64,000 bases of DNA. It comes from Thioalkalivibrio versutus (lineage in GTDB: Bacteria; Pseudomonadota; Gammaproteobacteria; Ectothiorhodospirales; Ectothiorhodospiraceae). Both the position numbers and the translations under genes were made by a program. Shown in pieces: positions 1 to 64,000 of the stretch. A model generated the notes under the pieces. It had not been told where the DNA came from. It ran no database searches and saw nothing but the letters and a program-made list of their open reading frames with translations. The first letter of the stretch is position 1. Every line of letters begins with the position of its first letter. The stretch is from NCBI RefSeq assembly GCF_001999325.1, contig NZ_MVAR01000001.1, forward strand, positions 1-64,000, given 5' to 3'.

Positions 1-273
1 CGCGGCAGTCGGGCGTGTTTCGTGGGTACTTCTTTGCACGAGAAAAGAAGTACCTCGCGGCGCGCTGGCGAGTCAGCGCCTGGCAGGCGGCCGGACGAAA
101 GCACCGTAAACACCAGATGGCGAACCAGGCCCGGCCTCTCCCGGCAGGCAGTAGAAAGAACGCAATTCGCGCTCCGGGATGGCGAGCCTGAAAGGCCTCA
201 CGGTGCGCGCTACGGCACGCCAAGGTGATAGTCTTGACGCCCGCAACAACACTTGCTCGCGACCGGAATTCGA
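1..273. other. Intergenic leader before the ABC-F gene
   Basis: No convincing gene is visible; short open frames on both strands here have no recognisable content. The stretch holds a perfect 11-bp hairpin (annotated separately). No clear sigma-70 promoter was found. The downstream ATG at 274 is the first coding start. Confidence 0.5.
25..54. repeat. Perfect 11-bp hairpin, possible dispersed repeat or terminator
   Basis: Arms GGTACTTCTTT (25-35) and AAAGAAGTACC (44-54) are exact reverse complements around an 8-nt loop. There is no T-tract directly after the stem, so it is not a classical terminator. Similar GGTACTTTTCTTT/AAAGAAAAGTACC hairpins recur between genes in many proteobacterial genomes (recalled, not searched), so a dispersed repeat is the likelier reading. 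Confidence 0.6.
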
Positions 274-2172
274 ATGGCACTTCTCACCCTGCGCAACATC
301 CACCTGGCCTACGGCATGGCCTCCCTGCTCGATGGCGTCAACATGAGCCTGGAGCCCGGCGAACGCGTCGCGATCGCCGGGCGCAACGGCGAGGGCAAGT
401 CCACCCTGCTCAAGGTCATCACCGGCGAAGCCCAGGCCGATTCCGGCGAACTGACCCGCCAGGATGGCCTGACCACCGCCTACCTGACCCAGGAACTACC
501 GCCCGGAATCGAAGGGACGGTCTTTGACGTGGTCGCCGAGGGCCTCGGCGAGGCCGGCCGGTTGCTGGAACGCTTCCACCACCTGAGCCAGGCCGCTGCA
601 TCGGGTGACATGGACGCCCTGGACAAGATGGGGCCGGTGCAATCGAAACTCGACGCCATCGACGGCTGGAGCCTGCAGAACCGGGTAGAGACCACGATTT
701 CGCACCTGAGCCTGGATCCCGAGGCGCAGTTCGCCGCGCTGTCGGGCGGGCTGAAGCGACGGGTGTGGCTGGCGCGCGAGCTGGTGCAACGCCCGCAATT
801 GCTGCTGCTCGACGAACCCACCAACCACCTGGACGTGGCCGCGATCCGCTGGCTGGAACAGTTCCTGATCGAGAGCGGACTGACCGTGGTGTTCATCAGC
901 CATGATCGCCAGTTCATGGAGAGCGTGGCCACGCGCATCCTGGAGCTGGACCGCGGGCATCTGTACGAGCACCCACCATCCATCGAGGCCTTCCGCGAGC
1001 GCCAGGCCGAAAGGCTGGAAACGGAGGCGACCCAGCGCGCGGAGTTCGACCGCAAGCTGGCCCAGGAGGAGGTCTGGGTGCGCCAGGGCATCAAGGCGCG
1101 ACGCACCCGCAACGAAGGCCGCGTGCGGGCACTCCAGGCATTGCGTCGCAAGCGTGCCGAACGCCGTGAACGCGGCGGCCAGGTAAAGATGAAGCTGAGT
1201 CCGGAGCAGCGCTCCGGACGCCTGGTGATCGAGGCGGAACACGCCGATTTCGGCTACGACACGCCCATCGTGCGCGACGTGAACCTGCTGCTGCAGCGCG
1301 GGGATGCCCTGGGCATCGTCGGACCCAACGGGGCCGGCAAGACCACCCTGCTGCGCGGACTCCTGGGCCAGATGGAGCCGCTCGCAGGCAGCGTCAAGCT
1401 GGGCACCCAGCTGGAGATCGCCTACTTCGATCAGGCCCGTGCCCGTCTGGACGAGGCGACCACGGTTCAGGATGCGGTCGGCGAGGGCCGCGACCGGGTC
1501 ATGGTCAACGGCGAGAGCCGCCACATCCTGTCCTATCTGGAAGACTTCCTGTTCCCGCCCGCGCGTGCCCGCCAGCCGGTATCGGCGCTGTCCGGGGGCG
1601 AGCGCAACCGCCTGCTGCTGGCGAAGCTGTTCCTGCGCCCGGCGAACCTGCTGGTGCTCGACGAGCCGACCAACGACCTGGACGTGGAGACGCTGGAGCT
1701 GCTGGAGCAGCTGCTGATCGAGTACACCGGCACCGTTATCGTGGTCAGTCACGACCGCTCTTTCCTCGACAACGTCGCGACCTCCACCCTGGTCCTGCCG
1801 GGCGATGGCGCGGTCGAGGAGTTCGTCGGCGGCTGGTCCGACCTGCCCGAACGGGTCACCCGGCGCCTGCTGGAGGGCGAGTCCGGAGCGACCGCGAAGG
1901 CCGAGCCCGCGGCGAAACCCGCGGCGCCCGCACCCGAGCCGGCACCGACGACCCCACGCAAACGGTCCTACAAGACCGCGCGCGAACTGGAGGCCCTGCC
2001 GGCACAGATCGAGGCCCTGGAACAGGAACAGCAAAGCCTGACCACGGCCATGACCGAGCCGGATGCCCTGCGCGACGGTGACCGCATGCGCGAACTGCAG
2101 GCGCGGCTCGAAGCCGTCGAGTCAGAACTGGCCCTCTGCTACGAGCGCTGGGAACAGCTGGAATCCGACTAA
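274..2172 (+). CDS. uup: ABC-F family ATPase, Uup type
   Basis: A 632-residue cytosolic protein with two ABC ATPase domains and no membrane segments. Walker A motifs are GRNGEGKST (residues 36-44) and GPNGAGKTT (about 350-358); the signatures LSGG are followed by Walker B segments LLLLDEPTNHLD and LLVLDEPTNDLD, the hallmark of ABC-F proteins that act on ribosomes or DNA rather than as transporters. After about residue 540 comes an Ala/Pro/Glu-rich linker and a charged C-terminal coiled coil (about 570-632), which in Uup binds nucleic acid and separates it from EttA. The ATG at 274 is chosen because MALLTLRNI matches the family start; the frame is open upstream to 253. It stands alone, with a chemoreceptor gene 164 bases downstream. 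Confidence 0.9.
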   Translation: MALLTLRNIHLAYGMASLLDGVNMSLEPGERVAIAGRNGEGKSTLLKVITGEAQADSGELTRQDGLTTAYLTQELPPGIEGTVFDVVAEGLGEAGRLLERFHHLSQAAASGDMDALDKMGPVQSKLDAIDGWSLQNRVETTISHLSLDPEAQFAALSGGLKRRVWLARELVQRPQLLLLDEPTNHLDVAAIRWLEQFLIESGLTVVFISHDRQFMESVATRILELDRGHLYEHPPSIEAFRERQAERLETEATQRAEFDRKLAQEEVWVRQGIKARRTRNEGRVRALQALRRKRAERRERGGQVKMKLSPEQRSGRLVIEAEHADFGYDTPIVRDVNLLLQRGDALGIVGPNGAGKTTLLRGLLGQMEPLAGSVKLGTQLEIAYFDQARARLDEATTVQDAVGEGRDRVMVNGESRHILSYLEDFLFPPARARQPVSALSGGERNRLLLAKLFLRPANLLVLDEPTNDLDVETLELLEQLLIEYTGTVIVVSHDRSFLDNVATSTLVLPGDGAVEEFVGGWSDLPERVTRRLLEGESGATAKAEPAAKPAAPAPEPAPTTPRKRSYKTARELEALPAQIEALEQEQQSLTTAMTEPDALRDGDRMRELQARLEAVESELALCYERWEQLESD

Positions 2173-2215
2173 GCCCCGGCACGTCTATCCTCCGGCGACT
2201 CCCTGAATAACCGGC

Positions 2216-2242
2216 TCAACTCTGAGCGCGGCCGGCCGTAAC
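2216..2242 (+). promoter_or_regulatory. Candidate sigma-28 (FliA) promoter for the chemoreceptor gene
   Basis: TCAACTCT, an 11-nt spacer and GCCGTAAC give 10 of 16 matches to the flagellar sigma factor consensus TAAAGTTT-N11-GCCGATAA, about 95 bases before the receptor start. The same TCAA-N15-GCCGTA pattern occurs before the chemotaxis operon at 6435-6461. Prediction only. Confidence 0.35.
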
Positions 2243-2336
2243 AGGGGTTGAATCACCACCTTTCGAGTCCGCGGTCGTAATGGCCGCGGCCGGTTCGTGA
2301 AGCGCCGGACACAAGGCGCCCAGAAGGAGTCATCGC

Positions 2337-4352
2337 ATGCTGGACAAACTCTCCATTCGGGGGCTACTGATTGCCGGCTTTGGCCTGGTGGTCGCCATCC
2401 TGATCATCAACTCCCTGCTGGCCCTGCGCGCGATGAGTACGGGCAGCCAAGGGGTTGAACAGCTCACCCAGGCCGACTACCCGGCGGTAGCCCGGGTCAA
2501 TGACGTCGAGCAATTGCTGCAGGAGAGCGCTGCGTTTCTCGGGTTCTACCTGATGAGCGAGGAGCAGTCCCACCGCGACGCGTGGCAAAACGCGATGCGT
2601 GACCTCGATGGCGCAACCCGCGCCCTGAACGACAACCCGGTGATCGCTGCCGACGAGGAACTGTCCGCCAGCGCAACCGAGGTCCGCCGCCTGGTCAACC
2701 AGTTCGCCAGCTTCGAGGACCGACTGATCGAGGTTGCCGAAAACGCCGCCGAAAACATGCCGGCGCTGGGAATCGCCAATGCCCGGGCCAACCCTGCCAG
2801 CCGCGAGATGACCCAGCAGACCAACATGATGATCAGCGCCGAGATGGGCCTCCCGCGCTTCCAGCGGTCCTGGGATCGTCTCGACACCCTGCATGACCTG
2901 CGCATGTCGGTGGTGCAGGTCACCTCGAACCTGCGCGGTTTTATCGCCTTCCGTGACGATGCCTTCCGCGAGAATGTCCGACTGTTCGCGACTCGCACCA
3001 ACGACATCACCGCACAGCTGATGGACCAGTTCGACGAGCTGGACTTCGAACAGCAGATCGCGCTGGAGGACTTTCAGGGGGCGCTGGACACCCAGAACAC
3101 GGCGCTGGATGACCTGATCGAGATCCACGGCAGCGAACAGGCGCTGCAAGACGCCTACCTGATCCGTACCGAGATCGGGCCCGTGCTAATCGAGGCGCGT
3201 GACCACCTGCAGGGACTCAGCGAGCGGATTACCAATCGCGCCGAGCGCAGCGCCGCCGCCCTGACCGCCGACATGCGCGCGACCCAGACCACCCAGGGCG
3301 TACTGGCCCTGATTGGCGTGATTCTGGGCTTGGCCGGCGCGGTGTTCATCATCCTGGTGGTCCGGCGCGCCCTGGCCCACTCGACCGCGGCACTCGAGGA
3401 GATCGCGGACGGCGACGGCGACCTGAGCCGCCGCCTGGACGAGAACGGCCTGATCGAAACCGCACAGCTGGGCCGGGCCTTCAACCGCTTCACCGACAAG
3501 ATCGCCCAGGCCATCGGCAATGCCCGCGGCGGCACCGAGACGCTGAATCGCGCCACCGAGAACCTGAACCAGGAGGCCTACCAGGCCCGCGAGGCCGTCT
3601 CGCGCCAGCGCGACGAGACCGACCGCGTCGCCACCGCGATCAACGAACTGCAAAGCAGCGCCGAGGAGATCGCCCGCAACACCGATGCGACCTCCCAGGC
3701 GGGCCAGGAGGCCGGGAATGCAGTGAACAACGGCTCCGAGGTGATGAGCAAGAACATCGAGTCCATGGCCTCGCTGCTCGGGACGGTCGAACAGGCGGCC
3801 GACACCGTGGCCAAGCTGGGCGAGGACTCGAAACAGATCGGGACCATCCTCGAGGTGATCCGCGGCGTGGCCGAACAGACCAACCTGCTGGCCCTGAACG
3901 CGGCCATCGAGGCCGCCCGCGCCGGTGAACACGGCCGCGGCTTCGCGGTGGTGGCCGACGAGGTACGCAAGCTGGCGACCCGTACGCAGGAATCCACCGA
4001 CGAGATCGAGACCATGATCGCGCGCCTGCAGTCCGCCACCACCAGCGCGGTGAAGGCCATGCAGCACGGCCAGGAAGAGGCCGAGGCCACCATGGAGCAC
4101 ACCTCCGAGGTGAACGGTGCCCTGCAACAGATCCGCCAGTCGGTGACCACGATCGTGGAGATGACCGAGCAGATCGCGGTCGCCTCGCGCGAACAGAGCA
4201 CGGTAGTCGAGGACATCAACCGCAACATCGTGCAGATCTCCGACGAGGCGGATCAGTCGGCGAATACCGCCGACCGCGTCAGCGCCGCCTCCGACGAGCT
4301 CAAGCAGGTAGAGAAGGAGATCCAGCAGGCACTGGCCCAGTTCCGGCTCTGA
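2337..4352 (+). CDS. Transmembrane methyl-accepting chemotaxis protein
   Basis: A 671-residue receptor. A membrane helix lies near residues 9-30, then a large helical periplasmic sensor region (about 31-315) with no assigned ligand-binding family, a second helix (about 318-345), a HAMP domain (about 345-398) and a C-terminal signalling coiled coil. The highly conserved hairpin tip [18 protein letters not shown], which contacts CheA and CheW, is near residue 514. The C terminus (QFRL) lacks a CheR-docking pentapeptide. The start has AGGAG 5-9 bases upstream. It is monocistronic, followed after 9 bases by the convergent tmcA gene, and probably feeds the che operon about 2 kb downstream. The stimulus cannot be read from sequence. 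Confidence 0.93.
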
Positions 4353-4361
4353 CCGGGCGGG

Positions 4362-6308
4362 TTACAGGCTCCGGGCCTCCAGCCAGTTCCGGGCGGCGCG
4401 ACGCAACCTTCGGGTGACGCCGCGCCGCCCGGAAACCTCCAGCTCGCGTGCCAGTCGGTCCCAGTCGATGGGCTGCGCCAGGCTCGCCTCGAGCAGCTGA
4501 CCTTCCGGCTCGTCCGGCGGCGCCACCGCCAACTGCCGCAGCAACGCGGGAAGCGCCCACTCCAGGGGCCGCGCCCGCTGGGAAAAGGCTCGGACCTCCT
4601 TCAGATCCGCCACCGGGTCAACCGGCGGCAAGGGACAATCTCCCTCCGCATCCTGATCCCCAAGGACTTCGCTCACCATGGCCGCGGTCGTGTCCGGCAG
4701 GAACCGTGGATGCCAGGCCGGCCAGTCGCGCCGAAAGGCCGCCAATGCTTGTTGCAGCCGGGGCTGCAATCGGGGCGCGGTCGCACGCAGGACCACGCCG
4801 CTCACCTGGCCACTGGCCGCATCCGGCTGGATGCCGACTCGCACCAGGCCATAACCCGCGCGCAGCCAAAGGTGCAGCAACACAGGTTGCAGCCCGAAAC
4901 TCGCGCCAATCAGCGCCACCCCCTTGGCACCAGCCCGGTCCGCGACCGCACGCAACAGACGACTCCCCAGGCCCAGCCCCTGCCAATGCGGATGCACCGC
5001 AATGCGCTGAATGCGCCACGCGCCCTCCCCCGCCAGGTCGAAGTCACCCCGGGCCGCAACGGTGCACGGCAGGAAATGCCCCTGCGGGCGCCGTTCGCCC
5101 GACCAAACCGCTTCGGCTATCCCGCGTTCCAGTTCGCCCTCTTCCTGGATCAGAACCACCCCGAACAGGGCGCCATCCGCCGCCCCTTCCAGCAGCAACA
5201 GGTGAACACCCGCATCATCCAGCCAGCGCGCCAGATCGGAGGGCCGTGTGCGGTAATGGGCATCTGCCAGCAGGCCCATTACTGCCTCCAGGGTTTGCGG
5301 CGTGTCCGCGAGCGCCGTGCCCGTGCTCCAGCGCAGCCGCACGGCCTGGGAGACCGGGGGGCGACTCGCCGCCTCCAGCAGGAACAGCCGATTCATCCAG
5401 TCCTCGAGCGGATCGCCCCGGGCCCAGCGGACCGGTGTATCCAGGGTCTGTAGCCGCACGCAAAAGCCCGCCCCCTCCAGGGCCGGCAGCGCACGCAGCC
5501 GAAAGCCCTGTCCACTCCCCTCGAAGCCGCCGGTCGTGGTCGCCAGCACCAGGCGCCGTGCCAGCCGGGCCAACTGGAGCAGGCGCTCGACCGGCATGCT
5601 CGCGGCCTCGTCGATGATCAAGGTATCCAGCGGTTCCGCGTGTTCCAGCAAAACGTCCGGGGCCCGGTAGTGCCATTCCGGCGCGTGCGTCCAATGTCGG
5701 GCGCGCGCCAGCAATGCGTCCACGGCCCGTGGTCCCGGCGCCGTCAGCGTGATCGTGGATTCGCCGCGCTGCAGTGCCGCGCCCAGGAACTCGCCCAGCA
5801 GGGTCGACTTGCCGCGGCCACGCGGGGCGGTCAACGCCACACATTCGCCCGGCGCGAGTCCCGCCAAATGCCCCAGCGCGACGGCCTGATCCGGCGTCCA
5901 CGCAAACGGGCCCGCCGCCCTCGGCATGATTCCGGGCAGTCGATCCGCCGACGGCGGCTCCACGGTCCGCACCCACGGCTCGGCCAGTGCCGCCTGCCAG
6001 CGGCGGGCAAACGCCCCGTCTCCGCCGGTGCCGTCGAGGATCACCAGGGTGCCACCGCCGAGCAGCAGGCCTGCGACCGTGACCAGGGCATCCACCGCGA
6101 GCGGTTGCCGGGCCTCGAATACCAGGGCCTGTACCTCGTGCCCCAGCCAATGCCCAGCCTGCGCCGGCGCCACATGCGGCACCCCGCCGGGCGGCGAACG
6201 CCCCACCCACAGCACCGGCCCCTGCGCCGCAGCAGCCCGCAGCCAGTTCGCAGCCGCCTGCCAGCCTGCATTATCGGCAGACAACCGGTAGAGCGTACGG
6301 GCCTCCAT
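4362..6308 (-). CDS. tmcA: tRNA(Met) cytidine acetyltransferase TmcA
   Basis: A 648-residue enzyme that makes N4-acetylcytidine at the wobble base of elongator tRNA(Met) using acetyl-CoA and ATP. Domain order fits the family: N-terminal domain, RecD-like helicase domain with Walker A APRGRGKST (about 161-169) and Walker B-like LDTLIIDEAASM, a GNAT domain with acetyl-CoA loop HPHWQGLGLGSRLL (about 434-448), and a basic C-terminal tRNA-binding tail. Length is close to the E. coli enzyme. It is transcribed towards the chemoreceptor gene, with 9 bases between stop codons, and diverges from the che operon. Confidence 0.93.
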   Translation of the reverse strand: MEARTLYRLSADNAGWQAAANWLRAAAAQGPVLWVGRSPPGGVPHVAPAQAGHWLGHEVQALVFEARQPLAVDALVTVAGLLLGGGTLVILDGTGGDGAFARRWQAALAEPWVRTVEPPSADRLPGIMPRAAGPFAWTPDQAVALGHLAGLAPGECVALTAPRGRGKSTLLGEFLGAALQRGESTITLTAPGPRAVDALLARARHWTHAPEWHYRAPDVLLEHAEPLDTLIIDEAASMPVERLLQLARLARRLVLATTTGGFEGSGQGFRLRALPALEGAGFCVRLQTLDTPVRWARGDPLEDWMNRLFLLEAASRPPVSQAVRLRWSTGTALADTPQTLEAVMGLLADAHYRTRPSDLARWLDDAGVHLLLLEGAADGALFGVVLIQEEGELERGIAEAVWSGERRPQGHFLPCTVAARGDFDLAGEGAWRIQRIAVHPHWQGLGLGSRLLRAVADRAGAKGVALIGASFGLQPVLLHLWLRAGYGLVRVGIQPDAASGQVSGVVLRATAPRLQPRLQQALAAFRRDWPAWHPRFLPDTTAAMVSEVLGDQDAEGDCPLPPVDPVADLKEVRAFSQRARPLEWALPALLRQLAVAPPDEPEGQLLEASLAQPIDWDRLARELEVSGRRGVTRRLRRAARNWLEARSL

Positions 6309-6434
6309 GTCAGTGGCTCCCTGGGATCAGATCACGCATGAACGAACGAGTTTCCGGGGATGAAAGCGGCCATCTCCTCACGCTGCCGGGCCGAAGATCC
6401 AGCCATTGATCGGGCGGCCGGGGTGAAACTTGTC

Positions 6435-6461
6435 TCAAGGTTTAATGCTTCCAGCCGTACA
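6435..6461 (+). promoter_or_regulatory. Candidate sigma-28 (FliA) promoter for the che operon
   Basis: TCAAGGTT, an 11-nt spacer and GCCGTACA match the flagellar consensus TAAAGTTT-N11-GCCGATAA at 11 of 16 positions. It lies about 77 bases before the first gene of the chemotaxis operon, in the divergent gap with tmcA. A FliA promoter is expected for motility-linked che genes. Confidence 0.4.
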
Positions 6462-6487
6462 AGATTTTTACAAAGAACTGGAACAAT

Positions 6488-6508
6488 ACTGTACAACACC
6501 TGTACAGT
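6488..6508. promoter_or_regulatory. Perfect 8-bp inverted repeat, possible operator
   Basis: ACTGTACA (6488-6495) and TGTACAGT (6501-6508) are exact reverse complements separated by 5 bases, 30 bases before the first che-operon start and just downstream of the candidate FliA promoter. The symmetry suits a dimeric regulator. It resembles a LexA box, but the CTGT-ACAG spacing is 11 rather than 8 bases, so LexA is unlikely. Confidence 0.35.
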
Positions 6509-6537
6509 GTGACCGAGTTCATAAAAGGGTACTGCAG

Positions 6538-6852
6538 ATGACCCCCATTGCGTTGCCGAAACGCCTGCGCATCGATACCGCAGCCGAATGCTGGCAAGTA
6601 CTGCGCGCGGCACTGGATGTCGGCGAAGACCTGCAGCTGGATTCGGCGGCCGTGACGGATGTGGATGCCGCCGGCGTGCAGGTCCTGCTGATGGCCCGCC
6701 ATTCGGCCGCCCGCAATGCGCAAGGTTGTTCGCTAACCCGGACCAGCGCGGTGCTGGCCCAGGCCCTGCAGGCCCTGGGCGTACCCGACGACGGGTTTGG
6801 ATCGAGCGCCGCACAACACGACGACAAGGATTCAGGAGACATGAATGGCTAA
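6538..6852 (+). CDS. STAS-domain protein, first gene of the che operon
   Basis: A 104-residue protein with a single STAS fold (residues about 5-88), the domain of anti-sigma factor antagonists. The core strand-helix LDSAAVTDVDAAGVQVLL matches the STAS site, but the position of the usual phosphorylated Ser/Thr is Ala (DVDAAG), so regulation by phosphorylation is doubtful. The ATG at 6538 is preferred to an in-frame start at 6430 because the earlier region contains the putative promoter and operator and reads as non-STAS. Its end overlaps the cheY start by 8 bases, implying translational coupling. STAS proteins head several chemosensory operons of this type; their role is not settled. Confidence 0.8.
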   Translation: MTPIALPKRLRIDTAAECWQVLRAALDVGEDLQLDSAAVTDVDAAGVQVLLMARHSAARNAQGCSLTRTSAVLAQALQALGVPDDGFGSSAAQHDDKDSGDMNG

Positions 6853-7207
6853 GGTTCTGGTGGTGGACGATTCCGCCTCGATGCGCCAGATGGTGGCATT
6901 CACCCTCAAACAGGCGGGGCACGAGGTCGTCGAGGGCCGTGACGGCAAGGATGGCCTGAGCAAGGCCCAGGGTGCCAAGGCGGATCTGGTGATCACCGAC
7001 GTGAACATGCCGGCCATGGATGGCCTGCAACTGACCCGCGAGCTGCGCAAGCTGGGCGGCTACAAGTTCACCCCCATCCTGGTGCTGACCACCGAGGCCG
7101 GGCCGGAGAAGAAGCAGGAAGGCAAGGCCGCCGGCGCGACCGGCTGGCTGGTGAAGCCGTTTGACCCCGATCAGCTGATGAACACCGTCAACCGGGTGCT
7201 GCGCTAA
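6845..7207 (+). CDS. cheY: Chemotaxis response regulator CheY
   Basis: A 120-residue single receiver domain. All receiver landmarks are present: acidic pocket D8-D9, phosphoacceptor D52 (TDVNMPAMDG), switch Thr82/83 and Lys104 in the KPF motif. With no output domain it should act as a diffusible CheY, phosphorylated by the CheA encoded next. The ATG lies inside the end of the STAS gene, and cheA begins 2 bases after its stop. It could drive the flagellar switch or serve as a phosphate sink; no cheZ is in the window. Confidence 0.95.
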   Translation: MAKVLVVDDSASMRQMVAFTLKQAGHEVVEGRDGKDGLSKAQGAKADLVITDVNMPAMDGLQLTRELRKLGGYKFTPILVLTTEAGPEKKQEGKAAGATGWLVKPFDPDQLMNTVNRVLR

Positions 7208-7209
7208 TC

Positions 7210-9276
7210 ATGTCGATCGACATGGCCCAGTTCATCGATGCCTTTCTCGAGGAGAGCTTCGAGGGGCTGGAGCGCATGGAGACCGAACTCCTGGCGCTGG
7301 ACGGCGGCGACCCGGAGACGCTGAACACGATCTTCCGCTGCGCCCACTCGATCAAGGGCGGAGCCGGGACCTTCGGGTTCGGCGCGATCTCCGGGTTCAC
7401 CCATGGTGTGGAGACCCTGCTGGACCGTATGCGCAACGGCGAGCAGGAGGCGGCCCCGGAGACGGTGAACCTCCTCCTGCGCGCAGTGGATACGTTGCGC
7501 GCGCAGTTGCATGCCGCCCGCGATGGCGGCGAGGCCGATGCCGCCGAGGTGGCCGAGGTGCGCACCCTGATCGAGGCCCACCTGGGGGATGCCGCACCCA
7601 CGGGCAGGCCGGCGGACAACCATGGGGTCGCGGACTCTGGCGGCGCGGATGCCCCCGCCGACGGGAACCGTACTGGCCCGCGTGGCTGGCGGATCCATTT
7701 CCAGCCCTACGCGGACCTGATGCGCACCGGCAACGACCCCCTGCGGATGTTCGAGGTGCTGGAGGAACTCGGCACGCTCAGCGTGCACTGCGAGACCGAT
7801 CGCCTGCCGGACAACGCGGATGCCTTCGATCCGGAGGACTGCCACCTCGCCTGGACCCTGGAGCTGGAAGGCGATGCCACCCGCGATCAGGTCCAGGAGG
7901 TCTTCGAGTGGGTCGAGGACGAGAGCGATCTCCTGATCGAACCCCTCGACGCGGTCAGCGAGCCGACCACTGAAGCGCCCCCACTGACACCGGAGCCGGC
8001 AGAAATGGGCGCGACCACCCCCCGTCCGCCGGAGGCCCCCGCTGCACGCGGCGGCAGCGGTAACCGTGGGGCGGAATCCAGCTCCATGCGGGTGAACGCC
8101 GGCAAGATCGACGCCCTGATCGACATGGTGGGCGAACTGGTGATCACCCAGTCGATGTTGACCGATATCAGTGATCAGCTCGAGGAGGACCCGTCAAAGA
8201 TCGAGGCGCAGATCGAGCGCCTGCGCACCGGTCTCGGCGAGCTGGAACGCAATACCCGCGAGCTGCAGGAAAGCGTGATGAGCATCCGCATGGTGCCGAT
8301 CGCGCAGGTATTCAACCGCTTCCCGCGCCTGGTGCACGACATCTCCGGGCAGCTGGGCAAGCAAATCGAGCTGACCCTGAAGGGCGAATACACCGAGGTC
8401 GACAAGACCGTGATGGAGCACCTGGGCGACCCGCTGGTGCACTTGGTGCGCAACGCCGTGGACCACGGCATTGAAATGCCCGACGAACGCGCGGCGGCCG
8501 GCAAGCCGGAGACCGGCCAGGTCACCCTGGAGGCCTTCCACCGCGGCGGTAACGTGGTCATCGAGATCCGCGACGACGGCAAGGGCATGGATGCCGACCG
8601 CATCCTGGCCAAGGCCCGCGATGCCGGGCTCGTCGGGCCCAACCAGCACCTGGATCGCCACGAGATCCTGCAGCTGGTCTTCGAGCCCGGTCTGTCCACG
8701 GCGGACCAGGTCAGCGACCTGTCCGGTCGCGGCGTCGGCATGGATGTGGTCAAGAAGAACATCCGTGGCCTGGGTGGCAATGTCGAGCTGGAGTCGGAAC
8801 CCGGCAAGGGCTCGCGCCTGACCATCCGCCTGCCGCTGACGCTGTCGATCATGGATGGCCAGTTGCTGAAGATCGGCGACGAGACCTTCGTAATCCCGCT
8901 GATCGCGATCGTCGAGTCGCTGCAGACACTGCCAGAGAGCGTGAAACAGGCCTTCGGCAAGCTGCCGCTATACCGCCTGCGGGACGAATACATCCCGATC
9001 GTCGACCTCGCGGCCCTGTTCGGCCGCACCGAACCCAGCCCGCTGCCGGAACGCGCCCTGCTGGTGGTGGCCGAGGCCGACGACCAGCGTGTGGCGCTGC
9101 GGGTCGATGACCTGCTCGGTCAGCAACAGGTCGTCATCAAGACGCTGGAAACCAATTTCCGCAAGGTCCCCGGCACCGCCGGCGCGACCATCCTCGGGGA
9201 CGGCCAGGTGGCCCTGATCCTGGATATCGCCGGGATCGCGCGCATGGCTAGCGGGCGCGATACCCGCGCAGCCTGA
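7210..9276 (+). CDS. cheA: Chemotaxis histidine kinase CheA
   Basis: A 688-residue kinase with the full CheA order: Hpt domain with phosphorylated His46 (AHSIKGGAG), a P2-like regulator-binding domain (about 155-240), a Pro/Ala-rich linker, dimerisation helices (about 295-365), an HATPase_c domain with N box HLVRNAVDHGIE and G box GRGVGMDVV, and a C-terminal CheW-like domain (about 545-680). It forms the core complex with CheW and the receptors and phosphorylates CheY and CheB. It begins 2 bases after cheY and is followed by cheW after 20 bases. Only one Hpt domain is present. Confidence 0.96.
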   Translation: MSIDMAQFIDAFLEESFEGLERMETELLALDGGDPETLNTIFRCAHSIKGGAGTFGFGAISGFTHGVETLLDRMRNGEQEAAPETVNLLLRAVDTLRAQLHAARDGGEADAAEVAEVRTLIEAHLGDAAPTGRPADNHGVADSGGADAPADGNRTGPRGWRIHFQPYADLMRTGNDPLRMFEVLEELGTLSVHCETDRLPDNADAFDPEDCHLAWTLELEGDATRDQVQEVFEWVEDESDLLIEPLDAVSEPTTEAPPLTPEPAEMGATTPRPPEAPAARGGSGNRGAESSSMRVNAGKIDALIDMVGELVITQSMLTDISDQLEEDPSKIEAQIERLRTGLGELERNTRELQESVMSIRMVPIAQVFNRFPRLVHDISGQLGKQIELTLKGEYTEVDKTVMEHLGDPLVHLVRNAVDHGIEMPDERAAAGKPETGQVTLEAFHRGGNVVIEIRDDGKGMDADRILAKARDAGLVGPNQHLDRHEILQLVFEPGLSTADQVSDLSGRGVGMDVVKKNIRGLGGNVELESEPGKGSRLTIRLPLTLSIMDGQLLKIGDETFVIPLIAIVESLQTLPESVKQAFGKLPLYRLRDEYIPIVDLAALFGRTEPSPLPERALLVVAEADDQRVALRVDDLLGQQQVVIKTLETNFRKVPGTAGATILGDGQVALILDIAGIARMASGRDTRAA

Positions 9277-9296
9277 TCATCAAGGAGCCGAACGCA

Positions 9297-9818
9297 ATGG
9301 CGAACGACGCAACCCAATCGATCCACGACCCGGCCACCGCCGGCGAGGACCAGTACCTCACCTTCATCCTCGCGGAGGAAGAATACGGCGTGGACATCCT
9401 GCGGGTGCAGGAGATCAAGGGCTGGGAACGCCCCACCCCCCTGCCCAACACCCCGGACTACATCCGCGGCGTGATCAACGTACGCGGCATGATCGTGCCG
9501 ATCATCGACATGCGCCTGCGCTTCGGCATGGAGCCGATGGACTACGGCCCGACCACGGTGGTGATCATGCTGCGCGTGGTGGGTGAGGAACGCGAACGAG
9601 TAATGGGCGTGGTCGTGGATGCGGTCTCCGAGGTCTACAGCATTGGTGCGGACAACCTGCAACCGGCACCCGACTTCGGGACCCGCATCGGGGTCAACTT
9701 CGTGCGCGGCCTGGCAACCGTCGAGGAGCAGATGATCCTGGTGCTGGACATCGACACCCTGCTGGGCCCGGGGCTGATTGCCAGCGCGGATGCCATCGAG
9801 GCCGAGGCGACGGCGTAA
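9297..9818 (+). CDS. cheW: Chemotaxis coupling protein CheW
   Basis: A 173-residue CheW-domain protein (about residues 20-160) that links receptors to CheA. Family motifs include YLTFILAEEEYGVDILRVQEI, the receptor-contact region RGVINVRGMIVPIIDMR, and a C-terminal EEQMILVLDID. It has a short acidic N-terminal extension and a C-terminal tail not needed for the fold. AAGGAG precedes the ATG by 9 bases. It sits between cheA and the parA-like gene. Confidence 0.95.
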   Translation: MANDATQSIHDPATAGEDQYLTFILAEEEYGVDILRVQEIKGWERPTPLPNTPDYIRGVINVRGMIVPIIDMRLRFGMEPMDYGPTTVVIMLRVVGEERERVMGVVVDAVSEVYSIGADNLQPAPDFGTRIGVNFVRGLATVEEQMILVLDIDTLLGPGLIASADAIEAEATA

Positions 9819-9839
9819 GCCCGACCTCGCACACGAACC

Positions 9840-10619
9840 ATGCGAACCATCGCGGTGATCAACCAGAAAGGCGGGGTCGGAAAGACGACCGTAACCCTGA
9901 ACCTGTCGCATGCCCTGGCCCTGCGGGGATACCGGGTGCTCGCCATCGACGCCGACCCGCAAGGTCATCTCAGCATGGCCTTCGGGCTGGAAGACCCCGC
10001 CGGTCTGGACCGCGTACTGCAGGGTGGGGCGCGGCTGCAGGATGCGTTCAGCGAGGCCGGCAACGGGCTGCAGATCGTCGCTGCCGGGGACCAGCTGCAG
10101 GAGGTCGAGAACCTGAACCAGGGCGGCGCCGAACGCGGCTGGCGCCTGAAGAAGGCCCTGGACGCGCTGGAGCAGCCATTCGATTTCGTTCTAATCGACT
10201 GCCCGCCCTCCGCCGGCCTGTTGGGCATGAACGCGATCATCGCGGCCGAGGAGATGCTGATCCCGGTGGCCGGTGACTTTCTGGCCCTGAATGGACTTTC
10301 GCGGCTGATGCGCATCCTCCAGGGCGTCGAGGCGCGCCTGGGCTCGACCCGCAAGAAGTGGATTGTGCTGTCGCGCTTTGTCGAGCAGCGCCGGCATGCC
10401 CGCGAGGTACGCGAACGCATCCGCGAGCACTTCGCCGATGCGCTCCTGCCGACCACCATCCGCGAGACGGTGGTGCTGGCCGAAAGCCCGAGCTTCGGGC
10501 AGACGATATTCGAGTACCAGCCGCGTCACCGTGCGGCCGAGGACTTTCAGCAACTGGCCGCCGACCTGGTCGCGGCCGGGGCACTAACAACCACCCGCCC
10601 GACGGCGGCACACGCCTGA
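9840..10619 (+). CDS. ParA/MinD-type ATPase in the chemosensory operon
   Basis: A 259-residue ATPase with the deviant Walker A KGGVGKTT (residues 10-17), Walker A' AIDADPQGHLS and Walker B FVLIDCPPS. It has no HTH extension, so it is a short ParA/Soj type. Chromosome-partition parA genes sit beside parB; here it lies 21 bases after cheW and 24 before a soluble receptor gene. In Rhodobacter sphaeroides the ParA homologue PpfA, encoded with the cytoplasmic chemosensory cluster, positions and segregates that cluster by acting on the receptor TlpT; ParC of Vibrio does the same for polar arrays. A cluster-positioning role is inferred from context. Confidence 0.88.
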   Translation: MRTIAVINQKGGVGKTTVTLNLSHALALRGYRVLAIDADPQGHLSMAFGLEDPAGLDRVLQGGARLQDAFSEAGNGLQIVAAGDQLQEVENLNQGGAERGWRLKKALDALEQPFDFVLIDCPPSAGLLGMNAIIAAEEMLIPVAGDFLALNGLSRLMRILQGVEARLGSTRKKWIVLSRFVEQRRHAREVRERIREHFADALLPTTIRETVVLAESPSFGQTIFEYQPRHRAAEDFQQLAADLVAAGALTTTRPTAAHA

Positions 10620-10643
10620 GCCTCGAGCCAGGGAGAACGGGCC

Positions 10644-12887
10644 ATGACGACACGCAAACGCAACAAGCTGGGCAATGACCCGCTGGGCTGGCTGGACGAA
10701 TCCAGCGCGGCCGGCGAGGCGAGCGGCGACGAGGTCTCGGGCGCGACCCGGCCGACCGCTACGGCTACGGCCACGCCCGAGCCCCTATCCGGCCCGCAAA
10801 CCGACACTTCCAAGAAAACGAACAAACCCGCGCGTCGCCGCACCCCGGCATCGCGCCAGACGAACAAGCAAAGCGAGGACACCCCGATGGCCGCCATTCC
10901 GCAAACCGACACCGGCAGTGACCAGAACAGCCTCTTCATGCGTGCCGCCGTGCAAGGTGCGCGGACCGCGCTGATGATGTGCGACAGCGAGATGAACATT
11001 GTCTACGCCAATCCGGCCGTGGTCGAACTTCTGCGCAACCGGCGCGACACCCTGCGCCGGGAGTTCCCGGGCTTTGATCCGGACAACCTGGTGGGTCAGT
11101 CGATCGACCAGTTCCACAAGGACCCGACGCACCAGCGCGCAATCCTTCAGAACCCCAAAAACCTGCCCTTCGAGGCCCGGATCCAGGTCGCCGACCTCAA
11201 ATTTCGTCTAAACGCGACAGCGGTGCTGGATGACGCCGGCAACTACCTGGGCAACATGGTCGAGTGGCAGGACATCACCGAACAGGAACGCGTGGAGCAA
11301 GAACGCACGCGAATGCGCGCCGCGGTCGAGGGTTCGCAAACCGCGCTGATGATGTGCGATCCGGACATGAATATCGTCTATGCCAACCCTTCCGTGGTGA
11401 GCCTGCTTCGCAGCCGTAGCGATGTCTTGCGCCGGGAGTTCCCGAACTTCGATCCGGACAACCTGGTGGGGCAGTCGATCGACCAGTTCCACAAGGACCC
11501 GACGCACCAGCGTGCGATCCTCCAGAACCCCGCGCGTCTGCCCTTCGAGGCAAACATTCAGGTCGCGGACCTGTATTTCAACCTAAACGCGACCGCCATT
11601 ATCGATGCCGACGGGAACTACGCCGGTAACATGGTCGAATGGCGTGACACCACCGAGATGCGTCGGGCCGAGGATGCCATTGACGCCCTGATCAAGGACG
11701 CGGCTGCCGGCAACCTCGGCGAACGCCTGCTGCCGGAGGACTACCAGGGCTTTGCGCGCAATATTGCCGAGGGTGTCAACGAACTGTTGGACGCGGTGGT
11801 CCCGCCGCTGCGCGAGGGCTCCCGGGTCATGCAAGCGATGTCCGAGGGCGATCTGGCCGTGCGTATGGAAGGCGACTTCCAGGGAGAGTTCGGGAAATTC
11901 CGCGACGCCATCCACACCTCGCTCGAGAACCTCGACAACCTGGTTGGGCAGATCCTCGAGGGCGCCGGCAACGTGCGCTCGGCCTCGGCCGAGATCGCCC
12001 AGGGCAACACCGACCTGTCCCAGCGCACGGAAGAGCAGGCCTCCTCGTTGGAGGAGACGGCCTCGTCGATGGAGGAGATGACCTCCACGGTCAAATCCAA
12101 CGCCGACAATGCCCGCCAGGCCAACCAGCTCGCCAGTGCCGCGCGCGACAAGGCGCAGGAAGGCGGCCAGATCGTCGAGAAGACGGTCTCGGCGATGGGC
12201 GAGATCAACCAGTCGTCAAAGAAGATCGCCGACATCATCGGCGTGATCGACGAGATCGCGTTCCAGACCAACCTGCTGGCGCTCAACGCGGCAGTGGAAG
12301 CCGCCCGCGCTGGCGAGCAGGGGCGTGGCTTTGCCGTGGTCGCCACCGAGGTGCGCAACCTGGCACAGCGCAGTGCCCAGGCCGCGAAGGAGATCAAGAC
12401 CCTGATCAACGACTCGGTAGAGCGCATTGGCGAGGGCAGCAAGCTGGTCGACAACTCCGGCAAGGCGCTGGAGGAGATCGTCGACTCGGTGAAGAAGGTC
12501 TCCGACATCATTGCCGAGATCGCCGCCGCCAGCGAGGAGCAATCCACCGGCCTCGACGAGATCAACAAGGCTGTGACCCAGCTCGACGAGGTTACCCAGC
12601 AGAACGCCGCGCTGGTCGAAGAAGCCGCAGCCGCCAGCGAGTCGCTGGACGACCAGTCACGCGAGCTGCTGGACCTGATGGGCTTCTTCAAGGGCGTTGA
12701 GGCACCGAAGGCCCGCCAGGCCATGCCGCAGTCGACTGCACGACCAGCCACCGGCAGGGCGGCTAGTGGCACGCCCGGACTGAAGCGCCCGGCCTCCGCC
12801 GGCGGCAACCACGAAGGCGGATCGGCCAAACGGCCGACCCCGGCTCCCTCGCGCCAGGCGGCGACCGAAGAATGGGAAGAATTCTAA
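10644..12887 (+). CDS. Soluble double-PAS methyl-accepting chemotaxis protein
   Basis: A 747-residue receptor with no membrane helix. Residues 1-95 are low-complexity and rich in Lys/Arg, Thr, Ala and Pro; two PAS domains follow (about 99-223 and 224-348) that are near copies of one another, then a HAMP-like region (about 355-440) and a long signalling coiled coil with tip [18 protein letters not shown]. The C terminus ends EWEEF, matching the x-W-x-x-F docking pentapeptide that tethers CheR in receptors such as P. aeruginosa McpB/Aer-2. It should form cytoplasmic arrays with the CheA/CheW of this operon. The PAS ligand (haem, flavin or small molecule) cannot be told. Confidence 0.93.
10938..11687 (+). 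repeat. Tandem duplication of a 375-bp PAS-coding unit
   Basis: Positions 10938-11312 and 11313-11687 encode two aligned 125-residue units that both begin M-R-A-A-V. Shared stretches include [20 protein letters not shown], and similarity persists at DNA level with exact runs longer than 15 bases. The copies have diverged mainly at third codon positions, indicating duplication within the gene followed by purifying selection. Confidence 0.85.
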
Positions 12888-12922
12888 GGCCCCGCAATCA
12901 ATCCATCTCAGGGAGACACTGA

Positions 12923-13744
12923 TTGGCCGCCTCCGACCGCCTGAGCGAACGCGACTTCCGGCGCGTTGTCCGCCTAACGCAGGAACGCACCGGAATCATG
13001 CTCAACGAGAGCAAGAAGGAGCTGGTATTCAGCCGGCTCTCGCGGCGGCTGCGCGTGCTCGGGCTGGATGCCTTCGACACCTATCTGGACCGAGTCGAAG
13101 GGGATGACGAGGGCGAAATTGAGGAGTTCATCAATGCGCTGACCACCAACCTGACCGCGTTCTTCCGCGAACCGCATCACTTCGAGATGCTGGGTGGCCC
13201 AGTGCTGCAGGAGATCCGACGGCTCAACCCGAACGGCCCGCTGAAGGTCTGGTCGGCGGGGTGCTCCACCGGCGAGGAGCCCTACTCCATCGCCATGACC
13301 CTGGCCGAGGCCCTGCCCTCGCCGGATGAGGTACGCATCCTGGCCACCGATATCGACTCGCGCGTGGTCGAGCATGCCGACGCCGGGGTCTATGACGCGA
13401 AGCGCGTCACCGGCATCCCGGGCGCACGCCAGCAACGCTGGCTGTTGCGCGGCAAGGGGGCCAACGAGGACCGGGTGAAGATCCGCGACGAACTGCGCGC
13501 CATGGTGCACTTCCGCCAACTGAACCTGTTCGATCCGTGGCCGATGAAGGGCCCGCTGGACGTAATCTTCTGCCGCAACACGCTGATTTACTTCGACAAG
13601 CCAACCCAGAAGCAGTTGGTGGAGCGCTTTGCCCAACTGCTACGCCCGGAGGGCTATCTTTTTATCGGTCACTCAGAGTCCCTGTTCCGCGTGACTGATG
13701 ACTTCCGGCTGCTGGAACAGACGCTGTACCGGCGGGCCCGCTGA
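12923..13744 (+). CDS. cheR: Chemotaxis protein methyltransferase CheR
   Basis: A 273-residue SAM-dependent enzyme that methylates glutamates of receptors. It has the helical N-terminal CheR domain (about 5-75) and the SAM-binding domain with motif I VWSAGCSTGEEPYSIA, the acidic ILATDID and the catalytic-region FCRNTLIYFD. The start appears to be TTG at 12923, with GGGAG 7-11 bases before; no in-frame ATG precedes the conserved N terminus. The stop overlaps the cheD ATG by one base (TGATG). It is the expected partner of the EWEEF-tailed receptor encoded upstream. Confidence 0.95.
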   Translation: MAASDRLSERDFRRVVRLTQERTGIMLNESKKELVFSRLSRRLRVLGLDAFDTYLDRVEGDDEGEIEEFINALTTNLTAFFREPHHFEMLGGPVLQEIRRLNPNGPLKVWSAGCSTGEEPYSIAMTLAEALPSPDEVRILATDIDSRVVEHADAGVYDAKRVTGIPGARQQRWLLRGKGANEDRVKIRDELRAMVHFRQLNLFDPWPMKGPLDVIFCRNTLIYFDKPTQKQLVERFAQLLRPEGYLFIGHSESLFRVTDDFRLLEQTLYRRAR

Positions 13745-14367
13745 TGCCCACCCTGCCGCAGCTGCACGATGGCGCCTTCGCGCACATCAATCGTTACTGG
13801 GATCGGGCGCATGCCTGCCCGGCGGCGAAGCTGCTGCCAGGCGAATGCTATGTCACGGTATCGCGTTCGGAGCTGATCACGACGGTACTCGGCTCCTGCG
13901 TCTCCGCCTGCGTATGGTCACCCGAAGCCGGGGTCGGAGGCATGAACCATTTCATGCTGCCGGATGGCGACCGCAACAGCGGCTGGGGGCCGGCCGTCTC
14001 CAACGCCACCCGCTACGGCACCCATGCGATGGAATTCCTGGTCAACGAACTGCTAAAGCTGGGAGCCCGGCGCGAGGATCTGCGCATCAAGATGTTTGGT
14101 GGTGGCCGCGTGATGGCCGGAATGAGCGATGTCGGCGCGGGCAACATCGCCTTCATGCGCCGGTTCCTGCAGGACGAGAACCTGGAACTGGTGGCGGAAG
14201 ACGTGGGCGGGCGCTGGCCGCGCAAGGTCGTGTTCTTCCCCGCCACCGGGCGGGCACGGGTCAAGAAGCTCGTGTCCCTGCACAACAACACCCTGCTCGA
14301 ACGCGAGCAGGACTACCGCCGCCGACTGCAGGACGAACCCCTGCAGGGCGACGTGGAGCTCTTCTAG
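13744..14367 (+). CDS. cheD: Receptor glutamine deamidase CheD
   Basis: A 207-residue CheD, which deamidates receptor glutamines. The catalytic Cys is in TVLGSCVSACVW, the His in GGMNHFMLP, and a conserved GARREDLRIKMFGGG segment follows. An N-terminal extension of about 35 residues precedes the CheD core. The protein ends GDVELF, a tail it shares with the receptor-like protein encoded at 15459-16658. It overlaps cheR by one base and abuts cheB directly. In Bacillus CheD is also an interaction partner of CheC; no cheC is seen here. Confidence 0.94.
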   Translation: MPTLPQLHDGAFAHINRYWDRAHACPAAKLLPGECYVTVSRSELITTVLGSCVSACVWSPEAGVGGMNHFMLPDGDRNSGWGPAVSNATRYGTHAMEFLVNELLKLGARREDLRIKMFGGGRVMAGMSDVGAGNIAFMRRFLQDENLELVAEDVGGRWPRKVVFFPATGRARVKKLVSLHNNTLLEREQDYRRRLQDEPLQGDVELF

Positions 14368-15447
14368 ATGTCTGCCACCTCCAAGCCCATTCGCGTCCTG
14401 GTCGTCGACGACTCGGCCCTGATCCGCAAGCTGCTTACGGAAATCCTGTCCCAGGCGCCGGACATCGAGGTCGTGGCTGCCGCCGCCGACCCCTTCGACG
14501 CTCGCACCAAGATCAAGCAACACGAACCGGACGTGCTGACCCTGGATGTGGAGATGCCGAAGATGGACGGCATCACCTTCCTGCGCAATCTGATGCGGCT
14601 GCGCCCGATGCCGGTTGTGATGGTCTCGTCACTGACCGAGGAGGGGGCCGACGTGACCCTGGAGGCGCTGGAGGTCGGCGCAGTGGATTTTGTCACCAAG
14701 CCCAAGGTGGATGTCTCCCATGCCCTGCAGGACTACGCCGACGTGCTGATCGACAAGGTCCGCACGGCCGCGCGCGTCCGTCTGCAGGCACGCAGCGCCA
14801 CACCCGCCACGGCACCGCAGCGGCTGGCCAGCGCGGGCAGCGGACGTTTCCGAACCACCGACCGGGTCATCGTCCTGGGCGCCTCTACCGGTGGCACCGA
14901 GGCCCTGCGCGAGGTGCTGGTCGCGCTGCCGCCGGACGCCCCGGGCATCCTCATCACCCAGCACATCCCGGCCGGGTTCAGCCGCGCCTTTGCCGAACGC
15001 ATGGACCGCAACACCGCACTCAGCGTGAAAGAGGCCGAGGACGGCGATATCGTGATGCCCGGGCACGCCTATGTGGCCCCAGGCAGCGACTACCACCTGC
15101 GCCTGGCGCGCGACGGCGCCCGCTACATTTGCCGCCTCGACCAGGGCGGGCCGGTGAACCGCCACCGCCCCAGCGTCGACGTGCTGTTCAACTCCGCCGC
15201 CGAGCAGGCGGGGGCCAACGTCGTCGCCGCCCTGCTGACGGGCATGGGCGACGATGGCGCCCGCGGTCTGCGAGCGCTGCGCGACGCCGGCGCCCACACT
15301 ATCGCCCAGAACGAGAGCACCAGCCTGGTCTGGGGCATGCCTGGCGAAGCGGTCAAACTGGACGCCGCGGTGCAGGTACTGCCGCTGGGGGGCATCGCCG
15401 CGTCCCTGATCCGTGACCACCGCAACGCCGCCGCATCCGGCCAATAG
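14368..15447 (+). CDS. cheB: Receptor methylesterase/deamidase CheB
   Basis: A 359-residue two-domain response regulator. The N-terminal receiver domain has [10 protein letters not shown], phosphoacceptor Asp in [10 protein letters not shown] and Lys in VTKPK. The C-terminal methylesterase domain shows the catalytic triad: Ser in [10 protein letters not shown], His in TQHIPAGFS and Asp in MGDDGARGL. Phosphorylation by CheA relieves inhibition by the receiver domain, giving adaptation opposite to CheR. The ATG begins immediately after the cheD stop. The interdomain linker is Ala/Arg-rich. Confidence 0.96.
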
Positions 15448-15458
15448 GAGCAATGTGA

Positions 15459-16658
15459 ATGGACGACCGCATGCAATGGCTCACCCGTGATTCGGCCCAG
15501 AAAGGCCTGGCGCTGGCACTGACCGCCCTGCTCCTGCTCGCGGCCATCATCGCCGGCTTCTACGCCGCCTGGTGGCAGGCACTGGCCGCCACGACCCTGG
15601 CCGGGCTGGCGGCGGTTCTGGCCCTGGGCATCCAGCAGCGCGGGCCGACAACCGCTGACACCGTGTCCGATGAGCGCGCCTCCCCGGGCCAGCCCACCGG
15701 CGGGAGCGAACTCTCCGACGAACTGGATCAGGCGATGGATTTCGAACTGGGGCAGCTGTCGGCCGAGATCGGCCGCCAACGCGGGCTGATCGCCGAGGCG
15801 GTGAAGGAACTGGGTTCCAGCTTCAACGAGATGCACCAGATCGCCGGACGCCAGATGGAACTGATGACCAGCGAGGTCGCCCAGGACGGTGACGACGAGG
15901 GCATGACCCATGCCGAGGTCATCACTGAGCTGACCCGCAAGTCCGACGAGACCCTGCAGATGTTCATCGACACCCTGGTCCAGATCAGTCGCCAGAGCGT
16001 CGAGAGCGCCCACCACATGGAAGACATGAGCCAGCACATGGACGGGGTGTTCAAGCTGCTGGACAGTGCCGGCGCGATCGCCGGGCAGACCAACCTGCTG
16101 GCGCTGAACGCCAGCATCGAGGCCGCCCGCGCCGGCGAGGCCGGACGCGGCTTCTCGGTAGTTGCCGACGAGGTACGCTCGCTGTCGCAGCGTTCGGCAA
16201 CCTTCCATGACGACATCCGCAAACAAATCGACCAGGCCCGCGAGTCGATCAGCAAGGTGCATGGCACGGTACACGACATGGCCTCGCGCGACATGAACGA
16301 AAGCATGGGCGAAAAAGAGCGCATTACTCACCTGTTCGAATATGCCAGGCGCGCCACCGACGAACTGGACGAGCGTATCCGCGAGGAGGCAGAGTTGAGT
16401 GAGCGCATGAATCAGGCGGTTTCCATCGCCGTGCGCTCACTGCAATTCGAGGACATTGCCCGACAGTCGCTGGTCACCGCCGAAGAGGCGGTTACCCACC
16501 TGCAGGAACTGCAGGGTATCCTGCACGAGGCCCGCTCGACCGAAGACGCCCGGGCCATGGCGCAGCGCGTGCGCGAGTGGCGCGACCGGCGCCAGGAGAA
16601 CTACCACCGCGCGGTGGACCAGCAAAACATGGCCACCGGCGACGTGGAATTGTTCTGA
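15459..16658 (+). CDS. Membrane-anchored MCP-like signalling protein without a sensor domain
   Basis: A 399-residue protein with two close hydrophobic segments near residues 14-35 and 37-57, separated by only a few residues, so no periplasmic sensor. The rest is a shortened MCP-type coiled coil with a diverged tip [23 protein letters not shown] and [13 protein letters not shown]. No HAMP domain is evident. The C terminus is TGDVELF, the same last six residues as CheD. It closes the che operon, 11 bases after cheB. It may sense membrane or cytoplasmic state, or serve as an adaptor; a plain receptor role is uncertain. Confidence 0.85.
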
Positions 16659-16915
16659 AGTCTTGCCATCCAACACCCCGCCGACGTCGCCCTTCCGGCA
16701 TCACGCCGGCCATCAGCCGCCGGGGAAGCGCAGCTTCATTCGCGCCTCCCCGCGGCACGTCGGATGTGCCACCGGAATCGACCGGACCACACGGTTGATT
16801 CCGCCGCAAGCTGCGACTCGGGTTTGCAGCGTCGCTTGCGCCGAACAAGCCAGGGTGGCTTTGTTCAGCGCCTACTTCACCGGGCACGAAGCCCCCAAAG
16901 CGCCAGGAATCGCAT

Positions 16916-17221
16916 ATGAGTATCGAGCAACACACCTCCGACGACGGCAAGGAAGTCCGCATCCGGGTCAAGGGTCGCTTCGACTTCGAACAGCACCAGG
17001 ACTTCCGCGCCGCCTACCGCGACACCGCCGGGACTGGTGTGCGTTACACCGTGGACCTCTCGCAGACCGAATACATGGACAGCTCCGCGCTGGGCATGCT
17101 GCTCCTGCTGCGCGAACACGCCGGAGGCGAGTTCTCCGATATCACCGTCGCCGGGGCCTCCCAGGGCGTACGCAAGGTGCTGGATATCGCCAATTTCGGC
17201 CGCCTGTTCCGCATTCAGTAG
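16916..17221 (+). CDS. STAS-domain anti-sigma factor antagonist (HsbA/SpoIIAA-like)
   Basis: A 101-residue single STAS domain. The phosphorylation loop is intact (YMDSSALGML, Ser56/57), unlike the STAS protein at 6538. It should be phosphorylated by a HATPase_c kinase and dephosphorylated by a PP2C phosphatase, both of which are domains of the next gene product. AGGA stands about 9 bases before the ATG. It resembles HsbA of Pseudomonas, which switches between partners to control FlgM and a diguanylate cyclase. The next gene starts 8 bases after its stop. Confidence 0.88.
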   Translation: MSIEQHTSDDGKEVRIRVKGRFDFEQHQDFRAAYRDTAGTGVRYTVDLSQTEYMDSSALGMLLLLREHAGGEFSDITVAGASQGVRKVLDIANFGRLFRIQ

Positions 17222-17228
17222 CAGGGTC

Positions 17229-19013
17229 GTGGACGAACAGACCGACATCCCGACCAGCAACGAATCCTCGCCGGGCGATCTGATCTCCGGCGAGGGACTG
17301 GTGCTGGTGGTCGACGACGACCCGCACAACCGCCGCCTGCTGCGAATGATGCTGATGGGCGCCGGATACCGAATCCGCGAGGCCAACAACGGTCTTGCGG
17401 CCGTGGAGGCCTGCCGCGAGCAAGTGCCGGACCTGATCCTGATGGACGTGATGATGCCGGAGTTGGACGGCTACCAGGCCACCTCCCGCATCAAGGCCGA
17501 GATGGGCCACCACTTCGTCCCGGTGATCTTCCTGACCGCCCTGGACGATGAGAATGCCCTGCTGCGCGGCATCGAGTCGGGCGGGGATGATTTCCTCAGC
17601 AAGCCGCTGAATCTCGCGGTCCTCAAGGCCAAGATCCATGCGATGGAGCGCCTGCGCGACCTGCACACGGGGCTGCAAAGCCGCAATGAGGCCCTGCTGC
17701 GCGCCCAGGCTCGCCAGGCCTGGGAAGAAGAGACCGCCGAAGGCCTGTTCTCGCGCGCCATCACCCGCCGCAATCGCGGCCTGGATCGGTTGCGGCTGCA
17801 CCGCTACGCGGCCTCCACCTTCAGCGGCGACGTCGTGCTCTCCGGGTACACCCCCGACGGAGCCCTGCGCGTGCTGGTCGGGGACTTCACCGGCCACGGC
17901 CTGACTGCCGCGATCGGGACGTATCCGGTCAGCGAGACCTTTCACACCCTGACCCAGGAGGGCGTGGACGACCAGGAACTGCTGCACGAGCTGAACCACG
18001 TCCTGTACGACTTCCTGCCAGCCGCGATGTTCATGGGCGCGCTGCTCGCCACGTTTTCCGCGGACGGCCGCCGGGTCCGCCTGTGGAACGGCGGCATGCC
18101 CGATGCCTGGCTGTGCAACACGCAACAGGACCGGGTACGGCGCATCCAGTCCCAGGCCATGCCCCTGGGCATCCTCGGCCGCCTCGACCACGATACCGGC
18201 GCCCGTTCCTTCGACCTCGACGAGGGCGACTGGCTCACGCTGGTCAGCGACGGGGTGCTGGAGGCCACCGATGTCGCCGGGACCGCGTTCGGCGAAGACA
18301 CGATCCTTCGGGACTGCCAGGCGAGCCGATCTGCCGAGGACGCCTTCGAGCGCATCCGCGAGGCGCTGGAGGCCCACTGCGGCGATCAGACACCCACCGA
18401 CGACATGACCCTGGTGACCATCGACTGCTCTCCCGCCGTGGTCACCGAGAGCGAGCACCCGCAGGATCGCCAGCTCCGGGGCACCCTGCGCTGGTCGCTG
18501 GAGGCCAGTGACCAGCGCCTGGCCGAGGTTGATCTGGTCGGTGCCGCCCGAACCCAGCTGCTGGAATGGCTGCCGAACCTGGGGGGTGGACACGCAGAGG
18601 CGCTGCAGACGGTGATCGCCGAGCTTTGCAACAACGGCTTCGAACACGGCGTATTGCGCCTGGACTCCGACATGAAGGCCACGGTGGAGGGCTTCGAGCA
18701 GTACTACCAGCAGCGGACCGAGGGGCTGCGCGACATTCGCGGCCGGATCGGCATCTCCCTGCGCTACCGGCCCATGGCCGGCCAGCACTGCATCCGCATC
18801 CGGGTGCGCGACAGCGGGCCGGGCTTTGACCACCGCCAGATCCAGGAGGCCCTGGAAGGCCGTGGCGACAAGCGCCTATGGGGGCGCGGTCTGAACCTGG
18901 TGCGTCAGCTCTGCGAGCAGGTTCGCTATCACGGCAGCGGCAACCTGGTGGAGGCGGATTATCGTTGGGGCGCCGCCGCGGGGACCGGGTCCAAGGGTGG
19001 AGTGTCAGGATGA
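17229..19013 (+). CDS. Response regulator with PP2C phosphatase and HATPase_c kinase domains (HsbR-like)
   Basis: A 594-residue protein in three parts: receiver domain (about 22-145; acidic pocket VVDDD, phosphoacceptor in [11 protein letters not shown], Lys in SKPL), a coiled-coil linker, a SpoIIE/PP2C phosphatase domain (about 195-405; metal ligands in GDFTGHG and DDMTLV), and a C-terminal HATPase_c region with N-box [11 protein letters not shown]. This is the HsbR plan: receiver input sets phosphatase against kinase activity on a STAS antagonist. GTG at 17229 is chosen as the first start after the upstream stop and just before the receiver domain. It overlaps the next gene by 4 bases (ATGA). 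Confidence 0.88.
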
Positions 19014-21220
19014 CCTACGCCCTGGAAGCCATGCACAGCCCGGCGCCGATCGATCTGGTCAACGCCCTGAGCGAGGCGGTGCTGTTCGTCACGGCCGATG
19101 GCCACGTGCGCTACGCCAACCCGGCGGCGGAACGCTTGTTCGGCACGACCGCCTGCAGCCTGGACGGACGCGACCTGGCTGCCCTGATCACACCCCGCGA
19201 TCCGGCCTTCGATCTACTCGAACGGCTGCGCGAATCGACGCGCGCGGATGGCTGGATCCCCCGCCGCGACCCTGTTGAACTCCTCTGCGAGGACGGCCAG
19301 TCGCGGCCGGCCCTGCTCGATATCGGAACCTGCCAGCACACGCATGAACACGTGCAGTTCGTGGTGCTGCGCGAGCAGCGGCCGGGGCACCCCGCCGACA
19401 CGCCGGAACAGGCCGAACACCTGCGCGAGGCCATCGACCTGCTGACCCGTCAGGTGCAAGAGCGCATGCGCGCCGAACAGGCCCTGCAGGACAGTCATCG
19501 GCGCCTGGTGGCCGCGCAGCGTGTAGCCCGGATCGGCCACTGGGAGCTCGTACTGGAGACCGCCGAGCTCCAGCTGTCATCCAGTGCCAGCGTCCTGTTC
19601 GGGCATGACAAGCAGCCCCGCTCCATGACCCGCGAGGCACTGGTCGAAGCCACCCATCCGGATGACCGCGCGGCCCTAGGCTTTGCCCTGCTGCGTCTGG
19701 CCAACGGGGAAACCGAACGTTTCTCGATTCGGCACCGCCTGCTACTGCCCAACGGCGAGGAACGCTATATGCTGGCCGAGGGCGAGCGCGCCGAGGATTT
19801 GCCCGCCCGTATCCTCGGCATCCATCAGGACCTGACCGAGCGCGCAAAAACCGAGCAGGCACTGTTCAAGCTCGTAAATTTCGACGCCCTGACGGGCCTG
19901 CCCAACCGCACCGGGCTGCGCAGCCGATTGCGGGCCACCCTGAGCGAGGCCGAGCGTCAGGGGGAGTCGCTGGCGGTACTGCTGCTGGACATCGACCGTT
20001 TCACATCCATCAACAGCACCCTGGGCCATGACGTCGGGGACGCCCTGTTGAACGCGCTGGCCCAGCGCATGCAGAACCTGCTGCGCCCGCGCGACACTCT
20101 GGCCCGCCTGGCCGCTGACGAGTTCGCCGTGATCCTGACCGAGATCGAGAACCTCGCCCATGCGCAGGAACGCGCCCAGACCATTCTGGATCACTGCTCG
20201 GAACCGTTTGCCCTCGGGAAGGGCCTGCATGTCGCCACCAGCAGCGTGGGCATCAGCCTGTTCCCGCAGGATGCACGCGGCAAGGACGACCTACTGCGGC
20301 ACGCCACCAGCGCCCTGCACGAGGCCAAGGGTTCGGGCGGCAACACCTGCCGCTTCTATACCCAGGAGCTGAACACCCAGGCGCGCGAACAGCTGGAGCT
20401 GGAACAGGGACTGCGTGGCGCGCTTCGCCAGCAAGAATTCGAGCTCCATTATCAACCCCAGATCGGACTGAATCGCGGCGACCCCGTTGGTGTCGAGGCC
20501 CTGATCCGCTGGCATCACCCCGAGCGCGGCATGGTATCGCCGGGCGACTTCATCCCGCTGGCCGAGAAGACCGGGCTGATCGTGCCCATCGGCGACTGGG
20601 TCCTGCGCACCGCAACCCGGCAACTGGCGGAATGGGATCGCCTGGGCCTGCCACCGCTGCGCCTGGCCATCAACCTGTCCGCCCGGCAGTTCGCCGACCC
20701 CGAACTGCCCGAGCGCATCCTGGAGACCCTGCAGGCGGCCGGGCTCGCCCCCGAGCGCCTGGAGGTGGAGATCACCGAGAGCGTACTGGTCGAGGATATC
20801 GACGCGGCGGCCGCGATGCTCCAGCGTCTGGTGCACCTGGGCGTCTCGGTGGCGATCGACGACTTCGGCACCGGGCAGTCGTCCCTGCGCTACCTGCGGC
20901 GGCTGCCGCTGACCACGCTCAAGATCGACCGTGAATTCACCTGGGGCATCGGCAACGACCCGGACGACGAGGCGATTACCCGGGCGATCATCGGCCTGGG
21001 CAAGACCTTGAAGCTCCGGGTATTGGCCGAGGGCGTGGAGACTGAACAGCAGCACGCCTTCCTGCGCGACATGGGCTGCGACGAGGTCCAGGGCTTCCTG
21101 CTCGGCCGTCCGATGCCCGCCGCCCAGCTCGAACGCGAATGGAAGGAACACTCGCACACCGGGGTAACCGCATTGGGTGTACACCACAGAGGACGGGGCG
21201 AAAACCGAGGACGGCCTTGA
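19010..21220 (+). CDS. PAS-GGDEF-EAL protein, probably a c-di-GMP phosphodiesterase
   Basis: A 736-residue cytosolic protein with a PAS domain (about 10-120), a coiled coil, a second PAS/PAC region (about 165-280), a GGDEF domain (about 290-450) and an EAL domain (about 465-720). The GGDEF signature is degenerate (AADEF, residues 368-372), so cyclase activity is unlikely, but RPRD (359-362) keeps the RxxD inhibitory-site pattern. The EAL site is complete: E496 in EALIRW, NLSARQF, EITESVL, DDFGTG, LKIDREF and EGVET. It is translationally coupled to the HsbR-like gene, so partner switching and c-di-GMP turnover are probably linked. Confidence 0.92.
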
Positions 21221-21422
21221 AGCGAGCAGGATGCTGATGAGCGCAGCGAATCGCATCGATCCCACGGGGCAACCCGCCCCCGATGCGTTTCACATAGCTC
21301 AACGCATCCGACCGCTGCACGCCGCGAATCCGCCTGAAGGCCTTGTGGTGTCCTCTGTGCCTTCTATGGTGAGAACGCTTTTCACCTGACCCTTCTGCGT
21401 GTCTTCGTGGGCTTCGTGGTAG
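21183..21422. repeat. Mosaic intergenic repeat with REP-like core, copy 1
   Basis: The element fills most of the gap between the EAL gene and the SDR gene. Its right end reads GCTTCGTGGT and its left end is a decayed ACCACAGA, matching the ends of the other two copies. The core 21233-21262 is identical at 29 of 30 bases to 30455-30484, and CGCATCG with CGATGCG (21252-21287) can pair as a stem. It carries no credible gene. Confidence 0.7.
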
Positions 21423-21458
21423 ACAATCCCTCCATCGGCAAAACCAAGGAGAAAGAGC

Positions 21459-22178
21459 ATGCAGGACGGCAGTTTCGGTTCGGCACTCGTCACCGGTAAC
21501 TCCAGCGGTCTGGGCCTGGGCCTCACCCGGGCACTGCTGGAACGCGGCGCGAAGGTCTACGGCATGAGCCGGCGCGGCTGCCCCGAGGCCGGGGTGAGCG
21601 GCGACGAAAAAGTGGATCTGGGCGATTTCAACGCCACCGGGGCCGCAATGGAGCGGCTGCTGGGCGGCGTGGACCGCGTTGATCTGGTGGTGCTAAACGC
21701 CGGGCTACTGGGCCACATGCAGCGCATGCAGGACGCGCCGATGGACGAGTTGCGTCTGCTGATGGACGTGAACACCTTCGCCAACAAGGTCATCCTCGAC
21801 GCGCTGCTGAAGCAGCGCGTGGCCGTCGGCCAGATCATCGCGATCTCCTCCGGCGCGTCGGTCTCCGGGCATGCCGGCTGGAGCGGCTATTCGCTATCCA
21901 AGGCCGCGCTGAACATGATGATGCAGCTCTACGCGCACGAATTCCCCGAAGAGACCGCCATCAACGCCTTCGCCCCGGGCCTGGTCGACACCGCGATGCA
22001 GGACTACCTGTGCGACGAGGCCGACCGCGAGAGCTTCCCGGTGCTCCAGCGCCTGAAGGCGGCGCGCGGCACCCCGGACATGCCCGACCCGGAAAACGCC
22101 GCGCGCGCCATCCTGGATGCCCTGCCGCGCCTGCGCCACACGACCCGCGGCAGCTTCGTCGACATCCGCCAACTCTGA
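21459..22178 (+). CDS. SDR-family oxidoreductase
   Basis: A 239-residue short-chain dehydrogenase/reductase. The nucleotide-binding motif is TGNSSGLGLG near the N terminus, NAG (VVLNAG) follows, and the catalytic Ser and YxxxK are present (ISSGAS, GYSLSKAALNMM). The Rossmann fold fills the whole length, so it is a classical single-domain SDR using NAD(P)H; the substrate cannot be inferred. AAGGAGAAAGAGC supplies a good ribosome site. It is isolated between a repeat and the cold-shock gene, and a link to polysaccharide or lipid synthesis would be a guess. Confidence 0.85.
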   Translation: MQDGSFGSALVTGNSSGLGLGLTRALLERGAKVYGMSRRGCPEAGVSGDEKVDLGDFNATGAAMERLLGGVDRVDLVVLNAGLLGHMQRMQDAPMDELRLLMDVNTFANKVILDALLKQRVAVGQIIAISSGASVSGHAGWSGYSLSKAALNMMMQLYAHEFPEETAINAFAPGLVDTAMQDYLCDEADRESFPVLQRLKAARGTPDMPDPENAARAILDALPRLRHTTRGSFVDIRQL

Positions 22179-22481
22179 CGCCCGTTTCGGTTTCGCACGC
22201 AGAAAATTGCGGTGGAAACGCTCTTGACGCTGCCCTTCTTCGCGGCTTCGGGCGGTTGGGGCGCGGACCGCGACCCAACCCGGAAAATCGGCTTCGCAGC
22301 GCCAAAAAAGGTTCATGAAGGTGCGTTGGATTTTGCCTGGGATGGCGCGTATAGTCGGGAGCGTGATTCGTGGTTGAGCGACAACACTAGGAAGTTTCTA
22401 GTTTCTGAACCAGTGCTCCCGTTGATCTGTTGGCAGCATGCCGCGAACACATTTGTTAGTTACATGAAGAGGTTACAAGTT
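22179..22481 (+). other. Intergenic region with cold-shock gene promoter and leader
   Basis: No protein gene is supported in these 303 bases. The downstream half is AT-richer than the surroundings and contains a candidate promoter at 22326-22355 and a leader of about 120 bases to the GTG start, a layout reminiscent of cspA-type mRNAs with long 5' untranslated regions. Confidence 0.5.
22326..22355 (+). promoter_or_regulatory. Candidate sigma-70 promoter of the cold-shock gene
   Basis: TTGGAT (22326-22331) and TATAGT (22350-22355) are separated by 18 bases. The -10 box has five of six consensus bases, the -35 is weaker. Transcription would start near 22362, giving a long leader before the GTG start at 22482. 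Confidence 0.45.
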
Positions 22482-22685
22482 GTGAATACTGGTGTTGTGA
22501 AGTGGTTCAACGAGAGCAAGGGTTTTGGTTTCATTACCCCCGATGATGGCGGCAAGGACGTGTTCGTCCATTTTTCCGCGATCAGCGGTTCGGGTTTCAA
22601 GACCCTGGCCGAAGGCCAGAAGGTCTCCTTTGAAATCCAGGAAACCGCCAAGGGCCTGGCCGCCGGCGAAGTGACCGCCATCTAA
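22482..22685 (+). CDS. Cold-shock protein (CspA family)
   Basis: A 67-residue single cold-shock domain, the usual length. RNA-binding motifs are KGFGFI (RNP1) and VFVHF (RNP2), in a chain that reads [20 protein letters not shown] onward. It is an RNA/ssDNA chaperone of the cytosol. GTG at 22482 is preferred over the in-frame ATG at 22464 because AGAGG lies about 9 bases before the GTG and the product then matches the family start. It is a single-gene unit with a strong terminator after it; whether it is cold-induced cannot be read directly. Confidence 0.93.
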
Positions 22686-22728
22686 GGCGCCGCTCCCAAG
22701 GCTGACGGCTCCTTCGTTGGACCGTCCG

Positions 22729-22755
22729 AAAAGGCCGCCTCCGGGCGGCCTTTTT
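22729..22755 (+). terminator. Rho-independent terminator of the cold-shock gene
   Basis: GGCCGCC (22733-22739) pairs with GGCGGCC (22744-22750) across a short loop. Flanking A residues pair with the following run of five T residues. It sits 44 bases after the cold-shock stop codon. Confidence 0.85.
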
Positions 22756-22766
22756 CGTGTCCGGCG

Positions 22767-22882
22767 TTCTGCATTCACCACGAAGCACACGAACAGACGG
22801 ATTCGCAGTGCTCATCCGCAGTGCAATCGCCCTTGACCCGGACCTCCTGCATGTCTTCGTACGCTTCGTGGTGAATGCAGAA
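22767..22882. repeat. Intergenic repeat with perfect 20-bp inverted ends, copy 2
   Basis: The ends at 22767-22786 and 22863-22882 are exact reverse complements containing TTCACCACGAAGC and GCTTCGTGGTGAA. The 76-bp interior shows no gene. It is the shortest of three related elements and the one with the best-preserved ends. It lies between the cold-shock terminator and murJ. Confidence 0.8.
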
Positions 22883-22942
22883 GTTCATCGAGAATGATTC
22901 AAGTACACTGCGGGGCTTTCCCGAAGGCTGCTCCCGCACGCG

Positions 22943-24514
22943 ATGAACCGCCTGTTTCGCTCCACCGCCGTCGTCAGTGGCATGACCATGATCTCCCGGA
23001 TCATGGGCTATCTGCGCGACATGGTGCTGGCGGTCACCTTCGGCGCCGGGCCGGCCACCGACGCCTTTTTCGTCGCCTTCCGCATCCCGAATTTTCTGCG
23101 CCGACTGTTCGCCGAAGGCGCCTTCAACCAGGCCTTCGTTCCGGTGTTCGCGGAGTTCCGCGAGAAGCGCGGGCGCGAGGCCCTGCGTGATTTGCTGGAT
23201 CACACCGCCGGCACCCTGATGACGGTGGTCACCGTCGTGACCCTGATCGGGATCCTGGCGGCGCCGGCACTGATCTGGGTGTTCGCCCCGGGGCTGGGCA
23301 CCCAGGAGGCCGGGCGCCAGGACCTCGCCGCAGCCATGCTGCGGATCACCTTCCCTTATCTGCTGTTCATCTCGCTGACCGCAATGGCGGCCGGCATTCT
23401 CAACAGCATCGGGCGCTTTGCGGTGCCGGCCTTCACCCCGGTCTTCCTGAACCTGTCGATGATCGTCGCCGCGCTGTGGCTGGCGCCGATGTTCGACGAG
23501 CCGGTGGTGGCCCTGGCCTGGGGGGTGTTTATCGCCGGGGCCCTGCAACTGGCCTTCCAGATCCCCTTTCTGTGGCGCGCGGGGCTACTGCCGCGCCCGC
23601 GCTTTGGACGCGCCCACGAGGGGGTGCGCCGGATCGTGAAGCTGATGCTGCCGGCGATCCTCGGGACCTCGGTGGTACAGATCAACCTGCTGGTGGACAC
23701 CCTGATCGCGTCGTTCCTGGTGGCCGGATCGATCTCCTGGCTGTACTTCGGCGACCGCTTCGTGGAGCTGCCGCTGGCCCTGTTCGGGATCGCGATCGGC
23801 ACGGTGATCCTTCCGCGCCTGGCGCGGCAGTACAACCTGGCCGACCCGGCCGCCTTCGGTCGCACCCTGGACTGGGCCCTGCGCCTGGCGATGCTGGTCG
23901 CCCTGCCGTCGATGGTCGGTCTGGTCGTGCTCGCAGTGCCGATCCTGGCCACGCTGATCCAGTATCAGGCCTTCACCCAGTTCGATACCTACATGACCGC
24001 GATGGCCCTGGCGGCCTATGCCCTGGGCCTGCCCGGCTTCATCCTGATCAAGGTGCTGGCGCCTGGCTTCTTCGCTCGCCAGGACACCAAGACCCCGGTG
24101 AAGATTGCGATCATCGCCATGCTCTGGAACATGGTGCTGAACGGCGCCTTTGTGCTGCCGTGGTATCTCTCCGGCACGCCCGGAGCGCACGCCGGACTGG
24201 CGCTGGCCACCTCGGCCTCGGCCTATATCAACGCCGGGTTGCTCTACCGCGGGCTGATCCGCGAGGGCATCTACCAGCCAGGACCGGGTTTGCGCTCGTT
24301 ACGCCTGGGGCTGCCCCTGGGGCTCGCCGCGATGATCGGGGTGCTGATCTGGCTCTCGCCGGAGTTTGGCCAGTGGACCGAGTGGCCCGTCGACACCCGC
24401 CTGCTGGCGCTCACCGGCCTGATCCTGGCCGGCACCGCCACACTCGCCGCCACGTTGTGGCTGACCGGCGTGCGCCCGCACCACTTGCTGCTGCGCGAAG
24501 GCACCGATCAATGA
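22943..24514 (+). CDS. murJ: Lipid II flippase MurJ (MviN)
   Basis: A 523-residue polytopic inner-membrane protein of the MOP superfamily with about 14 hydrophobic segments, the length expected for MurJ. The N terminus (SGMTMISRIMGYLRDMVLA) and the segment GAGPATDAFFVAFRIPNFLRRLFAEGAF match the family, including the arginines and acidic residues lining the central cavity. It flips lipid II for peptidoglycan synthesis. It opens the murJ-ribF-ileS-lspA-fkpB-ispH run, a gammaproteobacterial arrangement. The ribF start is 54 bases after its stop. Confidence 0.95.
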   Translation: MNRLFRSTAVVSGMTMISRIMGYLRDMVLAVTFGAGPATDAFFVAFRIPNFLRRLFAEGAFNQAFVPVFAEFREKRGREALRDLLDHTAGTLMTVVTVVTLIGILAAPALIWVFAPGLGTQEAGRQDLAAAMLRITFPYLLFISLTAMAAGILNSIGRFAVPAFTPVFLNLSMIVAALWLAPMFDEPVVALAWGVFIAGALQLAFQIPFLWRAGLLPRPRFGRAHEGVRRIVKLMLPAILGTSVVQINLLVDTLIASFLVAGSISWLYFGDRFVELPLALFGIAIGTVILPRLARQYNLADPAAFGRTLDWALRLAMLVALPSMVGLVVLAVPILATLIQYQAFTQFDTYMTAMALAAYALGLPGFILIKVLAPGFFARQDTKTPVKIAIIAMLWNMVLNGAFVLPWYLSGTPGAHAGLALATSASAYINAGLLYRGLIREGIYQPGPGLRSLRLGLPLGLAAMIGVLIWLSPEFGQWTEWPVDTRLLALTGLILAGTATLAATLWLTGVRPHHLLLREGTDQ

Positions 24515-24568
24515 TGCCGGGGAAGGCCCCGGCGGGTTATACTTTCGGTTTTGCGCGGGATCGGGGCG

Positions 24569-25531
24569 ATGCGGCTGATTCGCGGCCTGGGGCCGGCCGA
24601 CAGCAAGGCGTTCGAGGCAGCCGGCATGCATGGCGCGGTGGTGACCATTGGCAACTTTGATGGTCTGCATCGTGGTCATCAGGCTGTTCTGGGACGGCTA
24701 CTCGAGGCGGCGCAGGATCGCCAGGCGCCGGCGCTCCTGATGACCTTCGAGCCGTTGCCACGCGAGTACTTCGCCGCACGCTCCCAGGCCCCCGCGCCAC
24801 CCGGCCGCCTGCAGCGGCTGCGCGATCGCCTGGTGACGCTGGGCGACAGCGCCCTCGGCGCAGCCTGGGTCCTGCGTTTCGACGCGCAGCTGGCGGGGCT
24901 TTCGGCCACGGCCTTCATGGAGGAGGTCCTGCATCGCCGTCTGGGCGCCCGCCATGTGCTGGTGGGCGACGACTTCCGTTTCGGACGCGGACGCGAGGGC
25001 GATCAGTCGGCCCTGCAGACGGCCGGCAAACGTCTTGGCTTCACCGTCGAATCCACCCCGACGGTGCGTGACGCCGAGGGGCGCATCAGCAGCACGCGGG
25101 TGCGTGCCGCCGCCGTCGCCGGCGACTTCGCCCGCGTGGCGGAGCTCCTGGGGCGGCCCTACCGGCTGCACGGCCGGGTTGCACACGGCGACAAGCGCGG
25201 GCGCACCATCGGCTTTCCCACCGCGAACCTGCGCCTGGGGCCATGGCCGCTGGCACTGCGCGGGGTGTACTCCGGCTGGCTGCGCCGGGCCTCCGGCGAG
25301 GCCCTGCCCGCCGTCGCCAACATCGGCTGGCGTCCGACGGTGGGTGGCACCGAACAGCGTCTGGAGGCCCACGTACTCGAGGGCCAGCCCGACCTGTACG
25401 GCGAGGCCGTCTGTTTTGAACCCGTCGCGCAGGTGCGCGGCGAACAACGCTTCGAGGGACTGGAGGCGCTGCGCGCGCAGATCGCGCGTGACGTCGAAAC
25501 CGCCCGCACGCAACTCTCCGCACACGACTGA
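24569..25531 (+). CDS. ribF: Bifunctional riboflavin kinase/FAD synthetase RibF
   Basis: A 320-residue enzyme making FMN and then FAD from riboflavin. The N-terminal FAD synthetase domain has TIGNFDGLHRGHQAVL (nucleotidyltransferase HxGH-type motif) and VGDDFRFGRGREGD; the C-terminal flavokinase domain begins near residue 185 with GRVAHGDKRGRTIGFPTANL. The ATG at 24569 gives MRLIRGL, the usual family start; an in-frame TTG at 24551 is less likely. It precedes ileS by 33 bases, as in many gammaproteobacteria. Confidence 0.96.
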   Translation: MRLIRGLGPADSKAFEAAGMHGAVVTIGNFDGLHRGHQAVLGRLLEAAQDRQAPALLMTFEPLPREYFAARSQAPAPPGRLQRLRDRLVTLGDSALGAAWVLRFDAQLAGLSATAFMEEVLHRRLGARHVLVGDDFRFGRGREGDQSALQTAGKRLGFTVESTPTVRDAEGRISSTRVRAAAVAGDFARVAELLGRPYRLHGRVAHGDKRGRTIGFPTANLRLGPWPLALRGVYSGWLRRASGEALPAVANIGWRPTVGGTEQRLEAHVLEGQPDLYGEAVCFEPVAQVRGEQRFEGLEALRAQIARDVETARTQLSAHD

Positions 25532-25564
25532 AACCGGCCCGCAGGGCCGATCCGGAACTCGCTA

Positions 25565-28411
25565 ATGGCACGCAAACCGGCACCGCCGAACCCCTACAAG
25601 GACACCCTCAACCTGCCCGAGACGGCCTTCCCCATGCGCGCCGGCCTGGCGACGCGGGAGCCGGAGTGGCTGGAGGCCTGGAAAGCCGAGGACCGCTACC
25701 AGCGCCTGCGCGAATACTGCGCCGGGCGGCCGCGCTTCGTGCTGGCCGACGGCCCTCCGTATGCGAACGGCTCGATCCACGTCGGCCACGCGGTCAACAA
25801 GATCCTCAAGGACGTGATCGTGAAGAGCCGCACGCTGGCCGGCTTCGACGCCCCCTACGTGCCGGGCTGGGACTGCCACGGCCTGCCGATCGAGCTGAAG
25901 GTGGAACAGAAGCTGGGCAAGGCCGGGCGCGACGTGGACGCCGCGACCTTCCGCAAGGCCTGTCGCGAATACGCCCAGGAGCAGGTGGACGGCCAGAGCG
26001 CGGACTTCCAGCGTCTGGGCGTATTGGGAGACTGGGACAACCCCTACCTGACCATGAACTACCAGGTGGAGGCGGACACCGTCCGCGCGCTGGGCACCAT
26101 CTTCAAGCGCGGCCACGTGCAGATGGGCGAGAAGCCGGTCCACTGGTGTGTGGACTGCGGCTCGGCCCTGGCCGAGGCCGAGGTCGAGTACGAGGACAAG
26201 TTCTCGCAGGCGATCGACGTACGCTTTCGCGTGGTCGACGACATCGACTTCCTGCGCCGCTTCGACGGCATCGACGGCTCGCGCGGCCCGATCAGCGTGG
26301 TGATCTGGACCACCACCCCCTGGACCCTGCCGGCCAACCAGGCGGTCGCCCTGCACCCGGAACTGGACTACGCCCTGGTGGAGCTGGAACACGAGCGCAT
26401 CCTGCTGGCGGAGGACCTGGTCGAGGACTGCCTGGCGCGCTACTCCCTGGGCGAAGGCCACATCGTGGCACGCACCAAGGGTCAGGCACTGGAAGGCCTG
26501 ATGCTGCGCCACCCGTTCCTGGAGCGCGACGTGCCGTTGATCCTCGGCGATCACGTGACCACCGAGACCGGTACCGGTGCGGTCCACACCGCCCCCGGCC
26601 ACGGCCAGGAGGACTACGCGGTCGGGCTGCAGTACAGCCTGCCGGTGGAAAACCCGGTGGGCCCGGATGGCCGCTTCCTGCCCGACACCCCGCACTTCGC
26701 CGGCGAGAACGTGCACCAGGCCAACGGCCACGTGATCGACGTGCTGAAGGAGCACGCCGCGCTGATCGTGGCGGTAAAGTTCGAGCACAGCTATCCGCAT
26801 TGCTGGCGCCACAAGACCCCGATCATCTTCCGCGCGACGCCGCAATGGTTCATCAGCATGGACCGCGCCGAGCTGCGCGCCGATGCCCTGAAGGCCATCG
26901 CCGACACGGAGTGGATGCCGAGCTGGGGCCAAGCCCGGATCCACGGGATGGTGGTCAACCGCCCGGACTGGTGCATCTCGCGCCAGCGCAACTGGGGCGT
27001 GCCGATCCCGTTCTTCGTGCACAAGGAAACCAACCGCCTGCATCCGCATACCGCGGAGCTGATCGAGACCATCGCACAGCGCATCGAGCGCGACGGTATC
27101 GAGGCCTGGTTCCAGCTGGATCCGCAGGAATTGCTGGGCGAGAAGGCCGACGACTACGTGAAGCTCAACGACACGCTGGACGTCTGGTTCGACTCCGGCG
27201 TGCTGCACTCCACGGTCGTGGAGAAACGCCCGGAACTGGGCGAGCTGCCGGTGGACCTGTTCCTGGAGGGCTCGGACCAGCACCGCGGCTGGTTCCAGTC
27301 CAGCCTGCTGACCAGCGTGGCCATGCGTGGCGAGGCGCCCTACAAGGCGGTGCTGACCCACGGCTTCACGGTGGACGAGAAGGGCGAGAAGATGTCCAAG
27401 TCGCGCGGCAACGTGGTCGCGCCACAAGAGGTGGTCTCCACCCTGGGGGCGGACATCCTGCGCCTGTGGGTCGCGGCGACCGACTTCTCCGGCGAGATGG
27501 CGATCTCCAAGGACATCCTCGACCGCACCGCCGATGCCTATCGCCGCATCCGCAACACTACGCGCTTCCTGCTGGGCAACCTGAACGGCTTCGAGCCGGC
27601 CGAACACGCCCTGCCGCTGGAGGATCTACTGCCACTGGATCGCTGGATCGTCGCCCGCGCACTGCAGGTACAGGGCCAGGTCACGCAGGCCTACGACGGC
27701 TACCAGTTCCACCAGATCTACCAGCGGGTACACAACTTCTGCTCGGTGGAGCTGGGCAGTTTCTACCTGGACGTGATCAAGGATCGTCAGTACACCACCC
27801 AGGCAGACTCGCACGCCCGCCGCTCGGCACAGACCGCGCTGTATCACGTAGCCGAGGCCCTGACCCGCTGGGTGGCCCCGATCCTGACCTTCACCGCCGA
27901 GGAGATCTGGGAACTGCTGCCCGGCGAGCGTCCGGACAGCGTGCTGTTCGCCACCTGGTACGAGGGGCTGGCGCCCCTGCCGGAAGACGCCACGTTCTCC
28001 GATGGCGACTGGGACCGCATCCTGGAGGTGCGCACCCATGTCGCCCGCGCCCTGGAACTGGCGCGCAACGAGCAGGGCATCGGCGCCTCGCTGAATGCCG
28101 AGATCGACCTGCACCTGCCGGCCGACTCGAGTGCCCGCAGCCTGCTGGAACGCCTCGGAGACGAATTGCGCTTCGTGCTGATCACCTCCGAGACACGCCT
28201 CGCCGAAGGCGCCGCACCGGAAGCTGCGCATGCCGCGGAACTCGGCGACGGGACGCCGCTGGGCGTGGCGGTGCACAAGAGCGAACAGCCCAAGTGCGCC
28301 CGCTGCTGGCACCGCCGCCCGGACGTCGGTCAACACACCCAGCATCCGGAACTGTGCGGGCGCTGCGTCAGTAACGTGGACGGCCCGGGCGAGACCCGGC
28401 GTTTCGCTTGA
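25565..28411 (+). CDS. ileS: Isoleucyl-tRNA synthetase
   Basis: A 948-residue class I synthetase of the usual bacterial type. The HIGH motif is HVGH in [15 protein letters not shown], the KMSKS loop is present in [13 protein letters not shown], the editing domain includes [14 protein letters not shown], and the C terminus holds a zinc finger CARCW...CGRCV. It charges tRNA(Ile) and edits valine. The stop codon overlaps the lspA start by one base. Large open frames on the other strand and in frame +1 across this gene are composition artefacts. Confidence 0.98.
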
Positions 28412-28914
28412 TGGGCTTGCGGGGGTCCGGCCTCGGCCCGGGGCTGCTGATCGCGGTGGCCATCGTGCTGGCCGACCAGGTCACCAAGGTCTGGGCGGAG
28501 CATGCGCTGACGCTGTTCGCGCCGGTCGAGGTCACGAGCTTCTTCAACCTGTCGCTGGTGTACAACCCGGGTGCGGCCTTCAGCTTTCTGGCCGGGGCCG
28601 GGGACTGGGGCCGCTGGCTGCTGACCGGCATTGCCGTGGCGATCGGGCTTCTGATCCTCGTCTGGCTGGCCCGCCTGCCGCGCCAGGCCTGGTGGTCGGT
28701 GACCGCCCTGGGCCTGGTGCTGGGCGGCGCCATCGGCAACCTGATCGACCGCGTGCGCTACGGCGCGGTGGTGGATTTTCTGGACTTTCACTGGGCGGGC
28801 TATCACTGGCCGGCCTTCAACGTGGCGGACATGGCCATTGTTGTAGGGGCGATCACGCTGATCGTCGCGACCTTCATCGAGGGCGATCGCAGCCACTCGG
28901 GCAACACAGACTAG
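28411..28914 (+). CDS. lspA: Prolipoprotein signal peptidase LspA
   Basis: A 167-residue inner-membrane aspartyl protease that removes signal peptides from diacylated prolipoproteins. Four hydrophobic helices are visible. The catalytic Asp residues lie in GNLIDRVRYGAVVDF and FNVADMAI, and the VYNPGAAFSFL motif is present. ATG at 28411 overlaps the ileS stop (TGATG); a TTG one codon earlier is possible. fkpB follows after 12 bases. Confidence 0.96.
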   Translation: MGLRGSGLGPGLLIAVAIVLADQVTKVWAEHALTLFAPVEVTSFFNLSLVYNPGAAFSFLAGAGDWGRWLLTGIAVAIGLLILVWLARLPRQAWWSVTALGLVLGGAIGNLIDRVRYGAVVDFLDFHWAGYHWPAFNVADMAIVVGAITLIVATFIEGDRSHSGNTD

Positions 28915-28926
28915 TCGGGAGCACAC

Positions 28927-29361
28927 ATGACCACGGCCACCAAGGGCGCGCACATCGAGATGCACTACCGCCTGATCCTGGAAAACGGCTTTGTCGTGGA
29001 CGGGACGGGCGAAGAACCCATCACCCTGGAGATCGGTTCCGGCGAAATCCTGCCCGGGCTGGAGGATCTGCTGGTCGGCCTGATCGCGGGCGACCACCGG
29101 GAATTTGCGATCGAGGCCGGCGTCATGTTCCCGTTTCGGGACCAGGCGGCGGTACAGCAGATGCCGCGCTCGCAGTTCCCGGCCGACCTGCCGCTGGAAG
29201 TGGACTACATCTACGAGTTCAACAGCCCGGCCGGCGATGCCGTACCCGGCCGCATCGAAGCGGTAGAGGACGACACCGTGACGGTGGATTTCAACCACCC
29301 GCTGGCGGGGCAGAACTTCACCTTCGAGGTGGATGTGCTATCGGTAAGTGAACCGCAATAG
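28927..29361 (+). CDS. fkpB: FKBP-type peptidyl-prolyl isomerase, FkpB/SlpA type
   Basis: A 144-residue cytosolic FKBP with an insert-in-flap domain. Family features are MHYRLILENGFVVDGT at the N terminus, ITLEIGSGEILPGLEDLLVGL, and the final DFNHPLAGQNFTFEVDVLSV. It catalyses proline isomerisation and has chaperone activity. Position between lspA and ispH is the standard arrangement. The GGGAG site precedes the ATG by 6 bases. Confidence 0.94.
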   Translation: MTTATKGAHIEMHYRLILENGFVVDGTGEEPITLEIGSGEILPGLEDLLVGLIAGDHREFAIEAGVMFPFRDQAAVQQMPRSQFPADLPLEVDYIYEFNSPAGDAVPGRIEAVEDDTVTVDFNHPLAGQNFTFEVDVLSVSEPQ

Positions 29362-29379
29362 GTCGCAGGAGAGTCTCCT

Positions 29380-30330
29380 ATGAGCACGCAGGCCCAGCTC
29401 GCCAATCCGCGCGGTTTCTGCGCCGGGGTGGAACGCGCCATCGAGATCGTGGAACGCGCCCTGGAGATCTACGGCGCGCCGCTGTACGTCCGCCATGAAG
29501 TGGTGCACAACCGGCACGTGGTCGGGCGTCTGACGGATGCCGGCGTGCGCTTCGTCGACGAGCTGGACGAGGTCCCCGACGGCCAGGTGGTGATCTTCTC
29601 CGCCCACGGCGTGCCCAAGCGTGTGCAGCAGGAGGCCGAACAACGCGGCCTGACGGTGTTCGACGCCACCTGCCCGCTGGTCACCAAGGTGCATCTGGAG
29701 GTAGCGCGCTACGCCCGCGAGGGCCGCGAGGTGGTGCTGATCGGCCACGCCGGGCACCCCGAGGTCGAGGGCACCCTGGGCCAGTTCGATGATTCCCGGG
29801 GCGGGAGCATGATGCTGGTCGAGACCATCGCGGACGTCGAGAACCTGGAGGTTGCCAACCCCGACCGGCTTGCCTTCGTGTCCCAGACCACGCTGTCGAT
29901 GGACGACACCGCCGGGATCATCGACGCCCTGACCGGGCGCTTCCCGAAGATCGAAGGCCCGCGCAAGATGGACATCTGCTACGCCACCCAGAACCGCCAG
30001 GACGCGGTGAAGGACCTGGCGAAGCAATGCGACCTGCTACTGGTGGTCGGGTCGAAGAACAGCTCGAACTCCAACCGCCTGAGCGAGATCGGCGCACGCA
30101 TGGGCGTGGAGTCCTATCTGGTGGACGGCGCAGCCGACATCGACCCGGCCTGGCTCGAGGGCAAGAGCCGCATTGGCGTCACCGCCGGCGCCTCGGCCCC
30201 GGAGGTCCTGGTCAACGAGGTGCTCGACTTCCTGCGCGGACACGGCGTCGACGCCGTCTCCGAACTCGCCGGCCGTGAAGAGACCATCACCTTCTCCATC
30301 CCCACCGGCCTGCGCCGCGAATCTGCCTGA
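29380..30330 (+). CDS. ispH: 4-hydroxy-3-methylbut-2-enyl diphosphate reductase IspH
   Basis: A 316-residue [4Fe-4S] enzyme for the last step of the MEP pathway, yielding IPP and DMAPP. Three conserved cluster cysteines are visible: [19 protein letters not shown] and [11 protein letters not shown]. The catalytic Glu lies in GHPEVEGT-type context ([12 protein letters not shown]). It is full length. The start has AGGAG at a suitable distance. This is the last gene of the housekeeping run and is followed by a repeat-filled intergenic region. Confidence 0.97.
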
Positions 30331-30360
30331 CCCGCCCCGTCCTTCCTTGCGCCGATTTGT

Positions 30361-30703
30361 TCACCACGAAACGAACGAAGAGATGAAGAGGGCAAGGCGA
30401 ATGAACCACCGAGGTCACGGAGAAAACCAGGGATGGCTTTGTGGCGGGCAGGAAGCTGATGAGCGCCGCGAATCGCATCGATCCTTTTGAAAGGCCCAAA
30501 CCCGATGCGTAGCAGAATCTCGTCATCCCGGCCGCAGCGCAACGGAGAGCCGGGATCTTCCAAGGCTGCCACCGACGCATCGCCAACCCCGGGAGATCCC
30601 GGATACCGCTGCGCGGTTTCCGGGATGGCTTCGCTTGGGGCGGTGCCCTCTGTGGTAAAAATGCCCATGACCTTCTCCGCGCCTTTGCGCGCTTCGTGGT
30701 GAA
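30361..30703. repeat. Mosaic intergenic repeat, copy 3 (longest)
   Basis: This fills most of the 409-base gap between ispH and purU. Inverted ends TTCACCACGAA (30361-30371) and TTCGTGGTGAA (30693-30703) match copy 2. Inside are the REP-like core 30455-30484, shared with copy 1 at 29 of 30 bases, and a GTCATCCCGG...CCGGGATGG inverted block of the kind common as a dispersed repeat. No gene is credible here. Confidence 0.75.
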
Positions 30704-30739
30704 ACCCGCCCTTGACCTTATTCGGGATACTTAAACGAC

Positions 30740-31594
30740 ATGGATGATCGACCCCGTTTTCGGCTGAGTATCCGCTGCCCCGATCAGCACGGAATCGTCG
30801 CACGCATTGCCAACGCAATCGCGAATACCGATGGCTGGATCACCGAGGCGGCCCAGCACACCGATGCCGAGGCCGGCTGGTTCTTCATGCGCTGGGTATT
30901 CTCATTGCCCGTGGACGCCGAGCCCGCCCTGCGTGAACGGCTGGATGAACTGGACCTCGATCTTGGCATGGACTGGTGGCTGGCGGGGGCCGACACCCGC
31001 CCGCGCGTGGTCCTGATGGTCTCGCGCGAACCGCACTGTCTCAGCGACCTGCTGGCCCGCTGGAGCAACGACGAACTGCCGATGGAGATCCCCGCGATCC
31101 TCTCCAACCACCGCGATCTGGAACCGCTGGCCAAGTGCTACGGCATCCCGTTCGAGCACATCCCGGTGCCGCGCGACGACCGCGAGGCGGCGTTCGCCAC
31201 CCTGCAGGATCGCCTGGCCGAACTCGCGCCCGATGCCATCGTGCTGGCGCGCTACATGCAGATCCTGCCGCCCACGCTCTGCGACGAATACCCCGAGCGT
31301 ATCCTCAACATCCACCACAGCTTCCTGCCGTCGTTCGTCGGTGCCCGCCCCTACCACCAGGCCTTCGCCCGCGGCGTGAAGCTGATCGGCGCCACCTGCC
31401 ACTACGTCACCGAGGACCTCGACGCCGGCCCGATCATCGAGCAGGACGTCACCCGCATCCGCCACGACGACGGCGTGCAGGACCTGATCCGCAAGGGCCG
31501 CGACGTCGAACGCTGGGTCCTCGCGCGCGGCCTGCGCTACCACCTCGAGGGCCGCGTCCTCACTCACGGCAACAAGACCATCGTCTTCAACTGA
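30740..31594 (+). CDS. purU: Formyltetrahydrofolate deformylase PurU
   Basis: A 284-residue enzyme that hydrolyses 10-formyl-THF to formate and THF, balancing one-carbon and purine pools. An N-terminal ACT domain (about 6-85, RFRLSIRCPDQHGIVARIAN) is followed by a formyltransferase domain with NIHHSFLPSFVGARPYHQAF containing the catalytic His, and a C-terminal Asp in YVTEDLDAGPIIEQD. Length is typical. It is a single-gene unit; a purU next to no other folate gene is common. Confidence 0.96.
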   Translation: MDDRPRFRLSIRCPDQHGIVARIANAIANTDGWITEAAQHTDAEAGWFFMRWVFSLPVDAEPALRERLDELDLDLGMDWWLAGADTRPRVVLMVSREPHCLSDLLARWSNDELPMEIPAILSNHRDLEPLAKCYGIPFEHIPVPRDDREAAFATLQDRLAELAPDAIVLARYMQILPPTLCDEYPERILNIHHSFLPSFVGARPYHQAFARGVKLIGATCHYVTEDLDAGPIIEQDVTRIRHDDGVQDLIRKGRDVERWVLARGLRYHLEGRVLTHGNKTIVFN

Positions 31595-31713
31595 CGGGGT
31601 GTCGACGCGGCGTTAAAGCGCCCACTGGCCATGACCCCCTTCGCCTAACGCATCACCACCACGGCCGGAACCGCCTGACCTAGACTCGAACCATCGACTG
31701 GCGGGGATGGCCC

Positions 31714-32559
31714 ATGGACAGCACGACGAGCAAGCGATCCGCCCTCTTCTTCCGGGGCTTTTCGGCAGACACCTGGCAGCGCGCGAGGAAGACGCTGAAG
31801 GTGCTGGCCACGGCGAGCCTTCTGGCCCTGCTGGTTACCCAGCGCCCGGCTGCCGCCGACGGGCTGCCGGACACGATCGAGCGCATCAAGCCCTCGGTAG
31901 TCAGTATCGCGACCCACCAGCCGTCGCGCAGCCCGCGAGCCAATTACCTCGCAACCGGATTTGCGGTCGGCGACGGGCGCCTCATCGTTACGAATCACCA
32001 TGTGATCCCGGAATCACTGGATCATGCAAACCGCGAGCAACTCGTGGTAGTCAGCGGCGAAGGTCGCGACACCTCCATCCACAGCGCGGAGCTTGTGGCC
32101 CATTCGGCGAACGACGACCTGGCCCTGTTGCGGATCGCCGGCCCTCCACTGCCCCCCTTGCGACTGGGATCGTCGGACGCCGTGCGCGCGGGCGAGCAGC
32201 TGGCCTTTACGGGCTATCCGATCGGCATGATCCTGGGCATCTACCCCGCGACCCATCGTGCCAACGTGGCCGCACGCACCCCCATGGCGATCACCGCCCG
32301 CCGCTCGAGAGAACTGAGCGAGGCTCACATCCGGCAACTGCGCGCCGGCGCGCCGATGGTGTTTCAGCTGGATGCCACCGCCTACCCCGGTAACAGCGGC
32401 AGCCCCCTCTATCGCATCGACAATGGCGAAGTCGTCGGCGTAATCAACCAGGTCTTCGTCCAGGGCGGGCGCGAGGCCGCAGTAAGCCGGCCCAGCGGGA
32501 TCAGTTACGCGGTCCCGGCCGACCGGATCCGCCCGCTGCTGGCCGGCTACCAGGAGTAG
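31714..32559 (+). CDS. Exported trypsin-like serine protease (S1C/HtrA-like catalytic domain)
   Basis: A 281-residue protein with an N-terminal hydrophobic segment (about 29-43, VLATASLLALLVTQ) ending near AAADG, consistent with a signal peptide having a long n-region. The catalytic triad is visible: His in VTNHHVI, Asp in NDDLALLRI and Ser in YPGNSGSPLY. There is no PDZ domain, so it is not DegP/DegS proper. It should act in the periplasm. No partner is evident from neighbours; the hotdog protein gene follows after 55 bases and may share a transcript. Confidence 0.85.
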   Translation: MDSTTSKRSALFFRGFSADTWQRARKTLKVLATASLLALLVTQRPAAADGLPDTIERIKPSVVSIATHQPSRSPRANYLATGFAVGDGRLIVTNHHVIPESLDHANREQLVVVSGEGRDTSIHSAELVAHSANDDLALLRIAGPPLPPLRLGSSDAVRAGEQLAFTGYPIGMILGIYPATHRANVAARTPMAITARRSRELSEAHIRQLRAGAPMVFQLDATAYPGNSGSPLYRIDNGEVVGVINQVFVQGGREAAVSRPSGISYAVPADRIRPLLAGYQE

Positions 32560-32614
32560 GCCGATCCGCACCCCCTCCCCTCACGGCAAGTCCGAGCCGG
32601 ACAAAGGCACACCC

Positions 32615-33580
32615 ATGGCGGCCTCATCGTCCGATAGTCGCTGCGTTTACCGCCAGATCCACATCGATGTGGCGCGCAACGCCACGGACGACTTCAACCC
32701 ATTCCATGACGGCGACAAGTGGACGCGCATCCGCGGCAATCCGTTTGGCGGACCGATCGTGCTGGGCTTTCAGCTGGAGTGTCTGGCAGAGGCCCTGGTC
32801 ACCCGGATGCGGATCGCCGAGGGCGATGCCGGAAGCACCTCGCAACTCCCGTTCCGCAACTACCAATTCACGTTCGCCGGCGCCCTGCGCGTGGACGAGC
32901 CGTTCACCACCGTCGTCAAACCCACCCTCCGGGGCACGGATGCGTCGGGACAGCCGCAGGTATCCAATCGAATCGCGATGCGCAAAGGCAGCGGACTGGT
33001 GCTGCTCGGCCATGTACGCGACTCCCTGACACCCCAGGCGTTGCCTGGCGAGTCATTGCCGCTGCCCGCGGATGTCCGACTCGAGCAGCTCGAGGATCGC
33101 TGCGTGCTCGCGGACAACGGGTGGTTCCACAAGCGCAAGTTCATGTCCAACAGCAATGCCAAGAACCTGCTGTCGGGATCACTCGTGCGTCAGGCGGACT
33201 ACTTCGACGAGCTCGAAGATCGCATCAACTTTCCGGACATGTTTCCCGCCGCGCTAATCTCCTGCGCCCTGCTCGAAAAGGCCGATGCGGACGGCCACGA
33301 TTTCTACCGCGACCCCATGGTCTACACCGCGCACCACATCAGCGTGGACCAGCGGCTGGCACGCGCCCTGCGCAGCGCCGACGCCCTGCACATCCTGGTG
33401 AGCCCCGCGGAGCAAGTGGAAACCGCCGGGCGCGGCCTGGCGGGCTCCGGCATGGCACAACTACGCTATCGGTGCATGGGGCTGGTGGCAGGCCCGCGCA
33501 TCCTGTTCCGCGGCGAACTGTTTCTCGCACCCCTGATGGCCCTTTCCGAAGCCATGGTTTCCGGCCCCGCAGCCCCCTGA
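32615..33580 (+). CDS. Putative double-hotdog-fold protein
   Basis: A 321-residue cytosolic protein of unknown role. The N-terminal half contains DDFNPFHDGDKW and NPFGGPIVLGFQLECLAEAL, resembling the D-x-N-P-x-H active segment and hot-dog helix of MaoC-type enoyl-CoA hydratases. The second half (from about 175) repeats the plan more loosely (FPDMFPAALISCALLEKA, VYTAHHISVD). A thioester hydratase or thioesterase-like role is plausible but not shown. It converges with the nucleotidyltransferase gene, with 18 bases between the stops. Confidence 0.65.
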   Translation: MAASSSDSRCVYRQIHIDVARNATDDFNPFHDGDKWTRIRGNPFGGPIVLGFQLECLAEALVTRMRIAEGDAGSTSQLPFRNYQFTFAGALRVDEPFTTVVKPTLRGTDASGQPQVSNRIAMRKGSGLVLLGHVRDSLTPQALPGESLPLPADVRLEQLEDRCVLADNGWFHKRKFMSNSNAKNLLSGSLVRQADYFDELEDRINFPDMFPAALISCALLEKADADGHDFYRDPMVYTAHHISVDQRLARALRSADALHILVSPAEQVETAGRGLAGSGMAQLRYRCMGLVAGPRILFRGELFLAPLMALSEAMVSGPAAP

Positions 33581-33598
33581 GCCCTAGGGAAACACTGA

Positions 33599-34705
33599 TC
33601 AGGGCTCGGCCTGGTTCCTGTTGCCCTTGCGATGGTCCTTGGCCGCCTTGCGCAGCAGGTGCGGAACCAGCAAGTGCAAGGGCATGCGCAGATAGTGCGA
33701 GCGTACATACAACAACCAGCGGGCGGTGCCGGACAACCGGCCGTCGCAACTCCAGTGATGCGGTTTCAGGCCGCGCCGGAACAGGCCGTCCATCAGTGCC
33801 AGAAGAGGAGGCGCCGGACGCGCCGCGGCCAACGCGCGGAACGCCGAATCGGGGACGGGGGTCTGCAGGAACTCGCGACCATAGCGCAACGCATAGTAGA
33901 GCGGGCGTGCCAGATCCATCTCGAAGGCGCGCGCCGTCAGGTGTTCCCAGAAGTCCGAATCCTCCGCCACAAAACGACGCAGTAGCGCATCCATATCCGC
34001 CAGGTCCCGCAGGCCGTTCTCCAGTTCGCCATCGTGAAACAGATGCGTCGCACTGTGCAGGACCATGTCGGCCGGCCCCGGAACGTACATTCCGGGAAAG
34101 CCATCCAGCGGCAGCGCGGCCGCCCACAGGAGTTCCGGATCGGGATGCAACCGCGCGGTCGGCGGCAGGATGGTGTGATGCACATCCAGCACGCTCTTGC
34201 GCCGCATGTGCGTGAGCGGAGGCAGCTCGTGCATCCACTGGCGATAGTAGGTCTGGTCGTAGGTGTCGTAGCCCTCGCAGACCCACCCCTGAACGAACAG
34301 GTGCTGTTCCGCCGACTGGATCTGCGCCTGCGGGACCAGGATGTCGACATCGGAGAACTGCCGCCCCGGCGCACTGGGCAGCCCGGCCATCACGTAGGCC
34401 GCGCCTTTCAGGAGCATCACCGGGATCGCCTCCGGCGCCAGGGCCTCGTGAATCCGTGCCACCTCCCAGCGAGCCATGGCGTGCTGGCGATCCGCCAGGA
34501 CCCGCGCGACGTGCAGGTGTCGCCGGGGCGCCGGAGGCACATCCGACAACGCCCCGGCATCCTTGATCAAGGCATGCAACCGCCCCTCCAGAGAGGCCAC
34601 TCGCGCCACCCGGACCAGCCAATCCCAATCCGCCAGCGAAAGACTGCGGGAGGCTGCCGGCTCGGCGAGGACCGCGAGCAGTTGCTCCAGCACAGGGCGC
34701 GTCAT
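33599..34705 (-). CDS. NTP_transf_5-type nucleotidyltransferase of the HPr-rel-A unit
   Basis: A 368-residue protein. The nucleotidyltransferase core is near residues 97-122: LLKGAAY followed by RQFSDVDILV, giving the G-(S/A) and D-x-D metal-binding pattern of the Pol-beta-like superfamily. An Arg/His-rich C-terminal region follows. Members of this uncharacterised family often accompany HprK-related kinases and PqqD-like chaperones. Its start overlaps the kinase stop by 4 bases (ATGA), so the genes are coupled. The substrate is unknown; transfer of a nucleotide to the exported protein or a small molecule are both possible. Confidence 0.8.
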   Translation of the reverse strand: MTRPVLEQLLAVLAEPAASRSLSLADWDWLVRVARVASLEGRLHALIKDAGALSDVPPAPRRHLHVARVLADRQHAMARWEVARIHEALAPEAIPVMLLKGAAYVMAGLPSAPGRQFSDVDILVPQAQIQSAEQHLFVQGWVCEGYDTYDQTYYRQWMHELPPLTHMRRKSVLDVHHTILPPTARLHPDPELLWAAALPLDGFPGMYVPGPADMVLHSATHLFHDGELENGLRDLADMDALLRRFVAEDSDFWEHLTARAFEMDLARPLYYALRYGREFLQTPVPDSAFRALAAARPAPPLLALMDGLFRRGLKPHHWSCDGRLSGTARWLLYVRSHYLRMPLHLLVPHLLRKAAKDHRKGNRNQAEP

Positions 34706-35607
34706 GCGGCCCCCCCGGCGAGATCATTCAGCAACCCCAGGGAGGCATCCAGGTCCGCGTACTCCAGATTCAGGCAGGCGCTTTGCTCGATCAGATCGGC
34801 AGCTGCCTCGAAACCCGCTCCGCCCACCACGCTGTAATTGAAGGACGAGCCGATCAGCTTCAGCAATGCCTCGGCCCGCTCCAGAGGTTGCAGGCGGTCA
34901 CGTCCTCCGGCCGCAAAGCGCGGGAAGACCAGCCAAGCCGGCCCGGCCTGCTGGTGCATCCGTTCAATGCTCGAATCCGGTGGCTTCAGATGTGCCACGG
35001 TCCCCTTGCTGGTGTCGTGGGAGGCGGGACCGATGATCGCCTGCGGATGGCGTTCGCGGATCAGGTCGATGGCGGCATTCTTCAGGCTGACCGGACGCGG
35101 CAGCGCGACCAGCTTGCCGGTCGCCAGCGACAGCAGGGCGAATTCGTCCGACAACAACCGCCAGCCCGACAGGGTCAGGGCCGCGGTCAGCGTGCTCTTT
35201 CCCGCCCCGGGCTCACCCGGCATCACCAGCGCCCGGCCGTCGCGCTCCAGCACCGCCGCATGGATCATCAGGAAGTCATGGGCGTGCTGGGCAATGCACC
35301 AGTTCAGCCCCCACTCGAACAGCGGATAGGCATGCGCCAGCGGCAGGGGGCGGAAGGGCGAGCGACCATCCAGGAAGAAACGCGCCTGCGGACGCCAAAC
35401 CGAGCGCAGGCCGGGGGAGGCCGCAAGGGTGACATGGAAATCGGCGAAGGGGGTACTGGCGGCCGGCAAAAGTTGCCGGTCGTAGAACAGGGCCACGGAG
35501 CGCTCGACCCGGTCCAGCCGCGAACGCAAGCGGACCACGAAGGGCCCCACCTGGATGGCAAGGCCGGCGTCCCGCAACCCCGCCCTCAGGTCTTCATGGG
35601 CAATCAC
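34702..35607 (-). CDS. HprK-related kinase A
   Basis: A 301-residue protein with a P-loop GEPGAGKST (about residues 130-138) preceded by FLMIHAAVLERDGRALVM and followed by LTLSGWRLLSDEFALL, as in the HPr kinase/phosphorylase fold. The N-terminal part lacks the HprK regulatory domain and no HPr gene is nearby. It belongs to the HprK-related kinase A type defined for HPr-rel-A systems. It overlaps the PqqD-like gene upstream and the nucleotidyltransferase gene downstream by 4 bases each. Its substrate is unknown; the exported Cys-rich protein or the chaperone-bound peptide are candidates. Confidence 0.85.
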   Translation of the reverse strand: MIAHEDLRAGLRDAGLAIQVGPFVVRLRSRLDRVERSVALFYDRQLLPAASTPFADFHVTLAASPGLRSVWRPQARFFLDGRSPFRPLPLAHAYPLFEWGLNWCIAQHAHDFLMIHAAVLERDGRALVMPGEPGAGKSTLTAALTLSGWRLLSDEFALLSLATGKLVALPRPVSLKNAAIDLIRERHPQAIIGPASHDTSKGTVAHLKPPDSSIERMHQQAGPAWLVFPRFAAGGRDRLQPLERAEALLKLIGSSFNYSVVGGAGFEAAADLIEQSACLNLEYADLDASLGLLNDLAGGAA

Positions 35608-35906
35608 GCGTCCCGCGACTCCGGGGAGACACGGATCAGATCATGCTGCCGCAACTGGCTCAAGCCGGCGTGCATCGCATCCTCCAGGTCCCCTTCCGTG
35701 GCGTCATATCGCTGTTCAAGGTACTCGAACAGGGTGGCCGGCGTCATCGGCCCCTCTTGCAGGGCCTGGAAGATGTCGATCAGAGGGGGCTGCAGGACGT
35801 GCGTCTCGCCACAGCGCTGATCATAGACAACCACCGATTCACCCCATGCCCGCACGTGAGCGGCGGGCAGCGGGATCAGCGCAAAGGATTCTTCAGAAAC
35901 GGACAA
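35604..35906 (-). CDS. PqqD-family peptide chaperone of the HPr-rel-A unit
   Basis: A PqqD-like winged-helix protein of about 100 residues. Recognisable features are VVYDQRCGETHVLQPPLIDIFQAL, the beta-hairpin and helix that bind leader peptides in PqqD, then a helical LFEYLEQRYDATEGDLEDAM. The frame is open upstream to 36050, but that would overlap the exported-protein gene by 89 bases. TTG at 35906 gives MSVSEESFALIP with GAGG 6 bases before, leaves a 55-base gap, and gives a typical PqqD length; this start is tentative. It overlaps the kinase gene by 4 bases. Confidence 0.75.
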   Translation of the reverse strand: MSVSEESFALIPLPAAHVRAWGESVVVYDQRCGETHVLQPPLIDIFQALQEGPMTPATLFEYLEQRYDATEGDLEDAMHAGLSQLRQHDLIRVSPESRDA

Positions 35907-35961
35907 TGGGGCCTCGTGTACCGACCGGCCCAGGAGCGCTGGTGGGCAGCGCCCCGGGATA

Positions 35962-36732
35962 TCAACGATTGAGAGTGCCGGACGAGTTGGTCCGCACCTC
36001 CACGCACTCGCCCGCCTCGTTGCGCGTGTAGCCGTCTCCGCAGTCGCCAAGGCCGTTGATCGGGCAGAAGCGCTCGTTCATGTAGGCGAAGACGTTCGTC
36101 ACCGCGGAGTGCTTGCCCACATCCTCGCGGGCCATCGAATAGGCCTTGATCACCTCGTCGACCGAGGCGCCGAAGTCGATCGAGGTACACGCTGCGTTCA
36201 GAACGGCACCCACTGCATGCCAGTCGAGCGACCCCCTGCACACGCCCCAGGCATGGAGCACCTCCATCAGCGAGGGTGTGCCGGTCAGGCATTCCGGCCT
36301 GTAACCGAAGACCTCCTCGAAGGAGGTCGCCCCGCCCGTACCCACGGTGGCGTCAAAACGCTGGCAGTTGTTGTCGGTCCCGCTGGTCTGAATGCAGGAA
36401 CCCGGGGAATACCCGGTGCACTCCCAGGCACCCCAGTTGTCCTTCCAGAACGCCGAGGTACAGCCATCGCCCGCGGTGCACTCGTGGTCAATGTTGGAGA
36501 CGTTGGCGGAGAAGATGTTGCCCGACAGCGAGCACTGACCCTGAGCGCCCCAGACCGACTTGGCCGGGAGCGACACCAGCATCGCCCCACCCAGGCCGGC
36601 CGCGGTCAGGCGGCGCCGGCTGCGACTGCGAAGGCCGGACGAACCCGTGTCCGGGTCCACGGGAGCGGTGGACTTGCCCTCGCCTACGTCTTCGGGGCCA
36701 TGATTTCCGTTGTGCTCGTGTTCATCACTCAT
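35962..36732 (-). CDS. Tat-type exported Cys-rich protein, putative substrate of the HPr-rel-A unit
   Basis: A 256-residue protein. A 38-residue acidic/His-rich lead is followed by SRRRLTAAG (38-46) and a weak hydrophobic stretch ending near VWGA (63), a twin-arginine-like signal. The mature part has 12 Cys (67, 85, 91, 105, 113, 123, 148, 165, 182 and three near the C terminus), an even number suited to disulphides. CTSAFWKDNWGAW (91-103), FEEVFG (138-143) and HAVGAVLNAA (172-181) resemble a group of exported proteins marked by CTPGYWKNH and RHAVAALLNAA. ATG at 36732 has GGAG upstream. It is first in the unit after a sigma-54 promoter. Confidence 0.82.
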   Translation of the reverse strand: MSDEHEHNGNHGPEDVGEGKSTAPVDPDTGSSGLRSRSRRRLTAAGLGGAMLVSLPAKSVWGAQGQCSLSGNIFSANVSNIDHECTAGDGCTSAFWKDNWGAWECTGYSPGSCIQTSGTDNNCQRFDATVGTGGATSFEEVFGYRPECLTGTPSLMEVLHAWGVCRGSLDWHAVGAVLNAACTSIDFGASVDEVIKAYSMAREDVGKHSAVTNVFAYMNERFCPINGLGDCGDGYTRNEAGECVEVRTNSSGTLNR

Positions 36733-36851
36733 GCTTGCCTGCTCCAGGTCAAACCTCGCCATTTCGCCGTCCGGGCAACGGCACCCGGCCACGCCGCAAT
36801 GGGCTGCGATCCGGGGGGTACACTGCAATCAGACGCTTTCTCCTGGAACAT

Positions 36852-36867
36852 AGCAAGCGGGATGCCA
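36852..36867 (-). promoter_or_regulatory. Sigma-54 promoter upstream of the exported-protein gene
   Basis: On the minus strand the site reads TGGCATCCCGCTTGCT. This fits the RpoN consensus TGGCACG-N4-TTGCW with invariant GG and GC exactly 10 bases apart and TGGCA and TTGCT complete. Transcription would begin about 12 bases further, leaving a leader of roughly 105 bases to the ATG at 36732. A bacterial enhancer-binding protein would be required; none is in the window. Confidence 0.75.
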
Positions 36868-36988
36868 GCCTTTTGAATAACGGGTAACTTACTGATATAA
36901 AGGCTCCGACCCTCGACGACACAAAGCCCGCGGGGCACGCGGAGGCGCCGAGTGGAAAGTTTTCCGACAGCCCTGAGTGGCCCGCCCC

Positions 36989-37723
36989 TCATACCCGCCG
37001 CACCCGCAGAATGAACGAATGACTCAGCCACGCCCCGGCGGCCGGCACCGCCTGCAGGAAACTCCGGGTGCCCCGGTTCTCCAGGAGCGGCTGCAAGCGC
37101 GCCAGGCGGCCGGGGGCCAACGGAAGCCAGTACAACGCCTCGGGCCGCAGACCCACGGCCTCCGCCGCCGCGCGAAGACCCTGAGGGTCGTCGTAGCGCA
37201 GATGCGGCGGACGCCCTCGCCGACACCGGCGCCATTCGCGAACCGCCGTGGGCAGGCAACGCAGGTTCAGCGCATCGACCCAGGCCTCGCCTCCCGGGCG
37301 CAGAACGCGCCGAATCTCGGCAAGTGCCGGCTTTGGATCCGACAAGGCCTGCATGACGCCGAAGCAGAGCACCCCGTCGAAGGCGGCGTCCGCCAGCGGG
37401 AGGTGATTAATGTCCGCCGCCAGCCAGGGAATGGCCGGATCACTTCGATCCCGCGCCTTCTGCAGGGAGGGCGTTGAGTAGTCCAGCCCCCAGACCCCAT
37501 GGCCCTGCGCATGCAGCATCCGTGTGTAGGTTCCCGCGCCACAGCCGACATCCAGCCAGCGACCGGGCTCCAGGTCGGCGCGCCGCCACAGCCGCTCGAA
37601 CTGCCGGATGCGGCTATGCAGGCCGCTGTGTGTCCAGCCCGCGATCCCGGCATCGTCCTCCAGGTTCGCCCCGCGCTCCAGGAAGCGCTGGCGCCAGCGG
37701 CGTTCGAAGCCGGCATCCTTCAC
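36989..37723 (-). CDS. Class I SAM-dependent methyltransferase
   Basis: A 244-residue methyltransferase with motif I LDVGCGAGTYTRML, an acidic loop end in GLDYS, the DINHLPLADAAFDGVLCFGVM segment and RRVLRPGGEAWVDALN. This is the methyltransf_11/UbiE-like fold acting on small molecules. GTG at 37723 is preferred because AAGGTG precedes it and it leaves a 40-base gap; the frame is open to 37810, inside the upstream gene. It lies between the GAF gene and the sigma-54-driven unit, but is transcribed separately from that promoter. The substrate is unknown. Confidence 0.8.
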   Translation of the reverse strand: MKDAGFERRWRQRFLERGANLEDDAGIAGWTHSGLHSRIRQFERLWRRADLEPGRWLDVGCGAGTYTRMLHAQGHGVWGLDYSTPSLQKARDRSDPAIPWLAADINHLPLADAAFDGVLCFGVMQALSDPKPALAEIRRVLRPGGEAWVDALNLRCLPTAVREWRRCRRGRPPHLRYDDPQGLRAAAEAVGLRPEALYWLPLAPGRLARLQPLLENRGTRSFLQAVPAAGAWLSHSFILRVRRV

Positions 37724-37763
37724 CGGTTCGCACCTTGCGCCATCGCCATGACCGCGTGATGGT

Positions 37764-38486
37764 TCATTCCCGGCCCTCGCTGACCTGACCGATGAGTTCG
37801 GTCGCGGCAATCAGCACATGATCGCGGGAGAATCCGGCCCGGCTCATCTCGTCGTACAGCGTGCGCGCCAGCAACCGGGCCACGCGTTCCGGGGCGTGAG
37901 TAATGGGGCCCGTTGCCGCCCCCGGCTGTCGCGCCAGCGCCATCTGCGTAAAACTCGTGCGCAACAACCCCTTTAGCCGATGGACGAGGACCGACTTCGC
38001 CACCACCAGGGCCAGGATCAACGCCCGGCGCAAATCCTCCTGCGTCAGCCGGCCCCGCCCCTCGGGGCTGTCGATGTTGATCACGCCCAGCAGATCGCCC
38101 TCCAGAATCACTGGCACCGCGATCACGTCGACCGGACCCGCGCCCTCGGCCCGCCGCGCCTCGGCTGCAAGATCGGAGGCATGCAGGTCACGAATCAGCA
38201 GCCCCTTGCGCGCACTCGCCACCCGCCCCGAAATTCCCGAGCCAAGCGGTTGCCTCACGTCATAGGCCTGATCGGGCAGATACCCGTGATGTGCCTGGAC
38301 GCGCAAGCGCGCCGCACCCCCGTCCGGGTCCGGCTTCAGCAGCATGATCGAACAGCGCTCGCACTCCATGGCGTGACTGACCAGCGCGGCCAGGCCGGCC
38401 AACCCCTTTTCCAGGGACTCGGCCTCCTCCACAAAATGAGCCAGCTCCATCAGCCGCTCGTCGAATGCATCAAAGGCCTCGCCCAT
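37764..38486 (-). CDS. GAF-domain protein
   Basis: A 240-residue cytosolic protein with one GAF domain (about 25-165): ECERCSIMLLKPD, LGSGISGRVASARKGLLIRDL and VIAVPVILEGDLLGVINIDS are typical. The C-terminal part is helical and has no catalytic output domain. GAF domains bind small ligands or chromophores or mediate dimerisation. Its gene precedes the methyltransferase gene by 40 bases; both may share a transcript. A regulatory link to the HPr-rel-A unit is only positional. Confidence 0.8.
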   Translation of the reverse strand: MGEAFDAFDERLMELAHFVEEAESLEKGLAGLAALVSHAMECERCSIMLLKPDPDGGAARLRVQAHHGYLPDQAYDVRQPLGSGISGRVASARKGLLIRDLHASDLAAEARRAEGAGPVDVIAVPVILEGDLLGVINIDSPEGRGRLTQEDLRRALILALVVAKSVLVHRLKGLLRTSFTQMALARQPGAATGPITHAPERVARLLARTLYDEMSRAGFSRDHVLIAATELIGQVSEGRE

Positions 38487-38626
38487 CTCCCCGGCCCCAC
38501 CGCGGTTTCGTCCTGCGAGCTTAACAGCCCGACCGGGCGCCGGATCGAGGCAGCGTTAGGCACAAGCCGAGCGGACCGGACGGCCCCATAACGCCCCGGA
38601 CCGCGCACCGCACGACTGCCCCAAAT

Positions 38627-41600
38627 TCAACCTGCTCGGGGCTTCGCGGATTGCCTGACGCCCTTTGCGGCCGGCGCTGCGGACGCCGCCACGCCCAGCA
38701 ACAGCACCAGGTAGAACAACAGGGCGATCCGCGGGGAGTAGAACAGCGTACTGAACACGCCGATCGACAACGCCCCTGTTAACGCGGCAGTCGACGCCAG
38801 CGCCACCGCATCGCCCGCCAGCGAACGCCGCACCAGCAAGACCAGGGCCGCCAGTGTCAGCCACACAAAGGCCAGCAGGCCCAGCCAGCCCTGATCGAAA
38901 TAGATCTCCAGCCACTGATTCTCGACCCGCCACGGCCACAGATGGTCCGTGGTGAAGTACCAGTAACGGCCCAGATGCTCGAAGTCGCCGTTGGCGACGT
39001 ATTCACGACCGGCCGAATCCCGAACCTGCACGCTGTAAAATTCGGTGACAGACCGCTGGCGCGCATCGACCCCCAGCGACAACACCAGGCCGCGCTGAAT
39101 GGGCCAGGGGCGTGTCTCCATCGGATCCAGATCGAAGGTCCACTGGAAGGTCTGACGTCCGCCGTCTTCCAGACGCATGCCTTCGCTGCGACAAACGAAG
39201 GAATGGCGGATGGGCTTCTCGCAGATGAAGACTCGAAATCCCGTGGGCTGGGCACTGGCGGCCTCCACGGTCAAGGTATAGAGACCGTCGCGGGGCAGGC
39301 TCACCCGCTGATTCACGAACAACGAATCGCCACCGCCGATTTGCAGGCGCGGCTCACCCTCCGCGCGGGTGAAGGCCAGATTGCCGGGCAAGCGCCCGTC
39401 CCGGTTTCCGGTCCGGTAGTGCTCCGGAAAACTGCCGACACCCCGCCCAAACAGAGGTGAAAGCGGCCCGCCGCCCGGCAGTTCGAGGGCGGCCTGCCAG
39501 TGATCCATGCGGACTCCGAAGTCACGTTCGATGTGGCTCATCCGCTGCTCGGCAAACCCGCCCAACGTGGTGCCCGCAACCAGGGCAATCGCCACCACGG
39601 GCAACAGCACACCGACCAGTGCCCCCTGCCGAGCCTGCATGCGCCCATGCAACGCCGCCAGCAGCACCCCGACCGCGAGCACGACCACAGCCACCGCCAA
39701 CCCCAGATAACCGCCGCGCGAATAGGTCATCGCCACGGCGTATGCCGTCCCGACCGCCAGCAGGGCCGAGCCGGCGAGCATCAGGCCGAGGCGCTGGCGC
39801 CAGCACCAGATCAGGGCCAGGGGAAAGGCCAGCACCAGAAAGGTCTCGATGCTGGGCCCTCCCGCCTGCATCTCCGAAAACAGCCCTGACAGCCGATAGC
39901 CACTATCGAAGTTCAGCAGCCCGGGATAGGTAACCCGCTCGCGCACCACGAACGCCAGTTGCGCCAGCAGGGCCAGCGCCACCCCGGGGAGAAACCAGCG
40001 CGTCACCTGCTCCGGCACCGGGACAGGCGCAACCCTCAGCATCGCCAGCAGGACAACCGCCCACAACAGGCCCTTGGCCACCCGCAGGGCATTCCACTGG
40101 TGGGCAAAATGCACCGCCTCGCCAGGGTTCCAGGTGCCGGGCGGGAACAGGGCAACCGCCAGGCTGATCAGCGTCGAGGCCACCAGGAGACCCAGCGCCC
40201 AACGGATGCCGCGCGGCAACAACGATGCCCCCGCATGCAGCGCATGCGGCCCGAGCCAGAGGGCCATGGCCAGGGTCATCAACAGGAACAGGTCCAGCTC
40301 GGAGACGAAAAGGCGCCCGTGGTAGAGCGTCAGGTCCAGGGTGGCCAGCAGCACGGGGATCACGAACAGCCAGCCCTGCGGCCGCCACGCCAGCAATGCG
40401 GCATAGGCCAGCAACCCGGCGCTCAGTGCCACGGGCACGACCGGCCAGGTCACCGCCAGCAACAGAGTCGCCAGCGCCAGCAGGCCGGCAAGCGCCTGGC
40501 GCAGGCGCTGAAAACCGCGCGGATTCGGGCCCGGCCCGGCCGGCTCCGGGTGGGGACCGCGTGGTTCAGCCGCAGCCCGTCCCGCGGGTGCGCCCCCCAC
40601 GGCACTGGCACGACCCAGCCATTGCAGCAGCGCGGCCATCGCCCAGGCGGCCAGGCCGGCAAGCACCAGGCTGGCCGGGTCCGGGCGCGCGCCGTCCACG
40701 AAGAGCTTGGCGGCCTCGACCAGCAGCGCCAGGACAACCCCTGCCACGACGGCCAGCAGGTTCAGCGCCGACGGCTGCAGGGGACGGCGCAGCTGCCACA
40801 ACCAGACCAGGAACCCCAGCGGTGCATACATGGCCAGATGCAGCGCCGTACTGCGCAGGGCGTGAATCTCGTCCACGTGATAGTGGTAGTAGAACGGCCA
40901 CAGGTTCAGGTCGGCCCACTGGGTTCGGGCCGCTTCCACATCGGCGTGGAACGGGCCGAAACCGTGGTTGAGCGCGACCAGCAACAACGCGTAGAACACG
41001 GCACCGATCACGAGTATCGGCGTGGCGAACTGCTGCAGCGTCCGGATCACGCCATGGGGATGCGCGGGCAGGTTCCGGAACAGGACCAGGCCGATGCCCA
41101 TCCCCAGGGCCCGCAACAGCACGGACCGCCCCTCGGCGATGCCCGACAGGGTGGCGAGATTCAACAGCTCCAGCAGCCCCGCAAGAAGCAGGGCCAGCGG
41201 GATCCCGGCCCCCAGCAGCGAGGCGCCGCGCCGGTGCAGCCACAATGCCAGGAGCAGCCCCACCGGGATACTGGCGACCACCTCCAGCGTCAGCCAGCTG
41301 ATACAGCGAATCCCGCTGGTGCAGGCCCCGGCAGCGACCCACCAGCCCCAGGCATCGGATGCCAGGCGAGCCCGCAGCTCGTCCATGGCGAGCACCAGGT
41401 CAAAGGGGACAAAGCCGACCATCACATAGGCGGCGGCATAGATCACCAGCCCGGCGGTCAGGGCCTGAGCACCTGCACCCTCCAGCACCCGACGCCAGCG
41501 CGCCAACGGGTCGCGCAACGCCAGCCAGGCGAGCGAGCCGGCCACTGCCCCGGAAAAGTTTCCGGCGATATCGGCCGCCGCCGGATGCCGGTACGGCAAC

Positions 41601-41977
41601 CACACCTGCAAGAACTCCACGCCGGCCGTAACCGCCAGGCCCAGGGCGGCCACGAAGACGAACGCGCCGGCCGCAAGCAGCCGGTTGCGGCGACCATGAG
41701 TCAGCCATGCGGTCCAGAAGAACCCCAGCGGCAGGAACATCAGGGCATTGGCCATGAACTGCTGGCGGCCACTGGTTCCGGGGCCGGTCAGGCTCATGCC
41801 ACGGTAGATCTCCCAGGCACGCTCCAGGCTCATCGAGCCGAATTCGAAGGGCAGCAGCGTCAGGTAGACCGCCGCGCCCAGCGACAGCCAGGCCCACAGC
41901 GCGCAGGTACGCAGCGAAAGCGGTTCCGAACCGGCGCGCGGCCGGCTCATCGAAGGGTCAGGGAAGCGCCGATCCAT
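38627..41977 (-). CDS. Fusion protein: VanZ-like domain(s) and O-antigen ligase/polymerase
   Basis: A protein of about 1116 residues with more than 20 hydrophobic segments. The first part is VanZ-like (LTLLPFEFGSMSLERAWEI, FMANALMFLPLGF) and a second VanZ-like block follows. From about residue 510 it becomes an O-antigen ligase/Wzy-type polymerase, with TYSRGGYLG in a periplasmic-loop position. Near residues 860-1020 is a soluble beta-rich insert (RLQIGGGDSLFVNQRVSLPRDG) that looks like a carbohydrate-binding fold. Start at 41977 (MDRRFPDPS) is uncertain; 41950 is an alternative, and no good ribosome site supports either. It probably polymerises or attaches the polysaccharide made by this locus. 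Confidence 0.8.
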   Translation of the reverse strand: MDRRFPDPSMSRPRAGSEPLSLRTCALWAWLSLGAAVYLTLLPFEFGSMSLERAWEIYRGMSLTGPGTSGRQQFMANALMFLPLGFFWTAWLTHGRRNRLLAAGAFVFVAALGLAVTAGVEFLQVWLPYRHPAAADIAGNFSGAVAGSLAWLALRDPLARWRRVLEGAGAQALTAGLVIYAAAYVMVGFVPFDLVLAMDELRARLASDAWGWWVAAGACTSGIRCISWLTLEVVASIPVGLLLALWLHRRGASLLGAGIPLALLLAGLLELLNLATLSGIAEGRSVLLRALGMGIGLVLFRNLPAHPHGVIRTLQQFATPILVIGAVFYALLLVALNHGFGPFHADVEAARTQWADLNLWPFYYHYHVDEIHALRSTALHLAMYAPLGFLVWLWQLRRPLQPSALNLLAVVAGVVLALLVEAAKLFVDGARPDPASLVLAGLAAWAMAALLQWLGRASAVGGAPAGRAAAEPRGPHPEPAGPGPNPRGFQRLRQALAGLLALATLLLAVTWPVVPVALSAGLLAYAALLAWRPQGWLFVIPVLLATLDLTLYHGRLFVSELDLFLLMTLAMALWLGPHALHAGASLLPRGIRWALGLLVASTLISLAVALFPPGTWNPGEAVHFAHQWNALRVAKGLLWAVVLLAMLRVAPVPVPEQVTRWFLPGVALALLAQLAFVVRERVTYPGLLNFDSGYRLSGLFSEMQAGGPSIETFLVLAFPLALIWCWRQRLGLMLAGSALLAVGTAYAVAMTYSRGGYLGLAVAVVVLAVGVLLAALHGRMQARQGALVGVLLPVVAIALVAGTTLGGFAEQRMSHIERDFGVRMDHWQAALELPGGGPLSPLFGRGVGSFPEHYRTGNRDGRLPGNLAFTRAEGEPRLQIGGGDSLFVNQRVSLPRDGLYTLTVEAASAQPTGFRVFICEKPIRHSFVCRSEGMRLEDGGRQTFQWTFDLDPMETRPWPIQRGLVLSLGVDARQRSVTEFYSVQVRDSAGREYVANGDFEHLGRYWYFTTDHLWPWRVENQWLEIYFDQGWLGLLAFVWLTLAALVLLVRRSLAGDAVALASTAALTGALSIGVFSTLFYSPRIALLFYLVLLLGVAASAAPAAKGVRQSAKPRAG

Positions 41978-42294
41978 GAATCGGTGCAGGCGCGCGTCAC
42001 GCCCGAATGCACATGGGGCGCAGCGACGCCCCTGCAATCAGGCGGCACGTCGGAAACCATGGGGCAACAACGCGGACGGACACACGGTTCAGCGTCTCCC
42101 GGGACGAAAGCGTCCCGCCACTGTAGCTCCGGCCGCGCCCATGAACAGCGCGGGCGTTATGCGGGCGTGGCGTTCGCCATCCGTGCGCCGCGCCGGGGCC
42201 CAGGGGAACGGTGCGCGCCGCGCCAGGTCCCGAAGCTTCCCCATCAGGAACCTGGGGGGGCATCAACGCGAACGCTGATGGGCTCGGCGCCCCC
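41978..42294. other. 317-base gap with a GAAA-containing hairpin
   Basis: No gene is supported here between the UDP-HexNAc dehydrogenase stop and the VanZ/ligase start. A hairpin CGGGACG-AAAG-CGTCCCG lies at 42100-42117; it lacks a T-tract on either strand. GC-rich inverted runs around GGCGCGGCGC are also seen. A promoter for the downstream gene is expected but was not recognised. Confidence 0.4.
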
Positions 42295-43584
42295 TTACAG
42301 GCGGAGATCCGTGGCAGTACGGGGGAATACCGATTTCACGTCGAAGATTACCGACTCGGGCCGTGCCAGTTCGCGGATGGCCTCGATCCCCATCTGCAGG
42401 AATTCGCGGTGCGGCACGGCCACGATGATTGCATCGAACTGCCCCGGTGCCGGCGTCTCGGTCACCGGCGTGATGCCGTACTCGTGCTCGGCCTCGGCCG
42501 GGTCCACCCAGGGGTCGAAGACCGTCACCTCGGCGTTGTAGCCAGCCAGGGTGGCGTGGATGTCGATCACCCGGGTGTTGCGCAGGTCCGGGCAGTTCTC
42601 CTTGAAGGTTAGCCCCATCACCAGGATCCGCGCCCCCACCGGGTTGATGCCCTTGCGCACCAGGGCGCGCACCGTGTTGTCCGCGATGTGCGCGCCCATG
42701 GCATCGTTCACGCGCCGCCCGGCCAGGATCATCTCCGGGTGATGGCCCACCGCCTGTGCCTTGTGCGTCAGGTAGTAGGGATCCACGCCAATGCAGTGTC
42801 CGCCCACCAGGCCCGGCCGGAAGGGCAGGAAGTTCCACTTGGTTCCGGCCGCCTTCAGTACCGCCTCGGTATCCAGGCCCAGGCGCTCGAACAGCAGGGC
42901 CAGCTCGTTGATCAGGGCGATGTTCACGTCGCGCTGCGTGTTCTCGATCACCTTGGCGGCCTCGGCCACGCGGATGCTCTCGGCCTTGTGCGTCCCGGCG
43001 GTGATCACCCGCGCATACAGCCCGTCCACGAAGTCGGCCACCTCAGGGGTGGAGCCCGAGGTGACCTTCATGATGGAGGTGACCCCGTGTTCCTTGTCGC
43101 CCGGGTTGATGCGCTCGGGGCTGTAGCCGGTGAAGAAGTCCCGGTTATGCACCAGCCCGGACTGCGCCTCGAGGATCGGCACGCAATCCTCCTCGGTCGC
43201 GCCCGGGTAAACGGTGGATTCGTAGATCACCGTGTCGCCCGGCTTGAGGACCTGCCCCACGCTGCGGCTGGCTCCCAGAAGCGGTCCCAGATCCGGTCGC
43301 TTGTGCAGGTCGATCGGCGTCGGGACGGTCACCACGAATACGTTGCATTCGCGCATGGTCTCGAGATCGGCGGTGTACGTCAGCTGCGGGGTCGCGGCGA
43401 GCTTCTCCGGCTCCACCTCGCGCGTGCGGTCCACTCCAGCCTGCAGCTGCCGCACCCGCTCCGGGTCGATATCGAACCCGCGGGTGGGCCATTGATGGCC
43501 GAATTCCACGGCCAGTGGCAGGCCGACGTACCCCAGACCAACTACTCCGATGGTGACTTCATCCAGCGCGGGAAGCGTATGCAT
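42295..43584 (-). CDS. tviB: UDP-N-acetylhexosamine dehydrogenase, TviB/VipA type
   Basis: A 429-residue NAD-dependent dehydrogenase that oxidises C6 of a UDP-HexNAc to the uronic acid. The N-terminal Rossmann motif is [33 protein letters not shown] and [19 protein letters not shown] follow, and the catalytic Cys lies in [14 protein letters not shown]. The overall sequence is close to TviB of the Vi antigen pathway, so UDP-GlcNAc or UDP-GalNAc is the likely substrate. WecB, encoded nearby, makes UDP-ManNAc, so a ManNAc role is also possible. It supplies an acidic sugar for the polysaccharide of this locus. Confidence 0.88.
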
Positions 43585-43674
43585 AAGATGTCCGTTCTCG
43601 TTGCCAATCGTAATGGAGGGCGCCCGGCCGGTTACCTCTCCGTTTTCGTATGCGATACCGACGCTCGCAACCCG

Positions 43675-45096
43675 TCAGTGGCAGGGTGCACAGCCCGGGA
43701 CACGCGGCCCGACACCGTCCGCTCGTCCGGGGTTGGGCCCCGGCGGCCCGGCATAGGCACCCCAGACTGCCTGCTCGCGCAAACGGCCATTGTAGTCGCG
43801 ATCCGCACCCGTGGCCGGGGCCGAACTCACGCCGGCAGAACGCTCGTGCAGAGCGCCCTCCCGGGGATAGAGATCCAGCGCATCCTGCCCGGCATCCGGT
43901 GCCGCCAGATACCGGGCCGCGTCCGCGCGCGCCGCGGTGAAGTTCTCGCCGCCCGCGATACCCCCCGAGAGCTGCAGCGGGTCCCCGGCAAACACGGCGT
44001 TGCCGGCCACCTCTTGTTCGTATGCCCGGTCCGGTGCGTCCACGCGGATGCCGAAGCCGGTCGCCAGGACCGTGTTGTTCGCGATCCGGGTCTCGCGCGG
44101 CAGGTGATTGTGCGGCCGCACCAGTACCGCGTCGCCGGCATCGTTCACGAACAGGTTGTCGTGGAGCTCGATATTTCCCTCTCCCTGAAACAGACGCTCG
44201 TGCGGATTCTGATAGAGCAGGTTCCCCGCGATGCGATAGCGGTCCTGCGACCCCAACCCGGTGGGCGGGAAATGCCCCACCAGCAGGTTGGGCCGCGCCC
44301 GCCCCCCGTCGCTGGCGCGCTCTGCCTTGCTCAGCAGGTTGTAGCGAATCCGGGTCTCCCGCGGCTCCGCCGGCATCCCCGGGATCCCGTCGCGGTCCGT
44401 CTGGTGCTTGATCTGGATGTTGTACCCCAGGGTGCGGTGAACGTGATTGTGCTCGATCACGCCAGCGACAAACGGGCTGGTCCCGTCCGGCTGTCCCAGA
44501 TACATCCCGGTCCCCACATCGTGGATCTCGTTGTGCCGGATCACCCAGTCCCGGGCGGGCGCCCGCGTGGTGATCCCGGCGTTGCCCTGCGAATGGTCGT
44601 AATGACGGATGGTCAGGTGTTCCAGGATCACGTGATGGACCCCATCACCGCGCGCCTCGGCGACCACCCCGGCCACGGGTTCGCCACCACCATCCAGGGT
44701 CAGGTGCCGGATCACGACATGCTCGGCGTCCACCAGACTGATCGTGTTCGCCCCACGCCGCCCGCGCAGGATGGCGGGCTCGCCGTCGACCGGGCCACTG
44801 ATCACGATGGGTTGCTCCGGCGTTCCGCGCACGCCATGCAGCCGCAGGGCCTGGGGGTAGTCGCCCGGTGCCAGCTGCAGCCAGTCGCCGGGCTCCAGCG
44901 ACGCCACCCGCGCACGGTAATCTTCCGGACCCGCCCGTACCACGTTCCAGGCCGTATCCGGCAGGTCTGTTCCAGGCTCACTTGTGACCGGAGAAGTGCC
45001 TGGATCTGCAATGGCGGCCGGTATCCCCTGCAGCAAGACGCACGCCGCCAGCAACCCGCCAAGGGCACGGCACAGCCCGCGATCGAAACGTTCCAT
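43675..45096 (-). CDS. Exported right-handed parallel beta-helix protein
   Basis: A 473-residue protein with a signal peptide (residues about 7-30, LGGLLAACVLLQGIPAAIA) and a mature part made of beta-helix rungs: repeated hydrophobic-x-hydrophobic segments such as HVVIRHLTLDGG, HHVILEHLTIRHYDHS, DWVIRHNEIHDVG and GVIEHNHVHRTLG. The pattern is that of polysaccharide lyases and epimerases such as chondroitinase-B-like and alginate-modifying enzymes. It should act in the periplasm or outside on a glycan, possibly trimming the polymer of this locus. ATG at 45096 is chosen over a GTG one codon earlier. Catalytic residues were not assigned. Confidence 0.82.
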   Translation of the reverse strand: MERFDRGLCRALGGLLAACVLLQGIPAAIADPGTSPVTSEPGTDLPDTAWNVVRAGPEDYRARVASLEPGDWLQLAPGDYPQALRLHGVRGTPEQPIVISGPVDGEPAILRGRRGANTISLVDAEHVVIRHLTLDGGGEPVAGVVAEARGDGVHHVILEHLTIRHYDHSQGNAGITTRAPARDWVIRHNEIHDVGTGMYLGQPDGTSPFVAGVIEHNHVHRTLGYNIQIKHQTDRDGIPGMPAEPRETRIRYNLLSKAERASDGGRARPNLLVGHFPPTGLGSQDRYRIAGNLLYQNPHERLFQGEGNIELHDNLFVNDAGDAVLVRPHNHLPRETRIANNTVLATGFGIRVDAPDRAYEQEVAGNAVFAGDPLQLSGGIAGGENFTAARADAARYLAAPDAGQDALDLYPREGALHERSAGVSSAPATGADRDYNGRLREQAVWGAYAGPPGPNPGRADGVGPRVPGCAPCH

Positions 45097-45365
45097 CACC
45101 GAGGCCTCCCTTGCCGAAAACGCTTACCCAACCCACTTGCCAAACTCAACGATGGCCCCCGGCCACCCTGTTGTCACGCACTACCACCCACACCGGATCT
45201 AACGAGCCATTCACGAAGGCCCAGCATGTTTCTGCAGACACGATAAAGTGATTCAACAGGGATCCCGACCGGGCCTCGCGGACCCATCGCGGATGCCCAG
45301 CAGCGCCCGTTGGCGTCGTCGCAAGCGGGCCCCGCCCATGCGCCCACAGGACATCTCGACAGCCC

Positions 45366-46520
45366 ATGACAAGCCATCAGCAATGCGACATCGTGTGCGT
45401 CGTTGGCGCACGGCCGAATTTCATGAAGATCGGCCCGGTGATGCGCGCGCTGGCCGGCGCGGGCATCACCGCGCAGCTCGTGCATACCGGCCAGCACTAC
45501 GATCCGGCGATGAACGAGCGCTTCTTCACCGATCTGAACATCCCGTACCCGGACATCAACCTGGAAGTCGGCTCCTCCTCCCACGCGGTACAGACCGCCG
45601 AGGTCATGAGCCGCTTCGAGCCGGTGCTGGACGCGCTGAACCCGCGGGCCGTGCTGGTCGTGGGCGACGTGAACTCCACCATCGCCTGTGCCCTGGTCGC
45701 GGCCAAGAAGGGGATCGGCGTGATCCACGTCGAGGCCGGACTGCGCAGCTACGATCGACGCATGCCGGAGGAGATCAACCGGGTTCTGACCGACCAGATC
45801 TCCGATCTCCTGTTCACCACCGAAGGCCATGCCATCGACAACCTCGCACGCGAGGGGATCGAGCGCGAGCGCGTCCACTTCGTCGGCAACGTGATGATCG
45901 ACACCCAGCTCCACAACCTCGAGCGGGCCGTGCCCTGGGACGCATCCCTGCAATCCGCAGGTATCGACCCGGCGCGCTTCGCCCCGGAGGGTGCCTACGG
46001 CGTGCTGACCCTGCACCGTCCCTCCAATGTCGACGCCCCGGCGATCCTGGAACGTCTCATCGCCACTCTCGCGACTATCGCCCGCGAACTGCCCCTGGTC
46101 TTCCCGCTGCACCCCCGCACCCGCGACCGGCTGCAGGCCTCCGGGCTGGACCACCACCTGAGCGAGGCGCCCATCGCGGTCCTGCCGCCGGCCGGCTATC
46201 TGGAAATGCTGGGCCTGATGAAGGACGCACGAGTCGTGCTCACCGACTCCGGCGGCATGCAGGAAGAAACCACGGCCCTGGGCGTACCCTGCATCACCCT
46301 GCGGGAGAATACCGAACGGCCCATCACCATCGACGAGGGCACCAATGTCCTGGTCGGACACGACCCGAAGCGTCTGCAGGCCGCCTTCCGCGACGTCATG
46401 GACCATGGCGGCAAACAGGGCCGCGCCCCGCAATACTGGGATGGCCGCGCCGGCGAGCGCATTGCCTCCGTCATCGCCCAATGGCTGGGGCACGAGCCGC
46501 GCGCCCGCGCCACGGGCTGA
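45366..46520 (+). CDS. wecB: UDP-N-acetylglucosamine 2-epimerase (non-hydrolysing)
   Basis: A 384-residue GT-B-fold enzyme converting UDP-GlcNAc to UDP-ManNAc. Motifs include GARPNFMKIGPVMRAL, HTGQHYDPAMNERFF, HVEAGLRSYDRRMPEEINR and LTDSGGMQEETTALGVP, with catalytic-site residues of the family. Length is normal. It opens the plus-strand operon wecB-deacetylase-FkbM-deacetylase-acyltransferase, with 5 bases to the next start. It supplies an aminosugar for the extracellular polysaccharide. Confidence 0.95.
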   Translation: MTSHQQCDIVCVVGARPNFMKIGPVMRALAGAGITAQLVHTGQHYDPAMNERFFTDLNIPYPDINLEVGSSSHAVQTAEVMSRFEPVLDALNPRAVLVVGDVNSTIACALVAAKKGIGVIHVEAGLRSYDRRMPEEINRVLTDQISDLLFTTEGHAIDNLAREGIERERVHFVGNVMIDTQLHNLERAVPWDASLQSAGIDPARFAPEGAYGVLTLHRPSNVDAPAILERLIATLATIARELPLVFPLHPRTRDRLQASGLDHHLSEAPIAVLPPAGYLEMLGLMKDARVVLTDSGGMQEETTALGVPCITLRENTERPITIDEGTNVLVGHDPKRLQAAFRDVMDHGGKQGRAPQYWDGRAGERIASVIAQWLGHEPRARATG

Positions 46521-46525
46521 CCCGC

Positions 46526-47491
46526 ATGCTGCTGCGCTCGCTGCTGTCCCTGATGTCGCCCGGCGGCTCCCGCGCGCGGCTGTCCATCCTGATCTATCAC
46601 CGCGTCCTGCCCGCACCCGACCCGCTGTTGCCCGGCGATCCGCACGCCGATGAGTTTCGCTGGCAGATGCGCCTGCTGGCCCGCTCCATGAGCCCCTTGC
46701 CACTGGACGAAGCCGTGGACCGCCTGCAGGCCGGCACCCTGCCCGCCCGCGCGGTCAGCGTGACCTTCGACGACGGCTACGCCGACAACGCCGAGGTCGC
46801 CCTGCCGATCCTGCGCGAGGCGGGCGTGCCGGCCACGTTCTTCATCGCTACCGGGTATCTCGACGGCGGGCGCATGTTCAACGATACCCTGATCGAGACC
46901 GTACGCCGCCTGCCAGCGGGCCCCATCGATCTGACGCCGGAGGGTCTGGGACAGCGGCAGCTGGACACGGTCGCCGACCGGCTGGAGTTGATCCGCGAAC
47001 TGATCGGCCGGTTCAAGTACCAGCCTGCGGAGCAACGCACGGCCGGCACCGAGGCCATTGCCCGGCGCTTCGGGCTGGAGCTTCCAGACGACCTGATGAT
47101 GACCCGCGCGCAGGTCCACGAACTGGCAGCAGCGGGCATGGGGATCGGCGGGCACACGGCCACCCACCCGATCCTCACCGAGGTGGACGCCACCACCGCG
47201 CGCGCCGAGATCCAGCGCGGCAAGGCCGATCTGGAGACGCTGCTGGACCGCCCGCTGCGCCTGTTCGCCTACCCGAACGGCCGCCCGGACCGCGACTACG
47301 CCGCCGAGCACGTGCAGATCGCGCGCGAGTGCGGCTTCGATGCCGCCGTCTCCACCGCCGCCGGCGCCGCGCGCGCGGCTTCCGATCCGTTCCAGCTCCC
47401 GCGCTTTACCCCCTGGGACCGCACGCCCCTGCGCTTCGGCCTGCGCCTGGCCCGCAACCTCGCCGAGCCCCGGGAACGCCGCGCTGCATGA
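46526..47491 (+). CDS. NodB-type polysaccharide deacetylase
   Basis: A 321-residue protein with a NodB domain: motif 1 VSVTFDDGYADNAEVALPIL (catalytic Asp pair), PATFFIATGY, and zinc-binding motif GGHTATHPILTEV (HxxxH). It removes acetyl groups from N-acetylated sugars. No cleaved signal peptide is clear, so it may be membrane-associated or cytosolic. The last 20 residues (RFGLRLARNLAEP...RRAA) are duplicated at 48639-48699, just before the next deacetylase gene. The ATG at 46526 lies 5 bases after the wecB stop. Confidence 0.92.
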   Translation: MLLRSLLSLMSPGGSRARLSILIYHRVLPAPDPLLPGDPHADEFRWQMRLLARSMSPLPLDEAVDRLQAGTLPARAVSVTFDDGYADNAEVALPILREAGVPATFFIATGYLDGGRMFNDTLIETVRRLPAGPIDLTPEGLGQRQLDTVADRLELIRELIGRFKYQPAEQRTAGTEAIARRFGLELPDDLMMTRAQVHELAAAGMGIGGHTATHPILTEVDATTARAEIQRGKADLETLLDRPLRLFAYPNGRPDRDYAAEHVQIARECGFDAAVSTAAGAARAASDPFQLPRFTPWDRTPLRFGLRLARNLAEPRERRAA

Positions 47492-47494
47492 CCC
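47431..47494 (+). repeat. Direct repeat, left copy (3' end of the deacetylase gene)
   Basis: This segment starts GCGCTTCGGCCTGCGCC and runs through the deacetylase stop codon to GCATGACC. It matches 48639-48702 with 36 identical bases at the left and about four mismatches in the rest. The FkbM gene lies between the copies. Confidence 0.9.
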
Positions 47495-47582
47495 CAATGA
47501 TATTCATCACCTTAGAGCACAGAACTCGCGAGACGGAAACGGAGGGGCGCCGTATGGATTTGCACTTCATGGGAGCCGGAAC

Positions 47583-48344
47583 GTGAGAGGCCACGTGAAA
47601 AACACTGTACGTTCCGTGCTCAACCGCTTGGGCCTCGACCTGGTGACATACGAAAGCATGCAACGCTTCGAGGCCTTCCACCTCGCGGCGCGCCATGCAC
47701 CCGACCTCATCGAATGCGCCATCAAGGAACAACAGTCGCAAGGCTCAACCGCCCGCTTCATCCAGATCGGAAGCAACGATGGCGTGCGGGACGACAATCT
47801 GCGCAAGCACATCATCGCGCATCATCTGAGCGGGCTCATGGTGGAACCGAATCCGGGCCCATTCGAACGTCTCAAGGCGTTGTACGACGATACGGACGGC
47901 ATCGCCCTCGCCAACTGCGCCGTGGGCCCCGAAGCAGGAGAGAAGACCCTGTACGTCTTCGCCGAGCGGCAGGAAAAAGGCGTACCCCTCGACCTGTACA
48001 GTGCCTTCGACCGCCAGCAACTCGAGCGTGTCAAACGTCGCAACGGCTATCGCTCGGCCATTGCCCCCATCACCGTCGAAGTGTGCACCTTGCAGCGCCT
48101 GATTGAGGCTCATGACCTCCACGACGCCAGTCTTCTCGTCATCGACACAGAAGGGTTCGACCTGGAAATCCTGAAGAGCATCGACCTGCAGGCATTTCGC
48201 CCCCGACTGATCCAGATGGAGCACTACAACCTGAACGGATCCGCCGCCCGGGAGGCCGTGCAACGCCTGGTCGATACCGGGTACGCGACCAGCATGGGAT
48301 GGCGCGACCTGACCGGAATCCTGCAACCAGGGCCGAATTCATGA
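47583..48344 (+). CDS. FkbM-family SAM methyltransferase
   Basis: A 253-residue methyltransferase of the FkbM family: FIQIGSNDGVRDDNL (SAM loop), GLMVEPNPGPFERLK, ALANCAVGPEAGEKTLYVF-type strand and LLVIDTEGFDLEILKSID are family signatures. Such enzymes O-methylate sugars or other hydroxyls in polysaccharide loci. GTG at 47583 is chosen because GGGAG lies about 8 bases before; another GTG is at 47595. The gene and its flanks (47492-48638) sit between two direct copies of the 3' end of the deacetylase gene, which suggests later insertion. Confidence 0.88.
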   Translation: MRGHVKNTVRSVLNRLGLDLVTYESMQRFEAFHLAARHAPDLIECAIKEQQSQGSTARFIQIGSNDGVRDDNLRKHIIAHHLSGLMVEPNPGPFERLKALYDDTDGIALANCAVGPEAGEKTLYVFAERQEKGVPLDLYSAFDRQQLERVKRRNGYRSAIAPITVEVCTLQRLIEAHDLHDASLLVIDTEGFDLEILKSIDLQAFRPRLIQMEHYNLNGSAAREAVQRLVDTGYATSMGWRDLTGILQPGPNS

Positions 48345-48638
48345 TGCCAGCCGGACGAAACAGAACTCGTTCGCACAGCCCTGGAAGTGGGAAACACGGA
48401 AGGGAGGGCTAAAGGTGACAAGACAGAGCTACAGGAACGTTGGCGGACCCTGGAAATCCCCGAAGGGGACCTCGGTCCACCCGACCTACTTCGGCCGCCA
48501 CATTGAAGCTCCACGCAGATGCCGGTCCGAAACCGATGCGCTTCAGCTGGAACCGGCACATCGGGGGCCCGATCGATCCAACCGAGTATTGACGAAAAAG
48601 GCCGACGAAAGTATCAGCACCGATCCGCTCCATCATCC
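48345..48638 (+). other. Non-coding remnant downstream of the FkbM gene
   Basis: Nothing recognisable is encoded in these 294 bases. A short open frame (48415-48699) exists only because it runs into the duplicated deacetylase tail in the same frame. The composition is less GC-biased than the neighbouring genes. It may be debris carried in with the FkbM gene. Confidence 0.5.
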
Positions 48639-48699
48639 GCGCTTCGGCCTGCGCCTGGCCCGCAACCTCGCCGAACCCCTGGACCGCCGCGCCGCATGA
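48639..48699 (+). pseudogene. Orphan 3' end of a polysaccharide deacetylase gene (right direct repeat)
   Basis: The sequence encodes RFGLRLARNLAEPLDRRAA and a stop, nearly identical to the C terminus of the deacetylase at 46526-47491. The stop codon overlaps the ATG of the next gene (GCATGACC), as expected for the original coupled gene pair. No other part of the deacetylase is present here. It is the scar that marks the right edge of the inserted FkbM segment. Confidence 0.85.
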
Positions 48700-49691
48700 C
48701 CACCCGTGTCCACATCACGGTCGACACCGAGTTCAGCATCGGCGGGGCCTTTGCCGACCCGCAGGGCCGGCGGCCGATCGGCCCGCCGTCCGTCTACTGC
48801 GAGCGCCATGGTCGCTCGGAAGGTCTGGGCTATCTTCTGGAGACCCTGGAGCAGTACGGCATTCGCGGCACCTTCTTTGTCGAGACCCTGAACACCTGCT
48901 ATTTCGGAGACGAGCTCATGGGGGGCATCGCGCGCGAGATCGCCGCGCGGGGGCATGACGTGCAACTCCACCTGCACCCCTGCTGGACGTACTTCGAACA
49001 GCCGAACTGGTCTCAACAGCTGCAGACGAATCCGCCGAACGATGACATCACCCGCCGCAGCGAGGACGAGCAGGTTCGGCTGATCCGGATGGGCCAGGAC
49101 ACCTTCACCCGCTGGGGCCTGCCCGCGCCCACGGTCCTGCGTACCGGCGGGCTCAAGGTCGGGCTTGGCGTCTACGCGGCGATGCGCCGCTGCGGCATGG
49201 GGATCGCCTCGAACATCGGCCTGGCGATCTACCGCCCGCGCGAGCCCGAGCTGCACTTATTCGCCGGACATCACGATATCGACGGCATACGCGAGTTCCC
49301 GGTCACCACCTACACGGACTTTTGCCTGCGGGGCGAGCGCCACTACAAGACCCTCACGATCACGGGATGCTCCTGGCCGGAGACCCGGACCGTCCTGAAA
49401 AAGGCCCGCGAACAGGGCGTATCGGATGTCGTGGTCCTCACCCACCCATTCGAGTTCGTGAAGCACCGGGGCGACGCCGCCCGGTCGCCGACCCTTGATC
49501 GCGTCAATCGTCACCGCCTGAAACGACTGTGCAAATTCGTCGCGGAACAGCCCGGTCTGGAGGCGGCCTGCATGAGCACACTCGGAAACGAGCCGGCAGC
49601 ACCCCATGACGACACGCTCGATGTCCCCGCCTACCGGGCTCTGGGGCGCATCCTCGTCAACCGCCTCAACCACGCCTCGGTCGGGGTGTGA
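48696..49691 (+). CDS. Polysaccharide deacetylase-like protein (WalW-type)
   Basis: A 331-residue protein related to NodB-fold hydrolases: TVDTEFSIGG gives the first Asp, GIRGTFFVETLN and VQLHLHPCWTYF supply further conserved positions. The barrel is permuted or diverged relative to the classical deacetylase at 46526, so activity on a different glycan is likely. There is no signal peptide. The ATG at 48696 overlaps the stop of the deacetylase-tail remnant, evidence that it once followed that gene directly. The acyltransferase gene follows with its start at or overlapping its stop. Confidence 0.82.
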   Translation: MTTRVHITVDTEFSIGGAFADPQGRRPIGPPSVYCERHGRSEGLGYLLETLEQYGIRGTFFVETLNTCYFGDELMGGIAREIAARGHDVQLHLHPCWTYFEQPNWSQQLQTNPPNDDITRRSEDEQVRLIRMGQDTFTRWGLPAPTVLRTGGLKVGLGVYAAMRRCGMGIASNIGLAIYRPREPELHLFAGHHDIDGIREFPVTTYTDFCLRGERHYKTLTITGCSWPETRTVLKKAREQGVSDVVVLTHPFEFVKHRGDAARSPTLDRVNRHRLKRLCKFVAEQPGLEAACMSTLGNEPAAPHDDTLDVPAYRALGRILVNRLNHASVGV

Positions 49692-49693
49692 GC

Positions 49694-50851
49694 ATGGCCC
49701 GCTCCCCCAGCGCCACGGCGACCCACCAGAACGATCGTGCCCGCGCAGCGAACTGGGTCCTGCGCCAGGCCTCGCCGAGCGAGACCTTCACGCCCCCGGC
49801 GCCGGGCACGATGATGGAGCATGACCCGGAGTGGCTGCTCGCCATACGGCACCCCGGCCACGGCAGCGTGCTGCTGGCCGAGCGGGACCCCCGCCAGTTA
49901 CCCATCTATGTCCACGACGGGGCCCTCAGCTTCGTCCTCGGTGGCATGGCCCTGAGGCGCATCGAGATCCGCCGCCATGTACTCACCGGCAACCTGCCCG
50001 ACTGGTCGCAGGATGACCTGACGGCCGTCCTCGGCGAGCTGCGAGGCCACCTGGACCGGCGCGGCGTGGTGTTCCTGATCGGCGTGGTCGAAGGCGAACC
50101 GCTCTGGCAGGCGCTGCAATCGGCCGAGCTCCGCCGTCACTACCACGTACTGCAAAGCGGCGAGACAGACACGCGGCGTCTGGCGGACCTGCCAGGCACC
50201 TTCGATGCCTATCTCGGCTCGTTGCCACGCAAGGCCCGCCAGGACATCCGCCGCAGTGAACGTCGATTCAGCGAACACTTCGGCCAAAGCGCACGCCTGG
50301 ATGTCTTCTCCCGACCGGAAGAGATCACGGCGTTTCTTGATACCGTCGAGCCCGTATCGGCCCGCACCTACCAAAGCCGCCTGCTCGGACTGGGGGTAAA
50401 GCGAGGGCACTGGATTGAGCGCATGCTGCAGGCCGCCGCCGAACGCGGCTACGCGCGATGTTACGGCTTGTTTGTGGACCAGAAGCTGGTCGCCTGGAGA
50501 GTCGGCTTCGTCTTTCAGGGCACCTATTTCAGCCACCACATCGGCTACGACCCGGACTGGTCCGAATGGCATCCGGGCATTGTGCTGCAAGCACGGACCC
50601 TCCAGGACCTCTGTTCGCTGTCACCGACCATCCAGCGCGTCGACATGCTGCACGGAGACAACGCGGCAAAGCGCAAACTCTCGAACCAGTCGCGCCGCGA
50701 AGGCAAGTTCTACCTGTTCCCCCGAAACGTGCGGGGGACCCTCCTCTACACCTCGCTGGGCAGCTTCAACAGACTCTCTGACACCCTCTCTGCCCTCGCC
50801 GCACGCCTGAAATTCAAGGACCGGATCCGAAGGGTTCTGCGGCGGGTTTGA
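49694..50851 (+). CDS. FemAB/BioF2-like acyltransferase-family protein
   Basis: A 385-residue GNAT-superfamily protein of the Acetyltransf_6 (CelD/BcsL) or FemAB kind. The core has YLGSLPRKARQDIRRSERRF followed by VSARTYQSRLLGLG and a second half AERGYARCYGLFVDQKLVAWRVGFVF leading to WHPGIVLQARTLQDL. Such proteins add acyl or aminoacyl groups to envelope glycans. The start may be GTG at 49688, overlapping the previous stop, or ATG at 49694. The 3' end overlaps the convergent acyltransferase gene by 38 bases. It ends the plus-strand operon that begins at wecB. Confidence 0.8.
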   Translation: MARSPSATATHQNDRARAANWVLRQASPSETFTPPAPGTMMEHDPEWLLAIRHPGHGSVLLAERDPRQLPIYVHDGALSFVLGGMALRRIEIRRHVLTGNLPDWSQDDLTAVLGELRGHLDRRGVVFLIGVVEGEPLWQALQSAELRRHYHVLQSGETDTRRLADLPGTFDAYLGSLPRKARQDIRRSERRFSEHFGQSARLDVFSRPEEITAFLDTVEPVSARTYQSRLLGLGVKRGHWIERMLQAAAERGYARCYGLFVDQKLVAWRVGFVFQGTYFSHHIGYDPDWSEWHPGIVLQARTLQDLCSLSPTIQRVDMLHGDNAAKRKLSNQSRREGKFYLFPRNVRGTLLYTSLGSFNRLSDTLSALAARLKFKDRIRRVLRRV

Positions 50852-51488
50852 GGCGCGTGACGCCGAAGCCCCGCCGGCGGGTACCGGGGGTGGCGACAAG
50901 GCGTCCGGACGTGGTCGCGACAATGATCCCCGCCGGCCGCCAGCCTGCGCGCCGGAATGCCCGACGAGAGGCAATATTGGTGGAGCGGACATGACAGTAC
51001 GCACGACCGTAGCCTTCCCGAAACAGCATCTCGCAGGCATGCCGAACCAGTGCCTGGGCGTGCCCCCGCCCGCGCTCGGATTCGGGCGTGTACAGGAAGG
51101 AGACAAAGAACGCCTCGGCCGGCAGGGAGAACCGCAACGGAATCGGCGTGGAGACATCGAATGCGCCGAACTGCACATTCAGCTGCGACACGATCCGTCC
51201 GCCCGTCTCCATTGCATGGATGCGCCCGCCCTCGCGCAACAGGCGCCGGGGTGAGCGACCGGTGTGTCCCGCGATCGACCGGGCCTGATCCTCGGGCAGA
51301 CCGTCGAACCCCGCCACATCACAAAACTGGTGGTAGCACACTTCCGGCGGCCCCTCGTGCGGACTCCCGCCGTCCGTGGCGTCCGCGCGCAGTTCGTAGA
51401 GCCAGTGGACCTGGAGACCGGTCAGTCGCTTGAGCAGCCACAGGGCGGATGCCTCGAACGTCATCGGTGACAGGCGCAGCCGGCGCAC
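50814..51488 (-). CDS. GNAT-family N-acetyltransferase
   Basis: A 224-residue protein with a C-terminal GNAT domain: FVSFLYTPESERGRGHAQALVRHA is the acetyl-CoA loop and RSTNIASRRAFRRAGWRPAG the typical final helix-strand. The N-terminal part (QVHWLYELRAD onward) is diverged. GTG at 51488 is chosen because GGGG lies about 9 bases upstream, right after the stop of the preceding minus-strand gene; ATG at 51464 is the alternative. It is last in the minus-strand unit ligase-decarboxylase-FemAB-GNAT, so it probably acylates a polysaccharide precursor. Confidence 0.8.
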   Translation of the reverse strand: MRRLRLSPMTFEASALWLLKRLTGLQVHWLYELRADATDGGSPHEGPPEVCYHQFCDVAGFDGLPEDQARSIAGHTGRSPRRLLREGGRIHAMETGGRIVSQLNVQFGAFDVSTPIPLRFSLPAEAFFVSFLYTPESERGRGHAQALVRHACEMLFREGYGRAYCHVRSTNIASRRAFRRAGWRPAGIIVATTSGRLVATPGTRRRGFGVTRLKPAAEPFGSGP

Positions 51489-51501
51489 GAGCGATCGCCC
51501 C

Positions 51502-52470
51502 TCAGCCTGCCGCGGCCGCCCGGGCACGACGCTTGGCCCGGCCCTTGAGCTGCAAGCGGCTCAGGACATCACTGGCCAGACGCGAAAGGTCCGTGACCGC
51601 CAGATACGAGTACACCAGGGCGCGGTTACGCCAGGACGGGCGCAACAGGTACACGTCGGCGCAATAGCGGGAGTCCTTCCCAAACAGGGACTTGTGCGCG
51701 CCTTCCCCCGGGCTGAAGTCGAACAGGGCAAAGCGCTCCTCGTGGAACAGCGCCTCCAGCACCAGCCACTGCAGGACCGTGCCGGGGGACAGGTCGGCAT
51801 GCTCCTGCAAGTAGCCGAGGAATGCGTAACGCAGAATCCCGTCGTCGATCGGACAGTACAGATAGGCAATGGGCTGCCCCTGCAGAAACAGCAGGTACCC
51901 GCGCACCCGCCCCTCGCGAGCACGTTCCACCAGTTGCTCGACGAACGCCTTGCCCCCGGGAAGACCGGCATCCAGCAAGCGCTCCTGATAGGTCCGGGCG
52001 GACACCTCGCGGGCGAGTTGATGAAACTCCTGGATCCCCTCCGGCGTGTCGTATTGGCGCCAGTCGACCGCGCCGCCGGAGGCCTCCGCCAGCTTGCGCA
52101 CCTTGCGGCGCATGCTCGCTCTCGTCTTCGCGGTGAACCGTCCCTGATAGGCGTCCCACCCGGTGGTCAAATCGATGAAATGGCGCTGGTATTGGCGTGG
52201 CACGAAGCGCAATCGCCCCCGAAACCGCGAGACGCGGGGCAGGGGCGCCTCCACCGGCATGGAGCGGATCAGGCAGTCCTCGTCCGGTGCGGCCGTCAGG
52301 ATCTCTTCGGCATGCTCGGCACGAATCCGGGTAAACGGAAGCTGCAGCACCTGCATCGTGCGCACCGGCTCCGCCAGGGTGCGATACCCGAAGCGGAAAG
52401 GCAGATACACCGTCTGGCGCGCCAGCGGCAGGGCCGGGCTTTCCGGGGGCGCGGCAATAGCGCCGTTCAC
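51502..52470 (-). CDS. FemAB-like acyltransferase, probably exosortase-system associated
   Basis: A 322-residue GNAT-fold protein of the FemAB/Acetyltransf_6 type. The central region KTRASMRRKVRKLAE is followed by REVSARTYQERLLDAGLPGG, then LLFLQGQPIAYLYCPIDDG and a final LFDFSPGEGAHKSLFGKDSR, the usual C-terminal signature. GTG at 52470 overlaps the decarboxylase stop (GTGA), so the two are coupled. FemAB-related proteins accompany exosortase-A loci in many Gram-negative genomes. Its substrate may be a sugar-linked amino group. Confidence 0.8.
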   Translation of the reverse strand: MNGAIAAPPESPALPLARQTVYLPFRFGYRTLAEPVRTMQVLQLPFTRIRAEHAEEILTAAPDEDCLIRSMPVEAPLPRVSRFRGRLRFVPRQYQRHFIDLTTGWDAYQGRFTAKTRASMRRKVRKLAEASGGAVDWRQYDTPEGIQEFHQLAREVSARTYQERLLDAGLPGGKAFVEQLVERAREGRVRGYLLFLQGQPIAYLYCPIDDGILRYAFLGYLQEHADLSPGTVLQWLVLEALFHEERFALFDFSPGEGAHKSLFGKDSRYCADVYLLRPSWRNRALVYSYLAVTDLSRLASDVLSRLQLKGRAKRRARAAAAG

Positions 52471-53702
52471 ACCAGGATCTCCACGGGTTCCGGATGGCTG
52501 AGGAAGCGCGTGGGGCTCGCGGTGTAGCCGTAGGCGCCCGACTGGAACACCACGATCAGATCGCCCACGTCGGCGCGCGCCAGTTCCATCTGCTGGGCCA
52601 GCACGTCCAGCGGCGTGCACAAAGGGCCCACCACGTTCACGACCTCGCGCTCGGTACCGCGCACGCGATTGCCCACCACCACCGGATAGTTCTTGCGGAT
52701 CACCTGGCCAAAGTTGCCGGAAGCGGCCAGGTGGTGATGCAAGCCGCCATTGGTGACCAGGAACACCTGACCGCGCGACTCCTTGCGATCCAGAACCTCG
52801 GCCACGTAAATGCCCGCTTCGCCCACCAGGTAACGCCCCAGTTCGAGAATGATCTCTGCATCCGGGAGCGCATCCCGCACCGCAGGCAGACGGCCTTCCA
52901 GGTGCTCCGCGACCGGCCCGAGATCCAGCGGTTGATCGCCCGGGAAATAGGGGATACCGAAGCCGCCGCCGATGTTCAGCATCTCGACCGGCCCCGGGGC
53001 GGACTCGGCCAGACGCAGGGCAAGCTCGAACGTCTGCCCCTGCGCCTCGACCAAGGTCTCTGGTCGCAGGTTCTGCGAGCCGGAGAAGATATGGAAACCG
53101 CGAAAATGCAGCCCGAGTTCGCCAATGCGGGCCAGCAGGTCGGGGACCCGTTCGGCATCGATCCCGAAGGCCTTGGGGCCGCCACTCATGCGCATGCCGG
53201 AGCTCTTCAGCTCAAAATCGGGATTCACCCGGACCGCGACACGGGGCTGATAGCCGGTGCGCGCGGCAATCGCGCCGACCCGCTCGAGTTCGGTGGGAGA
53301 TTCCAGGTTGATGGTGATCCCGGCCGCGACAGCGGCCTCCAGCTCCGGCACCGACTTGCCCGGTCCGGCGAAGCTGATGTCATCCGGGCCGGTGCCGGTA
53401 TCGAGCGCCACCTGCATCTCGCGCTGCGAGGCCACGTCGAGCCCGTCCACCTGCCCGGCCATGTGCTGCACGACCGCCGGCATCGGATTGGCCTTGATCG
53501 CGTAATGCAGCGAGAGGCCCTCCGGCAGGCTGCGGCGCAGCTGCGCGACCCGGCGAGTCATCGCCTCCCGGGCATAGGCATAAAAGGGGGTCTGCCCGAC
53601 GCGTGCGGCCAGATCCACGAGCGACTGGCCACCGATTTGCAGGCAGTCGTCCACGACATTGAACTGGTCCATCGGGCTGTGGTCGGGGCGGGTATCGTTC
53701 AC
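52467..53702 (-). CDS. PLP-dependent decarboxylase, exosortase A system-associated
   Basis: A 411-residue fold-III PLP enzyme related to diaminopimelate and ornithine decarboxylases. The PLP Lys is in LHYAIKANPMPAVV, the glycine-rich phosphate site in LNIGGGFGIPY, and the cofactor-site Cys region in GPLCTPLDVLA. This set with the adjacent acyl-CoA ligase is the pair annotated as exosortase A system-associated. GTG at 53702 overlaps the ligase stop by 4 bases. It may decarboxylate an amino acid for attachment to an acyl carrier or sugar; the product is unknown. Confidence 0.88.
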   Translation of the reverse strand: MNDTRPDHSPMDQFNVVDDCLQIGGQSLVDLAARVGQTPFYAYAREAMTRRVAQLRRSLPEGLSLHYAIKANPMPAVVQHMAGQVDGLDVASQREMQVALDTGTGPDDISFAGPGKSVPELEAAVAAGITINLESPTELERVGAIAARTGYQPRVAVRVNPDFELKSSGMRMSGGPKAFGIDAERVPDLLARIGELGLHFRGFHIFSGSQNLRPETLVEAQGQTFELALRLAESAPGPVEMLNIGGGFGIPYFPGDQPLDLGPVAEHLEGRLPAVRDALPDAEIILELGRYLVGEAGIYVAEVLDRKESRGQVFLVTNGGLHHHLAASGNFGQVIRKNYPVVVGNRVRGTEREVVNVVGPLCTPLDVLAQQMELARADVGDLIVVFQSGAYGYTASPTRFLSHPEPVEILV

Positions 53703-55312
53703 GCCGGCACCCCTTCCCGGAACAGGTCGCCAAACTCGCTGGCAAGCGCCTTGCGGTCGATCTTGCCGTTGGCGTTGCGCGGCAGTGGCTCGGTGCACAA
53801 ACCGACATGCGCCGGCAGCATGAAGCCCGGCAAATGGGGGCGCAGCGCGTCGACCAAGTCATCCGCCCGCAGCCCCGGGGCCTGCGGCAGGGCCACCAGC
53901 ACGATCGCTTGCCCCAGGCCCGCGTGTTCCACCCCCAGCGCGGCGGCCTCCGCCACCAGCCCTGTGGCATAGACCGCTTCTTCCACCTCGTTGGGGCTCA
54001 CGCGGTACCCGGAAGTCTTGATCATCTCGTCACGGCGCCCAACGAAATAGAGGAACCCATCCGCATCCATGCGTACCGTATCGCCGGACCACACCGCCAT
54101 CTCGGTCAGTGGCACACCGGACGGTTGGCCCGGCGCGGGGCGGAAACGTTCCGCCGTGCGTTCCGGATCATTCCAGTACCCCATGGCGACCAGCGCACCC
54201 CGGTGAACCAGCTCGCCCGGCTCGCCGGGGGCGCAGGGGCTGCCGTCCTCGCGGACCACCTGGATCTCCGCATTGGGGATCGCCCGGCCCATGGAGCCGG
54301 AACGCTTGTCCAGTTCGGCCGGCGGGAGATAGGTAGAACGAAATGCCTCGGTCAATCCGTACATCAGGTAGCAATCGGTGCGAGGAAGTTGTTCACGCAG
54401 GGCCGCGAGTGTCTCCTTCGGCATCGCACCACCGGAGTTGGTGATATAGCGCAGGGAGGCGCGTGCCGCTTCCGGCCATTCCAGGCGGGCGAGCTGGATC
54501 CACAGAGGCGGGACGGCCGCAAGGCCGGTGATGCCGTCGCGCTCCACGGCCCGGATCACGTCGCGCGGCAGCAGGTAATTCAGCAACACGGCCTCGGCCC
54601 CGATCCGGAAGGCGGTGGTCAGCTGACTCAGGCCATAGTCAAAACTGAAGGGGAGCACCGCGAGGATGCGATCCTCCGGCCGGTTGTCCAGGTAGGTCGA
54701 CACGCTCTGCGCGCCCGCGACCATATTGCGGTGCGAGAGCACGACCCCCTTGGGGCGTCCAGTACTCCCGGAGGTGTAGAGGATCGCGGCCATGTCGGTA
54801 TCGATCACCCGGTGCCCGCTCAAACCATCGCGATCCGGCTCGGCATCCCAGGCGTCCACTCGCACATGCCCGCCCCCGGCATCGCCCGAGTCCTGACCCG
54901 AGTCCTGGCTCGGCTCCTGCCCCACCACCAGCACCGTGTGCAGGTCGGGGCACCCGGCGAGTGCCGCACGCAATGCCGCCAGGCGGTCCGCGGAGGTCAC
55001 CAGGATGCGTACGTTGCAATCGCGCAGGATGTGCGCCACCTGTTCCGCCTTGAGTAGCGGGTTGACCGGAACGAAGACACCGCCGGCGCGAGCCGCACCG
55101 AACAGGGCGTGAATCGTCTCCGGCCGCTTGTCGAGGTAGACCGCCACCCGTTCCTGACGCTCCAGGCCGCACCCCATAAGGCGCGCCGCCGAGCGCTCGA
55201 TACTGGCCGCCAGCGTCGCGTAGTCCTCGACGGCATCCCGATGGCGCAGGGCCGGCACGGCCGCCGAGCGCTCGGCTTGCATCAATACGGAATCGTGCAG
55301 GAGAAAGGACAT
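53699..55312 (-). CDS. Acyl-CoA ligase (AMP-forming), exosortase A system-associated
   Basis: A 537-residue adenylate-forming enzyme. Motifs: ILYTSGSTGRPKGV (P-loop), LMYGLTEAFRSTYLPP, GDTVRMDADGFLYFVGRRDEMIK and the C-terminal Lys in NGKIDRKAL. It activates a carboxylate, likely an amino acid or fatty acid, and pairs with the decarboxylase encoded next. ATG at 55312 (MSFLLHDSV) fits the family; the frame is open to 55369 without a better start. It diverges from the O-glycosylation ligase gene 205 bases away. Confidence 0.88.
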   Translation of the reverse strand: MSFLLHDSVLMQAERSAAVPALRHRDAVEDYATLAASIERSAARLMGCGLERQERVAVYLDKRPETIHALFGAARAGGVFVPVNPLLKAEQVAHILRDCNVRILVTSADRLAALRAALAGCPDLHTVLVVGQEPSQDSGQDSGDAGGGHVRVDAWDAEPDRDGLSGHRVIDTDMAAILYTSGSTGRPKGVVLSHRNMVAGAQSVSTYLDNRPEDRILAVLPFSFDYGLSQLTTAFRIGAEAVLLNYLLPRDVIRAVERDGITGLAAVPPLWIQLARLEWPEAARASLRYITNSGGAMPKETLAALREQLPRTDCYLMYGLTEAFRSTYLPPAELDKRSGSMGRAIPNAEIQVVREDGSPCAPGEPGELVHRGALVAMGYWNDPERTAERFRPAPGQPSGVPLTEMAVWSGDTVRMDADGFLYFVGRRDEMIKTSGYRVSPNEVEEAVYATGLVAEAAALGVEHAGLGQAIVLVALPQAPGLRADDLVDALRPHLPGFMLPAHVGLCTEPLPRNANGKIDRKALASEFGDLFREGVPA

Positions 55313-55517
55313 TCGGCGCCAAGGGGTCTCGGAGGCTGACGGATCGATCATACCCCACGCACTTTGCACCGCTGGCCGCCACCCGGCCGCAGCGTTAGTA
55401 GTCCGTTCGTCGGCCCGGCCTTAAATGCCTCTCGCCGCGTGTAACATCCGAAAAGACGCGCCATGAGCCATCCCTTTTCCGTCCGTCCCGGCCACAGCGG
55501 CGCGAGGTTCGAACTGC

Positions 55518-56960
55518 ATGCGTGATTACCTGCTCGCCCTGATCGTCGTCGTGCTCGTGCCCCTGATCGTGCGCTACGCGTGGATCGGAATCCTGGCCTG
55601 GTTCTGGGTCGGGCTCTTTGCGCCCCAGTGGCACACCTGGACCTTCATGCGCGGGGCGCCCCTGGCGACCTACTTCGGCGGGGCGACCCTGATCGCACTG
55701 TTCCTGGCAAAGGACCGCAAACCGTTTCCGTTCACGCGCGAGACGGTGATGCTGTTCGCGCTGGCGGCGTATTTCGCGATGACCAGCCACTTCGCGGTGA
55801 ATTCCAGTGGCGCATGGGACTTCTGGATCCACTTCATGAAGATCCTGCTGATCACCTTCATCACCCCCCTGCTGATCTACGGCGAGCGCCGCATTGTCTG
55901 GCTGCTGCTGGTGATCACCGCCTCGCTCGCCTTCTACGGATTCAAGGGCGGCATCTTCGCCATCCAGACGGGCGGGGCTCACATGGTCCTTGGGCCCGTT
56001 GGCTCCTACCTTTCCGGCAATACCTACATCGGCCTGGCCATGCTCATGGTGCTGCCACTCATCCTGGCAAGCGCGCGCATGTTCCATCACCAGTGGGTCG
56101 ACCTCGGATTCGACCTGCTCCGTCGATTCTCGCGCCCCATCAGCTGGTTCCTCTATGGCGTCTTCTGGCTCACCGCCATCGCGATCCTCGCCACTCACTC
56201 GCGCGGGGCTTTTGTCGGCCTGCTCGCGATCGTGCCCCTGCTCTTCTGGCACATGCAGAGGAAATGGCTAATGGTCGGCGTCGGCTTTTTCCTGATAGCG
56301 GTGGTCGGTGTCACTGCACCGGAGCCACTGGTCGAGCGCTGGCAGACGATCGAGACCTACGAGGAAGACACCTCCGCCATGCAACGCATCCAGTCCTGGG
56401 GCATAGCCTGGAACATGGCGCTGGAACGACCGCTCACTGGCATGGGCTTCCGCAACGCCGCGCTGGGCTACGAGTGGTGGATTGGGTATGCCAATTTCGA
56501 GGGCGGCTGGCGCCACGTGCTATCCCCGCACAGCGTTTATTTCGGGATCCTGGGGCAACACGGGTTCGGCGGCCTGACCGTATTCCTGCTACTGATCGCC
56601 TTTACCTTTCACACACTCAACCGGGTCCGGCGCACGGCGCGCCAACGGACCGGAGAGATCTGGCTGTCGGAGTACGCCTGGGCCCTGCAGATTGGGCTCG
56701 TGGGCTATCTGATATCCGGCATCTTCCTGGATGTCGCCTACTTCAACCTGCTGTATGCCTTTATCGCCCTGACCGTCATCATGCGCAGGGAACTGGAACA
56801 GGCCCCGCTGGCAGCCACAGCCCCGGCATCCGCCCGGCCCTCCTCGGCATCGGAACCAGGCTCCGATGCCGGTCCCGAACCCGAGTCCGAACCGGCCCCC
56901 ACCGGCAAGGACACGGTGATGTCCGGCACCCTGATGGGGCCGTCATCGTCCAGGGGCTGA
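55518..56960 (+). CDS. O-glycosylation ligase family protein, exosortase A system-associated
   Basis: A 480-residue inner-membrane protein with about 11-12 hydrophobic helices and the Wzy/WaaL-type periplasmic loop around THSRGAFVGLLA. The N terminus (GILAWFWVGLFAPQWHTWTF) and GPVGSYLSGNTYIGLAMLMV match the family annotated as O-glycosylation ligase accompanying exosortase A. An Ala/Pro/Ser/Glu-rich C-terminal tail of about 45 residues extends into the cytosol or periplasm. It likely polymerises or ligates the glycan of this locus. Confidence 0.88.
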   Translation: MRDYLLALIVVVLVPLIVRYAWIGILAWFWVGLFAPQWHTWTFMRGAPLATYFGGATLIALFLAKDRKPFPFTRETVMLFALAAYFAMTSHFAVNSSGAWDFWIHFMKILLITFITPLLIYGERRIVWLLLVITASLAFYGFKGGIFAIQTGGAHMVLGPVGSYLSGNTYIGLAMLMVLPLILASARMFHHQWVDLGFDLLRRFSRPISWFLYGVFWLTAIAILATHSRGAFVGLLAIVPLLFWHMQRKWLMVGVGFFLIAVVGVTAPEPLVERWQTIETYEEDTSAMQRIQSWGIAWNMALERPLTGMGFRNAALGYEWWIGYANFEGGWRHVLSPHSVYFGILGQHGFGGLTVFLLLIAFTFHTLNRVRRTARQRTGEIWLSEYAWALQIGLVGYLISGIFLDVAYFNLLYAFIALTVIMRRELEQAPLAATAPASARPSSASEPGSDAGPEPESEPAPTGKDTVMSGTLMGPSSSRG

Positions 56961-56982
56961 CTCGATTGCGGATGCAGACCTG

Positions 56983-58809
56983 ATGGGGGCCATACCGATC
57001 ATCCCTCCCTCCAACCCGGTAGTACCCGGGTTGGACCCTTGCCTCGACACGCTCGCCGCTGCATTACGCACACACATCCGGCCCGGCTGTGGCTTGCACG
57101 ATCCAGTCGATGAAGCCCCTACACCCGCAGATCACTACGGCCAAACCGGTGCCGCTCTCGCGCTTGCAATCCTGGATGGGCCCGACTCGCAGACATGGCG
57201 GCGCCCCCTGGAGGCATGGGCGACCCTGCCCGCGCAACAGACCGGGCACGCCCCGTTCAACCGCTTCCTGCTGAACCTGCTCGCGGAGCACCTCGAGCGA
57301 TCCGGGGAACGGGCAAGCGAAGTGGCGCACAGCCGGACATTGGCTCAAGGCTGCAAGTTGGCGCGCCGCTACCCATCCAACAATTGGACCTTGCTGGCCC
57401 GGCTGTGCGAACTGCAGGAGGCCAACGGCAAGGCCGAACCCCGGGCGCATGCGCGCCTGCGCGGACTCCTTGACCGCTGGACAACTCCTTCCGGCGCCTT
57501 CGTTGATTACCCGGCCCGCCCCGGCACACCGGCACGCGGGGCCACACCCGCGGCCTATCATCACAAAGCGTTATTCGTGGCGGTCATGGCCGCGGAGCTT
57601 GGCGAACCGGAAGCATGGCGGCCCACCATCGAGCGCCTGCTGCGATGGAGCCTCTACGTGTGGGACGGCCACGGCCATGCTGGCGGCCTCGGCCGGAGCA
57701 GCCATGCGCTCTTTGGAGATGCCTGCATGGTAGCGAGCCTGCTACTGCTCGGGGCCGCAACTGACGCACACCAGGACACCGCATCCGGACGGATGTTGAG
57801 CGGCCTTCTTGGGCGCTGGTCCGACCAGATTCGACCCGATGGCTTCCTGGCACTGAACCCCGCCGATACCGCCATTTCGGGCACAGGCTGGGACCCCTAC
57901 ATGCATCTGTCGGTCTACAACGCCTGGGCCGCGGCCATAGTCGCATGGGCGCGCTGTCGCACGAACCGCCCTGATCGCAAGCATGCCGTCCACCTCGATG
58001 CGCTCGAGGCCGCACAGCCAGCCCACATGGGGACCGAGCTTCTCCGGGCCGGGACACCGTCTGCCACCCTTGCCCTGGTCGCTACGCACGGGCAGCCTCC
58101 ACAGGCCTTCAGCCGCGACACCGTGGAGCTGCGTTATGCCGGTGGCGTGCCATTGCACGTGACCTGGCAAGGGAACGTGCTGTGTCCTGCGCCTGCCCGA
58201 ATACCCGTAAAAGCCCTGCTAGAGGCTCCCGCCCTGGCGGGCTGGACGCCCGTGTTCCTGATCGACGACCGCCTGTTCGGACTCACCGACTTCGAACAGT
58301 GCGAAAGCGAGGCTTCGGAAGAACGCTTGCGAGTAACGCTCTCGGGACACCCGCGCCCTTTGCTTCGCCTTGCCGACACAAGCCTACCGGCGCGAACCCT
58401 GGCAGCACTCGACTGGCGGTTGCTGGATGGCGCGCTAGGCCGGCGCGCCGCCCTGCGGAGAGCGCCACACCGGGACGTCGTCGGCACTGTCACCCTGATC
58501 ATTTCCCTGAAGAAGCCTTGCATCGTGCAACGGCTGAACCTCGAATACGGCGGTCGACAGGGTCTCACCCTCCTGAACCCAGGCGGACACGCTGTCACCG
58601 ACACGCAACGGGTGAATCGCGGGTTCAGACAAGCCGTAAACGGAGCCCAGCACGATTACTCATCTGGCGACTGGCACGAGACGCCCTTGCCCTCCGCCAT
58701 TGCCGGTGGCATGGCGTTTTGCCAGAGCCCCGAAAGCATCCTGAAAGGCACTTACATGTCCGAACTGACACTCGAATGGCCCAGTCGGCACCGGGACGCG
58801 CCATGCTAG
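56983..58809 (+). CDS. Unknown protein with alpha-toroid-like glycan-enzyme features
   Basis: A 608-residue protein I do not recognise. There is no signal peptide or membrane helix. Residues about 60-330 are regularly spaced helices (GAALALAILDG, FNRFLLNLLAEHLE, HHKALFVAVMAAELG, LERLLRWSLYVWDG-type segments) resembling the (alpha/alpha) toroid of polysaccharide lyases and glucuronyl hydrolases, and the second half (about 370-590) is beta-rich, as in heparinase II/III-type enzymes. Without a secretion signal a cytosolic or unusual role is likely. The ATG lies 22 bases after the ligase stop, suggesting one transcript. It converges with the glycosyltransferase gene. Confidence 0.7.
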   Translation: MGAIPIIPPSNPVVPGLDPCLDTLAAALRTHIRPGCGLHDPVDEAPTPADHYGQTGAALALAILDGPDSQTWRRPLEAWATLPAQQTGHAPFNRFLLNLLAEHLERSGERASEVAHSRTLAQGCKLARRYPSNNWTLLARLCELQEANGKAEPRAHARLRGLLDRWTTPSGAFVDYPARPGTPARGATPAAYHHKALFVAVMAAELGEPEAWRPTIERLLRWSLYVWDGHGHAGGLGRSSHALFGDACMVASLLLLGAATDAHQDTASGRMLSGLLGRWSDQIRPDGFLALNPADTAISGTGWDPYMHLSVYNAWAAAIVAWARCRTNRPDRKHAVHLDALEAAQPAHMGTELLRAGTPSATLALVATHGQPPQAFSRDTVELRYAGGVPLHVTWQGNVLCPAPARIPVKALLEAPALAGWTPVFLIDDRLFGLTDFEQCESEASEERLRVTLSGHPRPLLRLADTSLPARTLAALDWRLLDGALGRRAALRRAPHRDVVGTVTLIISLKKPCIVQRLNLEYGGRQGLTLLNPGGHAVTDTQRVNRGFRQAVNGAQHDYSSGDWHETPLPSAIAGGMAFCQSPESILKGTYMSELTLEWPSRHRDAPC

Positions 58810-58823
58810 CCGCCCAACATCGC

Positions 58824-59834
58824 TTACGCCGTTGGCCGTCCACCCTTTTGTCCAAGGCGTCCGAAGGCCAGGCCCAGGATGTTCGGCAAGAACAGGACCG
58901 CCCCCAGCGGATCTCGACGCAGCGTCGCCCTCACCAAAGACCAGTCCAGGGGTTTACGGTGCCTCAGCTGGTGCAAGACGGCCGCGACGAAAGAACGCCG
59001 CGAGTCCGCCAGCTGTCCCCGCACAAATGCCCGCTGCTTCTCATCCAGCCGAATCTCTTCAAGAACCATGCGCGCGAGCGCGATGTAGTTGGATGTCAGG
59101 CGAACATAGCCTTCCGTCTTCCAGCCCGACTTGTCGAAGATATTCACGCCCTCGCCTTCGTCGGCATAAATACGGGGCGAAAATGCTACGCGTCGCAACG
59201 ACTGCCCCAGTTGCAGCTTGAAGAACCGGTCCTCGCCCTGCATCAGACCCTCTGGAAACCGGTTCCTGGAAAATCGATCCAGCCGATATGCCATGGCATT
59301 CGCACTAATGATGCTGCTCCGACGTACCAGGAGATCGAAAAAGTCACCAGCAAACTCGTGAAGTTCGTGCTCCGGATCGATCAGCGGATGGTCCTCGGGA
59401 TGAATATTGTCTTCCGGGGAATCCGCCCACTGGAACCGCGTTCTGGAAATCCCTGTTCGTTGCGTATCGCCAATGAACAGGTCGAAGCCCCGGCCGAGCG
59501 CGCGAACCGCATCTCCCAGAAACGGCCCAATCCACTGGTCATCCGAATCGAGAAATGCCACGAACGGTATGTCGCGAGGCACATGATCCAGACCGGTGTT
59601 TCTTGCCGCACCAGGCCCACCATTTTCCTTGCGGACGATCACGATCTCTCCATCATCCAGGAGGTCCCCGATCTCTTCGTCAGCCGGCAAGGGCGAACCA
59701 TCGTCAACCACAATCACGCATATCGAAAGTCCAGCCCGCCAATCGAGAACCGATTGGACACAACGGCGCAAAAGACCGCGCTCTCGCTGAAAATACGGGA
59801 TGACCACGGCGATCTTCAAAGGACCCTCGGACAA
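58824..59834 (-). CDS. Family 2 glycosyltransferase
   Basis: A 336-residue GT-A enzyme. The N terminus IAVVIPYFQRERGLLRRCVQS, VVDDGSPLPADE, NGGPGAARNTGLDH and the metal-binding FLDSDDQW mark family 2. The C-terminal third (FGRLGQKG) is helical and may contact the membrane, but no clear transmembrane helix exists. It would transfer a sugar from a nucleotide donor to a lipid-linked acceptor during repeat-unit assembly. The gene stands alone on the minus strand, with 14 bases between its stop and the preceding convergent stop. Confidence 0.9.
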   Translation of the reverse strand: MSEGPLKIAVVIPYFQRERGLLRRCVQSVLDWRAGLSICVIVVDDGSPLPADEEIGDLLDDGEIVIVRKENGGPGAARNTGLDHVPRDIPFVAFLDSDDQWIGPFLGDAVRALGRGFDLFIGDTQRTGISRTRFQWADSPEDNIHPEDHPLIDPEHELHEFAGDFFDLLVRRSSIISANAMAYRLDRFSRNRFPEGLMQGEDRFFKLQLGQSLRRVAFSPRIYADEGEGVNIFDKSGWKTEGYVRLTSNYIALARMVLEEIRLDEKQRAFVRGQLADSRRSFVAAVLHQLRHRKPLDWSLVRATLRRDPLGAVLFLPNILGLAFGRLGQKGGRPTA

Positions 59835-59943
59835 GGCGACTACTCCATCATGGGGATCAAGCGGCTAGCACGTGGCGCTCACCGCCATTTCTTACAAACC
59901 CAACATCCGGGAAGCATTCCACCCGATTGTGCTGGAGCCAGAG

Positions 59944-60837
59944 ATGTATCTCTACAGCTATCGTAAACACCCCAACTTTGGGGACGCCCTTAACGACTAC
60001 CTCTGGCCACGTTTCATCAATGCGCCACTGGAGACTGAGCCAGGATCCGACGAGGTATTTGTCGGCATTGGCACCTTGCTCAACGAACGCCTGCCCACCT
60101 CGGGCACTCTCCACATCTTCGGCAGCGGCCTCGGTTATGGAACGGTCCCTGCAGAAGCCATCGCGCGCTGGACGGTCCACTTCGTACGGGGTCCCTTGAC
60201 CGCCGCCTCCCTGAACCTTGACCCGAAACTCGCCATCTCTGATCCCGGCATCCTCCTCCACCGCACCGAAGACCTCAACCGAAAAAAGGATATCGACTGC
60301 GCCTTCATGCCGCATCACGCCCTTTTCTCCGAACGAATGCGCCAGCTTTGCGAGCAGGCCGGCGTTCATTTCATTCATCCGGAAGCCCCTTGCGACAGCG
60401 TCATCGACCAGATCGGACGGTCCCGCAAGCTCATCTGCTCCGCCATGCACGGCGCGATCACCGCCGAAGCACTCCGTGTTCCCTGGCTACCCGTAATTAC
60501 GAACCGCCAAATGTTACTGAGCAAGTGGCATGACTGGTCAGCCAGCATTGAGACTGAAGTCCAATTCCACAAGCTTCCGACAATATGGTCTCGCACCCAC
60601 CGGTCACCCCATGGCTGGGTCCTTGCGAGATTCAAGGGAAACACCTTTTCCCGCAAACTGAAACAACTCTCACGGAAAGGTAATTTCCAATTAGGGGCCG
60701 AACGCATTCTTCAGGATCGCCTCCAGCGAATAGAGAACAAGATCCACGACTTCAACTCACACATATGCAGCCAAGTCGACAGCGCCAACCAACCCACGAA
60801 AGGCGCCTCGAAATTAAAGGCCGATTGGACTAAATAG
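59944..60837 (+). CDS. Polysaccharide pyruvyl transferase-family protein
   Basis: A 297-residue protein of the pyruvyl transferase superfamily (CsaB/GumL type). The start MYLYSYRKHPNFGDALNDYL is characteristic; GIGTLLNERLP, IFGSGLGYG, FVRGPLTAASL, PHHALFSERM and the C-terminal CSAMHGAITAEALRVPW are conserved sites. It may add ketal pyruvate to a sugar from PEP. ATG at 59944 is preferred because GGAG lies 6-9 bases before it and the protein then begins at the family motif; a GTG at 59872 is possible. The last 40 residues are extra. Confidence 0.85.
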   Translation: MYLYSYRKHPNFGDALNDYLWPRFINAPLETEPGSDEVFVGIGTLLNERLPTSGTLHIFGSGLGYGTVPAEAIARWTVHFVRGPLTAASLNLDPKLAISDPGILLHRTEDLNRKKDIDCAFMPHHALFSERMRQLCEQAGVHFIHPEAPCDSVIDQIGRSRKLICSAMHGAITAEALRVPWLPVITNRQMLLSKWHDWSASIETEVQFHKLPTIWSRTHRSPHGWVLARFKGNTFSRKLKQLSRKGNFQLGAERILQDRLQRIENKIHDFNSHICSQVDSANQPTKGASKLKADWTK

Positions 60838-60979
60838 CCCATACACCAAAGTCACTTAACCAAATCGACAAACACCAGGTGTTCGCATGACAGGAAACAC
60901 AATACACCCGGCCGAGACCGACACGCTGCGCAAGCGAAAACAGAACAATGTCGGTTTCGACTGATATTCAATATCACCC

Positions 60980-62194
60980 ATGGGGACGACTGCCATGACC
61001 ATCTACGTCGAACGAACGGAGCAACGCGAAGAAGATGGCTGGGCCATTTTCGAAACAGCAGTCCACCATCCACGACTGCCGAACAGCCTTTACTTCCGTA
61101 CGCTCAGCCGTTATTCCGACCACATATCCGCAGAATCCGACGCGCCCGCGCTAGCTCTCCTTATCCCCGCCATGGCTTTAGGTGAGGACATACACCTATC
61201 CACAACCGTTTCCGAGAAACTTCTCCGGAACCTTAACGGCCCAGTTCAGACGATCCTCCTCGCTATTGCGCCGCACCTCACACATGTAAAAGTAATAGCC
61301 AAACCCGAACCACGCCCTCCTCACCATGGAGACGGGCTTGTAGCGACTGGCTTTTCTTCCGGGGTCGACTCCTTCTGCACTTTAACGCAATACCGGCCCG
61401 ACAATGCGCCGCAAGGTTTCGGGCTCTCTTTCTTAACATACAACAACGTAGGATCGCAGAGGCTCTCTAATTCTAAAGAGTTCATCGAACGATACGAGCG
61501 CCTAAATGAAAAAGCATCCAAAGAGGGGTTCGCGCTTGTTCCGATCGACTCGAACATGGACGACTTCTTCCACAAATATAAAGACATTGATTTTGCGCAG
61601 ACGCACTCCGTTCGAAACAGCGCGACAGCACTTCTCCTTCAAAAGCGAACCGGTCGATTTTTGTACTCTTCAGCCTATCCGTATTCGTCTACATTTGTGG
61701 GTAAAACGTGCTTTATCGCGCACGCAGACCCGGTCTTGTTGCCCCTTCTTGGGACTGAAGCCATGGAGATCCTACCCGTTGGGGGCGAGCTTAACCGGGT
61801 TCAGAAAACGATGACCCTAGAAGCGAATTCGACCGCGCAAAAGGGCTTGGACGTATGCGTAACCAATGAAAAGGGGGAGAACTGCTCGCGCTGCGAAAAA
61901 TGCCTGAGAACACTTTTGTGCCTAGAAATCACAGGCAACCTACAAAAATTCAGCGAATCCTTCGATCTCAATGTTTATGAAAAAGAGCGAATTCGATACA
62001 TTGCCGGAACCATTCGAGGACGTAGGACATACGACAAAGAATTACAAGAGGCGATGAAACTATACCGGTTTCGGGGACCCCTGAGGGCGCAAATCATAGC
62101 CAGCGCCAGGATTCCAGAGATGCAATACAAGGTTCGGCAGCTACGAAAGGTTGTCCGGAACACGATGCGGGCCGCCCGAGGGAAATGGGGGTAG
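60980..62194 (+). CDS. QueC-like PP-loop ATPase-fold protein in the polysaccharide locus
   Basis: A 404-residue protein with a PP-loop motif FSSGVDSFC (after GLVATG), characteristic of ATP pyrophosphatase enzymes such as QueC (7-cyano-7-deazaguanine synthase) and related amide- or thio-forming enzymes. Near residues 295-308 it has CSRCEKCLRTLLC, a zinc-type cysteine cluster also seen in QueC. The N-terminal about 110 residues are of unknown fold. It may adenylate a carboxylate for amide or thio formation on a sugar or lipid; no queuosine genes are nearby. An ATG at 60995 is an alternative start. The gene is notably AT-richer than its neighbours. Confidence 0.78.
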   Translation: MGTTAMTIYVERTEQREEDGWAIFETAVHHPRLPNSLYFRTLSRYSDHISAESDAPALALLIPAMALGEDIHLSTTVSEKLLRNLNGPVQTILLAIAPHLTHVKVIAKPEPRPPHHGDGLVATGFSSGVDSFCTLTQYRPDNAPQGFGLSFLTYNNVGSQRLSNSKEFIERYERLNEKASKEGFALVPIDSNMDDFFHKYKDIDFAQTHSVRNSATALLLQKRTGRFLYSSAYPYSSTFVGKTCFIAHADPVLLPLLGTEAMEILPVGGELNRVQKTMTLEANSTAQKGLDVCVTNEKGENCSRCEKCLRTLLCLEITGNLQKFSESFDLNVYEKERIRYIAGTIRGRRTYDKELQEAMKLYRFRGPLRAQIIASARIPEMQYKVRQLRKVVRNTMRAARGKWG

Positions 62195-62335
62195 CAAGGG
62201 GGCATAAAGGCGGCCTCCAAACATAGCTTTGGAATAAAGCGCGCGTGGGCCATTGCGGACGTGTACGGAAATCCTGCGTCCGGGACCGGCCCCCACGCCA
62301 CTGCAGCAGTCAATATGCAACGGCTAGATAGGTCG

Positions 62336-63340
62336 CTATCGGGAGCGCACATGCCCCCTTAGAAGTCGCCAGTAAGAGTTCCGGACCCGGATAGTCCAAT
62401 CCTGGAATCGGCCCGAATCGGTGGACATTCGTCGGGAGAGTTTGCTCGTCCCCTGCCAAGCTTCAAATCGCGGACCCACCTCACGTTCGATCAGGCTGAC
62501 CCACCGGTCGACAGTGTTGGCACGGGACCCTGTACTGGAGACCGACGTGGCCGCAGCACGGATGACGTCAGCTCCCCATTCGGGGTCTCTCTGCAGGCGG
62601 CCAAGGTATCGCGACAAATCCTGCTCATTAGCGCACCGCAGGAAGTCCCGTCCGTCTGTTCCCAGTTGAGTATAGGCCGAGTCACAACCACCAAGAAAAA
62701 CGGATCCGGCTAGCCATGCATTGAACATCTTCGTTGGCGGTTTCTCGTCGTGTTTCTTGCAGGAAAAATCACGCACACCCACGGCCACATCGATATCGTG
62801 ATAGTCAGTCCACTCGGGGGCCGCCTTCAAACGGAATTCCATTCCGTACAGCGCACAAATACGCTCCCACCACTCTCGGTCGCGACAAAGGTTACGTTCA
62901 AGCCCGAAGAAACCAACGGTGCGAAAGTCGGTTCTGGAAGCATCGCGCCTGACCAGGCCTGGCTGGGGCCAGTGGGGGACCCAGAATGCACGACGGGATG
63001 TTTGCCGCTGATTCTGGACAATCGAAAGGTTCGCCCATCGAGGGCGCAGTTGATCGGCATCAAGGCTGACCTTGAAAATCTCGGGGCTCACAGGGCGCCG
63101 CCGGATATCCGCCGCGAGCCCGAAGTTGATCGCACCGGGGTGAAAGTCCTCGCCCGTGCTGACGTCCAGTCCAGAATTGCGGAGTTCTAACGCCGTCTGA
63201 CCAATCCAGGCCCAGCTGCTGGTGTGGAAAAGACCGGGACAGTCATCAAGGGGCACACCGACGAACGAATCGACGAACTCGCGAACGGCTGCAGGAGCCA
63301 GGAAATGCAGGGGGTAACGATGACCAGTTGCGGCGGGCAT
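62336..63340 (-). CDS. Putative glycosyltransferase
   Basis: A 334-residue protein that I recognise only loosely. The C-terminal half (FFGLERNLCRDREWWERICAL, DIDVAVGVRDFSCKKHDEKPPTKMFNAWLAGSVFLGG) resembles GT-B glycosyltransferases, where the PTKxFNAWLAG segment corresponds to the donor-site helix. The N-terminal half is diverged. ATG at 63340 (MPAATGHRY) is chosen because it begins 4 bases after the upstream stop; the frame is open further. It shares the minus strand with the partial gene at the window edge, so they probably form one operon. Confidence 0.65.
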   Translation of the reverse strand: MPAATGHRYPLHFLAPAAVREFVDSFVGVPLDDCPGLFHTSSWAWIGQTALELRNSGLDVSTGEDFHPGAINFGLAADIRRRPVSPEIFKVSLDADQLRPRWANLSIVQNQRQTSRRAFWVPHWPQPGLVRRDASRTDFRTVGFFGLERNLCRDREWWERICALYGMEFRLKAAPEWTDYHDIDVAVGVRDFSCKKHDEKPPTKMFNAWLAGSVFLGGCDSAYTQLGTDGRDFLRCANEQDLSRYLGRLQRDPEWGADVIRAAATSVSSTGSRANTVDRWVSLIEREVGPRFEAWQGTSKLSRRMSTDSGRFQDWTIRVRNSYWRLLRGHVRSR

Positions 63341-63344
63341 GGGT

Positions 63345-64000
63345 TCAGTCACTGCTGCCCGGGGGGCCAAGAAAGTGCGAAAGCCCGAGCTGCGCACAGA
63401 CTTCCCGCAAATCGTAGTTGGAAGGGAGGTCCTTGCTCAGGTCGCGTCGAGCATCCGTCGGCGAAGTTTTCCGATAATGTGGGTTTCCGATTCGGGTGCA
63501 ATGCCCTTCATGCAAGGGCCGGGGGTTGACCGCAACGACATCGCCGCCCGCCTGTTCGTCCCACATAAGGATGCCCACGCCATGGTCCTTCATGTATTTT
63601 TTGCGACTGGTCGCTTGCGGACCCGTTGGTGCGTTGGGGTGGGCCATTGGATGCCGCCACCACCCACAGCCCGCGTTGAACTGATCCAGACTGGCTTGCC
63701 TGGTTGTACAACCGATTAGCTCCCAGTAACGACCGTAATGGCCTCTGAGTCTGCGCAGCCATCCAAGCCTCATGTCTACCGCTGCTGTCTGGCCGTCCCG
63801 GAGGGACTTGAAGCGATCGGACAGACGACGAAACAGAGGCTCGCGGACCAACAGATCGGAGTGCCAGAAAGCGAGACGCGGGGCAAAGAGCCAGGCGAAC
63901 TCGATTGGGAACATCATCGACATGGCGGGCAGATCGAGGCCCTCGTTGAAATCGACCAACCGGGCACCCTCGATTAGTGGTGGCGGCCCGATCCGGGGGT
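63345..64000 (-). CDS. Unknown protein, 5' end beyond the window
   Basis: The frame runs without a stop from the right edge to the stop at 63345, about 217 residues visible, so the gene is partial. The visible part includes LDLPAMSMMFPIEFAWLFAPRLAFWHSDLLVREPLF, GCTTRQASLDQFNAGCGWWRH and a C-terminal NYDLREVCAQLGLSHFL. No family is recognised; its position beside glycosyltransferase genes suggests sugar metabolism or transfer. A TTG at 63957-63959 is unlikely to be the true start because coding-like sequence continues upstream. Confidence 0.55.
   Translation of the reverse strand, partial: PRIGPPPLIEGARLVDFNEGLDLPAMSMMFPIEFAWLFAPRLAFWHSDLLVREPLFRRLSDRFKSLRDGQTAAVDMRLGWLRRLRGHYGRYWELIGCTTRQASLDQFNAGCGWWRHPMAHPNAPTGPQATSRKKYMKDHGVGILMWDEQAGGDVVAVNPRPLHEGHCTRIGNPHYRKTSPTDARRDLSKDLPSNYDLREVCAQLGLSHFLGPPGSSD

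Follow-up and report, generated by a model that had tools for sequence, protein, structure and literature searches.

The HPr-rel-A system is defined by two protein family models, one for a kinase (TIGR04352) and one for a PqqD-like chaperone (TIGR04353), and the locus described here raises the question of what such a pair acts upon. In the literature searched the system has no product, substrate or regulator; a search for HPr-rel-A or HprK-related kinase found nothing. The window, a stretch of 64,000 nucleotides from Thioalkalivibrio versutus, holds a unit in which both models are exceeded well and which has a nucleotidyltransferase gene too. The names of the models cover only the kinase and the chaperone, whereas the cassette adds a gene for an exported protein, here called EXP.

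The four genes lie on the minus strand at 36732-33599 in the order EXP, PqqD_rel_X, HprK_rel_A and NTP_transf_5 (Table 1), as the initial annotation of this DNA had it. The annotation was also right on the 4-base overlaps that join the last three genes (35604-35607 for PqqD and kinase, 34702-34705 for kinase and nucleotidyltransferase), and 55 bases separate the stop of EXP from the PqqD start. The sigma-54 promoter it proposed was found exactly at the upstream end of the interval which it had assigned to the unit.

Table 1. Features of the cassette and its promoter in the window
Feature	Position	Strand	Remarks
EXP, exported protein, proposed substrate	35962..36732	-	256 aa, undescribed family; ATG at 36732
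PqqD_rel_X (TIGR04353), RRE/PqqD-type peptide chaperone	35604..35906	-	60.4 bits (cut-off 35); TTG start at 35906 most likely
HprK_rel_A kinase (TIGR04352)	34702..35607	-	390 bits (cut-off 200); GTG start
NTP_transf_5 nucleotidyltransferase (PF14907)	33599..34705	-	206.8 bits (cut-off 31.2)
Twin arginine R39-R40 of Tat-type signal (S-R-R-R-L-T)	36613..36618	-	R40 invariant, R39 at least 90% (63 homologues)
Core motif C67-x2-S70-G-x3-S75-x-N-x-S79-x5-C85, proposed acceptor serines	36478..36534	-	S70, S75 invariant; C67, S79, C85 at least 90% (63 homologues)
Sigma-54 (-24/-12) promoter TGGCATCCCGCTTGCT	36852..36867	-	given as TGGCAtcccgcTTGCT at 36867-36852
PrsR-box-like element TGTCGGAAAACTTTCCA	36953..36969	-	85 nt upstream of sigma-54 site

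The four-gene cassette recurs in many Proteobacteria, and a comparison of 113 loci establishes that the HPr-rel-A system has EXP as a conserved fourth member. In 110 of these loci it adjoins the kinase; of the three where it does not, L061 and L126 lie at contig edges, and L118, with its flank complete, shows no detectable EXP. EXP was also found in 9 of 9 further loci, none of which had been used for building the EXP model, and a locus on a Vibrio plasmid carries it too. Loci which consistently lack the exported protein, a finding that the initial annotation held would count against its proposal, were thus not encountered. Counted per genome, EXP is present in 23/27 kinase-positive against 6/247 kinase-negative genomes (p=4e-24). 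The apparent cases of EXP without the kinase were rejected and are of two kinds: in several genomes the match is limited to a C-terminal G-[TS]-P-G-[YF]-W domain that belongs to other proteins, and in two (G101 and G184) it covers only the signal of short Tat-type peptides, which adjoin weaker HprK-like kinases. None of the 113 loci lacks the nucleotidyltransferase gene; a few have it inverted or moved. In about 13 loci EXP lies 3' of it, so the position shifts and the linkage to the cassette is kept, and two loci (L117 and L119) have two EXP genes for a single kinase. To be mobile within the cassette and duplicated beside one kinase is the behaviour expected of a substrate.

Profile searches and a structure search assigned EXP to no family or fold in Pfam, NCBIfam or the PDB, the structure search against the PDB giving noise only. 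The homologues, mostly 180-290 aa long, evolve fast, with a mean column identity of 17% among 63 of them, and the only fully invariant columns in this set are R40, S70 and S75. The first belongs to a twin-arginine pattern S-R-R-x-[FL] with a hydrophobic stretch behind it, as in substrates of the Tat system, and tatC is encoded in the genome. The twin arginines suggest that a folded EXP precursor would meet the cytoplasmic enzymes before export. Directly after the signal comes the motif C-x2-S-G-x3-S-G-N-x-S; C67, S79 and C85 are each conserved in at least 90% of the 63 homologues. In a set of 112 EXP sequences serine occupies the serine columns of the motif in 99/103, 99/101 and 97/107 cases, and three homologues (L056, L063, L065) and one from Sphingomonas are without the full serine motif. 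The motif falls in a low-confidence, probably flexible part of the predicted structure, so that the serines can be called accessible only tentatively. It should be noted that the description of the exported protein as Cys-rich holds for the EXP of the window (12 Cys, counted by eye) and not for the family, in which only C67 and C85 are conserved.

In the kinase of the cassette the P-loop Lys, the His and the acidic pair which mark an HprK-type serine kinase are all conserved. Among 26 divergent orthologues the P-loop residues G134, G136, K137, S138 and T139 are invariant, and so are H116, D154 and E155, the second catalytic acid being Glu instead of Asp; the P-loop lacking conservation in orthologues, which the initial annotation had named as evidence against its reading, was therefore not observed. 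The best PDB matches of the kinase are HPr kinase structures, though weak. In related loci the PqqD protein and the kinase are fused (L168-L170), and L166 has a kinase joined in one protein with a PgaC-like glycosyltransferase; these fusions support a hand-over from chaperone to kinase and a coupling to sugar transfer.

We consider it probable that the operon makes and tailors a Tat-exported EXP, by the kinase and then by the nucleotidyltransferase, within the PrsR/exosortase programme. The duplicates of EXP beside single kinases, the Tat-type signal and the two invariant serines favour EXP as the modified protein, which the initial annotation had offered as a possibility. The model proposes that PrsR/sigma-54 control, which serves the exosortase (XrtA)/PEP-CTERM genes, would give rise to the EXP precursor with its Tat-type signal. 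The PqqD-like protein would present this precursor to the HprK-like kinase in the cytoplasm, and the kinase would phosphorylate at least one serine of the motif. The nucleotidyltransferase might then add a nucleotide, or lead to a sugar on the phosphate as may be the case for PsmN and pseudomycoidin, and Tat would export the folded, modified EXP to the envelope or the exopolysaccharide matrix.

The cassette can be compared with the systems that make phosphorylated or phosphoglycosylated lasso peptides (PadeK, ThcoK, and PsmK with PsmN), since both use a homologue of HPr kinase on a serine, here a proposed one, and a PqqD-type recognition element. The His-Lys-Asp-Asp set of the lasso-peptide serine kinases (PMC9266682) is paralleled by H116/K137/D154/E155 of the cassette kinase. 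The cassette nucleotidyltransferase has detectable common ancestry with the lasso-associated one, its profile matching a lasso B2 protein of Deinococcus in the nucleotidyltransferase domain. However, the lasso kinases target a C-terminal serine, whereas the conserved serines of EXP are internal, and lasso precursors and EXP have no recognisable leader in common. No B2 transglutaminase-like protease, lasso cyclase or lasso precursor was recognised among the scanned neighbours in the window or the recurrent named flanking families. Membership of a lasso peptide cluster was rejected on the position of the serines and because neither of these two lasso enzymes adjoins the cassette.

In an alternative reading, EXP could be the substrate and the nucleotidyltransferase alone could attach AMP or another nucleotide to serine or phosphoserine with no sugar step, which we regard as rather unlikely. 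The residues K100, G101, D119, D121 and D174, forming the K/G...DxD...D pattern of nucleotidyltransferases, are invariant in the family, and the AlphaFold model (pLDDT 94) has as nearest folds MenT1 and two enzymes that nucleotidylate antibiotics, ANT(2'')-Ia and LnuA, all of which agrees with transfer of a nucleotide only. According to reviews, PsmN appears to place a hexose on the phosphoserine of the lasso peptide pseudomycoidin; one review of this work keeps the possibility that PsmN is a nucleotidyltransferase and that the host adds the hexose. The sole functional data on a relative reported in these reviews nevertheless show hexose on phosphoserine, and the glycosyltransferase domain fused to a related kinase also argues against a reaction ending at the nucleotide.

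PqqD proteins normally act on short precursors. This suggests that the enzymes could act on a short peptide whose gene lies nearby or elsewhere, EXP being a partner of the product (carrier, receptor or anchor), and in related HprK-like loci Tat-type peptides of 56-90 aa do adjoin the kinase instead of a protein of about 200 aa. We find this improbable, because the 113 loci have no conserved fourth gene other than EXP and no short-peptide family recurs among their clustered ORFs of 90 aa or more, and because the 56-90 aa peptides have a signal architecture of the Tat type like that of EXP, which makes EXP their equivalent.

Promoters of the PrsR/sigma-54 regulon, known from the PEP-CTERM/exosortase (XrtA) system with PrsK-PrsR, have a 17 nt box ending TTTACA at 32-92 nt from the sigma-54 site (PMC1569441). 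The consensus of the box across the EXP family, TGTCGGAATWATTTACA, matches this motif 1 in length and in its TTTACA 3' end; in the window the box ends TTTCCA, and the spacer falls within the published range. Upstream of EXP, 67/108 loci have a sigma-54-like site scoring at least 25, whereas shuffled sequences gave 5.9, the antisense strand 3 and the interior of genes 5; the excess is too large for chance. Box and sigma-54 site are paired in 82/108 EXP promoters against 0.0 expected. The pair in the window is one of only 3 strict pairs in the genome, which also encodes prsR, and a reversed-pattern control gave 0; of the other two, one stands before a PEP-CTERM-like gene and one before a gene of the XrtA exopolysaccharide locus. 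The TIGR02595 model detects only a small number of PEP-CTERM proteins in the genome, and the one revealed by its promoter escapes it.

The host genomes are also common to both systems: an exosortase is found in 25/27 kinase-bearing genomes against 60/247 others, within the genus kinase and exosortase occur in exactly the same 15/29 members, and PrsK, PrsT and XrtA-system genes flank some cassette loci. The EXP operon and the exosortase/exopolysaccharide system thus seem to be activated jointly, and expression of the operon would depend on PrsR. EXP has no PEP-CTERM sorting signal (no NCBIfam match, and no C-terminal membrane helix by eye), so by sequence it is not an exosortase substrate. Exosortase linkage and exopolysaccharide neighbours might also mean that EXP is just one more matrix protein under PrsR control, beside a three-gene regulatory kinase module acting on exopolysaccharide synthesis, but this is very improbable as it leaves unexplained the invariant serines, the Tat-type signal and the linkage of EXP to the cassette elsewhere (Thiobacillus, Massilia, the Vibrio plasmid).

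With this analysis the HPr-rel-A system gains a candidate substrate, which is conserved and whose proposed acceptor residues are named, together with a predicted export route, a likely regulator and a suggested biological setting in exosortase/exopolysaccharide, biofilm and floc formation. If the tailoring of EXP is as proposed, RiPP-style enzymes also act on full-size exported proteins in a setting of twin-arginine export, and, as to what co-operates with the exosortase at the cell surface, the same PrsR switch would have a second, parallel output. A more far-reaching hypothesis, which we put forward tentatively, is that the cassette serves solely to phosphoglycosylate (or phospho-nucleotidylate) a single Tat-exported protein. 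RiPP-type enzymes would have been recruited from peptide tailoring to decorate, through a phosphodiester link, a matrix protein which becomes part of the exosortase-associated exopolysaccharide or is attached to it. Branches of the same class would then include the related HprK-like loci that encode very short Tat-type peptides.

EXP with its serine motif, Tat-type signal, PrsR/sigma-54 promoter and link to exosortase occurred nowhere in the literature searched or the models scanned, and the initial annotation mentioned neither the PrsR/exosortase regulon nor the serine motif nor the parallel to lasso peptides. An anti-phage defence system was rejected, as none of the four proteins matched any family of the PADLOC models. 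The kinases of SynChlorMet (ScmC/ScmD), which also has a PqqD protein, and of HprK_rel_B are related to the cassette kinase; membership was rejected with all scores far under the cut-offs of those families. HPr(Ser) kinase/phosphorylase was likewise rejected at 12.9 bits against the TIGR00679 cut-off of 240, and its P-loop, upstream His and Asp-Asp/Glu region align with those of the cassette kinase.

The initial annotation had described four minus-strand genes, and they were indeed found in the order exported protein (EXP, 256 aa), PqqD-like chaperone, HprK-related kinase and nucleotidyltransferase from 36732 to 33599; the 4-base overlaps are real and the proposed sigma-54 site could be located (table). 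With the kinase of Thioalkalivibrio sp. ALMg11 the window's kinase shares 93% identity. The term "Cys-rich" holds for EXP of the window but not for the EXP family. The two genes directly upstream of the operon occupy the same position in several members of the genus.

Features in the window and at collected loci (L-numbers)
Feature	Position	Strand	Remark
EXP gene	window 36732-35962	-	
PqqD_rel_X gene	window	-	TIGR04353, score 60.4 (cut-off 35)
HprK_rel_A kinase gene	window	-	TIGR04352, 390 bits (cut-off 200)
Nucleotidyltransferase gene, last of operon	window	-	PF14907, score 206.8 (cut-off 31.2)
Sigma-54 site	window 36867-36852		
PrsR-like box	window 36969-36953	-	TGTCGGAAAACTTTCCA; spacer 85 to sigma-54 site
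Class I methyltransferase and GAF-domain protein	window 36989-38486	-	weak NifA N-terminal similarity (GAF-domain protein)
Fused VanZ/O-antigen-ligase-like protein	window 38627-42037		
TviB-like UDP-sugar dehydrogenase	window 42295-43584		
Putative O-glycosylation ligase, exosortase A-associated	window 55518-56960	+	TIGR03097, 339 bits
Tandem EXP genes, one kinase	L117:2541-4040; L119:8020-9546		
Second PF14907-like gene	L088:9993-11090		downstream of EXP
HprK_rel_A-like plus PgaC/IcaA-like glycosyltransferase domain	L166:4367-6775	-	single 802 aa protein
Larger predicted proteins with G-[TS]-P-G-[YF]-W domain	L178:4726-6153; L179:5920-7812		no HprK adjoining
Short Tat-type peptides beside weaker HprK-like kinases	L163:6446-6709; L164:4576-4749, 6212-6391; L170:2850-3065; L174:1964-2236; L176:7042-7212		

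The HPr-rel-A cassette includes EXP as a conserved component. We collected 113 kinase loci by kinase similarity, mainly from Proteobacteria: a class-wide sample (274 genomes) gave 27, and the others were same-family relatives, the 80 best hits among 84,980 scanned species genomes, and the window, these sources overlapping in a few cases. Homologues of PqqD and of the nucleotidyltransferase occur at every one of the 113, and an iterated profile detects an EXP homologue at 110; as the sequences are related, these counts do not stand for independent events. Two of the negative loci (L061, L126) lie at contig edges, and L126 resembles a group with EXP downstream; L118 is the only locus with full flanks in which the profile found no EXP. 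Since the profile was trained on the collected loci, nine loci fetched later (one family member, and genus members in which EXP had escaped a single-sequence search) were examined separately; EXP was present in all nine and its serine motif in 8/8 with an available N-terminus. A locus on a Vibrio alfacsensis plasmid, found independently via the nucleotidyltransferase, has an EXP annotated "hypothetical protein" which carries C-S-I-T-S-C-M-S-G-N-A-S, followed by an unannotated PqqD-like frame before the kinase. In the class-wide sample EXP occurs in 23/27 kinase-positive vs 6/247 kinase-negative genomes (p=4e-24). The gene mostly precedes PqqD and in about 13 loci follows the nucleotidyltransferase. 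EXP starts were set by rule, a few homologues being poorly delimited, and the clustering of possible alternative substrates covered ORFs of 90 aa or more.

Searches of Pfam, NCBIfam and the PDB gave no match for EXP and only single chance ones for its 62 aligned homologues. Among these 63 sequences (mean column identity 17%) only R40, S70 and S75 are fully invariant, and R39, C67, S79, C85, G90, W103, F138 and N179 are conserved to at least 90%. At the three serine positions of the motif (S70, S75, S79), 99/103, 99/101 and 97/107 of the residues aligned from 112 sequences are Ser. The pattern reads S-R-R-[RK]-[LF]...T-L-A-S-R-P-V...C-x2-S-G-x3-S-G-N-x-S...C-x-G-[TS]-P-G-[YF]-W-K. The N-terminal part of this pattern is by sequence a Tat-type signal, and close to the signal's end it carries a basic residue, as is typical of Tat; tatC is present in the genome. 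The serine motif falls in a low-confidence region of the predicted model; most blocks of the mature domain (~90-220) have pLDDT >90, and a PDB search gave no matching fold. The C-terminal G-[TS]-P-G-[YF]-W domain of EXP, which is shared with larger predicted proteins (table), is an undescribed one without PDB relative.

The cassette enzymes look active, judged from their conserved residues. Across 26 divergent orthologues, kinase H116, G134, G136, K137, S138, T139, D154 and E155 do not vary, and they align with the P-loop and Asp pair of HPr kinase. The His-Lys-Asp-Asp set essential in lasso-peptide serine kinases (PMC9266682) is paralleled in HprK_rel_A, with Glu at the last place. Nucleotidyltransferase K100, G101, D119, D121 and D174 are kept in 45/45 sequences; its model (pLDDT 94) is nearest to the nucleotidyltransferases MenT1, ANT(2'')-Ia and LnuA, none with E<0.001, and a profile of the family also hits the nucleotidyltransferase domain in a lasso B2 protein from Deinococcus. 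According to reviews, the pseudomycoidin cluster has a kinase of broadly the same type, which phosphorylates a serine, and a nucleotidyltransferase-like protein, PsmN, required for adding one or two hexoses to the phosphate. That the cassette is itself a lasso cluster was rejected, both defining lasso features examined being absent; lasso-peptide phosphoglycosylation may indicate what the cassette works like, not what it is.

In the best-supported reading the serine motif of EXP, the putative substrate, would be modified in the cytoplasm by the PqqD-guided kinase, the nucleotidyltransferase would act after it, and modified EXP would then be exported by Tat. Natural fusions, PqqD-kinase (L168, L169, L170) and kinase-glycosyltransferase (L166), support this probable working order. 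What the sequences show is anatomy, conservation and promoter architecture; which substrate is used, by what chemistry, under which regulator and where EXP ends up are inferred.

Proteobacterial PEP-CTERM genes are preceded by a 17 nt motif ending TTTACA with a sigma-54 site 32-92 nt later, a pair co-distributed with PrsR, PrsK and PrsT (Haft and colleagues, PMC1569441). Derived independently of that published matrix, our EXP promoter motif has TTTACA in 54/74 non-redundant promoters vs 2.7 expected, extending to the 17 nt TGTCGGAATWATTTACA. A joint box and sigma-54 score of at least 44 was reached by 82/108 EXP promoters vs 0.0 in shuffles. Spacers in these related, non-independent loci (L040-L152) cluster at 51-53, 61-65, 72-78, 82-87 and 92-97, which suggests a helical-phase constraint, with an activator on one helix face. 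The window's genome encodes PrsR (717 bits) and contains only three strict box and sigma-54 sites vs none for the reversed control: at the cassette operon, in the XrtA exopolysaccharide locus (contig position 93536), and before a gene whose product has the PEP-CTERM-like tail ...VPLPGPVWLIGLGLVMLGAFRRYR... at its end. At the Vibrio plasmid locus this promoter is absent. In the best-supported reading EXP would be one output of the PrsR switch which also drives exosortase substrates.

Within the class, exosortase (TIGR02602) occurs in 25/27 kinase-positive vs 60/247 kinase-negative genomes (p=2.5e-12), and among 29 genus members the 15 above the kinase cut-off are exactly the 15 above the exosortase cut-off. 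Within the genus the two may simply sit on one travelling island, as they are ~36-49 kb apart where both are on one contig. The association across families, with the cassette in other contexts, is the stronger argument; in Thiobacillus, for example, the cassette adjoins housekeeping genes. No exosortase was detected in two kinase-positive genomes (G052, G057), whose EXP promoters (L043, L056) nonetheless have the box. Some loci are flanked by PrsK (TIGR02916), PrsT (TIGR02917), XrtA-system export (TIGR03027) and chain-length (TIGR03007) genes. To judge by the O-glycosylation ligase gene, and by the TviB-like and VanZ/O-antigen-ligase-like genes that lie between this gene and the operon, the window's right-hand part seems to be the margin of the XrtA exopolysaccharide locus.

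Tat-type peptides of 56-90 aa (for example MSDHNQSRRSFIKKAAYIAPVVLTLKASPSMAYNYGSAQ...HGSKKFGSRKDD), several of which have Gly-Ser pairs behind the signal, adjoin weaker HprK-like kinases that also have PqqD and/or PF14907-like neighbours; these loci and the EXP cassette possibly belong to one broader class.
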